DNA of 64,000 nucleotides, taken from NCBI GenBank assembly GCA_003388505.1, contig QQVO01000078.1, forward strand, positions 1-64,000, written 5' to 3'. Position numbers and translations under genes: made by a program. The notes under the pieces were generated by a model. The model was not told where the DNA came from and did not search any database. It saw only the letters and a program-made list of their open reading frames with translations. The number at the start of each line of letters is the position of its first letter. The first letter of the stretch is position 1. This document shows, one piece after another, positions 1 to 64,000 of this stretch. This DNA is from Planctomycetota bacterium (GTDB lineage Bacteria > Planctomycetota > Planctomycetia > Planctomycetales > Planctomycetaceae).

Positions 1-679
1 AAAGCGGGCCCCGGAACGGCGCGACGTCTGTTTGAGATCCGGCGAGCCGGGTGACGCGTTGCAGGTTGGCTGGACGGGCTGAACCGGGGTGCGCTCATGG
101 TCGTCGCGCCAAAAGAACGGTGAGTGGATGGGGCTGGGGGCCGCTCAATCCGATGTGTGCCGTTGCGCCGCGCGATCGGCTGGAATGTTCGGACGCGATG
201 TGTGGGGGAGGAGGGCACGCAAAGCCGCAAAGCCGCAAAGCCGCGAAGTTGGCGAGGTGTCGGTGGGGTGAGGGTCGTCAATCGTCGGTTTTCGGCTGTC
301 AGTTATTGCACGTTTCGTGGCAGCGGGTCAGGCGATGGGGTCTGGCGTGAGTGCTCTCTGAAAGAGCGCGCGATGTTGCGCTGGGCGGCATTGTTGAGAC
401 GTGAATACTGAATGATGAACACGGAATTACGAATTTTGAAGCGGATGCCAAGTCAGCGGCCGGCTTTTCCCTCCAGTCGTCTGTGGTCAGTAACGGGTTT
501 CGGTGATTGGTCGAGATGGTGAATTCGTGCAGACGGTGCGGCTCGTGGTCATGTTTGAACTGCTTGCGGTGTGACACGGGGGCCGATCGCGGACGTTGGT
601 TGTTGACAGTCCCATCGTCGTCTGTGAATCGCACTGGTGTAGCCAGTGGAACCCGGCGCTGGCCCTGCGGGAGATTCCA
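1..679. other. Intergenic region with simple repeats; no convincing gene
   Basis: I see no credible coding sequence here; the short open frames lack ribosome sites and look like noise. At about 217-247 there is a run of an 8-base unit (gcaaagcc) repeated about three times with a degenerate fourth copy. At 631-652 there is a small palindrome, cactgg/ccagtg, whose context resembles the one at 28894-28914. Both look like the intergenic repeat DNA seen elsewhere in the window. Confidence 0.5.
631..652. repeat. Short palindromic repeat, CACTGG family, copy 1
   Basis: The sequence cactggtgtagccagtgg forms a short hairpin and is preceded by atcg. The same arrangement (atcg, cactggc, agccagtgg) recurs at 28894-28914 in front of the sulfite reductase gene. 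Both lie in non-coding DNA. This is a dispersed hairpin of unknown role. Confidence 0.55.
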
Positions 680-937
680 TTAGCAATTCTTGTTCTCGCG
701 AGCTACGTCGAGTAGCTCGTTCAGCCGAAGAAGAGCCAACTCATGATCTCGCCGGACGATTGCCAGGATTTCCTCGAAGCAGGACTCATTCAATCGCGAG
801 GCTTGCAATGCGTCAAACGAAAGTCGAAGGCAGTGGAAGAAATGCCGCAAGTCATGGGCAAGTGCTGCAAGGTCTTCGGCATCAGACCGACGAATCTTCT
901 GGTTCGACCGTCGTCTCGGTTGGTCGGACTTCATCAT
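680..937 (-). CDS. Small HisKA-like / hypothetical protein, 85 aa
   Basis: This is a short open frame on the same strand as the hybrid histidine kinase and 83 bp downstream of it. The N-terminal 20 residues are basic. The remainder looks like a two-helix alpha-helical hairpin. The segment LAALAHDLRHFFHCLRL (about residues 24-40) resembles the H-box helix of histidine kinases (AHDLR), and a second amphipathic helix follows. No ATPase domain is present, so if real it could be a free-standing dimerisation or phosphotransfer module for the neighbouring kinase. Two tandem ATG codons precede the frame, but the ribosome site is weak. The function is inference; the gene itself is only moderately supported. 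Confidence 0.45.
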   Translation of the reverse strand: MMKSDQPRRRSNQKIRRSDAEDLAALAHDLRHFFHCLRLSFDALQASRLNESCFEEILAIVRRDHELALLRLNELLDVARENKNC

Positions 938-1020
938 GCGAGTACCGATCTTACATGTCTGATGATTGACTGTTACGGCAGATTACCCGCCTACCACTTG
1001 CCGGTTTGTCCAATGGCCGT

Positions 1021-3417
1021 TTAGATTGACCCGTTCTCTGCAAGGAACTTTGGATGGATGGCCAATCGGGCGAGTTCATTCAAACCGACCGGCTTGACCA
1101 AATACTCATCACATCCGTTCTCTTCCGCGAGTCTGCGATGTTCGTCGTCTCCATGTCCCGTCAGGGCGACAATCAGCGTCTGATTGTGGGTGTCGAGTCG
1201 TCGCAATTCTCTCGCAACTTCCAACCCGTTCATATCTGGGAGCTCCAGGTCAAGAATGACCATCTCCGGTCCTGATTCCTGATACTGCTGTATAGCAGAC
1301 CTTCCATCGCCTGCAATCGTTGGCGAATGGCCAAGTGATTGCAGCAACAGGGCCGTGATCCTGGCAACTCCCGCCGCATCTTCTACAACCAAGACAAAGC
1401 GCGGTGGAGCTGAGATGTCTTGCAATGAAGTCGGGCTGTCAGCTTCACTCCCGTCTTTAGGTACGTAAGGGTCCAGTACTGGCAAGTTGACCGAAAATGT
1501 GCTTCCTTTGTTGGCACCGGCACTGGCCGCGCGAACGGAACCGCCGTGAAGTTCAACAAGTTGTTTGACCAGGCTCAAGCCCAGCCCCAATCCGCCCATC
1601 GAGCGTTTTCTGGACCGCTGTTCCTGCGTAAATGTCGAGAAAATATCTGCAAGAAGATCCGGTTCAATACCGACGCCGTTGTCTCGGACGTCGACAACTA
1701 CCGAATCCCTCTCCCTCGCGCAAGTCAGCCAGATCTTCCCTTCTTCTTCCGTGTACTTGGCTGCGTTGGTGAGTAGATTCGCGAAAACCTGAGTCAGTCG
1801 AATCAAGTCTCCGTCCAGCGCGATGGACTCTTCGTTGAATTCGACGACCAACTCCTGTCTCTTCTGGGAGATCAAAGGTCGGACAAGCTCGACGGCGCGT
1901 TCCACGATGGTCGATAATTCGACCGTCTCCCTCTTCAGCTCAATCTTTCCGTACGCCAACCGAGACGCATCCAGGAGATCGCTGATCAGCCGGCTCATCT
2001 GCTGCAATTGACGCTTTAAGGTTTCTCGGACTTCGCCGATCATTGTAATGTCAACGTCGTCTCGCTCAAGAAGTGCAACTGCGAACTGCATTGGAGCCAG
2101 CGGTCCGCGCAACTCGTGAGCCAGCATCGCGAGGAATTCGTTCTTCCGTCGATCGGCCCGTTCGAGCGCCTCAGTCTTTTCCTGACTTGCCTGATACTGG
2201 GCCGCCAATTCGGCGTTGGCTTTGGCCAGCTTTCGTTGCAGGGTGACCAGATTGTTATTCAGCCGACTCAGGTCGTCGTCGGTATCCCTCTCGACGAATT
2301 CGGTCGGGACAGAAGTGCCGCGAATGTCCGGGGCAACACGGGGAGTGCCAGTCTCACCTGACGATCGCAGAAACTGTTCTGCGATCTCGATTGCTGCGGT
2401 CGCATCACCGGGACCTGCATCGGCACCGATTCGTTTCCACAAGAACGGATCGACATTGAACGGGTGCCCCCCGGCCAGGATCTTGACGTGGGTGCACCCC
2501 TCGTGAGATCTCACCTCACGGATCACCTCGGCCAGGTTGAACAGGTGTTGGGTCATCGTTGTCGAAATCGCCAGAATGTTCGACCCACTGTTGACAAGTT
2601 CTTGCGTAATGCTGGTTGCCGGCGTGTTTGCTCCCAAATAGATCGTGTTCCAACCATTTGCTTCAAATAGATCTGCGATAATCCGCAGTCCGACCTCATG
2701 CAGTTCGTCACCGACACAGGTTGCCAGCAACGTCTTGTCGGTTTGCCCGCTCGTCAAAAAATACGGGTGCAATTGTGACATGACGAATTGGGTTGCTGCC
2801 GTGCAGTAGTGCTCTTGGGCGACACTGATGTCACCCGCCTGCCACAGACGTCCAAGCTCTCTCTGACTGGGTAGGATCACGTGGAGGTAGATGGACTCGA
2901 TGCCTACACCGTGGTTGATTGCGTCCACCACGAGGTCGACGGCCGAATCGCGACGTGCTGTGAGCAGGTGGTGTAGATAGTCCCGTTGCAGCTGGTCGTA
3001 CGGATTGCCAGTGGCTCCTCCGTCGCCTTGATCCTCTATTTCCACCGGGAGCGAGGCTGCGGCCTCGACCCAGCTGGCAATCTCGTGACTCACTTCTCTC
3101 GGGAACTGCAGTCGGACGGTCTCCAGGACTTTCCTCAGAATGTGATCAACTTCGTGAGTATACGGAGAAGCAGCTTTGGAGACCGTCGTCGACCAGCGTA
3201 GGTAGTCTTGGAACAAGCGGGGGGACGAGTACTCGACACAGGCTGCCAAAGTGAGGAGGAACGTTTCAACGTGCTGATTCGTTTGTTGATGGGTCGCGGA
3301 CGTTGACACCGTTTCGCCGGCCGGCAGCAGACCTTCAAGCCGAAGGGCGACGAGGTCTGCCAGCGTCCGCCGACCCTCCAAGAGCATTCGCGCCGACAAC
3401 TTGGACACGTTGGCCAT
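1021..3417 (-). CDS. Cobalamin-binding hybrid sensor histidine kinase with receiver domain
   Basis: The protein has 798 residues. Residues ~140-220 form a helical region like the four-helix bundle of B12 sensors and contain W192-x9-E202-H203. Residues ~225-350 are a B12-binding Rossmann domain with E238-L-H240-x-x-G243; H240 is the expected lower axial cobalt ligand. A coiled coil (~385-425) leads to HisKA (LAHELRGP, H434 phosphoacceptor), an HATPase_c domain with N-box NAAKY and G-boxes DNGVGI and GLGLGLSLV, and a C-terminal receiver (~673-785) with D in ILDLELPD and K in LVKP. The W-x9-EH motif is the signature of CarH/LitR adenosylcobalamin photoreceptors, so light sensing is plausible. 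There are no membrane segments, so it is cytoplasmic. The partner regulator is not in view. A GGTGGAG site lies upstream of the ATG. Confidence 0.93.
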   Translation of the reverse strand: MANVSKLSARMLLEGRRTLADLVALRLEGLLPAGETVSTSATHQQTNQHVETFLLTLAACVEYSSPRLFQDYLRWSTTVSKAASPYTHEVDHILRKVLETVRLQFPREVSHEIASWVEAAASLPVEIEDQGDGGATGNPYDQLQRDYLHHLLTARRDSAVDLVVDAINHGVGIESIYLHVILPSQRELGRLWQAGDISVAQEHYCTAATQFVMSQLHPYFLTSGQTDKTLLATCVGDELHEVGLRIIADLFEANGWNTIYLGANTPATSITQELVNSGSNILAISTTMTQHLFNLAEVIREVRSHEGCTHVKILAGGHPFNVDPFLWKRIGADAGPGDATAAIEIAEQFLRSSGETGTPRVAPDIRGTSVPTEFVERDTDDDLSRLNNNLVTLQRKLAKANAELAAQYQASQEKTEALERADRRKNEFLAMLAHELRGPLAPMQFAVALLERDDVDITMIGEVRETLKRQLQQMSRLISDLLDASRLAYGKIELKRETVELSTIVERAVELVRPLISQKRQELVVEFNEESIALDGDLIRLTQVFANLLTNAAKYTEEEGKIWLTCARERDSVVVDVRDNGVGIEPDLLADIFSTFTQEQRSRKRSMGGLGLGLSLVKQLVELHGGSVRAASAGANKGSTFSVNLPVLDPYVPKDGSEADSPTSLQDISAPPRFVLVVEDAAGVARITALLLQSLGHSPTIAGDGRSAIQQYQESGPEMVILDLELPDMNGLEVARELRRLDTHNQTLIVALTGHGDDEHRRLAEENGCDEYLVKPVGLNELARLAIHPKFLAENGSI

Positions 3418-3745
3418 TCAACAGACTCCACCTGAATTCACAAGTGCGGTAACCTTCCAGCATACCAGCCCGTGAACCCAGCCGCGAGGCGGACAAAGGC
3501 AGGCTTCGCGGGGTGGCCCGACCGGTCGGGAGACCGGTTGGGTTGCGCAGCAACGATACACCGCACCTGTACCAAGCGAACTCAAGGGCCGACTGCGAAT
3601 TCATCCTCTGTTTCCAGTGCCGGCGGCCAACGAATCGGCTTACCAACATCGTAAACCCGTCGTTTGACCATTTTCCCGGACTTCAGGTCGATTGGACGCA
3701 CACGATCGATCATCTCGTGCCTCCGGCGCCCGGCCGGGGTCGGCC

Positions 3746-3788
3746 GGGCCACCCCGCGAGTTCTGTGTCAACCACGGCCTTGGAAGGC
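3746..3788 (+). repeat. 43-bp direct repeat, left copy
   Basis: The segment starting gggccacccc and ending ccttggaagg recurs nearly identically at 4041-4083, about 295 bp downstream. The two copies bracket dispersed repeat copy A. They could be the ends of a duplicated or inserted unit. Confidence 0.6.
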
Positions 3789-4066
3789 TGTTGTTTACAC
3801 AAATCTCTCGACCCCCTTTCGAGTGACTCTCCGAGAGATACGAATGGAACGCGGATGACGACGGATTGCACCGATTTTCGCTGATTGTTTTCTTGCGTCT
3901 CGACGCCAAACGCTCCTGAATCGATGCGGTCTCGGCGATGCCGCCTCTTGAGGAATACCGCCGAAATCCGTGCTGATCCGCCAAATCCGCGAAAATCTGT
4001 GTCCTATTCGAGAATCGCCTGGGCCTGGTTTCTCGGGACCGGGCCACCCGGCGAGTTGTGTGTCAG
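3788..4066 (+). repeat. Dispersed ~250-nt intergenic repeat, copy A
   Basis: Landmarks in order: a ctctcg/cgagag hairpin, ggaacgcggatga, ccgattttcgctgatt, aatcgatgcggtctcg, ccgtgctgatccgcc, aaatccgcgaaaatctgtgt and a 3' end cgagttgtgtgtca. The same landmarks in the same order occur at 19575-19845 (minus), 36621-36857 and 62031-62264. All copies are intergenic, are shared as DNA in different frames, and have degraded edges. This looks like a non-coding dispersed element rather than a gene. Confidence 0.75.
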
Positions 4067-4083
4067 GCACGGCCTTGGAAGGC
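4041..4083 (+). repeat. 43-bp direct repeat, right copy
   Basis: Second copy of the segment at 3746-3788, with a few substitutions (for example gttctgtg becoming gttgtgtg). It overlaps the 3' end of dispersed repeat copy A. Confidence 0.6.
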
Positions 4084-4173
4084 CGTGGTACGGGTTTATT
4101 CGGGTTTCTCGCCGCCAAGCAATCCTCTGCCGCGAAATTCCGCCTGATCCGCGTCACCGGCGGTCGATTCGCT

Positions 4174-6330
4174 TCAGCGCGTGGGCGCCGGTCGGCCTTC
4201 GTTGCGCCACCAGCGGAGTTCGTAGCTGCCGTGTTCGGAGCAGGCGGCGATGTCGGGGCGGCCGTCGCCGTTGAGGTCGGCGATGATGACCTGGTTGGCG
4301 CTGCGCCAGTTGTTCTTGAGCAGATGCCGCGTCCAGTCTCCCTTTGGATCGCCCTGATTTTCGAACCAGACGACGCGGCCGGGATTGCGCCACGACGTGG
4401 CGGCGACGTCGATGTCTCCGTCGCCGTCCAGGTCTCCGGCGACCGCTTCAAACGCGTCGTCGAACTCGGGGCCGATAACGTGTTTCTGCCAGGGGCCTTC
4501 GAGAGTGCCTCCTGCGTTCTCATACCAGACGATCTGGTTGTCGGCCCGCCGCTGTGACGCATAGGGATCGTCGACTCCGGGGCGATAATAGAACCCGAGC
4601 GCCATCACGATGTCGATGTCTCCGTCGCCGTCCATGTCGGCCGGGTTCCCGTGGGCTGCGCACTCGGCTGCATCGTCGATCATAATTTTCCGCCACTTCA
4701 GTTCGTCTTCGCCTCCCTCGTTGAGGTAGAGAATCACCTGATCGGCCCGGCGTCCGGTGCCGAGCAGGTCGGCGTCCCCGTCGCCGTCGAAATCGGCGGT
4801 CCGCATGGTGCGGGTCTCAGGGACATCGGGATCGATCATGTGCTTGGCCCATTCGCCGTCGGCCGGGCTGCCGTCGTTCTCGAACCAGGCGAACTGGCTG
4901 CCGGGATACCAACTCGACGCGGCCACGTCGAGATCGCCGTCCCGGTCGAAGTCGGCCAGGTCGACGTCGTAGGCGCCGGGGAGATCGGTGGTCACCACAT
5001 GTCGCTGCCAGAGATTGCCGTCGAACGGCCGGCCGCTGTTCTCGAACCACAGCAGGTGCCCGTGGAGGTTCTTGACGATGACGACGTCGAGGTCTCCGTC
5101 GCCGTCGACGTCGCCCGGCATGTGCCGTTCGAGTCGTTCGGGGTCGTTCTCCTGGATGATGTGCTTCTTGAACGCGGCGTCGCCGTCGTTCTCGAAAAGG
5201 TAGAGCCTATTGTGCGGCTGGTAGTCGGCGCTGGTCAGGTCGAGGTCGCCGTCCTCGTCGATGTCGACGGCGGCGATGCCGTAGGCGTAGGCGTAGTCGC
5301 CGGCGATGAGGTGCTCGGAGAACCGGATTGCATCGGAGGCCGGGGCGTGGGCGTAGACATGGTCGAGCGCGGCCGCGAGATCGAGCCGCCGGAATGTGAG
5401 TTCCGTTCCTGGATCGTGGACTTCGACGCCGGTCTGCTGCATGATCTTGAGCATCGCCTCCGCGATGTTCGGCCCGTCGGCGGACCAGTCGTAGCCGGTT
5501 TCCTGAATGGCCTCGCGCAACAGGATGGCGGCTCCGCAGGCGATTGCATTCGATGACGACGTGGCCGCGGCGGGGACGACGAGGTCAATCTTCGTGTGCC
5601 GGTCGAGATAGACCTCGTCCTTGCCCGGCTTCACGGCTCCGATGGCGAAACAGTCCGGCTGGCAGGCGGGCCAGGAGATGCCGATCGTGTAGTTGTGATT
5701 GCCGGCCGGCGCGCTGACCCAGATTCCGAGTTTGCGGAGTTGTGTGAGTTTTTCGTCAATCGGCGTGGGAACAGGCTCGTCGTGCGCCTCGTCGTCGACC
5801 GGCGCCAGGTTGACCGTTGTGATCCGGTACTCTTCGTGATGATCGATAATCCACTGCAGCGCGGCCGAGACGGTCTCGCCGTCGGCCGTCTTGCAGTGAC
5901 AGCACTCCAGCGCCCGAATCACCGCGACCTGATTGTTGTACGCCACGCCCCACTTCCCGTTGTAATTGAGAGACGAGGGAATGCCGATCGTCGAGCCATG
6001 ATATCCCCGGCCTTCGTGACTCGGATCGTCGTCGTCGCTGACCGCGTCGTAGGCGACGAGCACCTTCGGCTGATCGGGGCCCGGTTCCGACCACTCCGGC
6101 ATCGACAGCTTGCAACCGTCGTCGACCAGCGCGAGCGTCTGCCCTTTGCCGAACGTCAGCAGGTGCTCGTATTTCTCCCACGACCGGACGATTCCCGCCT
6201 GCGCGAACGCCTCCCCCTGAATCGGTTCGCCCGCGAGAACCGAAGACGAGAGCGCGATCACGGTTGCTCCCATTGACAGCAACGACGCGGCAGTCATCCA
6301 ACCAAACAGGAACGTCGTCGCGTGTCGCAT
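4174..6330 (-). CDS. Secreted subtilase-like protein with C-terminal FG-GAP/VCBS propeller
   Basis: This reading has 718 residues. Start chosen at the ATG at 6330 because GAGGGA sits 7 bp upstream and a signal peptide (FLFGWMTAASLLSMGATVIAL, hydrophobic core) follows at once; a frame 29 codons longer lacks both. Residues ~60-330 resemble a subtilisin (S8) fold: Asp in LALVDDGCKL (~70), His in GYHGST (111), oxyanion Asn in APAGNHN (211) and Ser in ATSSSNAIACG (258), which aligns with GTSMAAPHVAG. The motif flanks are unusual, so activity is uncertain. Residues ~345-710 carry seven Asp-rich calcium loops of the type DxDGDGDxD, typical of FG-GAP/integrin-type propellers. It probably acts outside the cytoplasm. 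Divergent from the sialidase-like gene. Confidence 0.8.
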   Translation of the reverse strand: MRHATTFLFGWMTAASLLSMGATVIALSSSVLAGEPIQGEAFAQAGIVRSWEKYEHLLTFGKGQTLALVDDGCKLSMPEWSEPGPDQPKVLVAYDAVSDDDDPSHEGRGYHGSTIGIPSSLNYNGKWGVAYNNQVAVIRALECCHCKTADGETVSAALQWIIDHHEEYRITTVNLAPVDDEAHDEPVPTPIDEKLTQLRKLGIWVSAPAGNHNYTIGISWPACQPDCFAIGAVKPGKDEVYLDRHTKIDLVVPAAATSSSNAIACGAAILLREAIQETGYDWSADGPNIAEAMLKIMQQTGVEVHDPGTELTFRRLDLAAALDHVYAHAPASDAIRFSEHLIAGDYAYAYGIAAVDIDEDGDLDLTSADYQPHNRLYLFENDGDAAFKKHIIQENDPERLERHMPGDVDGDGDLDVVIVKNLHGHLLWFENSGRPFDGNLWQRHVVTTDLPGAYDVDLADFDRDGDLDVAASSWYPGSQFAWFENDGSPADGEWAKHMIDPDVPETRTMRTADFDGDGDADLLGTGRRADQVILYLNEGGEDELKWRKIMIDDAAECAAHGNPADMDGDGDIDIVMALGFYYRPGVDDPYASQRRADNQIVWYENAGGTLEGPWQKHVIGPEFDDAFEAVAGDLDGDGDIDVAATSWRNPGRVVWFENQGDPKGDWTRHLLKNNWRSANQVIIADLNGDGRPDIAACSEHGSYELRWWRNEGRPAPTR

Positions 6331-6429
6331 CGGAAATCCCTCGAATCCTGTCGAATCACACAGCTGCGGTGAAAGAATTGTACGTCCGCCCCCGTTACAA
6401 TCTCGGTCTTTCCGCAATGGAGCACAAGC

Positions 6430-7755
6430 ATGACGGTTTCGGCAAGTCGATTCGACGGTTTATGGCGTTCGTCGTTCCCGATGATGATCGCAACCGCACA
6501 ACTGGCCTGCGGCCTCTGCCGGGCCGATGAGCCGCCCTGGAAGCTGAATCAGCCGATCGTCGGCGTTGAGAAGGAGGTTTATCGAAAGAGTCCGGGACCG
6601 AAGGCCGCTGCTCTCGGGTGGACGTATTACGTCGGTCCCAGGTTGGAGCGGATGGAACGGCGCGGGGTGGAGCGGATTGACGACGTGCACGACGAGCAGC
6701 AGGCCCGCTGGTCGGAGGACAACGGTCGCACCTGGTCCGACTGGGTCGACACGCAGCCGTCGTCAAACGTCGTTTACGCCGGAGTCGTTGTCTGGGAGGG
6801 AGGGGTCTGCCGGGTCCACGATCCGGGCGCCGAACGGCTTGTTGAACTCTGGTTGCGGCAGATCAATCACCGAGGGCTGTATCACAATTTCACGTATTGG
6901 CGGACATCTGAGGACTTCGGCCGCACATGGAGCGAGCCGCAGCAGTTGTGTTATGAGGAGGGGGACCAATTCAATCCTAAGGATCCGCTGGCGGAAGGGT
7001 TTCTGCAGAAGAACCACGCGCACCCGGGCAGCAGCATTCTGATTCGCCGGGACGGGGCAATTGTGGCCTGCGTCAACCATGCGAACGCCGAGGGGGATCC
7101 GCAGAACAATCAGCGGCCCTGGCGGATGGGGGCGCTGTCGTTCGTTGGCGAATGGGACGAGCAGGCGGGTGACTATCGCTGGGAGGCGGGACGCCGCCTG
7201 GAAATCTCGCCCGACAAATCCTCCCGCGGCCTGATGGAAGCGGAGCCGGCCGAACTCGGTGACGGCCGGGTGCTGGTGGTTTGGCGTGGCTCCAACACGC
7301 CGACAACTCCTGGACGAAAATGGTACGCGGTTTCGGGCGACGGGGGCCTCACGTTTTCCGAACCGGCGGAGTGGAAGTACGACGACGGATCGTCATTCTA
7401 CTCACCGTCCTCGTACCACCGGATGATCCGTCACAGCGAAACCGAACGGTTGTACTGGTTCGGAAACATCTGTGAAGATCCACCGAGCGGAAACTCTCCG
7501 CGCTACCCGCTCGTGATCGCCGAAGTCGACGAGACGGTTCCGGCTCTGAAGAGGAACACGGTGACGGTGATCGACGACCGTCGCGACGACCAGCCCGCAG
7601 CGCTGCAGTTTTCGAACTTCTCACTCGTTGAAGATCGAGAAACCCACCAATTCGAACTGCAACTGACGACCTACGGTCAGGACCCGGGTAGTGTCTACAC
7701 AGCGGACAACTGGAAGTACCGGCTGACGCTCGCGGAGAACAAACCGCAGCCTTGA
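6430..7755 (+). CDS. Sialidase/BNR-repeat secreted protein
   Basis: A 441-residue protein with a short hydrophobic N-terminus that could be a signal peptide (about residues 14-32). Three Asp-box motifs are visible: SEDNGRTWS, SEDFGRTWS and SGDGGLTFS. These mark the six-bladed sialidase/neuraminidase propeller, and the length suits planctomycete exo-alpha-sialidase-like proteins. Many family members lack proven sialidase activity, so the substrate is open. GGAG precedes the ATG. The next gene (TPP enzyme) starts 29 bp downstream on the same strand, suggesting co-transcription. The gene is divergent from the FG-GAP protein, leaving a ~100 bp shared promoter region. Confidence 0.82.
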   Translation: MTVSASRFDGLWRSSFPMMIATAQLACGLCRADEPPWKLNQPIVGVEKEVYRKSPGPKAAALGWTYYVGPRLERMERRGVERIDDVHDEQQARWSEDNGRTWSDWVDTQPSSNVVYAGVVVWEGGVCRVHDPGAERLVELWLRQINHRGLYHNFTYWRTSEDFGRTWSEPQQLCYEEGDQFNPKDPLAEGFLQKNHAHPGSSILIRRDGAIVACVNHANAEGDPQNNQRPWRMGALSFVGEWDEQAGDYRWEAGRRLEISPDKSSRGLMEAEPAELGDGRVLVVWRGSNTPTTPGRKWYAVSGDGGLTFSEPAEWKYDDGSSFYSPSSYHRMIRHSETERLYWFGNICEDPPSGNSPRYPLVIAEVDETVPALKRNTVTVIDDRRDDQPAALQFSNFSLVEDRETHQFELQLTTYGQDPGSVYTADNWKYRLTLAENKPQP

Positions 7756-7784
7756 CGTAAACGCTGACCACCGGAGGACGCAAC

Positions 7785-9419
7785 GTGACAGGCGCTGAAA
7801 TCGTCGCGAGCATTCTGAAGCAGGAAGGCGTCCGACAGGTCTTTTGCTTTCCCTACAGCCCCATCCTCGAGGCGCTCTCGGAGACCGGTATCCGGCCGAT
7901 TGTTGCGCGGCAGGAGCGGGTGGCCGAAAACATGGCGGACGGGTTCAGCCGGACCTGTCTGGGGAAGCAGTTCGGCGTGGTCACTGTGCAGCAGGCGGCC
8001 GGCACTGAGAATGCCTTTGCGGGGATTGCCCAGGCGTATACCGATTCCAGCCCGGTCCTCTTTCTGCCGGGCCACCCCGGACGGGAACTGGTCGGCGTGC
8101 CGCCGACGTTTGATGCGGTCCGGAATTTCGCCGCCGTGACGAAGTGGGGCGACATGATTCCTTCGGCGCGGTCGGTTTCTCAGCGGATGCGGCGCGCGTA
8201 TACGCTGCTCCGCTCGGGCCGTCCGGGACCGGTCATGCTGGAAATCCCGGTCGACGTCGCCAACGAGCAGGCTGACGAGCCGGTCGACTACAGCTCGCCG
8301 CCGACTGTGCGTTTCGCTGCAGATGCGGATGCCGTGCGCGACGCGGTGACGCTGCTGCGCAGCGCGGAGCGGCCGCTGGTGCTGGCCGGGCAAGGAGTTC
8401 TTTACGCCGGGGCGTCGATGGAATTGACGGAGTGCGCCGAGCGTCTGGCTGCGCCGGTCGTCACGAGCATGCTGGGGAAGAGCGCGATCAACGAACGGCA
8501 TCCGCTCGCGGTGGGTCCGGCGGCCCTGGCGCGGACCGACATGGCGGCCCACTGGCTGGAGACTTGCGATGTGATCTTCGCCGTGGGAACGAGCCTGACG
8601 AAGGGGATCTTCTCGCCGAAGATTCCGCCCGGCAAACGGTTCGTGCATGCGACGGTCGACGCCCGCGACGTCAACAAGGATTACGTCGCCGATGTTCCGC
8701 TGCTGGGCGACGCGCGGCTTGTGCTGCGGCAGATGAACGAAGAACTGAACCGTCAGCAGGGTGCGGAGGAACCGGGCCGCAGCAAGCCGCTCAAGGACGA
8801 GATCGCCTCGCAACGGTTGGCCTGGCGCGAACGGTGGAGCAGGCTGCGCTCGTCGGACGAGACGCCGCTCAATCCGTATCGCGTGATGGACGAGTTCATG
8901 CGCATCGTTGATCCGGCCGATGCGATTGTGACGCACGACTCCGGCAACCCGCGAGACCAGTTGCTGCCGGTTTATGAATCGGTGACGCCGCGCGGCTATC
9001 TCGGCTGGGGACACTCGACGCAGTTGGGTTTCTCGCTCGGCGCCACGATGGGGGCGAAGCTGGCCGCGCCGGAGAAGCTGGCCGTGAACTTCATGGGAGA
9101 CGCGGCGTTCGGCATGGTGGGGATGGACGTTGAGACCGCGGTGCGGGAAGAGATTCCGATTCTGACGATGTTGCTCAACAACTCGGCGATGGGGAATTAC
9201 GAGAGAAACATCCCGCGCTCGAGCGAACTGTATGGAACGAAACTCCTCAGCGGCGATTACAGCCGCGTGGCGGAGGGGCTGGGGGCGTTCACGCGGCGCG
9301 TTGTGAAGCCGGGCGAGATCGGTCCGGCGATCGAAGCCGGGATTGCGGCGACACGCGAGGGGCGACCGGCGCTGCTGGAATTCATCACCAAGGAAGAGCC
9401 GGAGATGGCGATCGGCTAG
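7785..9419 (+). CDS. Thiamine pyrophosphate-dependent enzyme, acetolactate synthase-like
   Basis: The protein has 544 residues in the three-domain TPP fold. The N-terminal PYR domain has the catalytic Glu in ARQERVAENMADG (~46). A central Rossmann-like domain covers ~190-320. The C-terminal PP domain has a GD...NN motif (MGDAAFGM to LLNNSAMGNYE) for Mg-TPP, with Ala instead of the second Gly of GDG. It resembles the large subunit of acetolactate synthase, but no ilvN or other branched-chain genes are nearby, so the true substrate is unknown; related families decarboxylate oxalyl-CoA, sulfopyruvate or phosphonopyruvate. GTG start with GGAGG 7 bp upstream. Confidence 0.88.
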   Translation: MTGAEIVASILKQEGVRQVFCFPYSPILEALSETGIRPIVARQERVAENMADGFSRTCLGKQFGVVTVQQAAGTENAFAGIAQAYTDSSPVLFLPGHPGRELVGVPPTFDAVRNFAAVTKWGDMIPSARSVSQRMRRAYTLLRSGRPGPVMLEIPVDVANEQADEPVDYSSPPTVRFAADADAVRDAVTLLRSAERPLVLAGQGVLYAGASMELTECAERLAAPVVTSMLGKSAINERHPLAVGPAALARTDMAAHWLETCDVIFAVGTSLTKGIFSPKIPPGKRFVHATVDARDVNKDYVADVPLLGDARLVLRQMNEELNRQQGAEEPGRSKPLKDEIASQRLAWRERWSRLRSSDETPLNPYRVMDEFMRIVDPADAIVTHDSGNPRDQLLPVYESVTPRGYLGWGHSTQLGFSLGATMGAKLAAPEKLAVNFMGDAAFGMVGMDVETAVREEIPILTMLLNNSAMGNYERNIPRSSELYGTKLLSGDYSRVAEGLGAFTRRVVKPGEIGPAIEAGIAATREGRPALLEFITKEEPEMAIG

Positions 9420-9723
9420 CGCGCGTTGTGCACCACAAAGGCACGAAGAGCACCAAGAAGTGCCGGGGGAGGGGAAGTCCAATCGCCCACAGGTTTGAGG
9501 AGTGACTTGTCTGGATGGTTGGCTTCGTATCCGTTGTGTCGTCGTGGTTCAGTAACGATGTGCGGTGTGTCCCGTACCGTGAAGATCCGGCGAGTCACGG
9601 TTCGAGAGGACTGGTCCGGTCGGGAGAACCGGAGCTGAATCAGCATTCCGAATTGCTGCCGCCGCATTCGCGGCTCAGGTTTTTTGGTTCGCTGTGTTCT
9701 GTGTGGAGGAAAGGAATCGCGGC
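9420..9723. other. Intergenic gap with a low-complexity tract
   Basis: About 300 bp without a credible gene. Near 9428-9460 there is a caccacaaaggcacgaag tract similar in style to those at 31885 and 54986, a type of low-complexity intergenic sequence. Nothing else is recognised. Confidence 0.5.
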
Positions 9724-10515
9724 ATGGCATCACGGGTCTGGCGGGGGATGACGTCCGCTGCGAACCTGCCCGCGCTGTTGCTGGGCGGTTGGGCGTGTCG
9801 CGGGTTCGACGATTACGCCGCACAGGAGCGGCTGGAGCGGGGACTCGTGATTCTGCTGCCCGGCATTGAAGGGCGGAGCGTTCTGGAAACCAACGTCGCG
9901 AGAGGACTGATTGACGGCGGTGTGCAGGCCGCGATTGAGGTGCAGGACTGGACGAGCGGGTGGTGGGTGCTGATGCCGTGGCATCTCTGCGCGTACGATC
10001 GGAATCGGCGCATGGCGGCCCGCATTGCGAGTCGGATCGAGGAGTACCGATCCTCGTTTCCCGGCCGGCCGGTGCATCTGATCGGTCATTCGGGAGGGGC
10101 CGGCATGGCGCTGTTCGTTCTGGAGGCGCTTCCGGACGATGTGCGGGTCTCGAGCGTGATTCTGCTCGCAGCAGCGGTCTCCTCACGGTACAGCCTCTCC
10201 GCCGCGTTGGAGCATACCAATGAGGGAATCTGGAATTTTCATTCCGTACTCGACGGACCCTTGCTGGGGCTCGCCTCGCTCGTGGCCGGCACGATGGACC
10301 GACGCCGGGCGGTGGCAGCGGGGGCCCTGGGATTTGACACAGAATTCATGTCGCAAGCGCAACAACTCTCCGCAGGCCGGTTGCATCAGGTTCCTTTCAC
10401 GGGCCGGATGTGTCTCAGTGGAAACCTGGGAGGGCATTTCGGATGCATGAACCGGCTGTTCGCCGAAGAGTGGCTGGCGCCGATTGTAACGAGGGGCGCA
10501 TTGCCCTCAGCGTGA
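9724..10515 (+). CDS. Alpha/beta hydrolase family protein
   Basis: Start set at the ATG at 9724 because GGAGGAAAGG lies 9 bp upstream; this gives 263 residues. The nucleophile elbow is GHSGGAG, following the strand RPVHLI, typical of alpha/beta hydrolases; a candidate catalytic His is in GGHFGCMNRLF near the C-terminus. LVILLPGIEG near residue 42 supplies an oxyanion-hole-like loop. No cofactor or partner domain is seen. It could be a lipase or esterase; the substrate is unknown. A weak hydrophobic stretch at the N-terminus (LPALLLGGWACRGF) may be a signal or lipoprotein-like segment, but it is not convincing. Confidence 0.75.
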   Translation: MASRVWRGMTSAANLPALLLGGWACRGFDDYAAQERLERGLVILLPGIEGRSVLETNVARGLIDGGVQAAIEVQDWTSGWWVLMPWHLCAYDRNRRMAARIASRIEEYRSSFPGRPVHLIGHSGGAGMALFVLEALPDDVRVSSVILLAAAVSSRYSLSAALEHTNEGIWNFHSVLDGPLLGLASLVAGTMDRRRAVAAGALGFDTEFMSQAQQLSAGRLHQVPFTGRMCLSGNLGGHFGCMNRLFAEEWLAPIVTRGALPSA

Positions 10516-10590
10516 CGGCCGGGCAAAATCCTCAGGGAGGGAACTCTCCCGGCTCAAGAACCTTCAGACAACACTTCAGGGGGCGATTAG

Positions 10591-11181
10591 ATGCTGACAC
10601 GCGCATTGAGACTCTGGCCTGTGGTTTTCCTGTTCCTGGCGTTCATGCCGCGCGCCGACGCGCAGGAGGCGGCGGCTGATGAAACGGCTTCCGAAAAAGC
10701 GAGCGAGATCGTGGGCGACACGCGGGAGACGGTGCGGGAGATCGCTGAGGACGTCGACCAGAGCGAGACCGCGCGGGAAGCGTCGGCCGGAATCCTCAAG
10801 CCGATCTACCTGCTGGCCGAGCACATGTCGTTCTCCAGCTTTCACTGGGCGGCATTTGCGCTAATGGTGGCGGGGGTCGTCGGGTTCGCCCTGCAACTGG
10901 TGTTCGCCAAACTCGTGGTCCTGAGCAAGATGAGCCTGAGTTTTACGGAGATCATTTCCGACGCGATGGGACTGCTCATCAGCCTGATCGGACTAGTGCT
11001 GACGACTCAGGCGGCCGCCGAGAATTCGAGTTTTCCGGACAGCCCGGCGGCGGTCCTGTCTGCGACGGCTCTGGGGGTTGTCGTCGGCTTCCTGCATTAC
11101 CGCTGGGGACAGGCGCAGGAGGTGCAGGCGGTGGAAGGCCGCCGGCAGCAGGCGAAGCGTTCGGACGGGGACAAGAAATAG
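10591..11181 (+). CDS. Membrane protein of unknown function, 196 aa
   Basis: It has a clear signal peptide (VVFLFLAFMPRADAQ), then an acidic, Glu/Ala-rich stretch predicted helical (~25-65), then three hydrophobic segments: about 88-108 (WAAFALMVAGVVGFALQLVFA), 125-142 (GLLISLIGLVLTT) and 155-170 (ALGVVVGFLHY). The C-terminus is basic and hydrophilic. I do not recognise a family. It lies 77 bp before the Memo gene on the same strand and may be co-transcribed with the AmmeMemoRadiSam genes. Confidence 0.75.
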   Translation: MLTRALRLWPVVFLFLAFMPRADAQEAAADETASEKASEIVGDTRETVREIAEDVDQSETAREASAGILKPIYLLAEHMSFSSFHWAAFALMVAGVVGFALQLVFAKLVVLSKMSLSFTEIISDAMGLLISLIGLVLTTQAAAENSSFPDSPAAVLSATALGVVVGFLHYRWGQAQEVQAVEGRRQQAKRSDGDKK

Positions 11182-11258
11182 CGGGGGGCAGGTCTCTGCC
11201 ATCCGCCTGTTTCGCGACGAACTTTCGCTGCGTAGAATGACGGAGAGAGGTTCGTTTC

Positions 11259-12044
11259 ATGAGTCAGCGTCCCCCTGCGGTGGCAGGGACATTTTATCCG
11301 TCGGATCCGGTCGCGCTGCGGCAGGCTGTGGAAGGTCTCCTGAAGGACGGCGCGGAAGCGGCGGCCGATGTTCCAAAGGCGATCATCGTTCCGCATGCGG
11401 GCCTCCAGTACTCCGGCCCCGTCGCCGCGACCGCCTACAGACGGCTCCTTCCGATGCGGGAGCAGATTCGCCGTGTTGTGCTGTTCGGCCCCGCGCACCG
11501 CACGCCGATCAACGGATTGGGCGCGAGCAGCGCGACGGAGTTCGAGACGCCGCTCGGCGCGGTTCCGGTGGACGTTGAGGCTCTCGCCCGGGCGGCGAAT
11601 ATGCAGCAGGTTGAATACGCCGACGCGGCGCACCGCGACGAACACAGCCTGGAAGTTCAACTTCCGTTTCTGCAGGTCGCGCTGGAGCGGTTCGAGATCG
11701 TGCCGTTTGTGGTCGGCAGCGCCACGGGCGACGAGGTGGCCGAGGTCATTGAACTTCTCTGGGACGGGCCGGAGACGCTGATCGTCGTGAGTTCGGATTT
11801 GAGCCACTTCCACGACCATGCGACCGCTGTGCGCATCGACGGGGAAACGGCCGCCGCCGTCGTCGGACTGCGCGCGGACGATCTCGATGGACAGCGGGCG
11901 TGCGGCTATCGGGCAATCGCCGGGCTGATCGAAGTCGCCGCCGGCCGAGGGCTCAGACTCCGCAATGTTGATCTGAGGGATTCGTCGCAGACGGCGGGCG
12001 ATCCGTCGCGCGTCGTCGGCTACGGCGCGTTTGTTGCTTGTTGA
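11259..12044 (+). CDS. amrB: AmmeMemoRadiSam system protein B (Memo family)
   Basis: A 261-residue Memo-family protein, structurally related to metal-dependent extradiol dioxygenases. Visible marks: PPAVAGTFYPSD at the N-terminus, VPHAGLQYSGPVAA (His of the metal site), FGPAHR, DEHSLEVQLPFLQ and SSDLSHFHD. GAGAGG upstream supports the ATG. AMMECR1 and the radical SAM gene follow on the same strand, giving the conserved trio described for this system. The biochemical role of the bacterial system is, as far as I know, poorly defined. Confidence 0.93.
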   Translation: MSQRPPAVAGTFYPSDPVALRQAVEGLLKDGAEAAADVPKAIIVPHAGLQYSGPVAATAYRRLLPMREQIRRVVLFGPAHRTPINGLGASSATEFETPLGAVPVDVEALARAANMQQVEYADAAHRDEHSLEVQLPFLQVALERFEIVPFVVGSATGDEVAEVIELLWDGPETLIVVSSDLSHFHDHATAVRIDGETAAAVVGLRADDLDGQRACGYRAIAGLIEVAAGRGLRLRNVDLRDSSQTAGDPSRVVGYGAFVAC

Positions 12045-12260
12045 GAGATGGAAAGAATGAGGCCCCGAAGACCGGCGGGCTGGGATTGGAACAGACTTGT
12101 CATGACCCACATTTTCGGGTCGGAGAATCGCCACGAAATACCTGCAGGCCAAGTGGAATGGCTGCGAAACACTGGGTTACGTGCACCGCTCCACCGGGGC
12201 TTCCTTCCCTTCGTTCAGTCCAGCCCCGGGTGCCCGGCCGTTGAATGATCGAATGCACAT

Positions 12261-12281
12261 GCGACTCGCGGAGCGAGTCGC
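12261..12281. repeat. Palindromic repeat, GACTCG family, at the amrA 5' end
   Basis: gcgactcgcggagcgagtcgc forms a near-perfect hairpin related to the cgactcg/cgagtcg hairpins at 24411-24434 and 56258-56284. It lies just before or inside the 5' end of the AMMECR1 reading frame and therefore bears on the start choice. Confidence 0.6.
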
Positions 12282-12285
12282 CTCC

Positions 12286-12909
12286 ATGATGACACGACTC
12301 AGCACCAAGGACCGTGAAACGCTGCTGCAGGTCGCGCTCGCCGCGATCAGGGAATCGGTGTCTTCGCGGGAGGGGCGGGCGCTTGAGATTGACGCTCGCG
12401 ACTACGCACCCAGCCTGCAGGAGCATCGCGCCGCGTTCGTGACGTTGCACAACTCGGGACGGCTGCGGGGCTGTCGCGGATCGGTTTCCGCCGATGAATC
12501 TCTGGTCGTCTGCACGGCTCGCAGCGCGCGGGCCGCAGCCCTGTTCGACGAGCGCTTTCACCCGGTCACCGAAGCCGAGATTCGGGAACTCCAGATCCAC
12601 GTTTCGATTCTCGGGGAACCGGAAGAGATCCCGGTTGCTGCGGAACGTGAGTTGCTTGAGTTTCTGCAACCGGGCGTACATGGGCTCATCGTGCGGGCTG
12701 CGGGAAAGGAGGCGCTGTTTCTCCCATCCGTCTGGCAGAAGCTTCCGGACCCCGCGGAGTTCGTCCAGCATCTCAAATCGAAGGCGGGCCTGTCCCCGAC
12801 GTTGCAGTATGCGGACACCGTGTGGAGATGCTTCACTGTGGACGAATTTGAAGGCTACGCCTCCGAGATTTGTGCATTCGATGATGAAGACCAGACGAGC
12901 CGCGCATGA
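12286..12909 (+). CDS. amrA: AmmeMemoRadiSam system protein A (AMMECR1 domain)
   Basis: An AMMECR1-domain protein, about 207 residues from this start. The core motif LRGCRGSVSADESLV is intact, with FVTLHNSGRLRGC before it and IHVSILGEPEEIP and FLPSVWQKLPDP after it. The frame is open further upstream (ATG codons at 12253 and 12181), but that part covers a palindromic repeat and has no family similarity, so the start at 12286 or 12289 fits better; this remains uncertain. It is the middle gene of the Memo / AMMECR1 / radical SAM trio. Confidence 0.88.
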   Translation: MMTRLSTKDRETLLQVALAAIRESVSSREGRALEIDARDYAPSLQEHRAAFVTLHNSGRLRGCRGSVSADESLVVCTARSARAAALFDERFHPVTEAEIRELQIHVSILGEPEEIPVAAERELLEFLQPGVHGLIVRAAGKEALFLPSVWQKLPDPAEFVQHLKSKAGLSPTLQYADTVWRCFTVDEFEGYASEICAFDDEDQTSRA

Positions 12910-12954
12910 CCGGTCATTGACCCGGCGAGCCTCGTCGCAAGAATTCCTGTTGCT

Positions 12955-14064
12955 ATGATTTCGACCGACGCGTCCCATACCGTTCCCACGAAATACTGGC
13001 ACATGCTGGCAGACGGGCGTGTGCAATGCGATCTCTGTCCCCGGTTCTGCCGGTTGCACGAGGGACAACGCGGATTCTGTTTCGTCCGCGGCCGTCAGGG
13101 GGACGAGATTGTGCTGACGACCTACGGCCGGTCGAGCGGGTTTTGCATCGACCCGATCGAAAAGAAGCCGCTGAATCACTTTCTGCCCGGCACGCCGGTC
13201 CTGTCTTTCGGAACGGCCGGGTGCAACCTCGGCTGCAAGTTCTGTCAGAACTGGGACATTTCCAAGTCGCGCGAGATCGACACGCTCGCCGACGAGGCCG
13301 CGCCTGACGTGATCGCGCGGGCCGCGGCGCAACATGGCTGCCGTTCCGTGGCGTTCACCTATAACGACCCGGTCATCTTCATGGAGTACGCCGTCGACGT
13401 CGCCGACGCCTGCCGGGAACGCGGGATCAAGACAGTCGCCGTGACGGCGGGTGAAATCTGCAGCGACCCGCGAGCCGAATTCTTCCGGCACATCGACGCC
13501 GCGAACGTGGACCTGAAGTCTTTCAGCGAACGGTTCTACCGCGACGTGTGCCTGTCTCATCTGGCGCCGGTCCTCGAGACGCTGGAGTTCATCCGCCGCG
13601 AAACGGAGACCTGGCTGGAGATCACCACCCTGCTGATCCCCGGGCAGAACGACAGCGACGCTGAGATCGACGAGATGACCGGCTGGATCGTCGAGAGACT
13701 CGGCCCGGACGTCCCGCTGCATTTCTCGGCGTTTCATCCCGATTTTCGCATGCTTGACACTCCGTCCACGCCGCCGGAGACGTTGACCCGGGCCCGTGCC
13801 ATCGCCCTGAACAACGGGCTGCACTATTGCTACACTGGCAACGTCCATGATGCATCGGGGGGCAGCACCTACTGCCCGTCCTGCGGCCGGATGCTGATTG
13901 GCCGCGACTGGTACGTCCTGGGAGACTGGCGTCTGACGGAAGAGGCCCGCTGCGATCGCTGCGGGACCGAGATCCCGGGAGTTTTTGAAGCGTCGCCCGG
14001 CGACTGGGGCGCGCGGCGGGTTCCGGTGCGGCTTCGCGACGTGAGATCGACGAGCGCTTCGTGA
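12955..14064 (+). CDS. amrS: AmmeMemoRadiSam system radical SAM enzyme
   Basis: A 369-residue radical SAM protein. The cluster motif CNLGCKFC (CxxxCxxC) binds the 4Fe-4S/SAM centre, and a GxIxxGxxE-like TAGEI follows. The N-terminus has CDLCPRFCRLHEGQRGFC, a Cys-rich lead-in typical of the PflA-like AmmeMemoRadiSam enzymes. The C-terminus carries CPSCGRMLIGRD and CDRCG, which look like a zinc-ribbon pair. Third gene of the trio, 45 bp after AMMECR1. Confidence 0.93.
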   Translation: MISTDASHTVPTKYWHMLADGRVQCDLCPRFCRLHEGQRGFCFVRGRQGDEIVLTTYGRSSGFCIDPIEKKPLNHFLPGTPVLSFGTAGCNLGCKFCQNWDISKSREIDTLADEAAPDVIARAAAQHGCRSVAFTYNDPVIFMEYAVDVADACRERGIKTVAVTAGEICSDPRAEFFRHIDAANVDLKSFSERFYRDVCLSHLAPVLETLEFIRRETETWLEITTLLIPGQNDSDAEIDEMTGWIVERLGPDVPLHFSAFHPDFRMLDTPSTPPETLTRARAIALNNGLHYCYTGNVHDASGGSTYCPSCGRMLIGRDWYVLGDWRLTEEARCDRCGTEIPGVFEASPGDWGARRVPVRLRDVRSTSAS

Positions 14065-14145
14065 GCTGCGACTCTTCCGTTTCATTCCCGCGTCGCGCCC
14101 GGCGAGCGCGAATTTCCTTCACCATCGCAGAAATGACTGTCCCCT

Positions 14146-15345
14146 ATGAAATGGTCCTGGAAGATCGCACGCATCGCCGGAATCGACGTTCGCATCCATG
14201 CGACCTTCGTGCTGCTTCTCGGCTATGTCTACTGGTTGTCGACCTCCCAGGGTGGGACGGCAGCGGACGCGGTCTCTGAACTGGTGTTTGTGCTGTCGAT
14301 CTTCGGGATCGTCGTGCTGCATGAACTCGGGCATGCCATGGCCGCGAGACGTTACGGGGTGCCGACGAAAGACATCACGCTGCTGCCGATCGGCGGCGTC
14401 GCGCGATTGGAGCGGATTCCGGAAGATCCGAAACAGGAGTTTGTCATCGCGGTCGCCGGGCCGGCCGTCAACGTCGTGCTGGCGATGCTGTGCCTGGCGG
14501 GCATTGTGTTGATCGGCGGCGCGACGATGGCTTTGTCGCTCGCGGAACCGGGGAGCGACTGGATGTCGGTGCTGCTCGGCGGGGCCGACCCCGGGTCGGG
14601 TGTTCGATCGATCCCGGTTGTGCTGAGCGTGTTTCTGACCAAACTGCTGCTCGTGAACATCATGCTGATTCTGTTCAACATGCTTCCCGCGTTCCCGATG
14701 GACGGGGGGCGGGTGTTTCGAGCGCTGCTGGCGATGAAGATCGACTACGTGCGGGCCACGCGGGCGGCCGCGACGATCGGCAAGGGAATGGCGGCGCTCT
14801 TTGCCGTGGCCGGGATCACCATCGCTCAGCCGTTTCTGATCCTGATTGCGATTTTCGTGTGGATCGGCGCTGCGAGTGAAGCGTCGATGGTCGAGACGCG
14901 TTTTGCGATGCGCGGCATGACGGCCCAGGCGGCGATGGCCACGCGGTTTCAGATTGTCGCTCCGCAGACGACTCTGGCCGAAGTGGCCGACCACATCATC
15001 GCCGGCTTTCAGCAGGATTTCCCGGTGGTTGAGGAGGGCCGGCTGGTCGGGCTGTTGACGCGGGCCGACTTGCTGCGGGCGCTCGCGGAGAACGACCGGA
15101 ACAGGCAGGTGAAGACCGTGATGCGCACGAAGTTTGCCACGGCGCAGCCGGAGGAACCGTTGCCGGCCGTCATTCCGCGGCTGCAAAGCGGCGACTGCCG
15201 GTCGCTTCCCGTGCTCGATCGGGGGCGGATCGTCGGCATCATCGACCTGGAGAACGTGGGGGAGTTCATCGCGCTGCGGAGCGTTTTGAGCACACCAGCG
15301 TCTTCCCATGCGGTTCATGCGGGGGAACTTCTGCAGGAGTCGTAG
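14146..15345 (+). CDS. Site-2 protease family zinc metalloprotease with CBS domains
   Basis: A 399-residue membrane protease. The metal site HELGHAMAARRYGV (HExxH, ~65-69) sits in a hydrophobic segment, and the third ligand motif NMLPAFPMDGGRV (PMDGGR) is present at ~185. Several further membrane helices are visible. Two CBS-like repeats (about 265-375; TTLAEVADHIIAGFQQDFPVVEEGRLVGLLTRADLL, then PVLDRGRIVGIIDLENV) form a likely ligand-binding regulatory module. Same strand as the AmmeMemoRadiSam genes, 81 bp downstream, so it may share their transcript. Its substrate is unknown. Confidence 0.9.
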   Translation: MKWSWKIARIAGIDVRIHATFVLLLGYVYWLSTSQGGTAADAVSELVFVLSIFGIVVLHELGHAMAARRYGVPTKDITLLPIGGVARLERIPEDPKQEFVIAVAGPAVNVVLAMLCLAGIVLIGGATMALSLAEPGSDWMSVLLGGADPGSGVRSIPVVLSVFLTKLLLVNIMLILFNMLPAFPMDGGRVFRALLAMKIDYVRATRAAATIGKGMAALFAVAGITIAQPFLILIAIFVWIGAASEASMVETRFAMRGMTAQAAMATRFQIVAPQTTLAEVADHIIAGFQQDFPVVEEGRLVGLLTRADLLRALAENDRNRQVKTVMRTKFATAQPEEPLPAVIPRLQSGDCRSLPVLDRGRIVGIIDLENVGEFIALRSVLSTPASSHAVHAGELLQES

Positions 15346-15349
15346 TGCG

Positions 15350-15377
15350 CGCTCCCCTCCGGGTCGCGGCTAAACGG
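15350..15377 (+). repeat. Dispersed 27-bp repeat, copy 1
   Basis: gctcccctccgggtcgcggc followed by taaacg. The identical 27 bp occur inverted at 39607-39634. Both copies lie between convergent genes, just downstream of stop codons. Confidence 0.7.
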
Positions 15378-15410
15378 GTGTTGGCGAATGTGGGATGCGT
15401 CGGCGGTTCT

Positions 15411-16521
15411 TCAGTCTTTCGCGATGCTCCAGCGGAGGTAGGCTTCGATGAACTCGTCGAGGTCGCCGTCGAGGACTTCGAAGGGGTGGGCGGTCTTGAG
15501 TTCGGTGCGTTCGTCTTTCACGAACTGTTGCGGCTGCAGGACGTAGTGGCGGATCGTCTGCCCGCCGAAGCCGATCTTCGACTTCTGACCGCGGCGGGCC
15601 GCCTGTTCGGCGTCGCGCTTCTCCTGCTCCATCTGATAGAGCTTCGCCGAGAGCATTTTGCGGGCCTGCGCCCGGTTCTGATGCTGGCTGCGTTCATTCT
15701 GGCATTGGACGACGACGCCGGTGGGGAGGTGCGTAAGCCGGATGGCGGACGCAGTTTTGTTGACGTGTTGTCCGCCGGCGCCGCCCGCCATGTAGGTGTC
15801 CTCGCGGACGTCCTTGTCGTAGTCGATCTCGATCTCGGCGGTCTCGCCCATGTCGGGGATGACATCGACCGCTGCGAAGGAAGTCTGACGGCGGCCGGCG
15901 GCGTCGAACGGGCTGATCCGGACGAGGCGGTGATTGCCGGTTTCGCCCTTGAGATAGCCGAATGCGTAGTTCCCCTTGAGGTGGACGGTGGCGTTGCGGA
16001 TGCCGGCCTCCTCGCCCTCGGAGCGGGCGACGACTTCCGCGTCGATCCCGCGGTTCTCGCACCAGCGAAGATACATTCTCAGCAGCATGTCGGCGAAGTC
16101 GGCGGCGTCGGTGCCGCCTTCGCCGGCCTGCACGGTGAGATAGGCGTTGCCGGCGTCTTCCGGGGCGGCGAGACTTGTCTGCAACTCGGCTTTTTCCAGT
16201 TGCTTCTGCAGGGCATTGCAGGCGGCCTCGACGTCCGGTTCCAGATCGTCACCGCCCTCTTCGTCGGCCAGTTCGACGAGCGCAGTGAGATCGCCGGCGC
16301 CGGCGGAAAGTTCGTCCAGCGTTTTGAGCCCGGCCTTCAGGCGCGACAATTCACCGACGATTTCCTGCGCCTGCTCCTGGTGATTCCAGAAGTCGGGCGC
16401 TTCCATCAGCCGGTTGATCTCGTCGATGCGTGTCCGTTTCTCGTCGTAGTCAAAGAGAGTCCTTCAACTGGACGATCCGCTCAAGCAACGTGTTTGTCTG
16501 TTCGCGAAGTTCGGAGTTCAT
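15411..16521 (-). CDS. prfB: Peptide chain release factor 2 (programmed +1 frameshift)
   Basis: RF2, recognising UAA/UGA stop codons. Translation starts at the ATG at 16521 (short frame [20 protein letters not shown]...), reaches CTT TGA C at 16455-16449, and must shift +1 to continue as [21 protein letters not shown]. The shifted product has about 369 residues, normal for RF2. An internal Shine-Dalgarno-like AAGGA lies 4 bases before the CTT. The peptidyl-hydrolase GGQ motif is in [16 protein letters not shown], and the stop-codon-recognition SPF motif is in [14 protein letters not shown]. The frameshift is the known autoregulatory device: low RF2 favours the shift. Confidence 0.96.
16449..16455 (-). 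promoter_or_regulatory. RF2 programmed frameshift site CTT TGA C
   Basis: In the prfB message the slip codon CTT (16455-16453) is followed by the in-frame stop TGA (16452-16450) and then C. AAGGA just upstream is the stimulatory internal Shine-Dalgarno. This matches the canonical bacterial RF2 site. Confidence 0.93.
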
Positions 16522-16620
16522 GCCTGCTTGCAGTCTGAAGAGACTCTCAGGGCTGTTGGAATGGTGGTGATACCGTCCGCCTCGGGGGTTGTCAAAGGCT
16601 GACGGGATCTTTGCTGAGCA

Positions 16621-17808
16621 TCAGCTTGCGGTCTGCGCATCGCGGGTTGCGGCTCGCTGCTCCAGAACTTTCTGATAGACCTCGCGGATGCGGCGGGTCA
16701 TTGTCTGGTGGCGGAACTGGTCGGTGAATCGTTGGCGGCCGGCGTCGCCCAGGCGGCGTCGTAAATCGGGATCTGCGGCGAGACACAGGATCGACTCGGC
16801 GAGTTCGTCGACCGAATCGCGGGGGAGGAGGAATCCGGTCTCGTCCGGGATGACGACTTCCCGCGCGCCGCCGACGTCGTAGGAGACCACCGGTTTCCCG
16901 GCGATCAGCGCCTGCGGCAGAACGCGGGCCAGGCCCTCCCACTGGCTGGTGTGGACGACGAGGTCGGTCGCATGCAGCAGTTCCGGGACGACCTCGGGGG
17001 GGACGAGTCCGGCAAAGACGAAATGATCCGTGAGACCGGCTGCGGCGATTTCCCGCTCGTACCGCGCGCGAAGGTTTCCGTCGCCGACGAAGAGGAAGCG
17101 GACCTGCGGGCGTTCGGCGACGACCCGGCCGGCGGCGGCGATGACGAACTCGTGGCCCTTGAGATGAAACAGCCGCCCGACCTTGCCGACGACGATGTGC
17201 CGGTCGTCGAACCCGAGTTCGCGGCGGACGGTCTCGCGGGGGCGCGGGGGCGTAAGGAACGGCTCGACGTCGAAGCCGCTGTAGACGGTCGTAAACGCGT
17301 CGCGCGGGGCGACTCCGCTTGTCACGTACTCGTCGGTCATGGCGTCGGAGACGCTGATGAAATGATCGGTTCGCGCAGCCGCCCACTTCTCGGCGGCGAT
17401 GTAGATCCGCTGCGTCAACCCGCTCTGACCGTAATGAAACGCTGCGCCGTGGATGGTGTGCACGACGGGGAGCCGCAGTCTGGCTGCTGCGGCGCGGCCC
17501 AGTATTCCGGCTTTTGAACTGTGGGTGTGGACGACGTCGGGCTGCAATTTGTCGAGCAGGCGAATGAGGGCGCGGAAGGCTTTCAGGTCGCGGGAAGGAT
17601 GAATGCTGCGGCGGAGCGGCTCGACGACCCGGAGCGGAAATCCGCCTTGGGCTGCGCGGTCCAGCAGACTGCCTTCGGGGCCGAGGGCCGGTCCGGTGAT
17701 GAGCGTGACGTCGTCGCCGTAGTCCCGGTGCTGATCTTCGACGGTCAGCAGCGTGTTTTCCTGGGCGCCGCCGACGATCAGGCGGGTAATGACGTGGACG
17801 ACCTTCAT
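16621..17808 (-). CDS. Glycosyltransferase family 4 protein
   Basis: A 395-residue GT-B glycosyltransferase. The N-terminal Rossmann domain starts MKVVHVITRLIVGGAQENTL, with the glycine loop for substrate, and VVHTHSSKAGILGR, a typical GT4 feature. The C-terminal nucleotide-sugar domain has VGKVGRLFHLKGHEFVI and, in the E-x7-E region, SQWEGLARVLPQALIAGKPVVSYDVGGAREVV. It probably transfers sugars to a cell-surface glycan or lipid. It lies 60 bp after the FHA-STAS gene and 99 bp before prfB on the same strand; a functional link is not evident. Confidence 0.92.
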   Translation of the reverse strand: MKVVHVITRLIVGGAQENTLLTVEDQHRDYGDDVTLITGPALGPEGSLLDRAAQGGFPLRVVEPLRRSIHPSRDLKAFRALIRLLDKLQPDVVHTHSSKAGILGRAAAARLRLPVVHTIHGAAFHYGQSGLTQRIYIAAEKWAAARTDHFISVSDAMTDEYVTSGVAPRDAFTTVYSGFDVEPFLTPPRPRETVRRELGFDDRHIVVGKVGRLFHLKGHEFVIAAAGRVVAERPQVRFLFVGDGNLRARYEREIAAAGLTDHFVFAGLVPPEVVPELLHATDLVVHTSQWEGLARVLPQALIAGKPVVSYDVGGAREVVIPDETGFLLPRDSVDELAESILCLAADPDLRRRLGDAGRQRFTDQFRHQTMTRRIREVYQKVLEQRAATRDAQTAS

Positions 17809-17868
17809 GAACGGAAACCAGCGGCCTCCCAGTGAACTGCGACCGACGACTGCGTCTCTCGTGCCCTG

Positions 17869-19062
17869 TCAGGGACTGCCGGCTTGCGGGGAGGACGCCG
17901 TTGCCTGCGAGGCGTCGAGCGAGCGCAGGGCTTCTTCCCGCGACTGATAGTACGGCCAGATCGAGGAGAAATTCATCGTTTCGAGCACGGAGCGCATCTC
18001 CGGGGTGGCGCCGCACATGGCGGCGCCGTCGCGGGCGTTCCGGCAAAACGTCGCCACGGCGTCGAGAATCACGCTTCCGACAAGTGGTACGTCCTTGAAA
18101 TCGATCACCACCGTGCGAAAGCCGCGCGTCTGCAGCAACCGGGTGACCTGATTCGATTCGAGGTGGATGTCCTGGTAGAAGAATTCGCGAATGTCGCCTT
18201 GAGGGAAAACAACAAGCGACTGGCCGACGACTTCGACGGGAAAGACCTGATGGTTGCGGGTCAGGAACGCCGCGGCCTGCGCGTCGTCCGGCTGGGGGGC
18301 GTCGTCGGCCGTTGTTGAGGCAGCTGCCGGTTGAGAGACAGGCGTCTCCGAAAGATGGGGATAGCGCACGCGAAACCCATAGCGGCCGACGTGAAATACC
18401 TCACCCTCGGCGAGGCATCCGAAGGGCGCCGGTTCGTCGCCGATGCGCACTCCGTTGCGGCCCAAGAGGTCGATGACCCAGAGCCCGGAGGGGGCGAGCA
18501 GCAGCGCGCAGTGGACGCGGGACACTTCATCGTCGGCACAGGTGACGCGGCAGCGCTCGTCGCGGCCCACAAGGGTCAACACCCGGTTGACGGGGAATAC
18601 GGCGTTCTTCCGCTTACCGGTCAGAAGTTGCAGTTCGACTTCGGGAAGCTCGCCGAATTCGGGCAGCTTCTGATCGCGCGGTTTGAAATCGAGTGGTGAG
18701 GGGAGTTCGGGGGTGTAGGCCCACCCGTCGTCGAGCAACTGAATCCAATACGGGCCGATTTTCAACCGGTCGGCGGCGGACAGCCAGGGCGCGCGATGCG
18801 GCCCGTCCCACGAGATGCCGCGGGCGCTGAGCAGATCCAGGCACAGGATTCGGCCTCCCAGCACGAGCAGGCAGGCGTGGCGGTAGGAGACGTCTGAAGA
18901 GTTGAGACGCACGTGGGAATTGCGGCCGCGCCCCAGGATGGCGTAGGGGGAGTCGACGATCTGCACGTCCGGCGGTCCGCCGCCCTCCTCGCGCAACGCC
19001 AGGCGGATCGGGCGGGGCGCACCGACCACGTGGCTGAACGTCTTGAGAGCCTGCGCGTCCAT
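17869..19062 (-). CDS. Tandem FHA plus STAS domain protein
   Basis: About 397 residues from the ATG at 19062; a TTG farther up is possible but less likely. The first FHA-like domain (~30-125) has ILGRGRNSHVRLNSSDVSYRHACL, and a second (~160-255) has TLVGRDERCRVTCADDEVSRVHCALLL and LLGRNGVRIGD, so both carry the GR...S...H phosphothreonine-binding pattern. The C-terminal ~100 residues (VVIDFKDVPLVGSVILDAVATF) are a STAS domain, as in anti-sigma factor antagonists. No membrane segments. The mix suggests a phosphorylation-responsive scaffold in a Ser/Thr-kinase / partner-switching pathway; no kinase or anti-sigma factor lies nearby. Confidence 0.82.
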   Translation of the reverse strand: MDAQALKTFSHVVGAPRPIRLALREEGGGPPDVQIVDSPYAILGRGRNSHVRLNSSDVSYRHACLLVLGGRILCLDLLSARGISWDGPHRAPWLSAADRLKIGPYWIQLLDDGWAYTPELPSPLDFKPRDQKLPEFGELPEVELQLLTGKRKNAVFPVNRVLTLVGRDERCRVTCADDEVSRVHCALLLAPSGLWVIDLLGRNGVRIGDEPAPFGCLAEGEVFHVGRYGFRVRYPHLSETPVSQPAAASTTADDAPQPDDAQAAAFLTRNHQVFPVEVVGQSLVVFPQGDIREFFYQDIHLESNQVTRLLQTRGFRTVVIDFKDVPLVGSVILDAVATFCRNARDGAAMCGATPEMRSVLETMNFSSIWPYYQSREEALRSLDASQATASSPQAGSP

Positions 19063-19492
19063 CTCTTTTCGCGTCAGTTGAGTCGATGTTTCGCGGCGGC
19101 CGCGCCGCGCCGGTGTCACGAGCCGATTCACCGAGACCAGGAATTGCAATCATTCCGCGCAGCAACGTGCTGCAGGCCCGCATGCGGATTGAGATTGCGA
19201 AGACTTCGTTGATATCTCGCGATCGTCCCCTTTTCCAGCAGTGGAGCCTGCACAACGACTCCGGTGTTGAGATGGCGCTTCTTCAGGCGTTTAAGTTACG
19301 CGATCAAACTCACGTTTCGGCCGACCTGGTGGGCGACACGCGGAATGTCTGTCAGGTTCCTGACAAATCGCCCACACTTGAGTGTATGATTATGCAACAC
19401 TCTTGGTGGCGGGTCAACTTCCGAATGTTCTCTTCGTGCTACTAACGTTCAGAATCTTGTTGTCCTGCGCAAATTCTTGCGTCGGTCCGTAG

Positions 19493-19511
19493 CGCACGCT
19501 GCCAGCGTGCG
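19493..19511. repeat. Palindromic repeat, GCACGCTG family, copy 1
   Basis: cgcacgctg c cagcgtgcg is a perfect 9-bp inverted repeat. Its match at 35231-35249 carries one substitution in the left arm. Confidence 0.65.
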
Positions 19512-19574
19512 TCAACCACTCAGTTTGTAAGAGCTGATCGCGTTGTCAAACGCGGAGAACCTCGATTGAGCGCT

Positions 19575-19845
19575 GTCAATTACACACAAGTCGGCTGGGG
19601 CTCGGCCCCACGGGATTCTCAAAAAGGACACAGATTTTCGCGGATTAGGCGGATCAGCACGGATTTTGCGGGGAGTTTTTGAAAAAGGCGGTAGCGACGA
19701 GCCCGCATCGATCCAGGCGTGAATACTCTGCACTCCATAGAGAGCAATCAGCGAAAATCGGTCCCATCTGTGGTCATCCGCGTTCCATTCGAATCTCGCG
19801 GAGAGCCACTCAATCGAGGGTCGAGAGATGTATGTAATCGACAGC
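19575..19845 (-). repeat. Dispersed ~250-nt intergenic repeat, copy D
   Basis: Read on the minus strand it has the landmarks of copies A-C in order: ctctcg hairpin, ggaacgcggatga, ccgattttcgctgatt, cgtgctgatccgcc, cgcgaaaatctgtgtcc and the 3' end ttgtgtgtaattgacag. The 3' end matches copy C (62031-62264) particularly well. Confidence 0.75.
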
Positions 19846-20003
19846 GATTGAGCGCTGCCTTCGCGGACGTCAGAATAGAGGCTGGGAACCGATTGAGCGA
19901 GAACTCGGGCTGAAGCGTACCTCGGCTGGCGGCTCCCAAGACAGGCCACGCCGACCCGGAACAGCCGGAAACTGTCGAACTGCCGGCGCAAGCGAAGGAA
20001 GCC

Positions 20004-21068
20004 ATGAACGATCCGAAACAGCTCAGGAAAGAGACGCAGTGGACTTCTCAGGACGTCCTGTTCGGGATTGCGAGGCTCCCGGAGACATCGACGCTGTTCA
20101 TCGGAAGCAGCGACTTCGGGGTTTATGCGTTCGACGCCGCCGCGGAGTCGCCTGAGCGCGTGGCGTTTTCCGGCGACGGGCATTCGAGTTACGTCACAGG
20201 GGTGGCGCGGGCGGGGGGGCAACTGGTCTCCGGCAGCTATGACGGGCGTCTCATCTGGTGGGACGTTGAATCACGGACGCAGGTTCGCTCACTCGACGCC
20301 CACGACCGGTGGATTCGCCGCGTGATTGCGACGCCCGACGGCGGCCGCATCGTGTCGATCGCCGACGACATGCAGATCAAGGTCTGGGACGCGGGGGACG
20401 GCAAGCCGGTGGCGGAGTTCAGCGACCATGATCCGCTGACGCCGCACGATTATCCGTCGATGCTGTATGCGGTGGCGGTTTCAGCCGACGGCCGGTGGCT
20501 GGCCAGCGGCGACAAGACCGGGCACGTAGTGGTCTGGAACGCGGAGACGTTCGAGAAAGTCGCTGAGGTTGAGACGCCCGTGATGTATACGTGGGATCCG
20601 AAACAGCGGCGACACTCGATCGGGGGTGTTCGCAGCCTGGCGTTTTCGCCGGACGGAACGCGGCTGGCCGTGGGAGGGATCGGCACGATCGGAAACATCG
20701 ATCACCTGGGGGGACCGTCGCGGGTGGAGATCTTTCAGTGGGAGTCCGGCGAGCGGTTGTTCGAACTCGAAAACGAAGAACGCAAAGGGCTGGTCGAGCA
20801 GATCGTCTGGTCGCCGGATGGATCATGGATTCTCTGCGGCGGCGGCGATCACAAGGGGTTCCTCAAGTTCTATGACATGACGACGGGGGATCTCATCCAC
20901 CAGGACGGAGGGGACGGACACGTTCACGGCTTTGTTCTTGACGAAGACTGGACGACGATCTTCACGGCCTGCCATCAGCGGATTGAGCGGTGGACGATCG
21001 AGGCGGCGGCGTCCGCTGAAGGGTCTGACGCAGCAGCCGAAATGACCGGCGACACGGAATCGAACTGA
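20004..21068 (+). CDS. WD40 repeat propeller protein
   Basis: A 354-residue protein without a signal peptide. WD-type blades can be read as QLVSGSYDGRLIWWDVES, RIVSIADDMQIKVWDAGDG, WLASGDKTGHVVVWNAETF, RLAVGGIG...VEIFQWESGE and WILCGGGDHKGFLKFYDMTTG, with blade N-termini in between, so about six or seven blades. It is probably a cytoplasmic protein-interaction scaffold; no enzymatic domain is fused. GAAGGAAG lies just before the ATG. The neighbours give no clue to its partners. Confidence 0.85.
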   Translation: MNDPKQLRKETQWTSQDVLFGIARLPETSTLFIGSSDFGVYAFDAAAESPERVAFSGDGHSSYVTGVARAGGQLVSGSYDGRLIWWDVESRTQVRSLDAHDRWIRRVIATPDGGRIVSIADDMQIKVWDAGDGKPVAEFSDHDPLTPHDYPSMLYAVAVSADGRWLASGDKTGHVVVWNAETFEKVAEVETPVMYTWDPKQRRHSIGGVRSLAFSPDGTRLAVGGIGTIGNIDHLGGPSRVEIFQWESGERLFELENEERKGLVEQIVWSPDGSWILCGGGDHKGFLKFYDMTTGDLIHQDGGDGHVHGFVLDEDWTTIFTACHQRIERWTIEAAASAEGSDAAAEMTGDTESN

Positions 21069-21101
21069 GCGTCTGCCAACCAACTCACGACGCGGGCGAT
21101 T

Positions 21102-21218
21102 CAGTGTGCCGGGGTACGGAAGTGCGCTTTCCGGCAGGTTGCGGCGGTCAGGTGGTCGAGCAGGTCGATGAGGGGCTGGATCTCGCCGGCGGTGCTGAGC
21201 AGACCAACAGTATGTCAC
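21102..21218 (-). pseudogene. Possible short coding remnant downstream of msrP
   Basis: One frame reads about 38 residues (TVGLLSTAGEIQPLIDLLDH and so on) and ends in TGA, with a stop directly before it. The amphipathic, protein-like composition suggests the tail of a lost gene, but no family is recognised and chance cannot be excluded. Confidence 0.2.
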
Positions 21219-21230
21219 GGCGCCTTGCAG

Positions 21231-22211
21231 TCACGCATACAGGCCGGCGACGTACTCGCCGTAGCCGTTGTAGATCTGCGTCTCGAAGCGTTCGCGGGTG
21301 CCGAGCATCCACTCGGTAGCCTGGCTCCAGCGGGGGTGCGGAATGTCCGGATTGACGTTGGCCTGGAAGTCGTATTCACGGGGGTCGGCTGTGTTCCAGA
21401 AGGTGGCCGGCTGCCGATCGGTGAAGGTGATGCGGGTCAACGATTTGATGCTCTTGTAGCCGTACTTCCAGGGCACGACGAGCCGCACGGGCGTTCCATG
21501 CTGCTTGGGCAACGGTTCGCCGAAGATTCCGGTGGCGAGGAGGGATAACTCGTTGTCTGCTTCGGCGATCGTCAAACCTTCGGTGTAAGGCCAGTCATAG
21601 TATGAGTCGCCGACCGTGTCGGGATGCTGAAACGTCTGAAACTCGACGAACTTCGCCCCCGGCTTCGGCTGCACTTCTTTCAGCAGGTCACGCAACGGGA
21701 AACCGGTCCAGGGGACGCACATCGCCCAGGTTTCGACACAGCGATGGCGGTAGGCGCGCTCTTCCAGCGTGAAGAGTTGCAGCAGGTCATCGAGGTCGAA
21801 TTCACGCGGCTTCTCACACAGACCGTCGACGGTCAGCGTTTCCGGGAACTTGTTGAAGCCGGCGACGTATCGGTAAACGTCCTTGCCGGTCGTGAATTCG
21901 TAGAAGTTGGAGTATTCGGCGGCGGCCCGCTTGGCTGTTTCGTCCCGGCCGTATTCGAATTCGGGATTTCGTTCGGCCGGGTACAGGGATTGATAGGCGG
22001 TGGGGAGCGGTTCGACCTGGCCGGCGGCTTCGATTTCTTCGTCGGTCGGGCTGCTGCAGCCGGTGACCAACGGGGCGAATGCCGCCCCGGCCGCGCCCAG
22101 TCCCATCGACTTGAGAAACTCGCGCCGGTGACTGCGCCGGTTGCGGTAGACTTCGATTGCAGTATGCCGCGATTCGGGCAGATCCCACGGGCGGCGAATG
22201 ATGTAATTCAT
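21231..22211 (-). CDS. msrP: MsrP-like molybdopterin-dependent methionine sulfoxide reductase
   Basis: A 326-residue protein similar along its length to E. coli MsrP (YedY). Start at 22211, with GGAAGGA 11 bp upstream. A twin-arginine signal is present (RRSHRREFLKSMGLG), followed by LVTGC, which is lipobox-like, so it may be an exported or lipid-anchored Tat substrate. The molybdenum-ligating Cys is in YRHRCVETWAMCVPWTGFPL (~158), and VVPWKYGYKSIKSL and ANVNPDIPHPRWSQATEW match the family. The known reaction is repair of periplasmic methionine sulfoxide with electrons from membrane heme protein MsrQ; no msrQ lies adjacent. Confidence 0.9.
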   Translation of the reverse strand: MNYIIRRPWDLPESRHTAIEVYRNRRSHRREFLKSMGLGAAGAAFAPLVTGCSSPTDEEIEAAGQVEPLPTAYQSLYPAERNPEFEYGRDETAKRAAAEYSNFYEFTTGKDVYRYVAGFNKFPETLTVDGLCEKPREFDLDDLLQLFTLEERAYRHRCVETWAMCVPWTGFPLRDLLKEVQPKPGAKFVEFQTFQHPDTVGDSYYDWPYTEGLTIAEADNELSLLATGIFGEPLPKQHGTPVRLVVPWKYGYKSIKSLTRITFTDRQPATFWNTADPREYDFQANVNPDIPHPRWSQATEWMLGTRERFETQIYNGYGEYVAGLYA

Positions 22212-22399
22212 CGAATCAGAATCCTTCCCTGTGCGGTGGCACTCGTAATCAACGGACGGGGCCTCGTTTCCTTCACGGAGGCAACGTATTCTACGCATGA
22301 GCGAATGAGAGGGAAGTGCAGACGTGTTAGCGATTCGGTGCGGTTAGCTCAAATCGCGTTGCGACCCACGAAAAAAAACAGATTCTTCGGAGGGACATC

Positions 22400-23812
22400 G
22401 TGCTGCGGAAATTGATTGCGTCGCTGGTGGTTGTGCTGATGGTTGCGGGGTTCGCGGGGGCGGATAATCGACCGAATATCGTCGTTGTGCTGGTGGATGA
22501 CCTGCGGTGGGACGAGTTGAGTTGCATGGGGCATCCGGTGGTCCGCACGCCGGGGATCGACCGCGTTGCGCGCGAGGGCGCGCGGTTTCGCAATGCGTTC
22601 GCATCGACGCCGCTCTGTTCGCCCGTTCGCGCCTGCCTGCTGACGGGACTGAATACGCACAATCACGGGATTCTGGACAACACGGCGAGAGACGAGCAAA
22701 GTCACAAGCTACAGACCTTTCCCCGCGCACTGCAGGAGGCCGGATACCACACCGGTTATGTCGGCAAATGGCACATGGGGAACGACGACTCTCCCCGGCC
22801 CGGGTTTGACGAATGGGCCTGCCTGCAGGGACAGGGAACGTCGTTTGATCCGCCGCTGAATATCAAAGGAGAGCGGCGGGACTTCACAGGGCATACGACC
22901 GACGTGCTGAATGAGTTGGCGCTGGAATTCGTGGACAGCGAGCGAGAGGGACCGTTCTGCCTGTATCTTGCGCACAAGGCGCTGCATCCGGAGTTGATCC
23001 AGTACGACGACGGGAGCATTTCGGACCCGTCGGCGGCCCGCTTCATGCCGGCGGAGAGGCACGAGACGCTGTATGCGGACGCACCGGTGCCGCGACGACT
23101 CAACGTGACTGATGACCTGGCGGATAAACCGGCGCTGCAGCGGGAGATCGATGGTTTGCCGCCGCTCAGCCGCGAGACGGGGACGCCCGATGAAACGGTG
23201 CGGGATCGCTGGCGGATGCTGGCCGCGGTGGACGAGGGCGTTGCCCAGTTGTTCGACGCGCTGGAGGAGTCCGGTGAACTCGACTCGACGGTGTTCGTGT
23301 TTACGAGCGATCACGGTTACTGGTACGGCGAACACGGCCTGAGCGTGGAACGACGTTTGGCCTATGAGGAGGCGATCCGGATTCCGCTGCTGGTGCGTTA
23401 CCCGCCGCTGGTGGAGGCCGGGCTGCTGATTGACGAGTTCGCGCTGAGCATCGATCTGGCCCCGACGCTGCTGGAGTTGGCGGACGTGGAGTCCGAACGC
23501 ACTCTTGACGGCCGCAGCCTCGTTCCGCTGCTGGCGGGGAAGGCTCCGGACGACTGGAGAACGTCGTTCCTGATCGAATACAACACCGACACGGTGTTTC
23601 CGCGCGTCCTCAACATGGGCTACCGCGCGGTTCGCACCGACCGGTTGAAGTACATCCATTATCTCGAACTGGAGGGGATGGACGAACTGTACGACCTGAC
23701 GGCCGATCCCTATGAGATGCAGAATGTGATCGACGATCCGGATTACGCGGGTGAGTTACGGAAGATGGAACTGCGACTTGAGAGATTGCGGGAGGGTGAA
23801 GGGGGGGCGTGA
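22400..23812 (+). CDS. Sulfatase (formylglycine-dependent, alkaline phosphatase fold)
   Basis: A 470-residue secreted sulfatase. GTG start with GGAGGG 5-6 bp upstream, followed by a signal peptide (LIASLVVVLMVAGFAGA). The metal site begins NIVVVLVDDLRWDEL. The active-site Cys is in LCSPVRACLLTG (CxPxR), the substrate for conversion to formylglycine. GYVGKWHMG and FTSDHGYWYGEHG are further conserved blocks. It probably removes sulfate esters from polysaccharides, as is common in planctomycetes; the substrate cannot be told from sequence. No anaerobic maturase or FGE gene is in the window. Confidence 0.93.
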   Translation: MLRKLIASLVVVLMVAGFAGADNRPNIVVVLVDDLRWDELSCMGHPVVRTPGIDRVAREGARFRNAFASTPLCSPVRACLLTGLNTHNHGILDNTARDEQSHKLQTFPRALQEAGYHTGYVGKWHMGNDDSPRPGFDEWACLQGQGTSFDPPLNIKGERRDFTGHTTDVLNELALEFVDSEREGPFCLYLAHKALHPELIQYDDGSISDPSAARFMPAERHETLYADAPVPRRLNVTDDLADKPALQREIDGLPPLSRETGTPDETVRDRWRMLAAVDEGVAQLFDALEESGELDSTVFVFTSDHGYWYGEHGLSVERRLAYEEAIRIPLLVRYPPLVEAGLLIDEFALSIDLAPTLLELADVESERTLDGRSLVPLLAGKAPDDWRTSFLIEYNTDTVFPRVLNMGYRAVRTDRLKYIHYLELEGMDELYDLTADPYEMQNVIDDPDYAGELRKMELRLERLREGEGGA

Positions 23813-24066
23813 AGGATGTGGGTGGGGAAGAATGAAGCGGCGCTGGCTGCACTATTGCAAGCGATCAGCAAGAACCGGGGTGTCGAGGCGTCCGACGAGT
23901 GAACTATGCGCCGGCCGCTCTTTTCCGACGCGATCCTGGCAAGCGACTTTGTCGAACATGACCTCCGCGCTGGCAGCGGGAAGCGGAATCAGCTCTCGAA
24001 ATCGTCGCGGGTTCATCGTAGAATCAGGGCGATAGACCGGATCATGTGTGTCATTCCGAGTGCGTG

Positions 24067-24324
24067 ATGTCCGTACCACCCGAGACAGATCTTCCCCAAT
24101 TCGTCTCCTTCGCAACGGAGCAATTGGAGAATGGAGGCTCGCAGTTGACTCCCGAGGAGGTGCTGAACCTCTGGCGGGCGCAGCATCCGGCGCCGGAGGA
24201 CTTCGCCGACGCCGTTGAGGCATTGGAGCGAGCATTGGCTCAGGCGGATCGCGGAGAAGGTCGCGCACTCGAAGAATTCGACAAGGCGTTTCGCACCCGA
24301 CATCAGATCGCCGCGGACGAATGA
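24067..24324 (+). CDS. Putative antitoxin of a RelE/ParE-type module
   Basis: An acidic 85-residue protein (FVSFATEQLENGGSQLTPEEVLNLWRAQ and onward) with a helical, Glu-rich character like antitoxins of addiction modules. It overlaps the next start by ATGA (24321-24324), and that next frame begins like a RelE/ParE toxin, which supports the call. No DNA-binding motif is clear. Weak ribosome site. The toxin partner is truncated, so this may be an orphan antitoxin. Confidence 0.55.
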   Translation: MSVPPETDLPQFVSFATEQLENGGSQLTPEEVLNLWRAQHPAPEDFADAVEALERALAQADRGEGRALEEFDKAFRTRHQIAADE

Positions 24325-24404
24325 AGCGCCGGGTCCGCGTTCTGCCCGAGGCCGAACGACAACCGACAACTGTCGTACGCCGATGGCGTACATACTGGGG
24401 GTGA
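24321..24404 (+). pseudogene. Truncated RelE/ParE-type toxin remnant
   Basis: The frame starts at the ATG overlapping the antitoxin stop and reads MKRRVRVLPEAERQ, the usual beginning of RelE/ParE toxins (basic strand, then LPEAE), but after about 14 residues it runs into intergenic repeat DNA and stops at residue 27. The rest of a ~95-residue toxin is absent, so the toxin is dead. The break falls at the palindromic repeat gtacgcc/ggcgtac. Confidence 0.5.
24373..24391. repeat. Palindromic repeat, GTACGCC family, copy 1
   Basis: tcgtacgccgatggcgtaca is a small hairpin. A related hairpin with the same flank (gtcgtacgcc on one strand) occurs at 61924-61943. It coincides with the truncation of the toxin frame. 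Confidence 0.5.
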
Positions 24405-24410
24405 ATGCCG

Positions 24411-24434
24411 GCCGACTCGGCGGAGCGAGTCGGC
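24411..24434. repeat. Palindromic repeat, GACTCG family, copy 2
   Basis: gccgactcg gcggag cgagtcggc is a 9-bp stem with a 6-base loop. The same hairpin in inverse orientation lies at 56258-56284. Here it abuts the stop codon of the minus-strand gene, so it could act as a transcription end, but there is no T run. Confidence 0.7.
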
Positions 24435-26416
24435 TACTTCTGCTGAGCCTGCTTCACTTTCGTCAATGCGTTCTCCAGTTCGCTTTTCTGGACGAGACCG
24501 TCGGAGTCGGTGTCGACGCGGTCGAACGTCGCGTGCAGCAGTTCAAATGGCTTCGCCTCCTCCCGGCTGATGGCGTCGTTCCCGTCCTTGTCGATCGCTC
24601 CGAAGATGCGGTCGGCGCTGAGGTCGAGCAGGATGTTCGGCTGGGCCGGTTGTTCGGAGTCGCGGCGGGGAATGATGACGTCGAAATAGCCGATCATCAT
24701 CTCATCCCATGACTGGTCTCCCCAGCGGACCGTCTTGTTCGGATCGGGATTGGCGAGGTTTTCTTCGGAGTTGTCGAAGGCCGCTGTGCAGAACATCCGC
24801 GCCCCGGCCGGGACGACCATTGGTTCGGCCAGCACGTAGCGGGTCTGCCAGTTGAAGTCGTACCGCGGGACGTCGAGCAGGACTTCGCGGGTGCCGTCGG
24901 TGTGGATCAGTTCGTAGCGGAATGACTTGCCGCGGAGGTGCATGTGGGGCGACATTGACAACAGAGTCAGTGGGACCGGGGAAGCCCCGCTCTTGGCGGT
25001 GACTTCGTAATTCGGATCGCCGGGAGGGATGCGGAACGCGGCGTTGGCGACTTCCATGGTCTTCACTTCCTGATCGACGTTGCCCGCGTCGGTCAGAATG
25101 AACCCGATCCTGCTGAGGTCTTCGTGCGGCGACCCGTTGGGGGTGTAGTGAACTTCGAAGACGAACTCGAAGCCGGCCGGAATGCGTTTGGCGGTTCGTT
25201 CGGGCAGCGCGGTGACTCGCAGGCCGGGCACGTAGGCGCTGAGGAAGACCCAGTGCCGCCGGCCGCGCGAGCCTTCCGGCCGCGCGTAGACGATGATGTG
25301 GTGCACGACTTCGCTGACGCCGGGACGGACTTCGGAGGCGGTGAACCACAGATCCTCATCGATGTTCGGGTCGACGGTGAAATACTTGTATTTGACCCCC
25401 TCCGGTCCGGCGTCGGCGGGCACGGGAAACGGTTCATCGGCCATGTCGACGATCAGGTCCGGTTCGCGGTCCAGTTGCCAGCCTGCGGTGAATTCGGGCG
25501 GTTCGGGCAACTCGGCGGGATCGCCCTGCGGGCAGCCGGCATCGACCCACTGGAAGATCAGTTCCCGTTCCTCGTCGCTCAGTCGGCGATTGTTGAGGAA
25601 CGTCCCGTGTTCGGGGGCGGCGTGCCAGGGGGGCATGCGGCCCTGCTCCACCACTTCGGCGATCATCTCGCCCCATCCGGCGACGTCTTCGTAGGTGGTC
25701 AGCGTGAAGGGGGCGATTTCTCCGTCGCGATGGCATTCGACACAGCGTGCTTTGAAGATGCGTGCGATCTGGTTGGAATAGGTGATGTCGGAATCTGCGT
25801 CGACTTCCCGCACGCGGCCGATGATGCAGCCGATCGGGTCGGTCTGGGAAACCGTGACGGCCTTGCCGTCCAGCACTTCATCGATCGCGATCTTCAAGTC
25901 GGTGCGGGTCGGTTCGTCGCGGACGACTCCGATGACGTATTGGTCGTCGACGCGGCCCTGGTACCGGATGACGCGATTGCGGTCGAGAACGAAGACCTCG
26001 GGCGTCCGGCGGGCCCCGAATAGGTCGGCCACCTTGTTGCCGGGGTCTTTAAGGACGGGCATCGTCAGACCGTGGCGGCGTGCGTAGGCGGAGAGTTCGG
26101 CAATGGAGTCCTGCACGTTGGAATTGACGGCGATGAACGCGACCTTGCGGTCGCGATATTCGTCCGCCAGCTCCTGCAGCCGGGGTCCGTAGAGTTTTGC
26201 GAGCGGGCATTCCGTGCCGAGGAAGGCGACGACGACGACTTCCGAATCGTCGAATTCGCTGAGCGCATATTCGCGTCCGCGGTAGTCCTGCAGCAAGAAC
26301 TCTTCAATCGCAGCTCCGAGCGAAGACTCTGCGAAGGCGGGGAGCGGGGAGTGCGTGATTGTGAAAATCGCAGCGAGCGTGAGGCCGAAACGACTCAATC
26401 GCGGGGGGAATGTCAT
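24434..26416 (-). CDS. Redoxin / cytochrome c / copper monooxygenase-like / EF-hand fusion protein
   Basis: A 660-residue secreted multidomain protein. Signal peptide ~1-29. Residues ~35-200 are a thioredoxin-fold redoxin (FLGTECPLAKLYGPRL, Cys70, without a CxxC pair). Residues ~210-300 carry a c-type heme site CVECH (225-229) and a possible Met ligand in MPPW. Residues ~310-590 look like the two-copper PHM/DBH fold: VVHHIIVYA (CuH-like His pair), SPHMHLRGKSF (HMH) and DEMMIGYF (Met). The C-terminus has two EF-hand loops, DKDGNDAISREE and DTDSDGLVQKSE. This suggests an exported, heme-supported, calcium-binding oxidoreductase. The substrate is unknown. Weak ribosome site. Confidence 0.85.
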   Translation of the reverse strand: MTFPPRLSRFGLTLAAIFTITHSPLPAFAESSLGAAIEEFLLQDYRGREYALSEFDDSEVVVVAFLGTECPLAKLYGPRLQELADEYRDRKVAFIAVNSNVQDSIAELSAYARRHGLTMPVLKDPGNKVADLFGARRTPEVFVLDRNRVIRYQGRVDDQYVIGVVRDEPTRTDLKIAIDEVLDGKAVTVSQTDPIGCIIGRVREVDADSDITYSNQIARIFKARCVECHRDGEIAPFTLTTYEDVAGWGEMIAEVVEQGRMPPWHAAPEHGTFLNNRRLSDEERELIFQWVDAGCPQGDPAELPEPPEFTAGWQLDREPDLIVDMADEPFPVPADAGPEGVKYKYFTVDPNIDEDLWFTASEVRPGVSEVVHHIIVYARPEGSRGRRHWVFLSAYVPGLRVTALPERTAKRIPAGFEFVFEVHYTPNGSPHEDLSRIGFILTDAGNVDQEVKTMEVANAAFRIPPGDPNYEVTAKSGASPVPLTLLSMSPHMHLRGKSFRYELIHTDGTREVLLDVPRYDFNWQTRYVLAEPMVVPAGARMFCTAAFDNSEENLANPDPNKTVRWGDQSWDEMMIGYFDVIIPRRDSEQPAQPNILLDLSADRIFGAIDKDGNDAISREEAKPFELLHATFDRVDTDSDGLVQKSELENALTKVKQAQQK

Positions 26417-26535
26417 GCGGTGTGTCCAAACAGTGCAGAATTTCGGTACGGGTGACGGAGGCGCTGAGGCCCTCCGATCATAGCGATTGTACCCGTGCTC
26501 TGCGGCTGCGGTTACAGCAATTTGCCGATCGTCCC

Positions 26536-26565
26536 TTGTCGGTTCCGAGCGGATCCCCGTATGAT
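26536..26565 (+). promoter_or_regulatory. Predicted sigma-70 type promoter for the MarR gene
   Basis: TTGTCG (26536-26541) and TATGAT (26560-26565) are spaced by 18 bp, about 60 bp before the GTG start of the MarR-family gene. This matches the consensus well, but planctomycete promoters are variable, so it is only a prediction. Confidence 0.35.
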
Positions 26566-26623
26566 AAAATCAGCGAAAACCGGGCAGAAATGGCGTGATT
26601 CAGGAAACACTCGGAGTTGAACC

Positions 26624-27121
26624 GTGCTCGAATATGACTGGGAGAACAGCGTGGGGCACTGGGTTTGTGCGACGTCTCACGCGATGCGTCGTGCATTGAG
26701 CGACTGTTTGACTGATGAGGGGATGACATTCCGGCAGTGGGAGGTGCTGGCGTGGTTGTCGGTGAAGGGGGGGATGTCTCAAGCGGAACTCTCGGACTGC
26801 CTGGGCATCGAACCGCATACGGTGACCGGGGTTTTGCGGCGGATGGAGCGGGACGGCTGGCTGGAGCGGCGGTGTTGCGAGACCGACCGGCGCAAGAATC
26901 AGATCTTTCCGACGGAGAAATCGGAAGCGGTGTGGAGCCGCGCGGTGGCCTGCTGCCACCGGGTGCGGGATCAGGCCGTCCAGGGGATCTCGGCTGAGGA
27001 ACTGGTGCAGTTCAAGAAGACGTGTGAGACGATTCGTTCGAACCTGGTGAAAGAGGACGCGAGCGACGTGGAACTGACCGTGCAGATCGAGGACGAACCG
27101 GTCGACGCGACGCCCGCGTGA
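26624..27121 (+). CDS. MarR family transcriptional regulator
   Basis: A 165-residue winged-helix protein. GTG start with CGGAG upstream. The winged-helix region is MTFRQWEVLAWLSVKGGMSQAELSDCLGIEPHTVTGVLRRMERDGWLERRCCETDRRKNQIFPTEK, here cited by its ends: MTFRQWEVLAWL at ~35 and ERRCCETDRRKNQI at ~85. The recognition helix (EPHTVTGVLRRMERDGW) and the wing DRR pattern are typical MarR. A Cys pair in RRCCETD at the wing could sense oxidants or electrophiles as in OhrR-type members, which is inference. A tRNA gene follows immediately. Confidence 0.9.
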   Translation: MLEYDWENSVGHWVCATSHAMRRALSDCLTDEGMTFRQWEVLAWLSVKGGMSQAELSDCLGIEPHTVTGVLRRMERDGWLERRCCETDRRKNQIFPTEKSEAVWSRAVACCHRVRDQAVQGISAEELVQFKKTCETIRSNLVKEDASDVELTVQIEDEPVDATPA

Positions 27122-27133
27122 GGCGTCTGGCGA

Positions 27134-27227
27134 GGGAGTGTTTGCAGAGCTGGTGCCTGCCCCGGTCTTCAAAACCGCTGAGACGGCTGCAAAGTCGTCT
27201 GGTGGGTTCGATTCCCATCCACTCCCG
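27134..27227 (+). tRNA. selC: tRNA-Sec (anticodon TCA)
   Basis: A tRNA-like sequence of about 94 nt. The anticodon loop cttcaaa places TCA at 27169-27171. The D arm (gcagagc tggt gcctgc) shows the long six-pair stem with a 4-base loop. The variable arm (agacggct gcaa agtcgtct) is an eight-pair hairpin. The acceptor stem gggagtg/cactccc plus the T stem ggtggg/cccatc (one G-U) give a 13-bp stacked helix, as expected for selenocysteine tRNA rather than 12 bp. The T loop is ttcgatt. The CCA end is not encoded. It reads UGA as selenocysteine with SelB. selA, selB and selD are not in the window. Confidence 0.9.
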
Positions 27228-27263
27228 CTTAGAGTTCTCGCGTTGCTTTGGTGGGTGACGGTC

Positions 27264-28646
27264 TCAGGATGCGTCGGCGGCGGTGGGTTTTTCTGACTCG
27301 GTCGGGAGTCCTTTGCGGATCCACTCATTGAGTCCCCCCTTGGCGCTGCGGACGTTGCGGTAGCCTCTGGACTTGAGATAGAGGGTGGCGTGCTTGGAGA
27401 ACTTGCCGATGTTGCAGACGGTGACGATCGGCGCTTCGCGGTCGTCGGGCAGTTCAGCGGCGCGGCGGGAGAGGTCGTCCTGGGGGATGTTGACGGAGCC
27501 GGGGATGTGGGACTCGGCGTAATGCTCCGGGATGCGGATGTCGATGACGAAGGGGCGATCGGCGGAGTTGATCGACTCGCTCAGGTCTTTGACTTTGACG
27601 GTGTCGTAGGGGTTTTTGAGGTTCTCGATCAGTTCCGCGATGAACTGGTCGTTCTTGCTGGGGGCGGACTGATCCGCGCCCGGTTCGGCGGGCGGAGCGA
27701 GGTCGGGAAAGTGCCGGATGACTGACGAGGCGTACTTGAAGATGTTGTCCGGAAAGATGACGACGACAACGTTGCCCGGCTCGTCCGGGACGAGGCGGAG
27801 CGCGCCGAGGACGGCCATGCCCGAACTCGGGGCGGCGATGATGCTCTCTTCGCGGTTGAGCCGCAGGCACATCTCGTAGGCGTCGCGGTTGGTGATTTCG
27901 ATTTCGCCGTCGTACTCGTCGGGAAAGTAGAGCTTGGTCTGATCCAACTGGCGTTTGCTGCGGGCGCCCGGGATGTCGTGTCCGTCTTCGGGGTAGGCTC
28001 CGAGGACTTTGATCTCCCGGTTTTTCTCCTTGAGAAAGCGGCCCGTACCTGTGATCGTGCCGCAGGTGCCCAGTCCGGCGACGAAGTGGGTCACCTTCCC
28101 TTCCGTCTGCCGCCAGATTTCCGGGCCGGTGGTGCGGTAGTGTGCGCCGGGATTGGCCTCGTTGACGTACTGATCGAGGATTTCAAACTCTTCCTGCGTG
28201 GCGGCCGTTTGGCGGGCGCGGGCGATGGCGCCTTCGGGAGCGCCCGGGGCCGGGCAGAGGGAGTCGTCCAGTTCGACGAGATCGGCGCCGAAGAAGCGGA
28301 GGACGGTGCGCTTTTCGAGCGGGATGGCTTTTGAGAGCGGAGTCTGCAGCGGGTAGCCCCGGGCGTTGCCGATCATCGCGAGTCCGAGGCCTGTGTTGCC
28401 GGACGTGGCCTCGACAAGCTTCTTCCCGGCGGCGAGGACTCCCCGCTCTTCAGCGTCTCGGATCAGGTTGGCGGCGACGCGATCCTTGACCGCTCCGAAC
28501 GGGTTGTACCATTCGAGCTTGGCGTAGACCCGCGTGTGCTGGAACGGAACGACCTTGTTCAGACGGACGAGCGGCGTGGGATTCTGCTCGTCGCAAAGGA
28601 GGCCGAGGATTGAGTCGTAGACGCGGAGAGAATGGTTTGTGTCCAT
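27264..28646 (-). CDS. Cysteine synthase-like PLP enzyme fused to rhodanese domain
   Basis: A 460-residue two-domain protein. Residues ~15-320 are a cysteine synthase / cystathionine beta-synthase fold: the PLP lysine is in NPFGAVKDR, the phosphate loop SGNTG is in VEATSGNTGLGLAM, and GLGTCGTITGTGRFLKEKN is conserved. Residues ~345-450 are a rhodanese domain, with the active-site Cys in VTVCNIGKFS. The fusion suggests that rhodanese-bound sulfur (or another sulfane donor) is used or delivered during cysteine or related synthesis. It lies immediately next to tRNA-Sec (convergent) and opposite the sulfite/nitrite reductase. Confidence 0.92.
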   Translation of the reverse strand: MDTNHSLRVYDSILGLLCDEQNPTPLVRLNKVVPFQHTRVYAKLEWYNPFGAVKDRVAANLIRDAEERGVLAAGKKLVEATSGNTGLGLAMIGNARGYPLQTPLSKAIPLEKRTVLRFFGADLVELDDSLCPAPGAPEGAIARARQTAATQEEFEILDQYVNEANPGAHYRTTGPEIWRQTEGKVTHFVAGLGTCGTITGTGRFLKEKNREIKVLGAYPEDGHDIPGARSKRQLDQTKLYFPDEYDGEIEITNRDAYEMCLRLNREESIIAAPSSGMAVLGALRLVPDEPGNVVVVIFPDNIFKYASSVIRHFPDLAPPAEPGADQSAPSKNDQFIAELIENLKNPYDTVKVKDLSESINSADRPFVIDIRIPEHYAESHIPGSVNIPQDDLSRRAAELPDDREAPIVTVCNIGKFSKHATLYLKSRGYRNVRSAKGGLNEWIRKGLPTESEKPTAADAS

Positions 28647-29028
28647 GGCGGCTTAAGAATATGAAGAATGACAGGGATTGCTGCAACGTCATCTGCCGGG
28701 GCGCTTCCATCAGTGGGCTGTCGCAGCACTGAACGTCCCCACCACCCCGGCCCGGCGACTGCCGCCGAGCGCAACGAATTGTTGCGAGCCTGAGATTTCT
28801 GCTACATTCCGGGTGCGATTGCTTTGACACTGTTGAATCGACGGGCGCCACTGGCCCTGCCCGTGCATTGTGGGGTCAATGTCCTCTCTATATCGCACTG
28901 GCAGAGCCAGTGGCACCCAACTTTTCAATCCGGGATTGAAAAACCATTCGTCACTCGACGAGTGGGATCGATGCGGAATCGAACCGAAGCCGCAGATCGG
29001 ATCAGTTTTTGTCAGGGAGTGCCCGATT
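28647..29028. other. Intergenic region before the sulfite/nitrite reductase
   Basis: About 380 bp with no credible gene between divergent genes. It contains a CACTGGC/GCCAGTG hairpin at 28894-28914 and a near copy of its half at 28848-28857. An upstream extension of the downstream frame across the hairpin is rejected. No clear promoter. Confidence 0.6.
28894..28914. repeat. Short palindromic repeat, CACTGG family, copy 2
   Basis: cgcactggcagagccagtggca forms a 7-bp stem. The same context (atcg before, acccg or accca after) occurs at 631-652. Confidence 0.6.
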
Positions 29029-31308
29029 ATGAAGGCGAGCAACGACCTCTGGAAAGAACGCCTGGCAGGACGATTGCCGGAGGCGCTGGCCGAGGAAATC
29101 GACGTATTCGAGACAGAGATCGAGCTGCGCTCGCAGGACAGTATTGATGAGAAGGTCTTTGCGGAGACGAGGTTGCGGCGGGGCGTCTACGGCCAGCGGT
29201 ACGACAACGGCCAGCGGCATAATGGAGTGGAATCGAAGACGCTGCCATACGAGGAGAAGCTGACTAAGGGGCCGCACACGGTGTGGGACGCGCCCGGCAT
29301 GCAGCGGATCAAGATTCCCTACGGAGGAATGACGCCGGAACAGCTTGAGGTGATGGCCGATCTTGCGGAAGAGTATTCCGATGGGATCGCGCACGTGACG
29401 ACCCGGCAGGACATTCAGCTGCACTTCGTTCACATCAATGACACGCCGGCGCTGATGCGGCGTTTGGCGGCGGTGGGCATCACGACGCGGGAAGCGTGCG
29501 GGAACTCGGTGCGGAACGTGACGGGCTGCCCGTTTATGGGGGTGTGCCCGGATGAGCCGTTCGACGCCACGCCCTACGCGCATGCGTTGACCCAGTTTCT
29601 GCTGGGGCATCCGGACTGCCAGAACTTCGGCCGGAAGTTCAAGCCGAGTGTGAGCGGCTGCGCGCAGCATTCGTGCGGTCTCGGGATGATGCACGACGTC
29701 GGCCTGGTCGCGAAGACGCGCGTGGTCGACGGGGAGGAGCAACGCGGTTTTCAGTATCTGGTCGGCGGCGGTTTGGGTGCGGTGCCCCGGCAGGCGAAGG
29801 TGCTGGACGAGTTCGTGGTTCCCGAGGAAATCCTGCCGATCACGCAGGCGATCGCGCGGCTGTTCGGCCGGCATGGGGAGAAGAAGACCCGCAGCCGGGC
29901 GCGACTCAAGTTCTTGATCGAAAAGTGGGGGATGGAGCGGTTTCGGGAAGAGGTGTTCGCCGAGCGGGCGAAGCTGCCCGAGGATCCCAGGTGGACCGAG
30001 TACCTCGCCGCGATCGATGCGAACGAGGAGCAGCCGCTCAAGCCGCCGGGCGAGATGCCGCAGCTCAACGGCGACGCGCGGCTCAATCACTGGGTGCAGA
30101 CGAACATCCGCGAACAGCGGCAGCCGGGCTACGTGACGGCGACGGTGGCCCTGCCGCTGGGGGACATCACGCCGAACCAGTTGCGGGATCTGGCCGACAT
30201 CGCGCGCGAGTTCACGCGGGGAACGGTGCGGACGACGGTTGAACAGAATTTCGTGATCCGGTGGGTGAGCAAGTCGGACATCCCGGCGCTGTACGAGGCG
30301 CTGGATCGCGCCGGACTGGCGGAACCGGGAGCATCGGCGGTGTTTGACATCGTCGCCTGCCCGGGGACGGATACCTGCAAGCTGGGGATTTCTTCGTCGC
30401 GGGGCCTGGCGGCGGAGTTGCGTCACCGGCTGGTTGCGCGGACGGTCGAGCTTGATCAGGCGGTGCGGGATCTGCACATCAAGGTGAGCGGGTGCTTCAA
30501 CAGTTGCGGGCAGCACCACGTGGCGGACATCGGGTTCTACGGCATCAGCCGGACGATGCAGGGCTACAAGGTGCCGCACTTTCAGGTCGTGCTGGGAGGC
30601 CAGTGGGAGGAAAACGCGGGGTCGTACGGGCTGCCGATCGTGGCGGTGCCGTCGAAGCGGATTCCCGAAGCGCTCGACCGGATTACCGATTTCTATCTGC
30701 GGTCCCGGCAGAGTGACGAGCGGTTTCCCAAATTTGTAGCGCGCGTCGGCAAGGCGAAAATCCGGCAGGTGCTGGACGACCTCACGCAGAACGCGCCGGA
30801 ACATGACGCGGATCCCGACTTCTACTCCGACTGGGCCGACCCGCGGCAGTACGGCATCGGCGACATCGGCAAGGGGGAATGCGCGGGCGAAGTCGTCACG
30901 CAGTACGAGTTTGAGATGACGGCGGCGGAGCGGCTGGTGTTCGAGGCGCAGATCAAACTCGAAGAGCAGGAAGCGCAGCAGGCGGGCGAACTGGCGTACA
31001 GCGCGATGGTCAAGTCGGCCAAGGCGCTCGTCCAGCTCCAGTACGACGACGTCACCGAAGAAGACCCGGATGAAGTCGTGGAGGAGTTCCGCGAGCGGTT
31101 CTACGACACCGAGTTGATTTTTGATCCGTACGCGGGGTCGAAGTTCGCCGACTATCTGTTCGCGGCGCATGAAGCCGCGGGCCGCGCGTTTACTCTGGAA
31201 TCGGCGCGGCATTTCATCGAGGAGACGCAACTGTTCATTGAAGCGGTTCACAGTTGCTACAACCGGGTCCGTGAAGCGGGACTGGCACAGTCAGGGGCGC
31301 AGGCATGA
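29029..31308 (+). CDS. Siroheme-dependent nitrite/sulfite reductase with long C-terminal extension
   Basis: A 759-residue protein. Start at 29029, chosen because AGGGAG lies 9 bp upstream and the frame above it runs through repeat DNA. The ferredoxin-dependent nitrite/sulfite reductase core (~1-570) has the ferrodoxin-like halves RIKIPYGGMTPEQL and YVTATVALPLGDIT, and the siroheme/4Fe-4S Cys motifs CPGTDTC and CFNSC in the second half. Residues ~600-759 form an acidic, helical extension (EFEMTAAERLVFEAQIKLEE...) that is not part of the usual catalytic fold; helical binding or HEPN-like character is possible but unproved. It reduces nitrite or sulfite by six electrons. The next gene overlaps by ATGA. 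Confidence 0.88.
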   Translation: MKASNDLWKERLAGRLPEALAEEIDVFETEIELRSQDSIDEKVFAETRLRRGVYGQRYDNGQRHNGVESKTLPYEEKLTKGPHTVWDAPGMQRIKIPYGGMTPEQLEVMADLAEEYSDGIAHVTTRQDIQLHFVHINDTPALMRRLAAVGITTREACGNSVRNVTGCPFMGVCPDEPFDATPYAHALTQFLLGHPDCQNFGRKFKPSVSGCAQHSCGLGMMHDVGLVAKTRVVDGEEQRGFQYLVGGGLGAVPRQAKVLDEFVVPEEILPITQAIARLFGRHGEKKTRSRARLKFLIEKWGMERFREEVFAERAKLPEDPRWTEYLAAIDANEEQPLKPPGEMPQLNGDARLNHWVQTNIREQRQPGYVTATVALPLGDITPNQLRDLADIAREFTRGTVRTTVEQNFVIRWVSKSDIPALYEALDRAGLAEPGASAVFDIVACPGTDTCKLGISSSRGLAAELRHRLVARTVELDQAVRDLHIKVSGCFNSCGQHHVADIGFYGISRTMQGYKVPHFQVVLGGQWEENAGSYGLPIVAVPSKRIPEALDRITDFYLRSRQSDERFPKFVARVGKAKIRQVLDDLTQNAPEHDADPDFYSDWADPRQYGIGDIGKGECAGEVVTQYEFEMTAAERLVFEAQIKLEEQEAQQAGELAYSAMVKSAKALVQLQYDDVTEEDPDEVVEEFRERFYDTELIFDPYAGSKFADYLFAAHEAAGRAFTLESARHFIEETQLFIEAVHSCYNRVREAGLAQSGAQA

Positions 31309-31868
31309 CGCTGCAGCACGTGAACGTGAAGCTGTTCTTTGAGGGTGAGCCAGGCGTCGATCTGCGGCGGTTCATCGATCTGTTCCACGAGTGGATCGTG
31401 CGCGAGGCGCTGGACGAACTGTTGATCGACGTCGCCGATTACCGGCACGTTCCGGACGGGCCGGCGGTGTTGCTTGTGGGGCATGAGGCGGATTACGCCA
31501 TCGACCGCACCAATGGCGAAATCGGCCTGCTTTACAACCGGAAAGCGCCGCTGGAAGGCAGCAATACCGACCGGTTTCAGCAGGCGCTGCGAGCCGCCGC
31601 GCGGGCGTGTCTGATGCTGGAGTCGGAAGTCGAAGGGGTACGGTTCAGTCGCAGCCGGTTCGAATTGCTGATCAACGACCGGGCGCTCGCTCCGAATACC
31701 CCCGAGTCCCGAGCCGGATTCGAGGCGGAACTCACGACATTTCTACGAGACGTTCTCGGCGCTGGTGAGTTCGATCTGAAGGGACCGGACGACGCCCGGC
31801 GGCGGGTTGGCGCGGTCGCCGAGTTGAAGAGTGCGTTGGACCTTGAGCGTCTTCCGGAGACGGCTTGA
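31305..31868 (+). CDS. Hypothetical protein co-translated with the sulfite/nitrite reductase
   Basis: A 187-residue acidic protein whose ATG overlaps the reductase stop codon (ATGA), which indicates translational coupling. It has no membrane segments or signal. The first third (HVNVKLFFEGEPGVDLRRFI, then DVADYRHVPDGPAVLLVGHEADYAID) reads as a mixed alpha/beta domain. I do not recognise the family; a role in reductase assembly or substrate handling is inference from the overlap only. Confidence 0.7.
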   Translation: MTLQHVNVKLFFEGEPGVDLRRFIDLFHEWIVREALDELLIDVADYRHVPDGPAVLLVGHEADYAIDRTNGEIGLLYNRKAPLEGSNTDRFQQALRAAARACLMLESEVEGVRFSRSRFELLINDRALAPNTPESRAGFEAELTTFLRDVLGAGEFDLKGPDDARRRVGAVAELKSALDLERLPETA

Positions 31869-31884
31869 TCGCCGATTGGTTGAG

Positions 31885-31912
31885 AACCACGACGACACGA
31901 AGGGCACGAAGC
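31885..31912 (+). repeat. Low-complexity ACCACGACGACAC repeat
   Basis: accacgacgacacgaagggc occurs after the reductase operon. A close relative, accacgacgacaccaagg, lies at 54986-55006 after aroB, and a weaker one at 9428. A recurrent intergenic word of unknown role. Confidence 0.45.
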
Positions 31913-31999
31913 CGGTTCGCGGAATGGTCGTCGCTTACGAAAAAACCTCCCGGACAAGCGGTCCGAGATGCGGGTGAGCGACTTGTTGTGCAGGGCGGG

Positions 32000-32416
32000 C
32001 TACTCGGCGTCGAGGTCGAAGTCGAAAGTGTTCTCGCCTGGTTCGACTTCCGCTGTCAATTCCGAGTTCGTGTTATACTTCGCCGGAATCTCGGTGAGTT
32101 CCGCTTCGGCGTTGTCAGGGTCTGGTTCCATCATAATCCTGACCGTGTGTCTGCCGACAGATGCCCCCATAGCGTCTTTCGTGTAGATCAACTCGTAATT
32201 GCCGGAGCCATCGGTCTTGCCGTTGGAGGGTCGTCCCTCGCTCGGCTCGAATACGACGGTCGCTCCCTCGAGCGGCTCGCCACCCATCGTGACTGTTCCT
32301 GTCACCAGGCCGAGTTCCGGTCGATCATCCGGAGCCCCGCCCGTACACCCGATCAGAAGGACCGGGAGCAGACAGCAGAACCGGCGTAGAAATTTCGAGT
32401 TCAGCAAGTGCTCCAT
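32000..32416 (-). CDS. Lipoprotein with carboxypeptidase-regulatory-like fold
   Basis: About 138 residues from the ATG at 32416 (a GTG at 32434 is an alternative). Signal peptide FLRRFCCLLPVLLIGC with a lipobox-type end (LIGC), so probably an outer-layer lipoprotein. The rest reads as a transthyretin / carboxypeptidase-regulatory-like beta sandwich: VTGTVTMGGEPLEGATVVFEPS, TDGSGNYEL, GRHTVRIMM. It lies downstream of the DUF1559 gene on the same strand; this pairing is common in planctomycetes. The function is unknown. Confidence 0.75.
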   Translation of the reverse strand: MEHLLNSKFLRRFCCLLPVLLIGCTGGAPDDRPELGLVTGTVTMGGEPLEGATVVFEPSEGRPSNGKTDGSGNYELIYTKDAMGASVGRHTVRIMMEPDPDNAEAELTEIPAKYNTNSELTAEVEPGENTFDFDLDAE

Positions 32417-32661
32417 TGATTTCGGATCTTTCACTCTCGCAAATACCCAGCAACGTAGTCAGTTCCGGGGGAGCGGCGTTGAAGGCGCACTGCCGCAGGC
32501 CTCTAGAGGAGCCGCTCCTCCCGAAACGCAATCGATGAACTGATACCAGTGGTCCGTCAATTGAGTTCTTGGGATTGAGGGGGCTCACGGGAGAAGGAGT
32601 CCGCAGGGTTTCGTGTGGACCTGCAAATCCAGCAACCCCAAAGAACAGCCCGGCCAGGGCA

Positions 32662-33573
32662 CTAGAACTCGCCTACGACCTCCTTGCCGGCCACCGTGAC
32701 AAGGTAATTCTGCACGATGAAATCAAGGCTCTCACTCAGGAATCGGACGGAACCGTCCCCCAACACGACGTGACAACCACCTTCATGCTCGCTTCCAGGA
32801 GAACCCCAGATGACCCTACCCGTTGCGGTGTCAATCTGATTGATTCTTCTCGTCTTGGGGATAATCTCGGCGGTGTTGACGTCGGCGCTCCAGTACGGAC
32901 CACGGATCGTGCTGTCCTTCTCTTTCGGAGTTTCGATCATCAGCATCGTGTTGGTCGTCCCGTCGGTGATATCGTCGATTGAGCAGGCACCGTTCTTGCC
33001 AAATGCGGCTCTCGTACGCTGCCCTTCCGCGGTATACGGGACGCCTATGTTGTAAGCTGTCTCCACGAAGGCGTAGTTAGTGAGGTATCCGTCGGTAATG
33101 TTGTAGGCGGTGGTTCCGTTGTAGGTATACGGTCCGGAGTTGAACCGGTCGCTGGGACACTCGAAGGCCTCAACAGCTTGTTGCACAGCGGCCTGCATGG
33201 CGCCGGGAATCTGGCAATTATAGTGTGCGTCGCCCGTCGGAAGTGAGAAGTTGATCTGGTTGTAGATCGCGGTCTCATCGAGATAGGGCAACAAGAGCTG
33301 GTGGCCGGTGTGATTGAGGGGCGTCATATCGTTGCGAGTACAGAGCCACGTGGAATCATAGCTGCCGTCGTCGATTGAGGCCGGCGGGAAGATGAGATGA
33401 GCGTCATGATAGTTGTGCAGCGCGAGTCCAAGCTGCTTCATCTTGTTTCGACAAGACGTACGACGCGCCGCTTCGCGGGCCTGCTGGACGGCAGGGAGGA
33501 GCAAGGCGATCAGGATGGCGATGATGGCTATGACCACCAGCAGTTCGATCAGTGTGAATCCACGACGACGCAT
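32662..33573 (-). CDS. DUF1559 pilin-like protein
   Basis: A 303-residue protein starting at 33573, with AGGAGA 8 bp upstream. It starts [20 protein letters not shown], the type IV pilin prepilin-peptidase site and hydrophobic helix, then carries the DUF1559 body ([29 protein letters not shown]-like FECPSDRF) and ends with the H-x9-DG motif ([19 protein letters not shown]). This is a very abundant planctomycete family, processed like pilins and probably exported to the surface; the exact role is unknown. The lipoprotein gene follows 245 bp downstream. Confidence 0.93.
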
Positions 33574-33838
33574 AACGGCTTCTCCTGCTTTCTGGGAAAT
33601 TGAAAATGAAAACGGACGAACGGCCAAGATCGGTGAACTGTACAACGCCCGAGATGACGTGCGGCTGCGATGATGACATTTTTGCTCGACGATTTCAACC
33701 ACTTTGCAAGATTTTCCGTCTTGGGGGCAAAGTCGCGACGGTCGAACGTCGGCGGGCAAACCTCTAAAGTATCGGTGGTTGAGTCGCAGCGGGGATCTGC
33801 GCGCTGCGGTTCGCTGTTCGTAAGCACGAGGAACGAGA

Positions 33839-35140
33839 ATGACGCGCAACTTGAGGGAGCCTGTGGTACTTGCGGCGTTGAAGCGACGTATCGGGTCCGG
33901 TTTGAGCCGCGCCACTGTGATTGTTGCTGCGTTCTGTGGCCTCGGCGGGTCGGCGGGGGCGGACTGGCCGGAGTTCCGGGGGCCGACCGGCCAGGGGATC
34001 GCGGACGCGACGGGGCTGCCGGTGAACTGGAGCGAAGAGTCCAACGTCGCCTGGAAGGTTCCGCTGGAGGGATTGGCCTGGTCGTCTCCGGTGATCGTCG
34101 ACGGCCGGATTTATCTGACGAACGCGGTTGAAATCGGCCCGCAGCACTATTCGTTGCGGGCGATTTGCCTCAAGGCGTCGTCGGGCGAGATCGTGTGGAC
34201 GGTGGAAGTGTTCGAACAGGAGGGGGCCGTCGAAATTCACCGCACGAACAGTCACGCCAGTCCGACGCCGATCGTGGAAGACGGCAAGGTCTACGTGCAC
34301 TTCGGTCCGCACGGGACGGCCTGTCTGACGACCGACGGCGAAGTGCTGTGGCGGATGGCGCTGGAGTATCTGCCGGTGCACGGCAACGGCGGGTCGCCGG
34401 CCAGTGCGGGCGATCTGCTGATCATCAGTTGTGACGGCAGGGACAAGCAGTTTGTGGTCGGGATCGAAAAGGCAACCGGAGAGGAGCGCTGGCGCACGCC
34501 GCGGGACACCAACCCGGTGAAAGGCTTCTCATTCTCGACGCCGCTGATCATCGAAGCGGGCGGGCGGCGACAGGCGGTCTGTCCCGGCAGCGACGCGGTC
34601 TTCGCGTACGATCCGGCGACGGGAGAACAACTCTGGCGTGTCGACTATACCGGAGGTTTTTCGGTCGTTCCCCGCCCCGCCTTCGCGGGAGGGCTGGTGT
34701 TCGTGTGCACCGGTTTCGGGACGCCGAAGCTGATGGCGATTGACCCCACCGGAACCGGCAACGTGACGGACACGCATGTGCGATGGGAGATCAAGCGGGG
34801 CGCGCCGCATAATCCGTCGCCGCTGCCGGTCGGCGATGAGTTGTATTTCCTCTCCGATCAGGGCGTGGCGACCTGCGTCGACGTGCAGACCGGCGAAGAA
34901 CACTGGCAGGAGCGGCTGGGCGGCCAGTTCTGGGCGTCGCCGCTCTACGCGGACGGGAAGATCTATTTTCAGGATCAGCACGGCGGCAGTGTCGTCGTGA
35001 AAGCGGGAACCGAGTTCGTCGAACTCGCGCGCAATCAACTGGGCGCGGGGGAGCGGTCGTTCGCGTCATACGGAGTTGTCGACGGCGCGCTGTTCATCCG
35101 CACCGAGGAGGCGCTGTACCGGGTTGAGGAGAGTGAGTGA
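33839..35140 (+). CDS. Outer membrane-type PQQ-like beta-propeller protein
   Basis: A 433-residue protein with an N-terminal signal (TVIVAAFCGLGGSAGADWPEFRGP). The N-terminal motif WPEFRGPTGQGIAD and repeated blade motifs (AWSSPVIVDGRIYLTNAV, SPTPIVEDGKVYVHFGP, YDPATGEQLWRVDY, CVDVQTGEEHWQERLGGQFWASPLYADGKIYF) show a PQQ-like/BamB-type eight-bladed propeller. No PQQ-ligand or catalytic residues can be assigned, so it could be a structural or binding protein. Hairpin repeats lie just downstream (35161-35250). Confidence 0.87.
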   Translation: MTRNLREPVVLAALKRRIGSGLSRATVIVAAFCGLGGSAGADWPEFRGPTGQGIADATGLPVNWSEESNVAWKVPLEGLAWSSPVIVDGRIYLTNAVEIGPQHYSLRAICLKASSGEIVWTVEVFEQEGAVEIHRTNSHASPTPIVEDGKVYVHFGPHGTACLTTDGEVLWRMALEYLPVHGNGGSPASAGDLLIISCDGRDKQFVVGIEKATGEERWRTPRDTNPVKGFSFSTPLIIEAGGRRQAVCPGSDAVFAYDPATGEQLWRVDYTGGFSVVPRPAFAGGLVFVCTGFGTPKLMAIDPTGTGNVTDTHVRWEIKRGAPHNPSPLPVGDELYFLSDQGVATCVDVQTGEEHWQERLGGQFWASPLYADGKIYFQDQHGGSVVVKAGTEFVELARNQLGAGERSFASYGVVDGALFIRTEEALYRVEESE

Positions 35141-35160
35141 GCGGGAGTGACGCGCTCCTC

Positions 35161-35250
35161 AGCGGGTCGCGATTCAACCACGTGGCGCACGCAGCCTTGC
35201 GTGCGTCCCGCTGATCGCAGAGGCGGTTGGCGCATGCTGTCAGCGTGCGG
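35161..35250. repeat. Cluster of hairpins downstream of the PQQ-like gene
   Basis: Three features: gcgcacgca gcct tgcgtgcgt (35186-35205), an outer pair agcggg/cccgct at 35161-35166 and 35207-35212, and cgcatgctg t cagcgtgcg at 35231-35249. The last matches 19493-19511 with one substitution in its left arm. They could act in transcript termination, but no T run is present. Confidence 0.6.
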
Positions 35251-35321
35251 TACGGGCCGGCGCAAGAATCTGTGCAGGACAACAAGGTTCTGCACGTTAG
35301 ACATACAGAGCGAACTTCGGA

Positions 35322-36620
35322 ATGCGACAATTCACAGTGTTCTGTGCAGTCCTCGTGATGGCAATGGAAGCGACGGCTGCGGGGGGGCCGCCGAATGTGC
35401 TCTACATCATCTCCGATGACCAGGCGTGGACCGATTACGGGTTCATGGGGCATGACGTGATCGAGACTCCGCGGCTGGACCGGTTGGCCGCGGAGAGCGC
35501 CGTTTTTCCGCGCGGGTACGTGACCGACAGCCTGTGCCGGCCTTCGCTGGCCACGCTGATTACCGGACTCTACCCGCATCAGCACAAGACCAGCGGAAAC
35601 GATCCCGCTTTCGAGGGGGCCGCGGGGAGAGGGCGGTATCGCAATCCCGAGTATCTGCGGCTGAATGCGGCGTTGATTTCTCACATCGAAGACGTTCCGA
35701 CGTTGCCCCGGATGCTGGCTGAGAAGGGGTACGTGTCGTTGCAGACCGGCAAGTGGTGGGAAGGCCACTATTCGCGCGGGGGCTTTACGGAGGGAATGAC
35801 GCACGGCGACCCGCATCGCGGCGGGCGGCATGGAGACGCCGGCCTGACGATCGGCCGCGAGGGACTGGCGCCGATCTATGGCTTTATCGAGGAGGCGGGT
35901 GAGACGCCGTGGTTCGTGTGGTACGCGCCGTTCCTGCCACACTCACCGCATACGCCGCCGGAGCGACTGCTCAAGAAATACGCCGCGCCGGACAAGTCGA
36001 TTCACGTGGCGCGTTACCAGGCGATGTGCGAATGGTTCGACGAAACGTGCGGCGAGCTGCTCGATTATCTGGACGAAAACGGTCTCGCCGAGAATACGCT
36101 CGTGGTCTACGTGACCGACAACGGTTGGATTCAACGCGAGGATTCGCCCCGCTATGCGCCGCGCAGCAAGCGGAGCCCGTATGACGGCGGCCTGCGGACT
36201 CCGGTCATGCTGCGCTGGCCGGGCCGGATCGAGCCGGCAATGTACGAAGAGACGATGGTGAGCAGCATCGATCTGGCGCCGACGATTCTGGCGGCCGCCG
36301 GGTTGGAACCGACCGATGACATGCAGGGTTTGAACCTGCTGGACGTCTGCGCGGAAGAAGGACGCACGGAGCGTGATGCGGTCTTTGGCGCGATCTACGA
36401 GCACGACATACCGGATGTGGATAACCCTGCTGCCGGACTGATGTACCGCTGGTCTGTGCAGAATGAGTGGAAGCTGATTCTGCCGGCGGACGATTCTGAA
36501 GAGGTCGAGTTGTTTCAGATCGTCGCCGATCCGTTCGAGTCGACCAACCTGGCGAGAGAGCATCCCGACCGGGTTGCAGCGATGACGGAATTGATCGACG
36601 ATTGGTGGACGCCCCCGTAA
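35322..36620 (+). CDS. Sulfatase with atypical active-site motif CRPSL
   Basis: A 432-residue secreted sulfatase. A short signal (FCAVLVMAMEATAAG) precedes NVLYIISDDQAWTDYGFMGHDVIETP, the metal-binding block. The expected formylglycine site reads LCRPSLATLITG (C72-R-P-S-L), so the Arg of the canonical CxPxR motif is replaced by Leu; Cys and Pro are kept. LQTGKWWEGHYSRGG and VYVTDNGWIQ are further conserved blocks. Whether the usual maturase recognises CRPSL is uncertain. Substrate unknown. Different from the sulfatase at 22400 (CSPVR). Confidence 0.88.
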   Translation: MRQFTVFCAVLVMAMEATAAGGPPNVLYIISDDQAWTDYGFMGHDVIETPRLDRLAAESAVFPRGYVTDSLCRPSLATLITGLYPHQHKTSGNDPAFEGAAGRGRYRNPEYLRLNAALISHIEDVPTLPRMLAEKGYVSLQTGKWWEGHYSRGGFTEGMTHGDPHRGGRHGDAGLTIGREGLAPIYGFIEEAGETPWFVWYAPFLPHSPHTPPERLLKKYAAPDKSIHVARYQAMCEWFDETCGELLDYLDENGLAENTLVVYVTDNGWIQREDSPRYAPRSKRSPYDGGLRTPVMLRWPGRIEPAMYEETMVSSIDLAPTILAAAGLEPTDDMQGLNLLDVCAEEGRTERDAVFGAIYEHDIPDVDNPAAGLMYRWSVQNEWKLILPADDSEEVELFQIVADPFESTNLAREHPDRVAAMTELIDDWWTPP

Positions 36621-36857
36621 GGCTGTCGTTTACACACACCTCTCGATCCCCGATCGAGTGACTCTTCGAGAGATTCGAACGGAACGCGGATGACCACGGA
36701 TTGGACCGATTTTCACTGATTGCTTTCTGTGGAGTGCAGAGTCTTCACGCCTGAATCGATGCGGTCTCGTCGCTGCCGCCTTTCGAAGAAGTTCCCGCAG
36801 TATCCGTGCTGATCCGCCAAATCCGCGAAAATCTGTGTCCTATTCGAGAATCCCTTG
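36621..36857 (+). repeat. Dispersed ~250-nt intergenic repeat, copy B
   Basis: Landmarks ctctcgatcccc...cgagag, ggaacgcggatga, ccgattttcactgatt, aatcgatgcggtctcg, ccgtgctgatccgcc, aaatccgcgaaaatctgtgt match copies A, C and D in order. The 3' end lacks the tgtgtgt stretch seen in the others, so the copy is 3' truncated. Confidence 0.75.
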
Positions 36858-36991
36858 CGGCCGGGCTCCAGCACGCAGGGTCCGCTTCGCGGACCATAGA
36901 CCCCTCTGAATTGCCATGGTCCGCACAGCGGGCCCTAGTGCAGCGATCAAAGCGAACTGAAATCAAAACAATTCAACGATTGGCAGGAACG
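36621..36991. other. Intergenic region with dispersed repeat copy B
   Basis: About 370 bp between the sulfatase and the aldehyde dehydrogenase. The first two thirds are dispersed repeat copy B; the rest (about 36869-36940) has a ggtccgc/gcggacc hairpin. No gene of its own. Confidence 0.65.
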
Positions 36992-38569
36992 ATGTCCGCA
37001 GCGGTATTGATCAACGGCGAATGGCGGCCTTCGGCCGGAACGGAGACGTTTCAGGCGATGAATCCGGCGACCAGGGAGCCGCTCGAGACCAGGTTTCCCG
37101 TCAGCCCGCTGGCGGAAGTGAATGAGGCCGTTGAGGCGGCGGCGAATGCGTTCACTGCAACGCGCGGCTGGCCGGGGGAACGATTCGCCGCGTTCCTCGA
37201 AAAGTATGCCGATCTGATCGATGCGCGGGCGGATACGATCGTCGCGGCGGCGAACCTGGAAACAGCTCTGCCGGTCGAGCCGCGACTGAAGAACGTGGAA
37301 CTGCCGCGCACGACGAATCAGTTGCGTCAGGCGGCGGCTGCGGCGCGGGAGGGTTCCTGGGCGCTGCCGACGATCGACACCAAATCCGGCATTCGATCGA
37401 TCTACGGTCCGTTGGGGCCGGTGGCCGTGTTCGGGCCGAACAACTTTCCGCTGGCGTTTAACAGCATCGCCGGGGGGGATTTCGCGGCGGCCGTTGCGGC
37501 GGGGAACCCGGTGGTCGCCAAGGGACACTCGTCTCATCCCGAGACGACGCGGCTGTTCGCCGAGGCGGCGCACGAAGCAGCGCAGGCGACGGAAATGCCC
37601 GCCGGATTCGTGCAGCTCATCTATCGGACCAGCCATGCGGATGGAGCAAAACTGGTTTCACATCCCAAACTCGGCGCCACCGGTTACACCGGGTCGCGCA
37701 GCGCCGGACTGGTCCTGAAGCAGGCGGCCGATGCGGCCGGGAAGCCGATCTATCTGGAACTGTCGAGCATCAACCCGGTGTACATTCTGCCGGGCGGTCT
37801 GGAAGAGCGGTTTGACGATCTCGTGGGCGAGTTCACCACGAGTTGCCTGATGGGGGCCGGCCAGTTCTGCACCAACCCGGGCGTTGTGATTCTGCGGGCC
37901 GGGCCGAAGTCTGATGAGTTCGTGGCGGCCGTCGGCGAGAGGTTTTCGCAGGCGCCGGCCGGAACGCTGCTATCCGGCGGGGTGGAACGGAGTTTCCGGG
38001 AGGGAATCGCGGCTCTGAAAGAAGCGGGGGCTGAGGTCGTCACCGGGGACGAGCCGGCGGATGAGAATCGTTGTTGCTACGCCAATACGCTGCTCAAGAC
38101 GACGGGCAGCACATTCCTCGCGAACCCGGTGGGGCTGCAGGCGGAGGCGTTCGGAAATTCATCGCTGTTCGTACTGGCCGGGAGCGACGACGAACTCGTG
38201 GCGATCACCGAGGCGCTCGAAGGGAATCTCACCGGCTGTATTTACTCGCACACGGGCGGCGAGGACGATGCCCTGTATGACCGGATTGCCCCGGTGCTGC
38301 GGGAGAAAGTCGGCCGGCTGCTGAACGACAAGATGCCGACCGGCGTCGCGGTGTCCCCGGCGATGAACCACGGCGGACCTTATCCGGCGACCGGTCATCC
38401 CGGGTTCACCGCCGTGGGAATTCCGGCGGCTTTGCGGCGATTCGCGATGTTGCAGTGCTATGACAACGTGCGACTCCACCGGCTGCCGGATGCGCTCAAG
38501 GACAAGAGTCCTTCGCCGGACCTGTGGCGGTGCGTTGACGGCGAGTGCCGGCAGGGAGATATCGGATGA
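36992..38569 (+). CDS. Aldehyde dehydrogenase, ketoglutaric semialdehyde dehydrogenase-like
   Basis: A 525-residue NAD(P)-dependent aldehyde dehydrogenase. AGGAACG lies just before the ATG at 36992; the frame above is repeat DNA. The cofactor domain has GPNNFPLAFNSIAGGDFAAAVAAGNPVVAKGH, cited here by its start. Catalytic Glu is in YLELSSINPVY, catalytic Cys in MGAGQFCTNPGVV. The C-terminus has NHGGPYPATGHPGFTAVG, typical of the KGSADH-like group that oxidises 2,5-dioxopentanoate in sugar-acid breakdown. The stop overlaps the next gene by ATGA. Confidence 0.9.
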   Translation: MSAAVLINGEWRPSAGTETFQAMNPATREPLETRFPVSPLAEVNEAVEAAANAFTATRGWPGERFAAFLEKYADLIDARADTIVAAANLETALPVEPRLKNVELPRTTNQLRQAAAAAREGSWALPTIDTKSGIRSIYGPLGPVAVFGPNNFPLAFNSIAGGDFAAAVAAGNPVVAKGHSSHPETTRLFAEAAHEAAQATEMPAGFVQLIYRTSHADGAKLVSHPKLGATGYTGSRSAGLVLKQAADAAGKPIYLELSSINPVYILPGGLEERFDDLVGEFTTSCLMGAGQFCTNPGVVILRAGPKSDEFVAAVGERFSQAPAGTLLSGGVERSFREGIAALKEAGAEVVTGDEPADENRCCYANTLLKTTGSTFLANPVGLQAEAFGNSSLFVLAGSDDELVAITEALEGNLTGCIYSHTGGEDDALYDRIAPVLREKVGRLLNDKMPTGVAVSPAMNHGGPYPATGHPGFTAVGIPAALRRFAMLQCYDNVRLHRLPDALKDKSPSPDLWRCVDGECRQGDIG

Positions 38570-39600
38570 GCGGCTTTGGACTGCTGATCGTTGCCGTTGC
38601 GCTGGCTGCGGAGCCGGTTGCGTCGCAGTCCGTTGAGAGTCAATCGGTCGTCGAACCGCCGAGTGAGCTTGTCGCCAGAGTCTGTGAAGCGGTTGAACAG
38701 GGACTGGAGGTCGTGCAGCGGGGGGCGGACAACTATCCGCAGAACCGCGACTGCTTTTCCTGCCATCATCAGGCATTGCCGGTGTTTGCGACGCGGACGG
38801 TTCTGTTCGGTGATCGGGATTCAAACACTGAGTTCGTCGACCGGCAGCTTGAATTCACGCGGGATTCGTTTGCGTCACGGCTGGAGTCGCTGCGGCGTGG
38901 AAAGCGATTCGGCGGGCGGGCTGCGACGGCGAGCTACGCACTGTGGACGTTTCACGTCGCCGGGTGCGAACCAGACGACGTGACGGCAGCGCTGGTCGAG
39001 TCTCTGCTCAAGACACAGGAGTCGGACGGCCGGTGGCAGCCCCCCTCGCGACGTCCGCCGCTGGAAGAGTCGGCGCAGATGTGCACGACTCTTGCGGTCA
39101 TCGGCCTGCGTTCCTTTGCGGACGATGACACGGGCGATCGCGTGACGGAAGCAGTCGATCGGGCGAAATCGTGGGCGGAGTCGACTGCGCTTGAGACGCA
39201 CGAGGATCGCGTCGGTCATCTGTGGTTGCTGACGGCGCTGGACCCTGAAGACACGCGCATCTCGTCTGCACAGGACGCCTTGCTCTCCCGCCAGCAAGAC
39301 GACGGCGGCTGGGGACAGACGGACGAAATGGACCCGGACGCCTACGCAACCGGGCAGGCGGTGTATGTGCTGATGCAGTCAGGCTTGGCCGCGAATCACC
39401 CGGCCGTCACGGCGGGCGTTCAGTTCCTATGGGACAAGCAAGAGGAAGACGGGTCGTGGCACGTCGTCACCCGGTCGGAACCGGTGCAGAAGTGGTTCGA
39501 CAACGGTGACCCGCACGGCGAGGATCAGTTCATTTCGATTGCGGCAACGTCGTGGGCAACTGCGGCCCTGGCTGAATGGGCGGGGCAGTTTGTCCCGTAG
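38566..39600 (+). CDS. Prenyltransferase/squalene-cyclase-repeat protein with heme c motif
   Basis: A 344-residue protein whose ATG overlaps the aldehyde dehydrogenase stop (ATGA), with AGGGAG upstream. A hydrophobic N-terminus (FGLLIVAVALAAEPVAS) is a likely signal peptide. CFSCHH (~64) is a c-type heme-binding motif. The rest carries prenyltransferase / squalene-cyclase style alpha-alpha barrel repeats: SLLKTQESDGRWQPPS, ALLSRQQDDGGWGQTDEM, QFLWDKQEEDGSWHVV. The DCTAE/DDTA cyclase motif is missing, so cyclisation is unlikely. Role unknown; the overlap suggests a link with the dehydrogenase. Confidence 0.8.
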   Translation: MSGFGLLIVAVALAAEPVASQSVESQSVVEPPSELVARVCEAVEQGLEVVQRGADNYPQNRDCFSCHHQALPVFATRTVLFGDRDSNTEFVDRQLEFTRDSFASRLESLRRGKRFGGRAATASYALWTFHVAGCEPDDVTAALVESLLKTQESDGRWQPPSRRPPLEESAQMCTTLAVIGLRSFADDDTGDRVTEAVDRAKSWAESTALETHEDRVGHLWLLTALDPEDTRISSAQDALLSRQQDDGGWGQTDEMDPDAYATGQAVYVLMQSGLAANHPAVTAGVQFLWDKQEEDGSWHVVTRSEPVQKWFDNGDPHGEDQFISIAATSWATAALAEWAGQFVP

Positions 39601-39606
39601 ACACAC

Positions 39607-39634
39607 CGCGTTTAGCCGCGACCCGGAGGGGAGC
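39607..39634 (-). repeat. Dispersed 27-bp repeat, copy 2
   Basis: Inverse copy of 15350-15377 (cgtttagccgcgacccggag, then gggagcg). Lies between convergent genes, just downstream of the prenyltransferase-fold gene. Confidence 0.7.
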
Positions 39635-39677
39635 GATCGGCTTCTTACACGGAGCGGGTGCCGTTTTCCATTCGAAC

Positions 39678-39712
39678 GCACCGGCCGGCTGACGCCTGGC
39701 CGCTCGCCTAGA
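39678..39712 (+). repeat. CCGGCTGACGCC repeat family, copy 1
   Basis: acgcaccggccggctgacgc and the following cctggccgctcgcc are a divergent, inverse relative of the 59-bp direct repeats at 57216-57274 and 59872-59930. Part of the intergenic palindromic repeats of this genome. Confidence 0.45.
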
Positions 39713-41048
39713 CCTCGGGCAACGTCCAGGGCTTGCGCCATTCGGGGCGGCCGCGCAGGGCGTTGGCTTCCTCGTCGCCGATGAACTCTTCGCTTTCAGG
39801 ATCGAGCACGAGCGTGCGGCCGACGCGGGAGGCGATGTTGCCGGCGTGGCAGAGCACGGAGGCGCGGTGCCCGACCGTTTCCAGGTCGCAGTAGGGTTTT
39901 TCGCGAGTCTTGATGCAGTCCAGGAAGTTCTCGACGTGGGGACCTTCGTGACTGTCTCCGCTGCCTTCGGCGACGAGTTCGTTCTTGCCGGCATATGCCT
40001 GCCAGTTGCTGTTGCCGATGATGATGTATCCCTGATCGCCGTAGACGGCCGATCCCTCTGAATGGCCGTGATAGGAGTACGGCGCCCAGACCCGCATTTC
40101 GTAGGTCAGGATGCGCGGCGGCTCGCCGGCAAACTGGTAGTTGACCTGCATAGTGTCGGGCCATTCCTGCATGTCGTCGAAGTACCATTTTCCGCCGACG
40201 GCGGAGGTACGTTGCGGCAAGCCGACCTGCGGGGCGCCCTCGGCTTCGAGAGCCGCATTGAGACCGGCGAGCGCCATGTCAAGACGATGCACGCCATCGT
40301 TACCGAGATCGCCGGTTCCGAAATCGTAGAACCAGCGCCACCGCCCGTGGAACCGGTTGGGATTGAAGGGCTGCTTGGGGGCGGAGCCGAGCCACATGTC
40401 GTAGTCGATCCCTTCGGGCGGCTCGCGATCTTTGGGATAGCCGATGCTGCCCTGCCGGGAGCTTTCCCAAGCCTTGGCGACGAGACAGCGTCCGAGTGCT
40501 CCGCTGCGAATGTACTCCAGTGCGGACTGCAGCCGCTCGGTTGAGCGGTGCTGCGAACCCATCTGCACGATCCGTTTGTGCTTCCGCATGGCGGCGATCA
40601 TGCGTCGCCCTTCGATGATGTTGTGCGCGTCCGGTTTTTCGACGTAGACGTCCTTGCCGGCGAGGCAGGCGAGAATGGTGGGGATCGCGTGCCAGTGGTC
40701 GGGAGTGCCGACAACGATGGCGTCGATCTCGGGGTCGTCGATCAGTTTGCGGAAGTCCTTCTCGCCCCGCGGACGGTGCCCCTGGATCGACTCGGCCGCT
40801 TCGAGCGCGGGGGCGAGGCGCTGCGGATCGAGATCGGCGATGGCGACCACGTCCGCCTGGGAAGACCGGGAAAACGATCGGACGAGAGAACCGGCCCGAC
40901 CGCCGCCGCCTACACAGCCGACGCGGATGCGCTCCGAGGCGTTCTGTTTCTTTGCCGGTTCTTCAGCGGCAAGCAGACCGGCCCCGGCCAAAGCCGTCAT
41001 TCCGGTGGTGCTCGAGTGCAGAAACGTGCGTCGCGAGAGATGGCTCAT
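39708..41048 (-). CDS. Tat-exported Gfo/Idh/MocA family oxidoreductase
   Basis: A 446-residue protein starting at 41048, with AGGGGG 9 bp upstream. The Tat signal LSRRTFLHSSTTGMTALAG leads into an NAD(P)-binding Rossmann fold (RVGCVGGGGRAGSLVRSF). EKP (VEKPDAHNI) and a GGG...D of the Gfo/Idh family are present (DFGTGDLGNDGVHRLDMA). Family members oxidise or reduce sugars and inositols; Tat export is typical of the planctomycete subset. Substrate unknown. The frame is open further upstream without a Tat signal, so that part is rejected. Confidence 0.9.
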   Translation of the reverse strand: MSHLSRRTFLHSSTTGMTALAGAGLLAAEEPAKKQNASERIRVGCVGGGGRAGSLVRSFSRSSQADVVAIADLDPQRLAPALEAAESIQGHRPRGEKDFRKLIDDPEIDAIVVGTPDHWHAIPTILACLAGKDVYVEKPDAHNIIEGRRMIAAMRKHKRIVQMGSQHRSTERLQSALEYIRSGALGRCLVAKAWESSRQGSIGYPKDREPPEGIDYDMWLGSAPKQPFNPNRFHGRWRWFYDFGTGDLGNDGVHRLDMALAGLNAALEAEGAPQVGLPQRTSAVGGKWYFDDMQEWPDTMQVNYQFAGEPPRILTYEMRVWAPYSYHGHSEGSAVYGDQGYIIIGNSNWQAYAGKNELVAEGSGDSHEGPHVENFLDCIKTREKPYCDLETVGHRASVLCHAGNIASRVGRTLVLDPESEEFIGDEEANALRGRPEWRKPWTLPEV

Positions 41049-41174
41049 CGTTGTTACCCCCTTACGGTGGAGCGCTTGAACATCCGGCTGAGTGGCCGGG
41101 GCTGGTACGACCAACGGGAGCGAAACCCCGGTGGCGGACTTCTGCACATCGACAGAGGCCACCCATTCGGCAGC

Positions 41175-42026
41175 TTACCGGATTCGGCGCGCGATCGCAT
41201 GCCAAGCGAGCAGCGCGTCCTTCACGCTCCGGACGTCGTGGATGCGGAGGATGTCGGCGTGCTGGGCGGCCGCTGCGATCGCCACGCCGATCGTGCCGCT
41301 CTGCCGTTCATCGATTTCCCGGCCGAGCAGCTTCTTGAGGAATCGTTTGCGGGAATGGCCGATCAGGATCGGCCGTCCGAGTTCGCGAAGCGTTCCAATC
41401 GACGAGAGCAATTCGAGGTTGTGGCCGGCGGTCTTGCCGAAGCCGATGCCCGGATCGAGCACAATCCGCTCCTGTTCAATGCCTGCCGCGACGAGGCGAT
41501 TGAGCCGCGCTCGCAGATGGTCGCGGACTTCGACGACGACGTTTTCGTACTGCGGATCGTCCTGCATCGTTTGCGGGGTGCCCCGAATGTGCATGCAGAT
41601 GACGCCGCAGTCGGAGTCCGCGCAGACTTGGGTCATCTCGCGGTCGAACGTCAGACCGGAGATGTCGTTGACGATGGTCGCACCGGCGGCCAGGGCCTGG
41701 CGGGCGACTTCGGCTTTGGTGGTATCGACGGAGAGGGGCACGTCCGTCCGATCCGCCAACCGCTGAATGACGGGAATCACCCGGCGGAGTTCGTCCGATT
41801 GGCTGACGGGGTCGGCCCCGGGTCGGGTCGACTCGCCCCCGATGTCGAGAATGTCGGCTCCATCTTCCACAAGCTGCAAAGCCTGGCTGACGGCGTCATT
41901 CGGATCGAGCCAGCGTCCCCCGTCTGAAAAGCTGTCGGGCGTGACGTTCACAATGCCCATCAGCAGCGGGAATTCTCCGAGCTTCAATCGCGTGTCGGAG
42001 AACCGCCAGTCGATCAATTCGCGCAT
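41175..42026 (-). CDS. folP: Dihydropteroate synthase
   Basis: A 283-residue TIM-barrel enzyme condensing p-aminobenzoate with 6-hydroxymethyl-dihydropterin pyrophosphate in folate synthesis. Family motifs: MGIVNVTPDSFSDGG, DILDIGGESTRPGA, DPGIGFGKTAGHNL and IGHSRKRFL. Start taken at the ATG at 42026 by family fit; a GTG at 42170 would add 48 residues of low-complexity sequence. Upstream ribosome site is weak for both. No other folate genes lie nearby. Confidence 0.93.
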   Translation of the reverse strand: MRELIDWRFSDTRLKLGEFPLLMGIVNVTPDSFSDGGRWLDPNDAVSQALQLVEDGADILDIGGESTRPGADPVSQSDELRRVIPVIQRLADRTDVPLSVDTTKAEVARQALAAGATIVNDISGLTFDREMTQVCADSDCGVICMHIRGTPQTMQDDPQYENVVVEVRDHLRARLNRLVAAGIEQERIVLDPGIGFGKTAGHNLELLSSIGTLRELGRPILIGHSRKRFLKKLLGREIDERQSGTIGVAIAAAAQHADILRIHDVRSVKDALLAWHAIARRIR

Positions 42027-42342
42027 CGGGCTGTCGTTTGCTCGAGGCCGCGGACGAGGTGCGGCGCTGTTTTTTTGGAGAATGCGTGATTCGGGCCCGA
42101 ACTCAACGGCCCGCCTCGCGATCGACGGTCGCTGAAACGGCTCGATTTCTGCGGTTGGTTTGACTTCCACGACCAGACCAGTATTGTATCCCGCAGACTC
42201 GTCGTGATCGACACGCTTTGCGCAGAGCGCCGAGTCGCCTGAGAAGTGAACAGACGTCGGGTGACCGCATCATCGATCTCGGAGCGGTCGTCCGGGTGTA
42301 CACCAACTACGGATCCGAGACGGAACAACGAGGAGAACGAAT

Positions 42343-42783
42343 ATGTTGCAAAGACTGTTAGCTGTTTCCGCCATGGCCGCCATGTTGACGCTGCTCGGCG
42401 CCCAGGCCACCTACGCCGGAGGATGCGGGTCGAGTTGCCACACGACCCAGGTCAGCCACTGCAAGAGTTCTTGCCGCCTCACTCAGTCAAGCTGCAGCCC
42501 CTGCCGGTCGTCCTGCGGAATTCGCCAGACCTCGTGCAGCACCTGCCATACGTCGTGCGGCGTCTGCCAGGCTTCCTGCCAGACCTGTGCGCCGGCCGCG
42601 ACCTGCTGCCGTCCCTGTGCAACGCAGTGCGCCACGACCTGCGGACCTCGTTGCAGCAGCTCCTGCGCCCCGTGCGGCGACAGCGACTACAGCCCGTCTC
42701 CGTCGGTTGAGGAAGCTCCCGAGCCTCCGGCCGAGCCGAGCGGCGAAGATGCTCCCGAGCCGGCCACGGAGAAGAAGGCCTGA
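42343..42783 (+). CDS. Cys-rich secreted protein, 21 cysteines
   Basis: A 146-residue protein with a signal peptide (LLAVSAMAAMLTLLGAQATYAG) and then 21 Cys between residues 28 and ~112, spaced as SCxxC and CxxSC with recurrent Gln or Thr (SSCSPCRSSCGIRQTSCSTC). The C-terminus is acidic, Pro/Glu-rich and Cys-free. The spacing suggests a disulfide or metal-rich repeat structure. No family is recognised. GAGGAG 7 bp before the ATG is a very strong ribosome site, and an intrinsic terminator follows, so it may be well expressed. Confidence 0.8.
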   Translation: MLQRLLAVSAMAAMLTLLGAQATYAGGCGSSCHTTQVSHCKSSCRLTQSSCSPCRSSCGIRQTSCSTCHTSCGVCQASCQTCAPAATCCRPCATQCATTCGPRCSSSCAPCGDSDYSPSPSVEEAPEPPAEPSGEDAPEPATEKKA

Positions 42784-42809
42784 GCATCGCTCGATCTGAC
42801 ATCAGAATT

Positions 42810-42840
42810 CCCATCCGACAGGACGCCGGATGGGTTTTTT
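42810..42840 (+). terminator. Rho-independent terminator after the Cys-rich gene
   Basis: cccatccg acaggacgc cggatggg followed by six T residues. An 8-bp perfect stem and T run, 26 bp after the stop codon. It is the clearest intrinsic terminator in the window. Confidence 0.85.
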
Positions 42841-42864
42841 GTTGCGCTGCCCGCAATCCGCCCA

Positions 42865-44757
42865 TCAGGGCAGCTTCTCCCACTCGCCGGTGGCGGCGTG
42901 AAACAGGTAGGCGTCGCGATCGGGGAACAGGGCGCGGGCTGCGGCCAGATCGGTGCGGCCGGGGCGATGCCGCGCGATGAGCACGGGGCCCTTCAAAGCG
43001 GGATCGTTGGCGACGTAGTCGATGTGGCGTTCAGCGGGATCGTGCTCGACGAAAACGATGACCGGTTTTCCCTGGCGGATCGCCTCCAGAGACGCATCGA
43101 ACCGCGCGTAGCGATTGCGGGAAAAGGCGACTTCGTCGATTCCCGCCGACAGGCGGCCCGGCCAGAGACTCGGGACCGTCACGAGGTTGACGGCGCAGGC
43201 TGTGACGATGAGACCGGCCCACCAGCACGTCATCGCGCGGCGGCCGGTTGCGCGCCAGGTGATCCGCAATCGGCGTGAGGCTTCGGCAAAGATGACAAGC
43301 CACAACGGGGCCGACTCGAACACGTAGTGCCAGCCCATGATTCCCTCGAACCAGTAGGGAATGTGGACGGCATGAATCGAGACCACAGCCCAACCGACGA
43401 GGCGTATCGGCACACTGACGACGCCGCGGCTGAATCCGAGAGCGATCGCTGCGAAGGCCAGCGGGACGATTCCCAGCGTCCAGCGGAGACTGGCGGTCAG
43501 CCTGGTGCGCACGTTTTCGAGGGCGAGACGCGGCGTGAGGTTTTCCGCCCAGCGGTCGTAGTTGTCGAGCACCTTGGGACCGAGCCGCTCCTCGCCGCGT
43601 TCAACGTTGTTGAATCCATAGACGTGCCGGGGAGTGTAGACGTCGGTGTAAACCTGATAGGGCGTCGTCAATGCGTCGCCGGTGATGGCGCGGTTTTGCA
43701 CCGCGATGGCGCCCAGTCCGAGAAAAATCGGACCTCCCATGGCGAGAGCGAGCGCCAGGCGGCTGCGCCATGGGGAGTGAGCGTGAGCTGGCGTGTCGTG
43801 TTCCGGGCGGGCGGGGTCGAAGCCGCCGCGACCGGTGAGCAGCCACCATGCGAAGTACGCTCCAAAGGGGAGGCTGACGCCGAACGCCGTCATGGGGCGG
43901 CACAGCATGGCGAATGCGAGCCCCAGGGACGCAAGCAGCGCCGCCCACTTGCCGCCTGTTCGGAGGCATCGCAGGAACATCCAGATGAACAAAGTGAGGC
44001 CGGCGAGCGTCGGGTGGTGAGCCAGCAGCAGATTGCTGAACAGGGCGAGGCCCGGAGAGAGCGCCGCAGCGAGTCCCGCGATCAGCCCGGTGACAGTTCC
44101 GCCGACTTCGCGGCCGATGCCGTAGACGAATGCGGCCGCCAGTGCGCCGGCGATCCAGTGTCCGAGCCAGGGGTGGCCGAAGGCGACGAACGGCGCCAGC
44201 CAGAGGCCGGTTCCCGGAAAGTACCGGCTGGCAAAGCGGCCCTCATTCAAGACGTGCATCTGATCGAACAGTTCGGGCATCGGCTCGAAACTGGGAAACC
44301 AGAAACGGCCGGCCAGAAACGTCCTGGCCTGGAACAGGTAGCTGAATTCATCGTGGTAGGCCGGGGGGACGTCCCCGAAACGATCGGAAACCCACAGGCT
44401 CATGCCGAAGGAAACGGCGGCGACGAGCGCTGCCAGCGCGGCGTGCAACACGGGGGGCGGCGATGATCGTTCGGGACTTGCCCCTGACTCCTCCGCATCC
44501 TGGACAGCGGGCCTGCGCCTCGATCGGATCATCCAGAAGAGAGGCGCTGCGATGAGCCAGGGCAGGAACGGAAGCCAATCGGCGTTTTCGCCGCAAAGCC
44601 AGCGGGTCAGAGCGAGATTGCGCAGTGCGGGATCGAACCAGCGCAGCGCTTCGTTCGAAAGACAGAGGATGAGCACCGTCAGGAATGCGACAACCTGGCC
44701 ACGCACGGGAATCACGGGGGAGGGGGCAGCGGACGGTGGCGGAATCGCTCCGGACAT
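42865..44757 (-). CDS. Multi-pass membrane glycosyltransferase (GT-C fold)
   Basis: A 630-residue protein with about ten to twelve hydrophobic segments, typical of ArnT/PMT-like GT-C glycosyltransferases, which move sugars from lipid-phosphate donors. The acidic loop motif YHDEFSYLFQARTFLAGR between early helices matches the GT-C DE position. The C-terminal ~100 residues form a soluble domain. The substrate is unknown. It faces the Cys-rich gene convergently. Confidence 0.8.
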   Translation of the reverse strand: MSGAIPPPSAAPSPVIPVRGQVVAFLTVLILCLSNEALRWFDPALRNLALTRWLCGENADWLPFLPWLIAAPLFWMIRSRRRPAVQDAEESGASPERSSPPPVLHAALAALVAAVSFGMSLWVSDRFGDVPPAYHDEFSYLFQARTFLAGRFWFPSFEPMPELFDQMHVLNEGRFASRYFPGTGLWLAPFVAFGHPWLGHWIAGALAAAFVYGIGREVGGTVTGLIAGLAAALSPGLALFSNLLLAHHPTLAGLTLFIWMFLRCLRTGGKWAALLASLGLAFAMLCRPMTAFGVSLPFGAYFAWWLLTGRGGFDPARPEHDTPAHAHSPWRSRLALALAMGGPIFLGLGAIAVQNRAITGDALTTPYQVYTDVYTPRHVYGFNNVERGEERLGPKVLDNYDRWAENLTPRLALENVRTRLTASLRWTLGIVPLAFAAIALGFSRGVVSVPIRLVGWAVVSIHAVHIPYWFEGIMGWHYVFESAPLWLVIFAEASRRLRITWRATGRRAMTCWWAGLIVTACAVNLVTVPSLWPGRLSAGIDEVAFSRNRYARFDASLEAIRQGKPVIVFVEHDPAERHIDYVANDPALKGPVLIARHRPGRTDLAAARALFPDRDAYLFHAATGEWEKLP

Positions 44758-44837
44758 GAATGCCGGTCAGTCTGTTCGATGGGAAAGGTTGTCGCCGGCC
44801 GGATCGAATGGGAGCGGAGGAGAGCGATGCTCACCTG

Positions 44838-45965
44838 TCATACGAATGCCGAAGCGATGATGTTGGAGAGTTGGACGAGCCGCCACGGAGCCCGGGCGCG
44901 AATCGCGGAGGTCAGCAGCAGGCAGAAGCCGTCGCGGTCCGGGTCGATCCAGCACATTGTACCGGTCGCGCCGGTGTGGCCGAAGACCCGTTCGCCGAGC
45001 GCGTCTCCCCAGCTTCCGGTCGTGCCGCGGTGATTGAGCCTCCAGCCGAGTCCCCACGGCTGGGCGCGGCGGACCGGCTCGGGCAGGTCGGGTTGGTCGT
45101 TTAAGCGATTGGTCGATGCGATTCGGACTGTTTCGGGAGAGAGCAGCCTGACGCCGCCCAATTCGCCGCCGTTGAGCCACAACTGGCAAAGCCTGGCGAA
45201 GTCGTCCGGAGCGCTGAAGAGTCCGCCCCACGGCGCGCCGAGTTCCTGCCAGTACGTGCTGTTCCAGCCGAAATCGCTGCCGATCTGATATTCGGGGATC
45301 TGCACGCGAACGAGCCGGGCGCGATCAAATCCGCGGGAGCCGAGCCCCGTCGAATGCATTTCGAGAGGATCGAAGATCTCGCGGCGGAGGAACTCGTGGA
45401 TCGTCAGGCCGGAGATCTGCTGGACGAGTTGGGCGACGATGAGCGTGCCCATGCTCTGGTAACTGAGCTGCGTGCCGGGCCAGAAGAGGGGGACCGCGTT
45501 GATCGCGCCTTCGATGAATCGGGACAGGGGAGCGTGCGCGCGGCGCAGTTCCTCGTTGTCTTCGAGCATGTCCGGCATGCCGGAGGTATGCGTGAAGAGG
45601 TGGAGCACGAGCGTTTCGTCTTTGTGGTGTGCGGCGAAGTCCGGGATGTAGCGGGCGACGGGATCGGAAAGATTCAGCAGACCGCGCTCCATCAGCATCA
45701 GCGCCGCCATATAGGTGACCGGTTTCGAGATGGACGCCATGAGAAACATGCCGTCGCGGCGAATCGCTTCGGCGTCGCGTTCCGGGCCCTGCTTGCCGAA
45801 GAACTTCGTCTCCACGATTCTGCCGCGCCTGCCGACGACGATTGCGCCGCCGGGGACTGGAGGATCGTCCCCGGCGGTCCATTCGGTCAGTCGGTCGTAG
45901 GCGAGTTGGAGGCGGGTGGAGTCGAGGTTGAGTTCGGCAGGTGTGGCGTGCTGGAGGTGGGGCAT
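44838..45965 (-). CDS. Serine hydrolase, beta-lactamase class C-like
   Basis: A 375-residue protein without a signal peptide. The nucleophile motif SxxK is in MASISKPVTY (S78, K81), YxS in LSYQSMG (~175), and HTG (FGHTGATG, ~333) stands at the third motif. The fold covers penicillin-binding esterases and class C beta-lactamase-like hydrolases (COG1680). An esterase or peptidase activity is likely; beta-lactam resistance is not implied. Confidence 0.88.
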   Translation of the reverse strand: MPHLQHATPAELNLDSTRLQLAYDRLTEWTAGDDPPVPGGAIVVGRRGRIVETKFFGKQGPERDAEAIRRDGMFLMASISKPVTYMAALMLMERGLLNLSDPVARYIPDFAAHHKDETLVLHLFTHTSGMPDMLEDNEELRRAHAPLSRFIEGAINAVPLFWPGTQLSYQSMGTLIVAQLVQQISGLTIHEFLRREIFDPLEMHSTGLGSRGFDRARLVRVQIPEYQIGSDFGWNSTYWQELGAPWGGLFSAPDDFARLCQLWLNGGELGGVRLLSPETVRIASTNRLNDQPDLPEPVRRAQPWGLGWRLNHRGTTGSWGDALGERVFGHTGATGTMCWIDPDRDGFCLLLTSAIRARAPWRLVQLSNIIASAFV

Positions 45966-46026
45966 GTGCGACGGTTCAACACAGAGTCACTCAGGGGGCA
46001 CGGAGGCCGCACAGAGGGACGGAGCG

Positions 46027-47346
46027 TCAACTGAAGAGATCGGCGACCGGAGTTCCCATGTCGGTGACCGGGACGGGGCGGTCGCCCGCGTAGAGGACTT
46101 CGTGCGGGTTGATTCCGAGCGCGGCGTAAATGGTGGCGAACAGATCGGGCACGCTGACGGGACGGTCGACGATCTGCATGCCGAGTTCGTCGGTCGCGCC
46201 GACGGCCTGACCGGTCTTGAGTCCGCCGCCCGCCAGCAGGACCGAGAACGACTTCGCGTGGTGGCCCCTGCCGCCGCGGCCGTCGAATTGAGCGGGCCGT
46301 CCGAATTCCGTTGAGATCACCAGCAGCGTCTTGTCCAACAGTCGCTTCGCCTCGAGGTCGGTGAGCAACGTCGCGAATGCCGCGTCGAGACGCTGAATAA
46401 GCAGATGCTGGTTCTGCTGACCTTCGTTGTGCGTGTCCCAACCTGTTCCGTTCACAAAGTTGAGATTGAACGACACTTCGACGAATCGCGTTCCGCGTTC
46501 GATGAGTCGCCGGGCCAGCAGGCAGCGTTGGCCGAACTCGTCGCCGTAGCTGTTCCGCAACTCGTCCGGTTCGGCGCCCAGTTCAAAGACGCTGAGGAAT
46601 TCCGGCCCGGCCAGCCGAAAGCCCTGTTCACTGGCGGCGATGTAGTTCTGAATGACCTGCTCATTCGTGTGTCTGGCAGCGAAGTCATCGCGGAGCCGCT
46701 TGAGCAGATCGAGACGCCGATTAACGCGGGCGTCGGAAACGCGCTCCGGGCGGACGAGGCCCTTCGGGCCCTGCCTGGTTTCGGTGAGGTAAACGTACCC
46801 GTTGGCCGCTCCCAGGAAACCGGGTTCGCGGGAAGGGCTGGGGTTGCCCATCAGGACGTAACGGGGCACGAGTTCGCCCGCCGGTTCCTTCAGGTGCGAA
46901 ACCGTCGAGCCGATCGACGGATAAACGATCGTCCCGCTCGTCGGCCGGCCGGTATGCATGCGATACGCGGCCGCGGCATGCTCGTCGATGACGTCGTGAT
47001 GGACCGTGCGAACCGGAACGCAGCGATCCATGAGCGGAGCCGTTTGAGACAGATGCTCGCAGACCTGCACGCCGGGAATGGCGGTATCGATTGCGGGATA
47101 TGCCGAGCCGGGGTCCTTGAGCCCGTCGCTGGTGACGCGTTTCGGATCGAACGTATCAATCTGGCAGGCGCCTCCGCCGAGCCAGATGAAGATGCAGTGC
47201 TCGGCCGATCCGAGCGCCGGTGCATCCGCGGGCTCTTCGGCGGCGATGCACGCGGCAGTTCGTCCCATCGCCAGCGAAGCCGCTCCAGCGGCTCCCAGGG
47301 TCTTGATGCAGTCTCGACGGGTCAAACCTGCTTGCGGGATCTTCAT
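46027..47346 (-). CDS. DUF1501 domain protein (Tat-exported)
   Basis: A 439-residue protein with a Tat signal (LTRRDCIKTLGAAGAASL). The DUF1501 body (alkaline phosphatase/sulfatase-like fold) has IFIWLGGGACQIDTFDPK, HAAAAYRMHTGRPTSG and STEFGRPAQFDGRGGRGHHAKSF. DUF1501 genes commonly sit next to a PSD1/DUF1553 cytochrome gene in planctomycetes; here the PSD1 gene is 2 kb upstream on the same strand, with a toxin-antitoxin-like block between them. Function unknown. Confidence 0.92.
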   Translation of the reverse strand: MKIPQAGLTRRDCIKTLGAAGAASLAMGRTAACIAAEEPADAPALGSAEHCIFIWLGGGACQIDTFDPKRVTSDGLKDPGSAYPAIDTAIPGVQVCEHLSQTAPLMDRCVPVRTVHHDVIDEHAAAAYRMHTGRPTSGTIVYPSIGSTVSHLKEPAGELVPRYVLMGNPSPSREPGFLGAANGYVYLTETRQGPKGLVRPERVSDARVNRRLDLLKRLRDDFAARHTNEQVIQNYIAASEQGFRLAGPEFLSVFELGAEPDELRNSYGDEFGQRCLLARRLIERGTRFVEVSFNLNFVNGTGWDTHNEGQQNQHLLIQRLDAAFATLLTDLEAKRLLDKTLLVISTEFGRPAQFDGRGGRGHHAKSFSVLLAGGGLKTGQAVGATDELGMQIVDRPVSVPDLFATIYAALGINPHEVLYAGDRPVPVTDMGTPVADLFS

Positions 47347-47412
47347 TCGTATAGAAGCTCAGTTAGCGAAACGGCCTGTAGAGCGCAATGACACAACGGC
47401 CTCAACACAGAC

Positions 47413-47613
47413 TCACGGATTGGTCACGTGGCGCTCTTTGCCGGTCGACGCCACGATTCGAAACGGTTTCTTGACGAATTGATAGCGACCCGACTGCTTG
47501 ATGAGCTGCTGCACTTCCTCGTAATAGTCGAGTACGCGATCGACGTCGCCTCCGCATTCGGCGGAAATCTCACGCCGAACGGTCCGAACGGCGGTTAATT
47601 CGTTGTCAGGCAT
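47413..47613 (-). CDS. Small hypothetical protein paired with the PIN-like gene
   Basis: 66 residues from the ATG at 47613 (GAGGG upstream). It overlaps the end of the PIN-like gene by 8 bp. The start PDNELTAVRTVRREISAECG resembles small helical partner proteins found next to PIN genes. No known domain. It could be a partner or antitoxin, which is inference from position. Confidence 0.5.
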   Translation of the reverse strand: MPDNELTAVRTVRREISAECGGDVDRVLDYYEEVQQLIKQSGRYQFVKKPFRIVASTGKERHVTNP

Positions 47614-48094
47614 CTGCGTCACCCTCGCTCAGATAGTTCAACGGCGTCGTGAGAAGTGGGACTGAAAGCCCCAGTTCCGTATTCAGACTTTCAATGTGGC
47701 CGAATTTGTTGGGATTCGCCAGATGTCTGCAATTCCAGGTCAACAGCACGTCGACACCGTAATACGACGCCAACGCCAGATGGAGTGCGTCACCCCCTGC
47801 GTCTTGCGGCATGAGTAGGCGCTCAATGTATGTTTTCGCGATTTGGCGGACTTCCGCCGTAATTTCCAGAATCTCTCGTCCTCGACGTGGATCGCCGCCG
47901 CGCCAGAAGCAGGAGCCGGCACTGATCAAGGCGCGGGCCGACATCGCGGCGTCCCCGGCTTCGGCATAGTCGTCGGCCAGCACGAGTTCCAAGTGAGCCG
48001 CCGCCATCAGATGGCGCGCCGCTGCGGCTGAGTCGCCGCGCAATTCCGCCTGCATGCTGCGCTGGATTTCGTGAGACTTGGTCGGCACGAGCAT
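47606..48094 (-). CDS. Chimeric protein: TPR-like N-terminus joined to PIN-domain C-terminus
   Basis: 162 residues. Residues ~1-74 (SHEIQRSMQAELRGDSAAAA and onward) read as a helical TPR-like piece. From ~77 on, ITAEVRQIAKTYIERLLMPQD, then DALHLALASYYGVDVLLTWN and NCRHLANPNKF, match the C-terminal half of a VapC-like PIN domain. The N-terminal PIN half with its first catalytic Asp is absent. It looks like a gene made by joining two unrelated genes, so nuclease activity is unlikely. GAGG precedes the ATG. Stop overlaps the next gene. Confidence 0.65.
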   Translation of the reverse strand: MLVPTKSHEIQRSMQAELRGDSAAAARHLMAAAHLELVLADDYAEAGDAAMSARALISAGSCFWRGGDPRRGREILEITAEVRQIAKTYIERLLMPQDAGGDALHLALASYYGVDVLLTWNCRHLANPNKFGHIESLNTELGLSVPLLTTPLNYLSEGDADA

Positions 48095-48123
48095 ATCGGC
48101 CTCATCGTTTGCAACGCTGGGGC

Positions 48124-48531
48124 TCAGGACTGGAAATCGCCGACGAAATCGATCGGTCGCGCAATCGCAATGCCGCGAAACGGATGCAGTGCCAACAGAT
48201 CTTCGTCACCGGTGAGGATCGTGTCTGCATTCCCGGCGACTGCCAGTTCGAGCACCATGTTATCCTTGGGGTCACGACAAACATCGAGTGATTCGGCCAC
48301 CGCGACCAGTATGACTCGCTGAACGAACGTCTCGAGAAAATCCTCTCGTTCTTCCAGCGTGATGTAGCGGTCAAACTTCTGGCGATTCAGAACCCTCTGT
48401 AGTTCCTCCACGAATTCAATAGAGGCAATAATCTCTCCTTCCCCCAATGCTCTTTTGAACGCCCGCCCCGGTACGGATTCCGCGAACAGCAGTGCACCGA
48501 TGATGACGTTGGTGTCAACCACACAGCGCAC
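48124..48531 (-). CDS. PIN-domain toxin, VapC-like
   Basis: A 135-residue PIN protein. The first acidic site is in MRCVVDTNVIIGALL (Asp6), the second near SIEFVEELQRVL, and the C-terminal acidic cluster in CRDPKDNMVLELAV and LTGDEDLL. It matches the putative toxin family with this PIN arrangement and presumably cleaves RNA. GTG start at 48531, with GGAGA 9 bp upstream. It directly follows its likely antitoxin with a 1-bp gap. Confidence 0.85.
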   Translation of the reverse strand: MRCVVDTNVIIGALLFAESVPGRAFKRALGEGEIIASIEFVEELQRVLNRQKFDRYITLEEREDFLETFVQRVILVAVAESLDVCRDPKDNMVLELAVAGNADTILTGDEDLLALHPFRGIAIARPIDFVGDFQS

Positions 48532-48532
48532 G

Positions 48533-48760
48533 TCATTGATCTCCGAGGATGTCTTCCAGAATCTCGGGAGTCAATCCGCGCTCCTGCGCGTTACGACTGA
48601 TCTCGTTCATCAACGCTTCCAGCGACTGCCGGGAGCGGGTCGCATCCTTGAGTCGCAAGCTGATCAACAGTTCAAGTTTACGTCGGTCTTCCTCAGATGC
48701 CGCCCGGTAGGCTTGCGCGACTTCCGGGTCAACTCGAATCGTGATTTCTTCAACGGCCAT
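48533..48760 (-). CDS. Antitoxin of the PIN toxin
   Basis: 75 residues from the ATG at 48760 (MAVEEITIRVDPEVAQAYRA). A short beta-strand (EITIRVD) then helices, as in ribbon-helix-helix style antitoxins. It is immediately followed by the PIN toxin, 1 bp apart, the usual order for such modules. It probably binds the toxin and represses the operon. Confidence 0.75.
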   Translation of the reverse strand: MAVEEITIRVDPEVAQAYRAASEEDRRKLELLISLRLKDATRSRQSLEALMNEISRNAQERGLTPEILEDILGDQ

Positions 48761-48777
48761 GGCGGCGGTCCAGACAA

Positions 48778-49137
48778 TCAGGCAATCCCCAAGGCGGAAT
48801 TCAAACACTCGTCGATCTGCGTCATCGCCTGTTGCGGCAGCGATCCGAGCCGTTTCAGGATCATGTTCTGGTCATACGTTACGAGGTTCTCACATTGGAC
48901 GATCGAGTCGAGTCGCAGGCCGCTTTGTTGTCCCTCGGGAGTTGCGAGTTCGCTGACGAATTGAGTGGCAGCTCCGATGCGGCGACGGCGGCTGCCGGTA
49001 ATCAAGGCCAGGATTGTATCGTCGATGACTCTGTTCCACTGGTCATTCTGGACGACCAGCGCCGGTCGGACTTTGCGGCCGGTTTGATCGCTGAAGGGAA
49101 AATCCACAAGGACGATTTCTCCACGCCGCACAGTCAT
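48778..49137 (-). CDS. MazF/PemK-type endoribonuclease toxin
   Basis: About 119 residues from the ATG at 49137. The start TVRRGEIVLVDFPFSDQTGRKVRPALVVQ is the classical MazF/PemK fold (RxGDIxxxxFP...RPAL). LITGSRR and GLRLDSIVQCENLVTY are further family blocks. It presumably cuts mRNA. It directly follows its antitoxin, and the PIN module lies just downstream, so two modules stand in tandem. Confidence 0.88.
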   Translation of the reverse strand: MTVRRGEIVLVDFPFSDQTGRKVRPALVVQNDQWNRVIDDTILALITGSRRRRIGAATQFVSELATPEGQQSGLRLDSIVQCENLVTYDQNMILKRLGSLPQQAMTQIDECLNSALGIA

Positions 49138-49149
49138 CACGTTCCAGGG

Positions 49150-49401
49150 TCAATCGACAAGGTCATTGTAGACATCCATTTCCGGGTCATCCCAACCGGC
49201 GCGCAGACCCGCTTGATGGAGCAGCCCAAATTGCTCATCGCGGGTCAACGTCCGGTCACCATCGAATACGCCGCGAAGTCGCTCCCAGTCTTCCGCGCGA
49301 ACCACCACGAATTCCTCCTGCGTGGACGGGTCGCGGAGACGGAGCGGCTCGACGCCTGACTTCTTCAAGGCGTCCTGCAGTTCGTCTGGAACAGCGATCA
49401 T
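49150..49401 (-). CDS. Antitoxin of the MazF-type toxin
   Basis: 83 residues, starting MIAVPDELQDALKKSGVEPLRLRDPSTQEEFVV. The strand EEFVVVRAEDWERL resembles the Phd/MazE-like or UPF antitoxins that pair with PemK/MazF. GGAGAG before the ATG. The MazF gene starts 12 bp after it. The C-terminal acidic tail (WDDPEMDVYNDLVD) is typical of toxin-binding tails. Confidence 0.72.
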   Translation of the reverse strand: MIAVPDELQDALKKSGVEPLRLRDPSTQEEFVVVRAEDWERLRGVFDGDRTLTRDEQFGLLHQAGLRAGWDDPEMDVYNDLVD

Positions 49402-49438
49402 CGTCGTCTCTCCGATGGTTTCGACTCACGTTCCCATT

Positions 49439-52400
49439 CTACGGCACAAACACAAACTCCGGCAAATTCAGCAGGACCCAGGCGGCGTCTTCGGCGCGCT
49501 GGCGCCAGTCGGCGTCGAGACGGGCGCTGGGAGGGTCGCCCGCTTCGAGTTCGGCCTGTCGCGCGAGGGCGATCTCGGTCGCCTCGGGGTGCAGGTGGTT
49601 GGTCCAGGTCCGGGGGGAGCGGTGGATGCGTCGCGGCGGCACGGCGTCCGGGCCCGCGACGATGCGGTCTTCGTAACCGTCCGCGAGAAGTTCGACAAAC
49701 GCTTCTCGTTCGTCGGTCGTGGGCGGTCGGGTGAGGACGCGCTGGAACAGTCGCTCGACGAAGTTCTCCAACTCCTGGCCTTCCAGCGCGAGATCGGTGA
49801 GACCGCTGTGGTCGGTCATGTCGACGCCGCGCGCCGCGGCCGTGCCGTTGGCGAGCACCATCGGCTGCAGCGGTGTGACGGCTTCCTCACGGATCGTCAA
49901 CGGATCCTGCCGCTGCTGTCGCCAGCCGTAGGCCATCATCAGGTCAACCACGCTCTGGGCGGCGAAGAGCGACATGCTGGGCCGGTCCCGCTCGTTGCTG
50001 ACGGCCGCGAATTCCCACGCGCGGCGCGGCGTGCCGAGATCGAGGAACGTGCTGTCGGGCCTGCGGCCGTCGCCGTCCATAGTGAGTTCTTCACTTTCGA
50101 GCGGTTTGCCGGCCACCCGATAGAGGGAATCGACGATCTGTTCCGCAGACAACCTGCGCCGCACCGGACCGGCGAAGAGCGCGGCCTGTTCTGATTCCCG
50201 GTCAGCGCCCGAGACGGTCGTCCGCTGGTAGACACCGGAATTGAAGATCAGCGAGGCGACGTGCTTGAGATCGTAGTTGTGAGTGACCAGTTCCCGCGCG
50301 AGGAAGTCGAGCAGTTCGGGATGAGAGCAATCAGCGTCTTCCCAGTCGTCGACCGGTTCGATGAGCCCTCGGCCCAGGTACCGTTGCCAGAGCCGGTTGA
50401 CGATCACGCGGGCGAATCGTTCGTTGGTGGGCAGCGTGAGCGTTGCGGCGAGCCGCTCGCGGGTGTCGGTCGGATTGCGAAGGACGCCGTCCGGAATTTC
50501 CTGAGACTCATTCCGAATGAGGTCGACGAACGGCCAATCCGGCTCCACGCTGCTGCCCGGTTTCAGTGACACGTTGACTGCCGCATTCGCCAACACATCG
50601 TCAGGAACGCTGCTGGAGCCGGGCACCTGTTGCGGACCGCGCTTGAGCAGCGCCGCGAGACTGAACAGGTCGCCCTGTGTGACGTCGTGATAGGGAGCGT
50701 CGTGGCAGCGGGCGCATTTCATTTCGACGGCGAGGAAGGCCGTGCCGACGATGTGGGCCTTGGCGGCCATGGGGACATCGTTCTCGCTCGCCATCCCGAA
50801 TCCGGCCGGCCCGCCCGCGTAGGTGCTGCCTTCCATCGAGATCAGTTCACTCACAAACCGGTCGAACGGTTTGTTGTCGAGAAACGATTCGTAGATGAAC
50901 CAGCGGAACGGCCCGGTGTTATTGAGCTTGGGCTTCGTCAGACCGGGATTCTCGGCCAGTACGTCCTGCCAGTAGGCAGTCCAGTGATCGGCCCAACCGG
51001 GATGCTGGAGGAACCTCTCAATCGCCTGTTCTCGTCTGGTTTCAGCGGGGTCGGCGAGGAACTGGTCGATCTGGTCCTGCGTGGGAATCACGCCGATCGT
51101 GTCGAGCGCGAGCCGCCGCAGGAATGAGAAATCGTCCACCAGCGGCGTGGGCTCGACGTTTTCTGCGGCGAGCCGATCGTTGATGAATGCATCGACGGCG
51201 TTTGCGCCATTCGCGCCGCCGGGAACTGCGACAGCCGGCGGCGCCAGTTTGCGGGCGAGTTCGTGGCGGAAACTCCAATACTCCCGCTCCTGCTCATCCT
51301 GGGCAAGACGCCGGACCTGATTGATCTCTCGGAGCCGTTCGTGCTCTTCATCGAGCAGCCGCAGCCAGGACTCGTCGGTGAATGCCGGATCGCGCTGCGG
51401 GCCGAAGAACGAGAGCGGCTCGCCCACACGGCCGTACCCGACCACCAGTTCGCCCACGCGAGCGCCTGATTTCTTCGTACCGATCAATCGATAGAGTGAC
51501 ACCACGTGCGGTCCCTCCGTAAGTGTGACCGTCTTGCGGGTCTCATGGTGCGCCGCCGGAATCGACAGGACGCCGTCGGGAACTTCTGCGATTTCGTGCG
51601 GCGCGTGGTGTCCGTCGGAACCCAGGTCCATAAACGGCGTTTCGAGAACAAGTTCGCCGTCGATGTACAGCCGCGCCGCGTCGAGCGAGCGGACGACGAA
51701 CTCGTACTCGCCCGCGTCGAACGGCTTCCGCGTTGTCAGATGCAGCAGCCACGGAACGGGCCGATCGATTATGAGCCCGCGGCGGTCGTACTTGCGGGGA
51801 AGTTCGGAGAGGGCGAACAGATCGCAATCGAAGAGGTGTTCCGGTTGCCGCATCCGGAATTTCCAACTCCGCTCGACGGGAACATGCTCCAGCAGCTCGA
51901 CCCGCACGCAGTCGTCGGGAACTTCCTCCGGTCGGACTTTTCCGAGCGCGAACTCAGACTCGGTGATGTCGATCCGGGCGTGCTGTTTGATCCTTTCGGG
52001 GGAAAGCGCCGTGCGGTAGATCGCGACTTCATCGAGGTCGCCGCCGAACGTCGCCTGACCGGAGACGGACGAACCGATCCACAGTTCATCGTTGTCCACA
52101 AACGGCCGCTTTGTGGTCTTTCCGCCGAGATCCCAGACACCGTCGACCGGCTCCCCGTCGATGTAGCCCCGCAGGCTGTCAGGATCGCCGAAGAGGTAGG
52201 TGAGGGCGATGTGATGCCAGGCGCCGTCGTCGGGAACGGCCGCCTTTGACGTCCAGCGGTGTCCTTCGTCGCCGATCGCGCTGCTTGTGGTGGGGGTCTC
52301 CGCATCGCAGAAAAAGAAGCTGATGAACGGGCCGCCGCCGCGGGTCGACAGCCTGAGCGAGTAGTTCTGGTTGTGGACACTCGTGCCCGGATTGTGGGTG

Positions 52401-52828
52401 CGGCCTTTGCCGATGATGTAGGGAAACGACCCGTTCCGCAGGCTGTCCCACCGCACCCAGGCTTCCATCGTCAGCGCGTCGCCGTTGTCGAAGTCGAGAG
52501 GACTCTCGTCGCCCGGATCGGCGACAACGACGTAGTTGGGGCCGTCCGGAAACCCGGCGGCGGTGTTCTCGTCCGAAAAGTCCGGGTATTCCGAGGACCT
52601 CGGCCCGGGACGGCCGGTCTCGATGCGACCGTGCACCGTTCCGTGGAATCTGTCGCCGGCGGAATTGACCGCGCTGCCTTCGGGATCCTGCCGGTCGAAT
52701 CTCCAGTAGCCGACCGGTTCGTCCTCCAGCACCATCCCGCGATAGGCGTCCTCCGCGAGGACGAATCTGCAGGAAATGAGAAGCAGGGCCGCAGGCGCCG
52801 TGCAACGTGTGATTGAACAAAACGACAT
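49439..52828 (-). CDS. PSD1/DUF1549-DUF1553 cytochrome with LamG and PA14-like domains
   Basis: About 1129 residues from the ATG at 52828 (an N-terminal extension above it lacks support). Signal peptide FCSITRCTAPAALLLISCRFVLAEDA. A LamG-like beta sandwich (~40-265: PVGYWRFD, LTMEAWVRWDSL, DEVAIYRTALSPERI) is followed by a PA14-like stretch (~330-450: FDAGEYEFVVRSLDAARLYIDGE). DUF1549 follows (~575-760), with the heme c site CARCHDAPYHD, then DUF1553 (~815-1090: RFARVIVNRLWQRYLGRGL, QAALFAGPVRRRLSAEQIVDSLYR). This is the planctomycete PSD1 family. Function unknown. The usual DUF1501 neighbour is at 46027, separated by the toxin-antitoxin block. Confidence 0.92.
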   Translation of the reverse strand: MSFCSITRCTAPAALLLISCRFVLAEDAYRGMVLEDEPVGYWRFDRQDPEGSAVNSAGDRFHGTVHGRIETGRPGPRSSEYPDFSDENTAAGFPDGPNYVVVADPGDESPLDFDNGDALTMEAWVRWDSLRNGSFPYIIGKGRTHNPGTSVHNQNYSLRLSTRGGGPFISFFFCDAETPTTSSAIGDEGHRWTSKAAVPDDGAWHHIALTYLFGDPDSLRGYIDGEPVDGVWDLGGKTTKRPFVDNDELWIGSSVSGQATFGGDLDEVAIYRTALSPERIKQHARIDITESEFALGKVRPEEVPDDCVRVELLEHVPVERSWKFRMRQPEHLFDCDLFALSELPRKYDRRGLIIDRPVPWLLHLTTRKPFDAGEYEFVVRSLDAARLYIDGELVLETPFMDLGSDGHHAPHEIAEVPDGVLSIPAAHHETRKTVTLTEGPHVVSLYRLIGTKKSGARVGELVVGYGRVGEPLSFFGPQRDPAFTDESWLRLLDEEHERLREINQVRRLAQDEQEREYWSFRHELARKLAPPAVAVPGGANGANAVDAFINDRLAAENVEPTPLVDDFSFLRRLALDTIGVIPTQDQIDQFLADPAETRREQAIERFLQHPGWADHWTAYWQDVLAENPGLTKPKLNNTGPFRWFIYESFLDNKPFDRFVSELISMEGSTYAGGPAGFGMASENDVPMAAKAHIVGTAFLAVEMKCARCHDAPYHDVTQGDLFSLAALLKRGPQQVPGSSSVPDDVLANAAVNVSLKPGSSVEPDWPFVDLIRNESQEIPDGVLRNPTDTRERLAATLTLPTNERFARVIVNRLWQRYLGRGLIEPVDDWEDADCSHPELLDFLARELVTHNYDLKHVASLIFNSGVYQRTTVSGADRESEQAALFAGPVRRRLSAEQIVDSLYRVAGKPLESEELTMDGDGRRPDSTFLDLGTPRRAWEFAAVSNERDRPSMSLFAAQSVVDLMMAYGWRQQRQDPLTIREEAVTPLQPMVLANGTAAARGVDMTDHSGLTDLALEGQELENFVERLFQRVLTRPPTTDEREAFVELLADGYEDRIVAGPDAVPPRRIHRSPRTWTNHLHPEATEIALARQAELEAGDPPSARLDADWRQRAEDAAWVLLNLPEFVFVP

Positions 52829-53031
52829 CAGACAGTTCGCCCCCGGTCTCTTGTAATCTCGTTGCAACCAGCATATCAGCGTATTCTGCCCCCCACAATC
52901 AGTGTCCAACGGGGCGGAACGAGGATCCCGATGAAACGACTGCTGCGTTGTGGCCCCTTCTGACAATCTGCACAATAATGGGCGGGCAACACCGATTGAC
53001 CATCAAAACCGACTCGACGAGGAGACGATCC

Positions 53032-53736
53032 GTGCAAGGCATCTCGAAACGCCACCTGATGATTACAGTTGCAACGGCTTGGATGGGGCTGCTGAGCGCG
53101 GTCGCCGCCGCAGAAGCAGCCGACCGCCCCGACAACGAACCGCCCGAAGGATTCACGGCTCTTTTTAACGGCAAAGACCTCACCGGCTGGAAGGGACTCG
53201 TGGCGAGTCCTCCCAAGCGGGCCGAGATGACTGAAGAAGAACTCGCCGAAGCGCAGAAGGCGGCCGACGAACAGATGCGCGAGCATTGGAGCGTTGAGGA
53301 CGGAGTCCTGATCTACGACGGAAAAGGGAACAGCCTCTGCACCGTGAAGGATTACGGCGACTTTGAACTGTACGTCGACTGGAAGATTCTCGACGAGGGA
53401 GACAGCGGCATCTATCTCCGCGGCACCCCGCAGGTGCAGATCTGGGATCCCAAGCTCAGGAACGTCGGGTCGGGAGGCCTCTACAACAATCAGGAGAATC
53501 CCTCAGAGCCGCTCGTGACGGCCGACAACGAAGTCGGGGAATGGAACACATTCTTCATCCGCATGGTGGGAGAGAAAGTGACCGTCTACCTCAACGACCA
53601 GCTTGTCGTGGACAACGTGACGCTGGAGAATTACTGGGAGCGCGACAAGCCGATCTACGAGACCGGACAGATTGAACTGCAGCACCACGGGAACACGCTG
53701 TATTTCAAGAACATCTTCATTAAGGAACTCGAGTAA
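53032..53736 (+). CDS. DUF1080 (3-keto-disaccharide hydrolase-like) secreted protein
   Basis: 234 residues from the GTG at 53032, with GAGGAG 9 bp upstream. A hydrophobic signal follows (LMITVATAWMGLLSAVAAAEA). The DUF1080 fold, a concanavalin-like sandwich, is recognised by GFTALFNGKDLTGWKG, DGVLIYDGKGNSLCTVKDYGDFELYVDWKI and SGIYLRGTPQVQIWDPK. Members hydrolyse 3-keto-glycosides or bind glycans; the exact substrate is unknown. Divergent from the PSD1 gene. Confidence 0.88.
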   Translation: MQGISKRHLMITVATAWMGLLSAVAAAEAADRPDNEPPEGFTALFNGKDLTGWKGLVASPPKRAEMTEEELAEAQKAADEQMREHWSVEDGVLIYDGKGNSLCTVKDYGDFELYVDWKILDEGDSGIYLRGTPQVQIWDPKLRNVGSGGLYNNQENPSEPLVTADNEVGEWNTFFIRMVGEKVTVYLNDQLVVDNVTLENYWERDKPIYETGQIELQHHGNTLYFKNIFIKELE

Positions 53737-53857
53737 CGACCGATTTCCATCCGGTCGACCTGTCCTGTTGTTCGCTTCTTCGACTTTTGGAGTTGGGCCG
53801 CTCCGGAGCGCAGCCCGGCGCGGCTTCGTCCGTTGTTCGCAATTGAGAGTCCCCACA

Positions 53858-54985
53858 TTGATCGCCGAGCCGACACGCACGACCGTTCCCGTGTCGCTCG
53901 GCGATCGCAGCTACGAGATCGTCATCGGGGCCGGTGAGTTGAACCGGATCGGTTCGACTCTTGCCGGCTGGCTCGAGCGGGATGCGGCTCGGGGATCGTC
54001 CGCGACGGCAGTCGTCGTGACCGACCGCAACGTTCTCCCGCATGCCGACGCGGTCGCCGATCGTTTACGCGCTGCGAACTGGCGCGTCGAGCAGATCGTG
54101 CTCGAACCGGGAGAGCAATCGAAACGCCTCGCAGTCATCTCCGGCATCTATGACCGGCTGGTTGCGATTCAGGCCGATCGCAAAACGGTTGTGTTGGCCG
54201 TCGGCGGCGGCGTCGTGGGGGACGCGGCCGGTTTCGCGGCGGCGACGTACAACCGCGGGCTGCGATTCGTGCAGGTTCCCACTTCGCTGCTGGCCGATGT
54301 CGACAGTTCGGTTGGCGGAAAGGTCGGCGTCAACCATCCCCAGGCGAAGAACCTGATCGGCGCGTTTCACCAGCCGCTGGGCGTCGTGATCGACACCGAA
54401 TTGCTCAACACACTGCCCGATCGGGACTACCGCTCGGGGCTGGCGGAAGTTGTGAAGTACGGAGTGATCCTGGACGCCGGGTTCTTTGAGTATCTGGAAC
54501 AGCAAGTTGATGCGCTGAACGAGCGCGATTCGGCCGCGTTGCGGCACGCGATCGCCGAGAGCTGCCGGTTGAAGGCGTACGTGGTCGAACGGGACGAGTA
54601 CGAGACGACCGGATTACGTGCCGTGCTCAACTACGGCCACACCTTCGGACACGCCTTCGAGGCGCTCAGCGACTACAGCGAGTTGATGCACGGCGAGGCG
54701 GTCGCGATCGGGATGATCTGCGCCAGCCGGCTGGCGGAGCGACTCGGCCGGGTTGATGCCGAAGTCACTGCGCGACAAGTCGCGTTGCTCGAGGCGCTGC
54801 AATTGCCGACCAGGCTATCCGCAGAGGGGCGATTCTCGGCAGAAGAGGTTCTGGGGCGGATGCGCCTCGACAAGAAAGCGGTCGCCGGGCGAATGCGGTT
54901 CATCCTGCCGACGAAGATCGGGCATGTGGAACTGGTCGACGGTGTCCCGGAAGCAGACGTCGTCGCGGTGCTCGGGTCGGAATGA
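53858..54985 (+). CDS. aroB: 3-dehydroquinate synthase
   Basis: About 375 residues from a TTG start with GAGAG 8 bp upstream; no ATG fits the family start. It converts DAHP to 3-dehydroquinate in the shikimate pathway. The NAD and metal region contains GGGVVGDAAGFAAATY, followed by QVPTSLLADVDSSVGGKVGV, and later NYGHTFGHAFEAL with its metal ligands. Length is normal for AroB. A dispersed low-complexity repeat starts at the stop codon. Confidence 0.93.
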   Translation: MIAEPTRTTVPVSLGDRSYEIVIGAGELNRIGSTLAGWLERDAARGSSATAVVVTDRNVLPHADAVADRLRAANWRVEQIVLEPGEQSKRLAVISGIYDRLVAIQADRKTVVLAVGGGVVGDAAGFAAATYNRGLRFVQVPTSLLADVDSSVGGKVGVNHPQAKNLIGAFHQPLGVVIDTELLNTLPDRDYRSGLAEVVKYGVILDAGFFEYLEQQVDALNERDSAALRHAIAESCRLKAYVVERDEYETTGLRAVLNYGHTFGHAFEALSDYSELMHGEAVAIGMICASRLAERLGRVDAEVTARQVALLEALQLPTRLSAEGRFSAEEVLGRMRLDKKAVAGRMRFILPTKIGHVELVDGVPEADVVAVLGSE

Positions 54986-55006
54986 ACCACGACGACACCA
55001 AGGACA
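54986..55006 (+). repeat. Low-complexity ACCACGACGACAC repeat, second copy
   Basis: accacgacgacaccaaggac directly follows the aroB stop codon and resembles the tract at 31885. Confidence 0.4.
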
Positions 55007-55077
55007 CAACGGAAAAAGGCTCGACTCTGATCTCAAATCGAGACAGTCAATCGGGCAATAACAGGGGGCAGCATCGC

Positions 55078-56256
55078 ATGGATCGATCGATGTCGCGACG
55101 GAGTTCATTCCACGTATGTTTGGCAATTTCAATCGCTGCGCAGGCTTCAGTCGCGCAGGGCGCAGAGCCGAATGCACCTCAGCGCCTTCGGTCCGGGCCG
55201 CCGGTGATTGAATCGTCCTGGGACGACCTGCTGGCGGGAATCGAAACGAAAGCAGACTGGCTGAAACATAAGGAGGTGCTCAGGCAGCGGTATCTCGATC
55301 TGATTCGCGATGAGCACAAGCCGGAACGCCCGCCGCTTGATCTCGAAGTCCACGAAGCGGTGATCGTTGACGGCGTCTACGAGCGGCGGCTGATCAGTTA
55401 CAACGTGGAACAAGGCGAGCGGGCGCACGCCTACCTCGGAATTCCGGTCGATCTGGAGGCGCCCGCGCCGGCCGTTGTCGCGTTGCACGGGACATTTCCC
55501 GAAGGGAAGCGGCAGGCCGCGGGACTCGTCGACAACCCGGACAAGGCGTATCTCGACCACCTCTGCCGGCGGGGCTATGTCGTCATTGCGCCGGAGCACT
55601 TCGTTTCCGGCCACCGGATTCCACCCGAAGGACCGTACGAAACCGCGCGGTTTTACGAAAAGCATCCGGAGTGGACGTCCGTCGGCAAGTTTACCTTCGA
55701 GCATTCCATCGCGATCGACGTGCTGGAGAGTCTCGACGAAGTGGACGCCGCTCAGATCGGCGCGATGGGCCACTCCCTGGGCGGGCACGGAACGCTCTTT
55801 CTGGCGGCCTATGACGAGCGGGTCAAGGCGGCGGCCGGGAACTGCAGCGCGACCTTTTTCCGGCACAACGACACGGTCGAAGCCTGGGCCCGCGACCACT
55901 GGTACATCTACTTCAAACATATCCGTCCCGGATTGCTGGAAGGTGAACTGCCGCCGATCGACTTCCACGAAATCATGGCGCTCGTGGCGCCGCGCGCGTA
56001 TCTGGACGTCTCCGGGCTCAACGACGGCGACCCGCTCACCCAGCGCCAGCGACTGCTGATGCTGATGAAGGTAATGGACGCCTATGAACTCGAAGAGATT
56101 CCACAGAACTTCGCGTTCTACGTCCACGGTCAGGGGCATTCGGTGCCGCACGAGACGCGGGAACTGATCTACGGCTGGTTCGACAAGCACCTCAAGCCGC
56201 CGGAAACCACGGCGACGAAACTGGTCACACCGGAGAACGAGACGCCGCCGGAATAG
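55078..56256 (+). CDS. Secreted alpha/beta hydrolase, acetylxylan esterase/dienelactone hydrolase-like
   Basis: 392 residues from the ATG at 55078 (GGGGG 9 bp upstream). Signal peptide FHVCLAISIAAQASVAQG. The nucleophile elbow is GAMGHSLGGHG, a strong Ser hydrolase; ALVAPRAYLDVSGLND and GQGHSVPHETRELIYGWF supply the Asp and His. The family covers acetyl xylan esterases and related prolyl-type hydrolases. In this setting it may deacetylate polysaccharides, which is inference. A GACTCG hairpin follows the stop codon. Confidence 0.85.
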   Translation: MDRSMSRRSSFHVCLAISIAAQASVAQGAEPNAPQRLRSGPPVIESSWDDLLAGIETKADWLKHKEVLRQRYLDLIRDEHKPERPPLDLEVHEAVIVDGVYERRLISYNVEQGERAHAYLGIPVDLEAPAPAVVALHGTFPEGKRQAAGLVDNPDKAYLDHLCRRGYVVIAPEHFVSGHRIPPEGPYETARFYEKHPEWTSVGKFTFEHSIAIDVLESLDEVDAAQIGAMGHSLGGHGTLFLAAYDERVKAAAGNCSATFFRHNDTVEAWARDHWYIYFKHIRPGLLEGELPPIDFHEIMALVAPRAYLDVSGLNDGDPLTQRQRLLMLMKVMDAYELEEIPQNFAFYVHGQGHSVPHETRELIYGWFDKHLKPPETTATKLVTPENETPPE

Positions 56257-56257
56257 A

Positions 56258-56284
56258 GTAGCCGACTCGCTCCGCCGAGTCGGA
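56258..56284. repeat. Palindromic repeat, GACTCG family, copy 3
   Basis: gtagccgactcgctccgccg then agtcgg is the inverse of the hairpin at 24411-24434 and lies directly after the stop codon of the esterase-like gene. Confidence 0.7.
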
Positions 56285-56389
56285 AGTCCAAGACGTGGAG
56301 CTTGCTGCACGCGAAATTCGCGCGTCGTGCGAAGATTCCAACCGCCGCAGCGCCTTCAGAACGCAGGATCCGCTGTGCCGACCGCCTTG

Positions 56390-57097
56390 CTAATTCGCAT
56401 AGTGCAGCGGATCGGACAGCCCCGCTTCGGCGAAACCCTTGCGGCGAAGCGTGCAGGAGTCGCAGCGGCCGCAGGGGGCGCCGTCGTCGGCGGGGTCGTA
56501 GCAACTGTGGGTGAGCGAGTAATCGACTCCCAGCTCGCGGCCGAGTGAAATGATCTCGGCTTTTGTGAGGTCGATCAGCGGCGTGTGGATGTGAAACCGG
56601 CCGCGTCCTTCAACGCCGGCCTGCGTCGCCAGATTCGCGAGCGACTCGAACTGGGTGATGAATTCGGGGCGGCAGTCGGGGTAGCCGCTGTAATCGACCG
56701 CGTTCACGCCGATGAACAGGTCGAACGCCCCCAGTACCTCGGCCCAACCGAGTGCGATCGAAAGAAAGATGGTGTTCCGCGCCGGGACGTAGGTGATCGG
56801 GATGCCGGTTTCCATTTCGGATTGATCGCGGCCTTTCGGCACGTCGATGTCATCGGTCAGCGCGGAGCCGCCGAAGGTGCGCAGGTCGAGCGGCACGGTG
56901 ATCTGCCGCTTCACGCCGGCCGCGCGGGCGACGCGGCGGGCGGCGTCGAGTTCAAACCGATGCCGTTGCCCGTAATCGAACGAGATCGCGTGACATTCGA
57001 ATTCATCACGCTGGGCGACGGCGAGCGCCGTCGCCGAGTCGAGTCCGCCGGAGAGCAGGACGACGGCCGGATCGGGGGAATCCTTGGATTGCGGCAT
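56390..57097 (-). CDS. queC: 7-cyano-7-deazaguanine synthase
   Basis: 235 residues. It makes preQ0 from 7-carboxy-7-deazaguanine, ammonia and ATP in the queuosine pathway. The PP-loop is [15 protein letters not shown]. The C-terminal zinc site is [47 protein letters not shown] is a family signature. No other que genes are near, and no preQ1 riboswitch pattern is visible upstream. Confidence 0.95.
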
Positions 57098-57215
57098 TCG
57101 TTACGGTGAGGCTGGCAAAGCCCACCAGTTGCAACTCGCGGGCTTCGGCTCGGCGGAGTGATCTATTTAGGTTACGTTGCTTCGTTCCCGAAAGTTGTTG
57201 CAGTTGAGTCAAGAT

Positions 57216-57274
57216 TCAGCGACCGACGGGAGCGGTCCAGGCGAGCGGCGCGGCGTCAGCCCGCCGATGCGTCC
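57216..57274 (+). repeat. 59-bp direct repeat, right of the metallohydrolase gene
   Basis: tcagcgaccgacgggagcgg and the following 39 bases recur at 59872-59930 with only two substitutions. The two copies lie on either side of the minus-strand gene at 57313-59820. A divergent inverse relative is at 39678-39712. Confidence 0.75.
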
Positions 57275-57312
57275 AGGAACCGGCAGCTCACATGGTCTGA
57301 GGCGCAGCCTCG

Positions 57313-59820
57313 TTACAGGTCGTCTGGAGATTCACCGGCGATCTGCCGGTACGTCTCAAGCGCCCGGTCGTACGCGGCGCGGGCCGCCTTGCGCTCCGCT
57401 TCGGCAATGAGCTGATGCCGGTTGTTCCACAGCAGTTCGACCGATTCGGCGCACCACAAGGCGCTGGCACGAGACGCGCGGATCGGCTGCTCGGCGACGA
57501 TGACATTCACGGGATTGGTGTGCATCTGGGGAAACTGGCGGAGGGCGATCCAACTGCTGCGGTCGACTTCAACGTCGAATTCAAGTTCATGCACCTCAGA
57601 GTCGGCGGGCACGGTCCTCTCCGCAACGACACGGCCGTTGACGACCAGTTCCACCAGCCGTTCGCCGCCCGATGTCCGCTCGCCCGTCCGGGGCACGTGC
57701 AGCATCCTCGTGTCGCCCACTTCCCTGCGACCTTCGGGAGGCGTCTCCGTCCCGTAGGCGACTGCGACAGGTGTTTCCCGCGCGAACGCCACTTGCGCCG
57801 TCACCTTCACGGCGCCCGGCTCGACGAATTCAACTTCACCGAACCCGGGAGAAACGCCGCCGACCGAGAACTCCAGCGCATGCGCGTAGCCGTCGGAAAC
57901 GTACGACCTGCCGTCGGCGATGCCCTGACACCATTCCGCAAAATCAATCGATTCCAGAGGCCCGTCCGCCATGCGGACATAGACGCGGCCCTGGCCGACC
58001 CGGCGGCTGCTCATGCAGGGGAAGTCGGTCTCGCCGCTGACCTTCAACTGGAACCCGCAGTTGAGCAGGTGATACCAGGTGTTCCACTCGCCGACCCGCC
58101 CGGTGTCCATCGCGCTGATGAAATCGCAGACGCCCTCCGGAACACTGACGAAGATTTCCATCGCGCCGGAGCCACGCATCGATGGGAGCACGCGATTCGG
58201 GATTTCGTTGGCTCTCCGATCGGCACTGGCCGTCAATTCATCAGCGGTCGCAGCGCCGTCACGATTCAGGTCGATCTGATCCAATGATTCCGGGAGCAGT
58301 GCGTTTCGTGTCTCCTCGCTTGTAAGCCGGCCGTCCTGGTTCGTGTCGAGACGACTCAGCATCCAGGCGACGTATCCCTCAAGGTCGATCCGCATATCCG
58401 AATGCGGATAGCCGGTCACGCCCCCCTGCTCCTTCGCCCACCGGAGAACCGGAACGGTCCAGGTGGGCCAGCCTGTGGTCTTCGTTCCGTCCGAGCCGGG
58501 ATAGGTCTGATCTGTGAGATTGAGCAGGCAGACGTGGCCGAGTGCGGCCGAACCGAAGCCGCTGATCTCAAGGTCGTATTTAAGGATGGTAAGCGGTTCG
58601 CTGACGGCGTCCGCCACCGGAGAGAAGTATCTCCGCTGGAAGTCGAAGCAGGGCCCCCAGGTCAGCACGCAGCCGACGTTCAGGCCTTCCCCTTTCACCT
58701 GCCGGAACATGTCCTCCGGCGTGACGCCGAGAGTGGGAACCTGATAATGGGCGCATCCCGCCCCGTGGATGTGATGATCGCCGCAGTACCAGCCGTGCTG
58801 CATGGGGGCGATCCAACGCTCTAGCGGGACGTCGATCTCAGCGGCGTCACTGTCCGGGATCGCGACCGTCTGCGTCAGTTCCACGTATTCGGGTCCGCGA
58901 CTGCTGGTCACCTCGTAGTCGCCCGGAGGGAGCGGGACCGTTTCGCCGTCGGCCCGATACACGTGTGGCTGAAAGAAGAAGTCGGGTGCGAGCCGCTTGG
59001 CTTGAGGCGGATAGACCCGTCCGGAGCGGTCGCGGATCGTCAGCTTGGCCATTGTGGGCGAGCCGTCCACGTCGCGAATCGACAACCCCACGGGGACTGC
59101 CGGCCGCACGTCGAAGAGGACGGGCACTTCGCTGCGAAAACCGAGATCCTGAGTCCCCTGTCCGATGTTGAACTCAATCGTCGCTTCGCGCTTCCCGGCC
59201 TCGCTTGAGTGGATGAGGGCGACCGCATACTCAACTTCGAGGCCGCTCAACTCGGAAGTCAGGGGAGGCGATGTGAACATCTCAACGTCGAGAAAGCGAC
59301 CGCTCTGAGCCTCCTCCGTGAGCTGGTCATTCCCCAACTCCAGTTGTTCCTGCCGGCGCAAACTGTTCTCTGCCACTCCGCCGTAAACCGCGCCGGCCTG
59401 CGGACTGGCGATCCGGAGCCGTTCCGTCACCGTTCCTTCGTTGAGAATCTTGACCAGAACCGGAACGAACCCCCCCTGGTGGAGCACCGCCTTCGCGGGG
59501 CCTCGCGCGACCTTCACCCGCAGTTCCGGGTTGATGTGGACGACGAACAGCACCTCCGGGTCGATGAGCTGTTGCAGCCGGGGTGCGTCGCGTTCGTCTG
59601 CTGCGGCCTCGATTTGTTCGCGAAGCTCCTGGGAAACCGGCCGCCCGAGGAAATCGAGCGCCTCGACGACCCGGATCAGGTTCGCGCCGAGCGGCTGGCC
59701 TTCCACGGCCGAAACGACGGGGGCGTCCTCGGCGTAAGCCGCGGACGTGAACCGTGTGATTAGAAACCACAATAGAATGATCACAGGAATCGGACGGCGA
59801 CAAGTGGTGAGACGCGGCAT
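57313..59820 (-). CDS. CehA/McbA-type metallohydrolase with EF-hands
   Basis: About 835 residues from the ATG at 59820 (GGAGG 11 bp upstream). Signal peptide PVIILLWFLITRFTSAAYA. The middle has the PHP-like metal site WYCGDHHIHGAGCAHYQV (~370), typical of CehA/McbA metallohydrolases. An EF-hand pair (LDTNQDGRLTSEE and IDLNRDGAATADEL, ~500-540) is inserted in the hydrolase region. Residues ~590-760 have GETDFPCMSSRRVG and DGRSYVSDGYAHAL, also typical of this family. An exported calcium-dependent phosphatase-like or hydrolytic enzyme is likely; substrate unknown. Confidence 0.78.
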   Translation of the reverse strand: MPRLTTCRRPIPVIILLWFLITRFTSAAYAEDAPVVSAVEGQPLGANLIRVVEALDFLGRPVSQELREQIEAAADERDAPRLQQLIDPEVLFVVHINPELRVKVARGPAKAVLHQGGFVPVLVKILNEGTVTERLRIASPQAGAVYGGVAENSLRRQEQLELGNDQLTEEAQSGRFLDVEMFTSPPLTSELSGLEVEYAVALIHSSEAGKREATIEFNIGQGTQDLGFRSEVPVLFDVRPAVPVGLSIRDVDGSPTMAKLTIRDRSGRVYPPQAKRLAPDFFFQPHVYRADGETVPLPPGDYEVTSSRGPEYVELTQTVAIPDSDAAEIDVPLERWIAPMQHGWYCGDHHIHGAGCAHYQVPTLGVTPEDMFRQVKGEGLNVGCVLTWGPCFDFQRRYFSPVADAVSEPLTILKYDLEISGFGSAALGHVCLLNLTDQTYPGSDGTKTTGWPTWTVPVLRWAKEQGGVTGYPHSDMRIDLEGYVAWMLSRLDTNQDGRLTSEETRNALLPESLDQIDLNRDGAATADELTASADRRANEIPNRVLPSMRGSGAMEIFVSVPEGVCDFISAMDTGRVGEWNTWYHLLNCGFQLKVSGETDFPCMSSRRVGQGRVYVRMADGPLESIDFAEWCQGIADGRSYVSDGYAHALEFSVGGVSPGFGEVEFVEPGAVKVTAQVAFARETPVAVAYGTETPPEGRREVGDTRMLHVPRTGERTSGGERLVELVVNGRVVAERTVPADSEVHELEFDVEVDRSSWIALRQFPQMHTNPVNVIVAEQPIRASRASALWCAESVELLWNNRHQLIAEAERKAARAAYDRALETYRQIAGESPDDL

Positions 59821-59871
59821 CGGTCTGACGTCCTCCGTGGAGTGTTCCTTCCAGTCTACCGTGTGCAAAAG

Positions 59872-59930
59872 TCAGCGACCATCGGGAGCGGTCCAGGCGA
59901 GCGGCGCGGCGTCAGCCCGCCGATGCGTCC
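59872..59930 (+). repeat. 59-bp direct repeat, left copy of the pair
   Basis: Direct copy of 57216-57274, 57 of 59 positions identical. It begins about 50 bp upstream of the metallohydrolase start. Confidence 0.75.
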
Positions 59931-60018
59931 TGTTTGGTTGTGGCGAACCAGCCACGCTGGTTTCAACGCTGAATGGTTGTTCCGGTTCGGCTGGAGCAAC
60001 GTCCTCCCTTGAACAAGT

Positions 60019-61569
60019 CTACCCAGAGTCAAACAATCGACCGCCCTGGTTCGCGGAGGCGTCGACAATGGCGTCGAGAATGCCGTTCCACGTGTAGTCC
60101 CCGGCCGTGACGGAAACGGTCAGACCGCACTCTTCAGCGGCCTGCGCCGTCACCGGGCTGATCGCTGCGAAGCGCACGCCTGACTCGGCGGCGCCGATCC
60201 CGTCGGCCTCCAGCAGTCGGGCAATGTTTCTTGCAATGGACGGGCTGCTGAGACCGATCCAATGCAGTTCGCGCGTGCGGAGCAGGGACACCGTTGCGGG
60301 TGGCAACGCCTCGACGTCAACGTTGCGGTAAACGACAACCTGATCGACCGTCGCGCCGGCCGCCGACAGTTGGTTGGGAAGTACATCTCTCCCGCGATCG
60401 GCGCGGGCCCAGAGCATCCTGCGGCCGTCGGCCAGCGGCGCGAGAGCCGCCGCCAATTCTTCAGCGCGAAACGACTCGGGAACCAGGTCGGCGCGAAGTC
60501 CCCAGGGTGCCAGTGCAATCGCAGTCGCCTCTCCAATTGCTGCAATCTTGAGAGTCGACATTCGCCGGGCGTCCCCGCCCGTCTCCCAAATGCGGCCGAG
60601 GAATCCGCCGACGCCGTTCGCACTGGTAAAGATCAGCCAATCATAGGCCGACAGACGCGCGATTGCGTCGTCCACCTCAGTCCATTCGGAAGGCGGGAGG
60701 ATGTCGACTGTGGGCATGAGAACCGGCTCGGCGCCGAGATCGACGCAGCGCTCGATCGCCTCTCCGGCCTGATGCTCGGGACGTGTGATCCCGATTCGTA
60801 CGCCAAGCAGCGGACGCCGTTCAAACCAGGCGATCCGGTCCCGGTGGGCTGCCGCTTCGCCGACGATGATCAGAGAGGGGGGGCTCAATTCGGCGGAGCG
60901 AACCGCGTCGGCCAGTTGTTGCAGCGGGGCCGTCACAGTTCGTTGGTGAGGCGTCGTCGCCCGACAGATGACGGCCGCAGGAGTCGTCTCTGCCTTCCCA
61001 GCCGAGATCAATGCATCGCAGATGCTCTCGACACGATGCAGGCCCATGTAGAACACGAGCGTTCCGGGGAACGCCGCGAGTGCGTCGTAGTCCAGCAACG
61101 ACTGCGGCTTGTGCGGGTCTTCGTGTCCGGTGACGAAGGCGACCGCCGATGCATCGCTGCGATGCGTCAACGGGATGCCAGCATACGCGCCGGCGGCGGT
61201 CGCCGCCGTGATACCGGGAACAATCTCGTACGGAATTCCGGCGGCTGCGAGCGCATCGGCTTCTTCCGCGCCGCGGCCGAAGATGAAAGGATCGCCCCCT
61301 TTCAGCCGCACGACGGTTTTCCCCTCACCGGCCGCCTCAATCAGTCGCCGGTTGATCTCGGCCTGGTCGAGGCGTCGTCCGTCTGGGCCCTCCGCGCGAG
61401 ACGTCCGCTCGACTTCGCCCCGCGCGTGACGCAGGATTAACGGATTCACGAGGCCGTCATAGAGAACGAGATCGGCCCGCGCCAGGCATTCCTTCCCCTT
61501 GAGGGTCAACAGCCCCGGGTCGCCGGGACCGGCACCCACCAGAAAAACTTCGCCGGCGCCTGTTGTCAT
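60019..61569 (-). CDS. cobA-hemD: Uroporphyrinogen-III C-methyltransferase / uroporphyrinogen-III synthase fusion
   Basis: 516 residues from the ATG at 61569. The N-terminal half (~1-245) is the SAM-dependent uroporphyrinogen III methyltransferase: VFLVGAGPGDPGLLTLKG, VRLKGGDPFIFGRGAEE and GIPLTHRSDA. The C-terminal half (~255-516) is HemD (IGITRPEHQAGEA, LIFTSANGVGGFL), which makes uroporphyrinogen III. The fusion channels the precursor towards precorrin-2, and on to siroheme or cobalamin. Siroheme is needed by the reductase at 29029; B12 by the hybrid kinase at 1021. No ribosome site is clear. Confidence 0.93.
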   Translation of the reverse strand: MTTGAGEVFLVGAGPGDPGLLTLKGKECLARADLVLYDGLVNPLILRHARGEVERTSRAEGPDGRRLDQAEINRRLIEAAGEGKTVVRLKGGDPFIFGRGAEEADALAAAGIPYEIVPGITAATAAGAYAGIPLTHRSDASAVAFVTGHEDPHKPQSLLDYDALAAFPGTLVFYMGLHRVESICDALISAGKAETTPAAVICRATTPHQRTVTAPLQQLADAVRSAELSPPSLIIVGEAAAHRDRIAWFERRPLLGVRIGITRPEHQAGEAIERCVDLGAEPVLMPTVDILPPSEWTEVDDAIARLSAYDWLIFTSANGVGGFLGRIWETGGDARRMSTLKIAAIGEATAIALAPWGLRADLVPESFRAEELAAALAPLADGRRMLWARADRGRDVLPNQLSAAGATVDQVVVYRNVDVEALPPATVSLLRTRELHWIGLSSPSIARNIARLLEADGIGAAESGVRFAAISPVTAQAAEECGLTVSVTAGDYTWNGILDAIVDASANQGGRLFDSG

Positions 61570-61923
61570 AACACGCTCAGTGCCCTGCCAGGGCTCTTTT
61601 TCGGGTTTCGCTCGCTCGCACATCCGCGCGAAACCCTGCGGGATCGGTGCTCCTGTGAAAACCGCTCGACCCCGGAATTCTGAATCGACGGACCCCTCAG
61701 TGTAAAGAACGGCCAGACGGTAAGCACCCGGCAGATCGGGCCGATTCGCTCCGCCGGTTTCTCACCGCTGAAGAACGATCAAGCGACGCGCATGTCACGA
61801 ACCACTGGAGCGGTTTGCAATCCCTTCCGCCGCCGGTACAGTGCGGCCACTTTGGACCGTTCATTGACACACAACTCGATCGCAAACTGGCGGCGGCAAG
61901 GCGGTCCACGCGGGTGCGGTTTG

Positions 61924-61943
61924 TACGCTGAAGGCGTACGACA
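61924..61943. repeat. Palindromic repeat, GTACGCC family, copy 2
   Basis: gtacgctgaaggcgtacgac is a small hairpin; read in the opposite sense its flank gtcgtacgcc matches the hairpin at 24373-24391, which truncates a toxin frame. Confidence 0.5.
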
Positions 61944-61950
61944 ACTTAGC

Positions 61951-61984
61951 CCAGGGTCAGCGGCGCAGCCGCGCCACCCTGGGT
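61951..61984. repeat. Hairpin repeat with CCAGGGT/ACCCTGG arms
   Basis: cccagggtcagcggcgcagc and the continuing ccgcgccaccctggg form a long hairpin with an inner gcggc/gccgc pair. It abuts the GTACGCC-family hairpin, so it is part of the same repeat cluster. Confidence 0.55.
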
Positions 61985-62030
61985 TGCCGTGGACGACGTT
62001 GTCGCAAGAACTCTGAAAGAGTTGCACAGC

Positions 62031-62264
62031 CGCTCGAATGGAACGCGGATGAACACGGATTGGACCGATTTTCGCTGATTACTGTCTTGCGTGTTGACGC
62101 CCTGCGCACCGGAATCGACCCGGTCTCGGCGCTGCCGTCTGTTGAAGAATTCCCCGCAAAATCCGTGCTAATCCGTCAAATCCGCGAAAATCTGTGTCCT
62201 GTTCGAGAATCCCCAGGGCTCGCTTCCTCGGGGCCGGACCCCAGCCGAGTTGTGTGTAACTGAC
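62031..62264 (+). repeat. Dispersed ~250-nt intergenic repeat, copy C
   Basis: Landmarks ggaacgcggatga, ccgattttcgctgatt, gaatcgacccggtctcg, ccgtgctaatccgtc, aaatccgcgaaaatctgtgt and the 3' end ttgtgtgtaactgacag match copies A and D. The 5' hairpin of the other copies is missing, so this copy is 5' truncated. Confidence 0.75.
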
Positions 62265-62299
62265 AGTACTTCGAACTCTTCCCGGCGAGAGGAAAAACC

Positions 62300-63049
62300 A
62301 TGCGTCATGACGGTCGAATGCTCGACGACCTGCGTCCGCTGTCCATCGAGCGCGGTTTCGCCGGCGCCAGTCCGGGCCGGGTGCTCGTCCGGTCGGGGGA
62401 CACGACAATCCTCTGTACGGCCAGCGTTGATGAGTCGGTCCCGCCCTGGAAGATGGATCAGGAGCAGCCGTCCGGATGGGTCACCGCCGAGTACAACATG
62501 CTGCCGGGCAGCACCTCCCCTCGAAAGCGCCGCGATCGCAGCAAGGTCGACGGGCGGACGACGGAGATTCAGCGGCTGATCGGACGCAGCCTGCGGGCGG
62601 TGGTCGACATGCGGGCGCTCGGACCGCGGACGATCACCGTCGATTGCGACGTCATTCAGGCCGACGGGGGAACGAGAACGCTCAGCATTACCGGTGGGTT
62701 CATCGCACTGGTCGATGCCGTCAATTCGATCACCGCCGACGACTGCGATGCCCGTTCGGTGTTCACCGGATCGGTGGCTGCGGTGAGCGCGGGGATCTAC
62801 GGCGGCGACGTGCTCCTCGACCTCAACTATCAGGAAGACAGCCGCGCCGAAGTCGATTTGAACGTCGTAATGACCGGTGCTGGTTCATACATCGAAGTGC
62901 AGGGGACGGCCGAGCGCGGGACGTTTGAGGATGCGCAACTTACGGCCATGCTGGCACTTGCGAAGTCCGGCGTCGATCGGTTGACAGCCGCCCAGCGGGA
63001 AACCCTGGGGGCCGAATGGCCTCTGGACACGAATTCCAGTGTTTGCTAA
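62300..63049 (+). CDS. rph: Ribonuclease PH
   Basis: 249 residues. A phosphorolytic 3'-5' exoribonuclease trimming tRNA 3' ends. Family blocks: [72 protein letters not shown] and [24 protein letters not shown] 6-7 bp before the ATG. Length normal for the family. Confidence 0.95.
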
Positions 63050-63211
63050 AAACCGCGCCCCTCTCCGGTATTCCTCTCAAGTTTCCCTGACCACACACAG
63101 ACGATTCAGCCGCGAGCGCGTCACGACGACGCTCCGCCCCGATGGCGGCGGTTGAACGAAACGACTTTTCCAAGCACGCCGCCACGGCGTCATGTCACAA
63201 GGGAGTGTGTC

Positions 63212-64000
63212 ATGCTGAGTCATCGCTGGACGGCAGCCTGCGTGCTGCTCACCGCCCTGTTTTCCGCCCAGGCCTGTGGCACCGCGTCCGCCGGCCGCGG
63301 CATCGAGGCGATCGAAGGCAAACGCTATCACCTCACCCGCGACCACGGGCCGTGGATGATCATGGTGGCGACCTTTCACACGATCGGCCGGTACGGAGAC
63401 CCGGACGTCGGCAAGACGCCCGAAGAGGCGGCCGATGAACTCGTCTTCGAACTCCGCCAGAAAGGCATCCCGGCCTACGTCTATTCGCTCGAAGCGCCGC
63501 AGGAAACGGTGCTCAGCGTCGACAAACAAGGCCGTGAAGTGCGGCGGAAAACCCTGCGTAAGGTGAATTCGATCGGCGTTCTCGCCGGCAACTACTCCGG
63601 GACGAACGACAAAACGGCTCGCGCCACGCTGGACTGGATCAAGCGCTACGACCCCGAGTGCCTGAAGGAAGGCGTGGTCTTCAACAAGTCGGAAAAACGC
63701 AAGACGCCTCTCGCCGGCGCTTTTCTGACAATGAACCCGCAAATGACTCCGGAGGAAGTCGAGGCCCATAAGGAACTCGACCCGGTCGTGCTGCGGCTCA
63801 ATCACCGCGAACGGAATTCACTGCTCGAAAACGACGGCCGGTACACGCTCGTCGTTGCGACGTTCGGCGGAAAGTCGACGGTCGCCGACGCGAAGATCGA
63901 CGATCGGTCCGATAAACCGTTGTTCTCACTCAAGAACGAACTTTCCCTGGACAGTGATCTCGATTACGCCGCGCTGGAAGCCCGGGGGCTCGCCGAAGCC
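63212..64000 (+). CDS. Secreted protein, SPOR-like repeats, cut by the window end
   Basis: Partial; 263 codons are visible and no stop is reached. AAGGGAG 6-7 bp before the ATG. Signal peptide with a lipobox-like end (AACVLLTALFSAQAC). After it, WMIMVATFHTIGRYG with AADELVFELRQKGIPAYVYS, and later YTLVVATFGGKSTVA, look like two SPOR-type repeats, which in known proteins bind denuded peptidoglycan. That call is tentative. The region between is hydrophilic and Lys-rich. The complete gene lies beyond the window. Confidence 0.65.
   Translation, partial: MLSHRWTAACVLLTALFSAQACGTASAGRGIEAIEGKRYHLTRDHGPWMIMVATFHTIGRYGDPDVGKTPEEAADELVFELRQKGIPAYVYSLEAPQETVLSVDKQGREVRRKTLRKVNSIGVLAGNYSGTNDKTARATLDWIKRYDPECLKEGVVFNKSEKRKTPLAGAFLTMNPQMTPEEVEAHKELDPVVLRLNHRERNSLLENDGRYTLVVATFGGKSTVADAKIDDRSDKPLFSLKNELSLDSDLDYAALEARGLAEA

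Follow-up and report, generated by a model that had tools for sequence, protein, structure and literature searches.

A photoglobin-B12 hybrid histidine kinase from a planctomycete, a candidate green-light receptor related to photocobilins

The DNA analyzed here (the window) is a stretch of 64,000 nucleotides from a Planctomycetota bacterium of the Planctomycetaceae (GenBank assembly GCA_003388505.1, contig QQVO01000078.1, positions 1 to 64,000). Near its start, a minus-strand gene encodes a protein of 798 aa. The original prediction of a hybrid histidine kinase at this place was borne out by an exact open reading frame, from ATG to stop, and by Pfam matches to HisKA, HATPase_c and Response_reg; the protein has five Pfam domains, all above their own cut-offs (Table 1). 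From N- to C-terminus it consists of a photoglobin, a B12-binding module, HisKA, HATPase and a receiver, and it is thus a hybrid histidine kinase. The prediction had recognized the succession of B12 module, kinase and receiver correctly but had missed the N-terminal photoglobin. The contig ends 1,020 bases past the stop codon of the kinase gene, and no light-linked function was found among the three window neighbors that were run through Pfam. Upstream of the kinase gene, on the same strand, positions 4174-6417 hold a frame of 747 aa in which a subtilase-like stretch precedes FG-GAP repeats. Just downstream, an 85-aa ORF (680-937, minus strand) shows a sub-threshold match to HisKA (Pfam E 0.015) that corresponds to a lone half of the phospho-acceptor domain. 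When this ORF was searched with tblastn in six neighbor loci of relatives (L091-L096; G and L numbers are our handles for genomes and loci), no conserved small partner was found, and the matches below E 1 were to HisKA parts of other kinases only (9e-7 in L091 and 0.01 in L096). A scan of the contigs of the same genome with the whole protein returned two loci only, one aligning with the kinase-receiver part (residues 389-791) and one with the receiver (702-782).

Table 1. Features of the photoglobin-B12 hybrid histidine kinase gene in window coordinates
Feature	Residues	Window positions	Strand	Basis
Coding sequence, 798 aa		1021..3417	minus	exact ORF, ATG to stop
Photoglobin (bilin-type globin), five predicted helices	1-123	3049..3417	minus	profile and AF2 fold
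H49, aligned with SasPcob Asp270	49	3271..3273	minus	alignment
W75, aligned with SasPcob Trp296	75	3193..3195	minus	alignment
B12-binding_2 helical bundle	144-216	2770..2988	minus	Pfam
GxxW signature; W192 predicted adenosyl cap	189-192	2842..2853	minus	alignment and PMC11796333
E202-H203 signature	202-203	2809..2814	minus	alignment
B12-binding Rossmann domain	230-341	2395..2730	minus	Pfam
D237-E-L-H240-E-V-G243; H240 predicted lower-ligand His	237-243	2689..2709	minus	alignment
GxxxP signature	262-266	2620..2634	minus	alignment
Linker, putative signaling helix	379-424	2146..2283	minus	comparison with downstream kinases of relatives
HisKA, phospho-acceptor H434	425-488	1954..2145	minus	Pfam
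HATPase_c; N551, D579 and Gly boxes kept	536-647	1477..1812	minus	Pfam and alignment
Receiver (Response_reg); E679-D680, D723, T753 and K775 kept	675-783	1069..1395	minus	Pfam and alignment

As in the photoglobin family, so far as it is described in the sources used here, the protein joins a globin to a B12-binding domain in a signaling context. Photoglobins are reportedly linked to many signaling domains (the study of Schneider et al. 2022). Residues 1-123 were assigned as a photoglobin through a profile rather than through Pfam, which gave no match for residues 1-128; run on the globin domain of 28 members, Pfam returned 14 families, each in one member, at E up to 1 (Globin at 0.0037). A single-sequence search of the PDB likewise gave only a 4-bit hint of the SasPcob biliverdin domain, over residues 56-90. 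When the 28-row alignment of the N-terminal domain was used as a profile against the PDB, the strong matches were photocobilin biliverdin domains only (8j2x, 1.3e-10; 8j2w, 1.9e-10; 8j2y, 1.3e-6), followed by two designed proteins (0.0026 and 0.0045), an anti-sigma factor (0.066) and phycobilisome proteins (0.15 and weaker). The globin domain modeled alone with AlphaFold2 (AF2) has five helices (pLDDT 88.9) and aligned with allophycocyanins, phycocyanins, smURFP and photocobilins at Z 12.6-14.2, values that sit around the stated limit of this second aligner for helical bundles. Foldseek matches to the same model had E 0.009 or weaker, with photocobilins from rank 30, and the assignment was weighted on the profile and the second aligner over Foldseek. 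When the N-terminal domains of the window protein and of two orthologs served as the query, 18 of the 392 phylum genomes gave a match at E 0.01; fusions account for three of these matches, fourteen lie at places also found by the globin-B12 profile, and one covers 39 positions in a broken frame. W75 is Trp in all 28 globin-B12 rows, and it aligns with SasPcob Trp296, which contacts ring D of the bilin and hydrogen-bonds the corrin (PMC10979010). The alignment offset for W75 and H49 agrees with the numbering of W61, E71 and H72 in that paper.

In the B12 module, W192, Q193, E202, H203, E238, H240 and G243 were verified in the 798-aa protein, and the motifs W192-x9-E202-H203 and E238-x-H240-x-x-G243 of the original prediction stand where it had placed them. 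The spacing of 48 that it gave from the Trp to the ligand His also holds, close to 46 in TtCarH (W131, H177; PMC11796333) and 47 in SasPcob (W61, H108; PMC10979010). The invariant residues across the 28 globin-B12 rows include W192, E202, H240, G243, G262 and P266, and 27 of them keep H203, the lone exception being H203R. Only six of the 33 B12-domain frames in the searched loci have the full combination, G..W-x9-EH and then [DEN]-x-H, which is therefore more than a chance resemblance; three of the six are the window protein and two orthologs. Among the methionine-synthase-sized frames examined, the combination of W-x9-EH with the distal His was not found, and W-x9-EH alone was present in two. 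A MerR-type B12 protein on a contig (C16) of the same genome is without the W-x9-EH motif.

Light-responsive B12 domains are described by the signature GxxW, EH, GxxH and GxxxP (SignatureFinder; PMC11796333). The window protein has GxxW (G189, W192), EH after the Trp with the spacing of TtCarH (W131, E141-H142), and GxxxP, whose Gly and Pro are present in 28 of 28 rows. In place of GxxH it reads D-E-L-H, with D237 for Gly and H240 kept, and is therefore not filed as a strict member of the CarH-type signature; Asp stands at this Gly position in all five kinase fusions found. This change could be taken to mean that the sensory half has lost cobalamin binding, leaving a kinase that is constitutive or gated by a protein partner. 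Such a loss is hardly credible, however, since H240, W192, E202, H203 and P266 are kept in five of five fusions, which differ from the window protein by about half of their residues (51% identity for three of them).

The nearest PDB sequences to the B12 module are the photocobilins 8j2w, 8j2x and 8j2y (E 6e-22 to 1e-18), followed by CtMerR (8jbs, 6e-15), an uncharacterized protein (4jgi, 5e-10) and CarH (5c8a, 1e-9); the photocobilins and CtMerR are AdoCbl photoreceptors according to PMC10979010 and PMC11796333. An AlphaFold2 model of residues 1-362, made from the 28-row alignment (pLDDT 89.8, pTM 0.89), suggests by its pTM a defined arrangement of globin and B12 module, in a domain order permuted relative to 8j2w. 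In VIA-align, the modeled B12 module (138-354) matched photocobilins at Z 26.0-26.5 over 208-212 residues (rmsd 1.8-2.0), and all rows below these had Z of at most 22.5, CarH reaching at most 19.8. By Foldseek E-value, CtMerR ranked first and a photocobilin fourth. The structure prediction and the alignment with CarH thus confirmed a CarH-type fold but put photocobilins nearer than CarH, and the likeness to CarH/LitR that had been proposed holds for the pocket motifs and not for closest kinship (photocobilins, Z 26; CarH, Z 20). CarH as the closest relative was rejected, photocobilins standing clearly above it in both the PDB sequence search and the VIA alignment. The B12 module is nearest to photocobilins in sequence and fold, and the photoglobin on the same chain as a CarH-type B12 domain places the protein with photocobilins, not with CarH.

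The comparison with characterized systems bears this out in detail. The window protein shares with SasPcob and AbDPcob (8j2w, 8j2x, 8j2y) the CarH-type pocket of Trp, EH and lower His and a photoglobin with its Trp (PMC10979010), and with SasPcob also the Gln that adjoins the pocket Trp. At this Gln193 position TtCarH carries a second His (H132), from which the original prediction had concluded that the photochemistry may differ; this was not upheld, as SasPcob has the same Gln and shows a green-light spectral change (PMC11796333). The true departures of the window protein are rather D237 for the signature Gly and His for the bilin-holding Asp, as judged from the alignments. The globin comes first in the window protein, whereas it follows the B12 domain in SasPcob; a reversed order is known, since photocobilins are grouped by a B12 domain at either end (PMC10979010). 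The output of photocobilins, as far as they are described there, is none or a diguanylate cyclase, in contrast to the kinase and receiver of the window protein. CarH/LitR and CtMerR (5c8a, 3whp, 8jbs) have the AdoCbl pocket motifs and a similar fold (Z 17.7-22.4); by the papers' descriptions they lack a globin and act through a MerR DNA-binding domain. The catalytic B12 modules of methionine synthase and corrinoid proteins have the same overall fold, with Z up to 22.5.

The bilin site differs from that of SasPcob, in which Asp270 holds bilin rings A-C (PMC10979010). This Asp is absent from the window protein, which has H49 instead, as does AbPcob at the same position; the other four fusions, its orthologs, have Gln. 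Position 49 is Asp in seven of the 28 globin-B12 rows. In the kinase-linked clade, outside the fusions, it is Asp in the proteins of G458, two Azospirillum, Skermanella and G242, Glu in G102 and Asn in Ilyobacter. Heme oxygenase, sought with PF01126 alone, was not found in any of the five fusion genomes, the window's own included. Among 31 genomes with the globin-B12 family, which include all five fusion genomes, four matched PF01126 at E 1e-3, three of them over the cut-off and none from the window's family, and 27 had no match at this threshold; three of 14 control genomes were positive. Asp49 proved a weak marker of bilin binding: G319 and G383 have PF01126 over the cut-off with Asn and Phe at position 49 (L039, L059), and G458 has the Asp with no PF01126 match. 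Because Asp49 and heme oxygenase do not track each other across the relatives, a loss of bilin in the fusion clade is only suggested by these sequences.

Two readings of the photoglobin follow different sides of this evidence. The protein could be a full photocobilin that senses red and green light with biliverdin or another bilin, supplied by another enzyme or the surroundings. The globin fold is nearest to bilin-binding globins, Asp is the poor marker just described, and AbPcob, with His at the Asp270 position, still bound some biliverdin and answered red light (PMC10979010); Asp270 therefore does not define photocobilins, of which AbPcob is a named member. With His or Gln at this position in all five fusions, Asp in the separate G458, Azospirillum, Skermanella and G242 proteins, and no PF01126 found in the fusion genomes, we regard red and green sensing as distinctly improbable, and a native bilin in the window protein as unlikely. 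Alternatively, the photoglobin of the fusion clade might have become a chromophore-free lid that kept the cobalamin-touching Trp, lost the bilin-holding residue and reports the state of the cobalamin to the kinase. This proposal is tentative and somewhat doubtful; if it is true, a B12 kinase responding to green light only would have been reached by loss of red sensing.

The output half looks active, because the window protein shares its catalytic residues (H434, N551, D579, the Gly boxes, E679-D680, D723, T753 and K775) with two orthologs, which have 57 and 56% identity to it. The linker is partly common to the separate downstream kinases of relatives. Adenosyltransferase, sought with PF01923 alone, was found in three of the four fusion genomes searched (the five less G448), the window's own included.

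The spread of the family was followed with a globin-B12 profile. At E 1e-15 it matched eight of 170 genomes of the window's family: five have kinase fusions (G000, G004, G016, G422, G448), one has a separate globin-B12 gene (G458), and two match from the B12 part only. At 1e-20, matches were obtained in 52 genomes of the phylum sample of 392; the search gave 56 places, and the loci obtained for 30 of them were used. From 40 candidate rows, an alignment of 28 (the window protein and 27 others) was made after omission of L036 (a copy of L007), L046 and L060 (whose matches begin only past the globin) and ten rows, L064 among them, with E weaker than 1e-38. Seven long frames that might have been multi-domain proteins (L041, L048, L054, L055, L057, L059, L061) gave only B12 domains in Pfam (E 0.01); we take them as separate globin-B12 proteins, the frames of L057 and L061 being cut by the locus end. 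With six further rows (L087, L088, L106-L109), a midpoint-rooted tree of 34 rows was built in which the five fusions lie on one side of a branch (support 100/99). They nest in a 12-row set (100/98) with four kinase-adjacent rows and those of Skermanella, Ilyobacter and G242; Ilyobacter sits on a long branch, and its position is uncertain.

Each of the four kinase-adjacent relatives keeps the two halves apart. In G458, the globin-B12 gene (L095, 1070-2146) shares 4 bp with a downstream HisKA-HATPase-receiver gene (2143-3576), whose product aligns with the window protein from within the linker (residue 381) onwards, and in G102 a 4-bp overlap joins the globin-B12 gene to a HisKA-HATPase gene. 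In an Azospirillum thermophilum replicon, an annotated histidine kinase follows downstream in the same orientation, and a small hypothetical gene between the two partly overlaps it; in A. brasilense Sp 7, which carries no annotation, our own kinase profile placed a kinase frame about 0.5 kb downstream. No kinase was found beside the Skermanella, G242 and Ilyobacter rows; in Skermanella rosea the next gene encodes an SCO-family protein on the opposite strand. The 27 phylum loci L038-L064 were scanned with the same kinase profile over flanks of about 1.5 kb, contig ends permitting; a kinase was close by in only one (L038, whose gene is also the one in L096), and the longer stretches L097-L102 showed none. 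L088, L095 and the Azospirillum records were obtained through separate searches. The link to a kinase is therefore limited to one branch rather than general. On Ilyobacter polytropus pILYOP01 (L108, 3809-5852), the globin-B12 gene overlaps a GGDEF gene, a pair that parallels, as separate genes, the fusion of photocobilin and cyclase. Ilyobacter polytropus is an anaerobic fusobacterium from marine mud, and light sensing there would be surprising.

The analysis established the domain order, the homology, the conserved pocket and kinase residues, a single fusion clade and some kinase adjacency; AdoCbl binding, a light response, the direction of the switch, the packing of the globin and the lack of bilin we infer. 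A light-sensing kinase, as first suggested, is the best reading of the window protein, and in more specific form it is probably an AdoCbl-dependent, green-light-responsive photoglobin-B12 hybrid histidine kinase. H240 would bind the cobalt of AdoCbl from below, W192, E202 and H203 would hold the adenosyl group, and the photoglobin would pack over the corrin edge via W75. In the dark, AdoCbl on H240 would keep the sensor dimer in its dark form, for which SasPcob and AbDPcob are the precedent. Green light would break the Co-C bond and release the adenosyl group (the light state of SasPcob is ligated by water or hydroxide; PMC10979010), upon which the E202/H203 helix would move and shift the helical bundle and the dimer contact. 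Passed through the linker to the HisKA dimer, this shift could alter the balance of kinase and phosphatase and hence the flow of phosphate from H434 to D723 and onwards. AbDPcob offers a precedent for coupling to an output: with AdoCbl, light raises its apparent turnover more than 10-fold, and it stays dimeric during activation (PMC10979010), which would suit a kinase dimer better than the monomerization of CarH. Action of AdoCbl alone, under green light, seems likelier than a red-light response because of the His at the bilin-holding position and the lack of a PF01126 match in the genome.

Several observations speak against a green-light kinase, namely D237 for the signature Gly, a fold common to the B12 modules of methionine synthase and corrinoid proteins, the first rank of CtMerR in Foldseek, three of 12 clade rows in which no adjacent kinase was found, one kinase-adjacent locus in 27 across the phylum, and no light-linked neighbor among three. 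The same pocket could serve a sensor of AdoCbl amount or of cobalamin form (adenosyl or hydroxo, hence oxygen or redox), to which light is incidental. The pocket as such requires only AdoCbl binding, GxxH is altered in all five fusions, and the related globin-B12/GGDEF pair of Ilyobacter comes from marine mud; against this stand the adenosyl-capping residues, kept in 28 of 28 rows bar the one H203R, and the nearest characterized relatives, which are photoreceptors. We consider such a sensor unlikely.

A photoglobin-B12 photoreceptor with an output domain is already known as a kind. The green-light kinase proposed here differs in its globin-first order, its kinase-receiver output, the altered GxxH and the changed bilin site. 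The partners of B12 photoreceptors named in PMC11796333, as far as that text lists them, are HTH, DGC, GAF, MEDS, ANTAR, DICT and PDE, and the B12 photoreceptors characterized in the portions used of PMC10979010 and PMC11796333 act via DNA binding, a cyclase or protein contacts; neither "kinase" nor "histidine kinase" occurs in the main texts of the two papers. Among the literature matches listed, titles and the beginnings of abstracts name no B12 photoreceptor kinase. A natural B12-driven histidine kinase would tie AdoCbl photochemistry to two-component signaling and would offer a green-light kinase module, and a comparison of separate genes, overlapping pairs and fusions, the last with an altered bilin site, provides a direct test of the globin's role in the absence of bilin. 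In one fusion genome (G004), the gene next to the fused B12 kinase runs the other way and encodes a large multi-PAS hybrid histidine kinase of 1325 aa (L091, 9463-13440, minus strand), a possible signaling partner.
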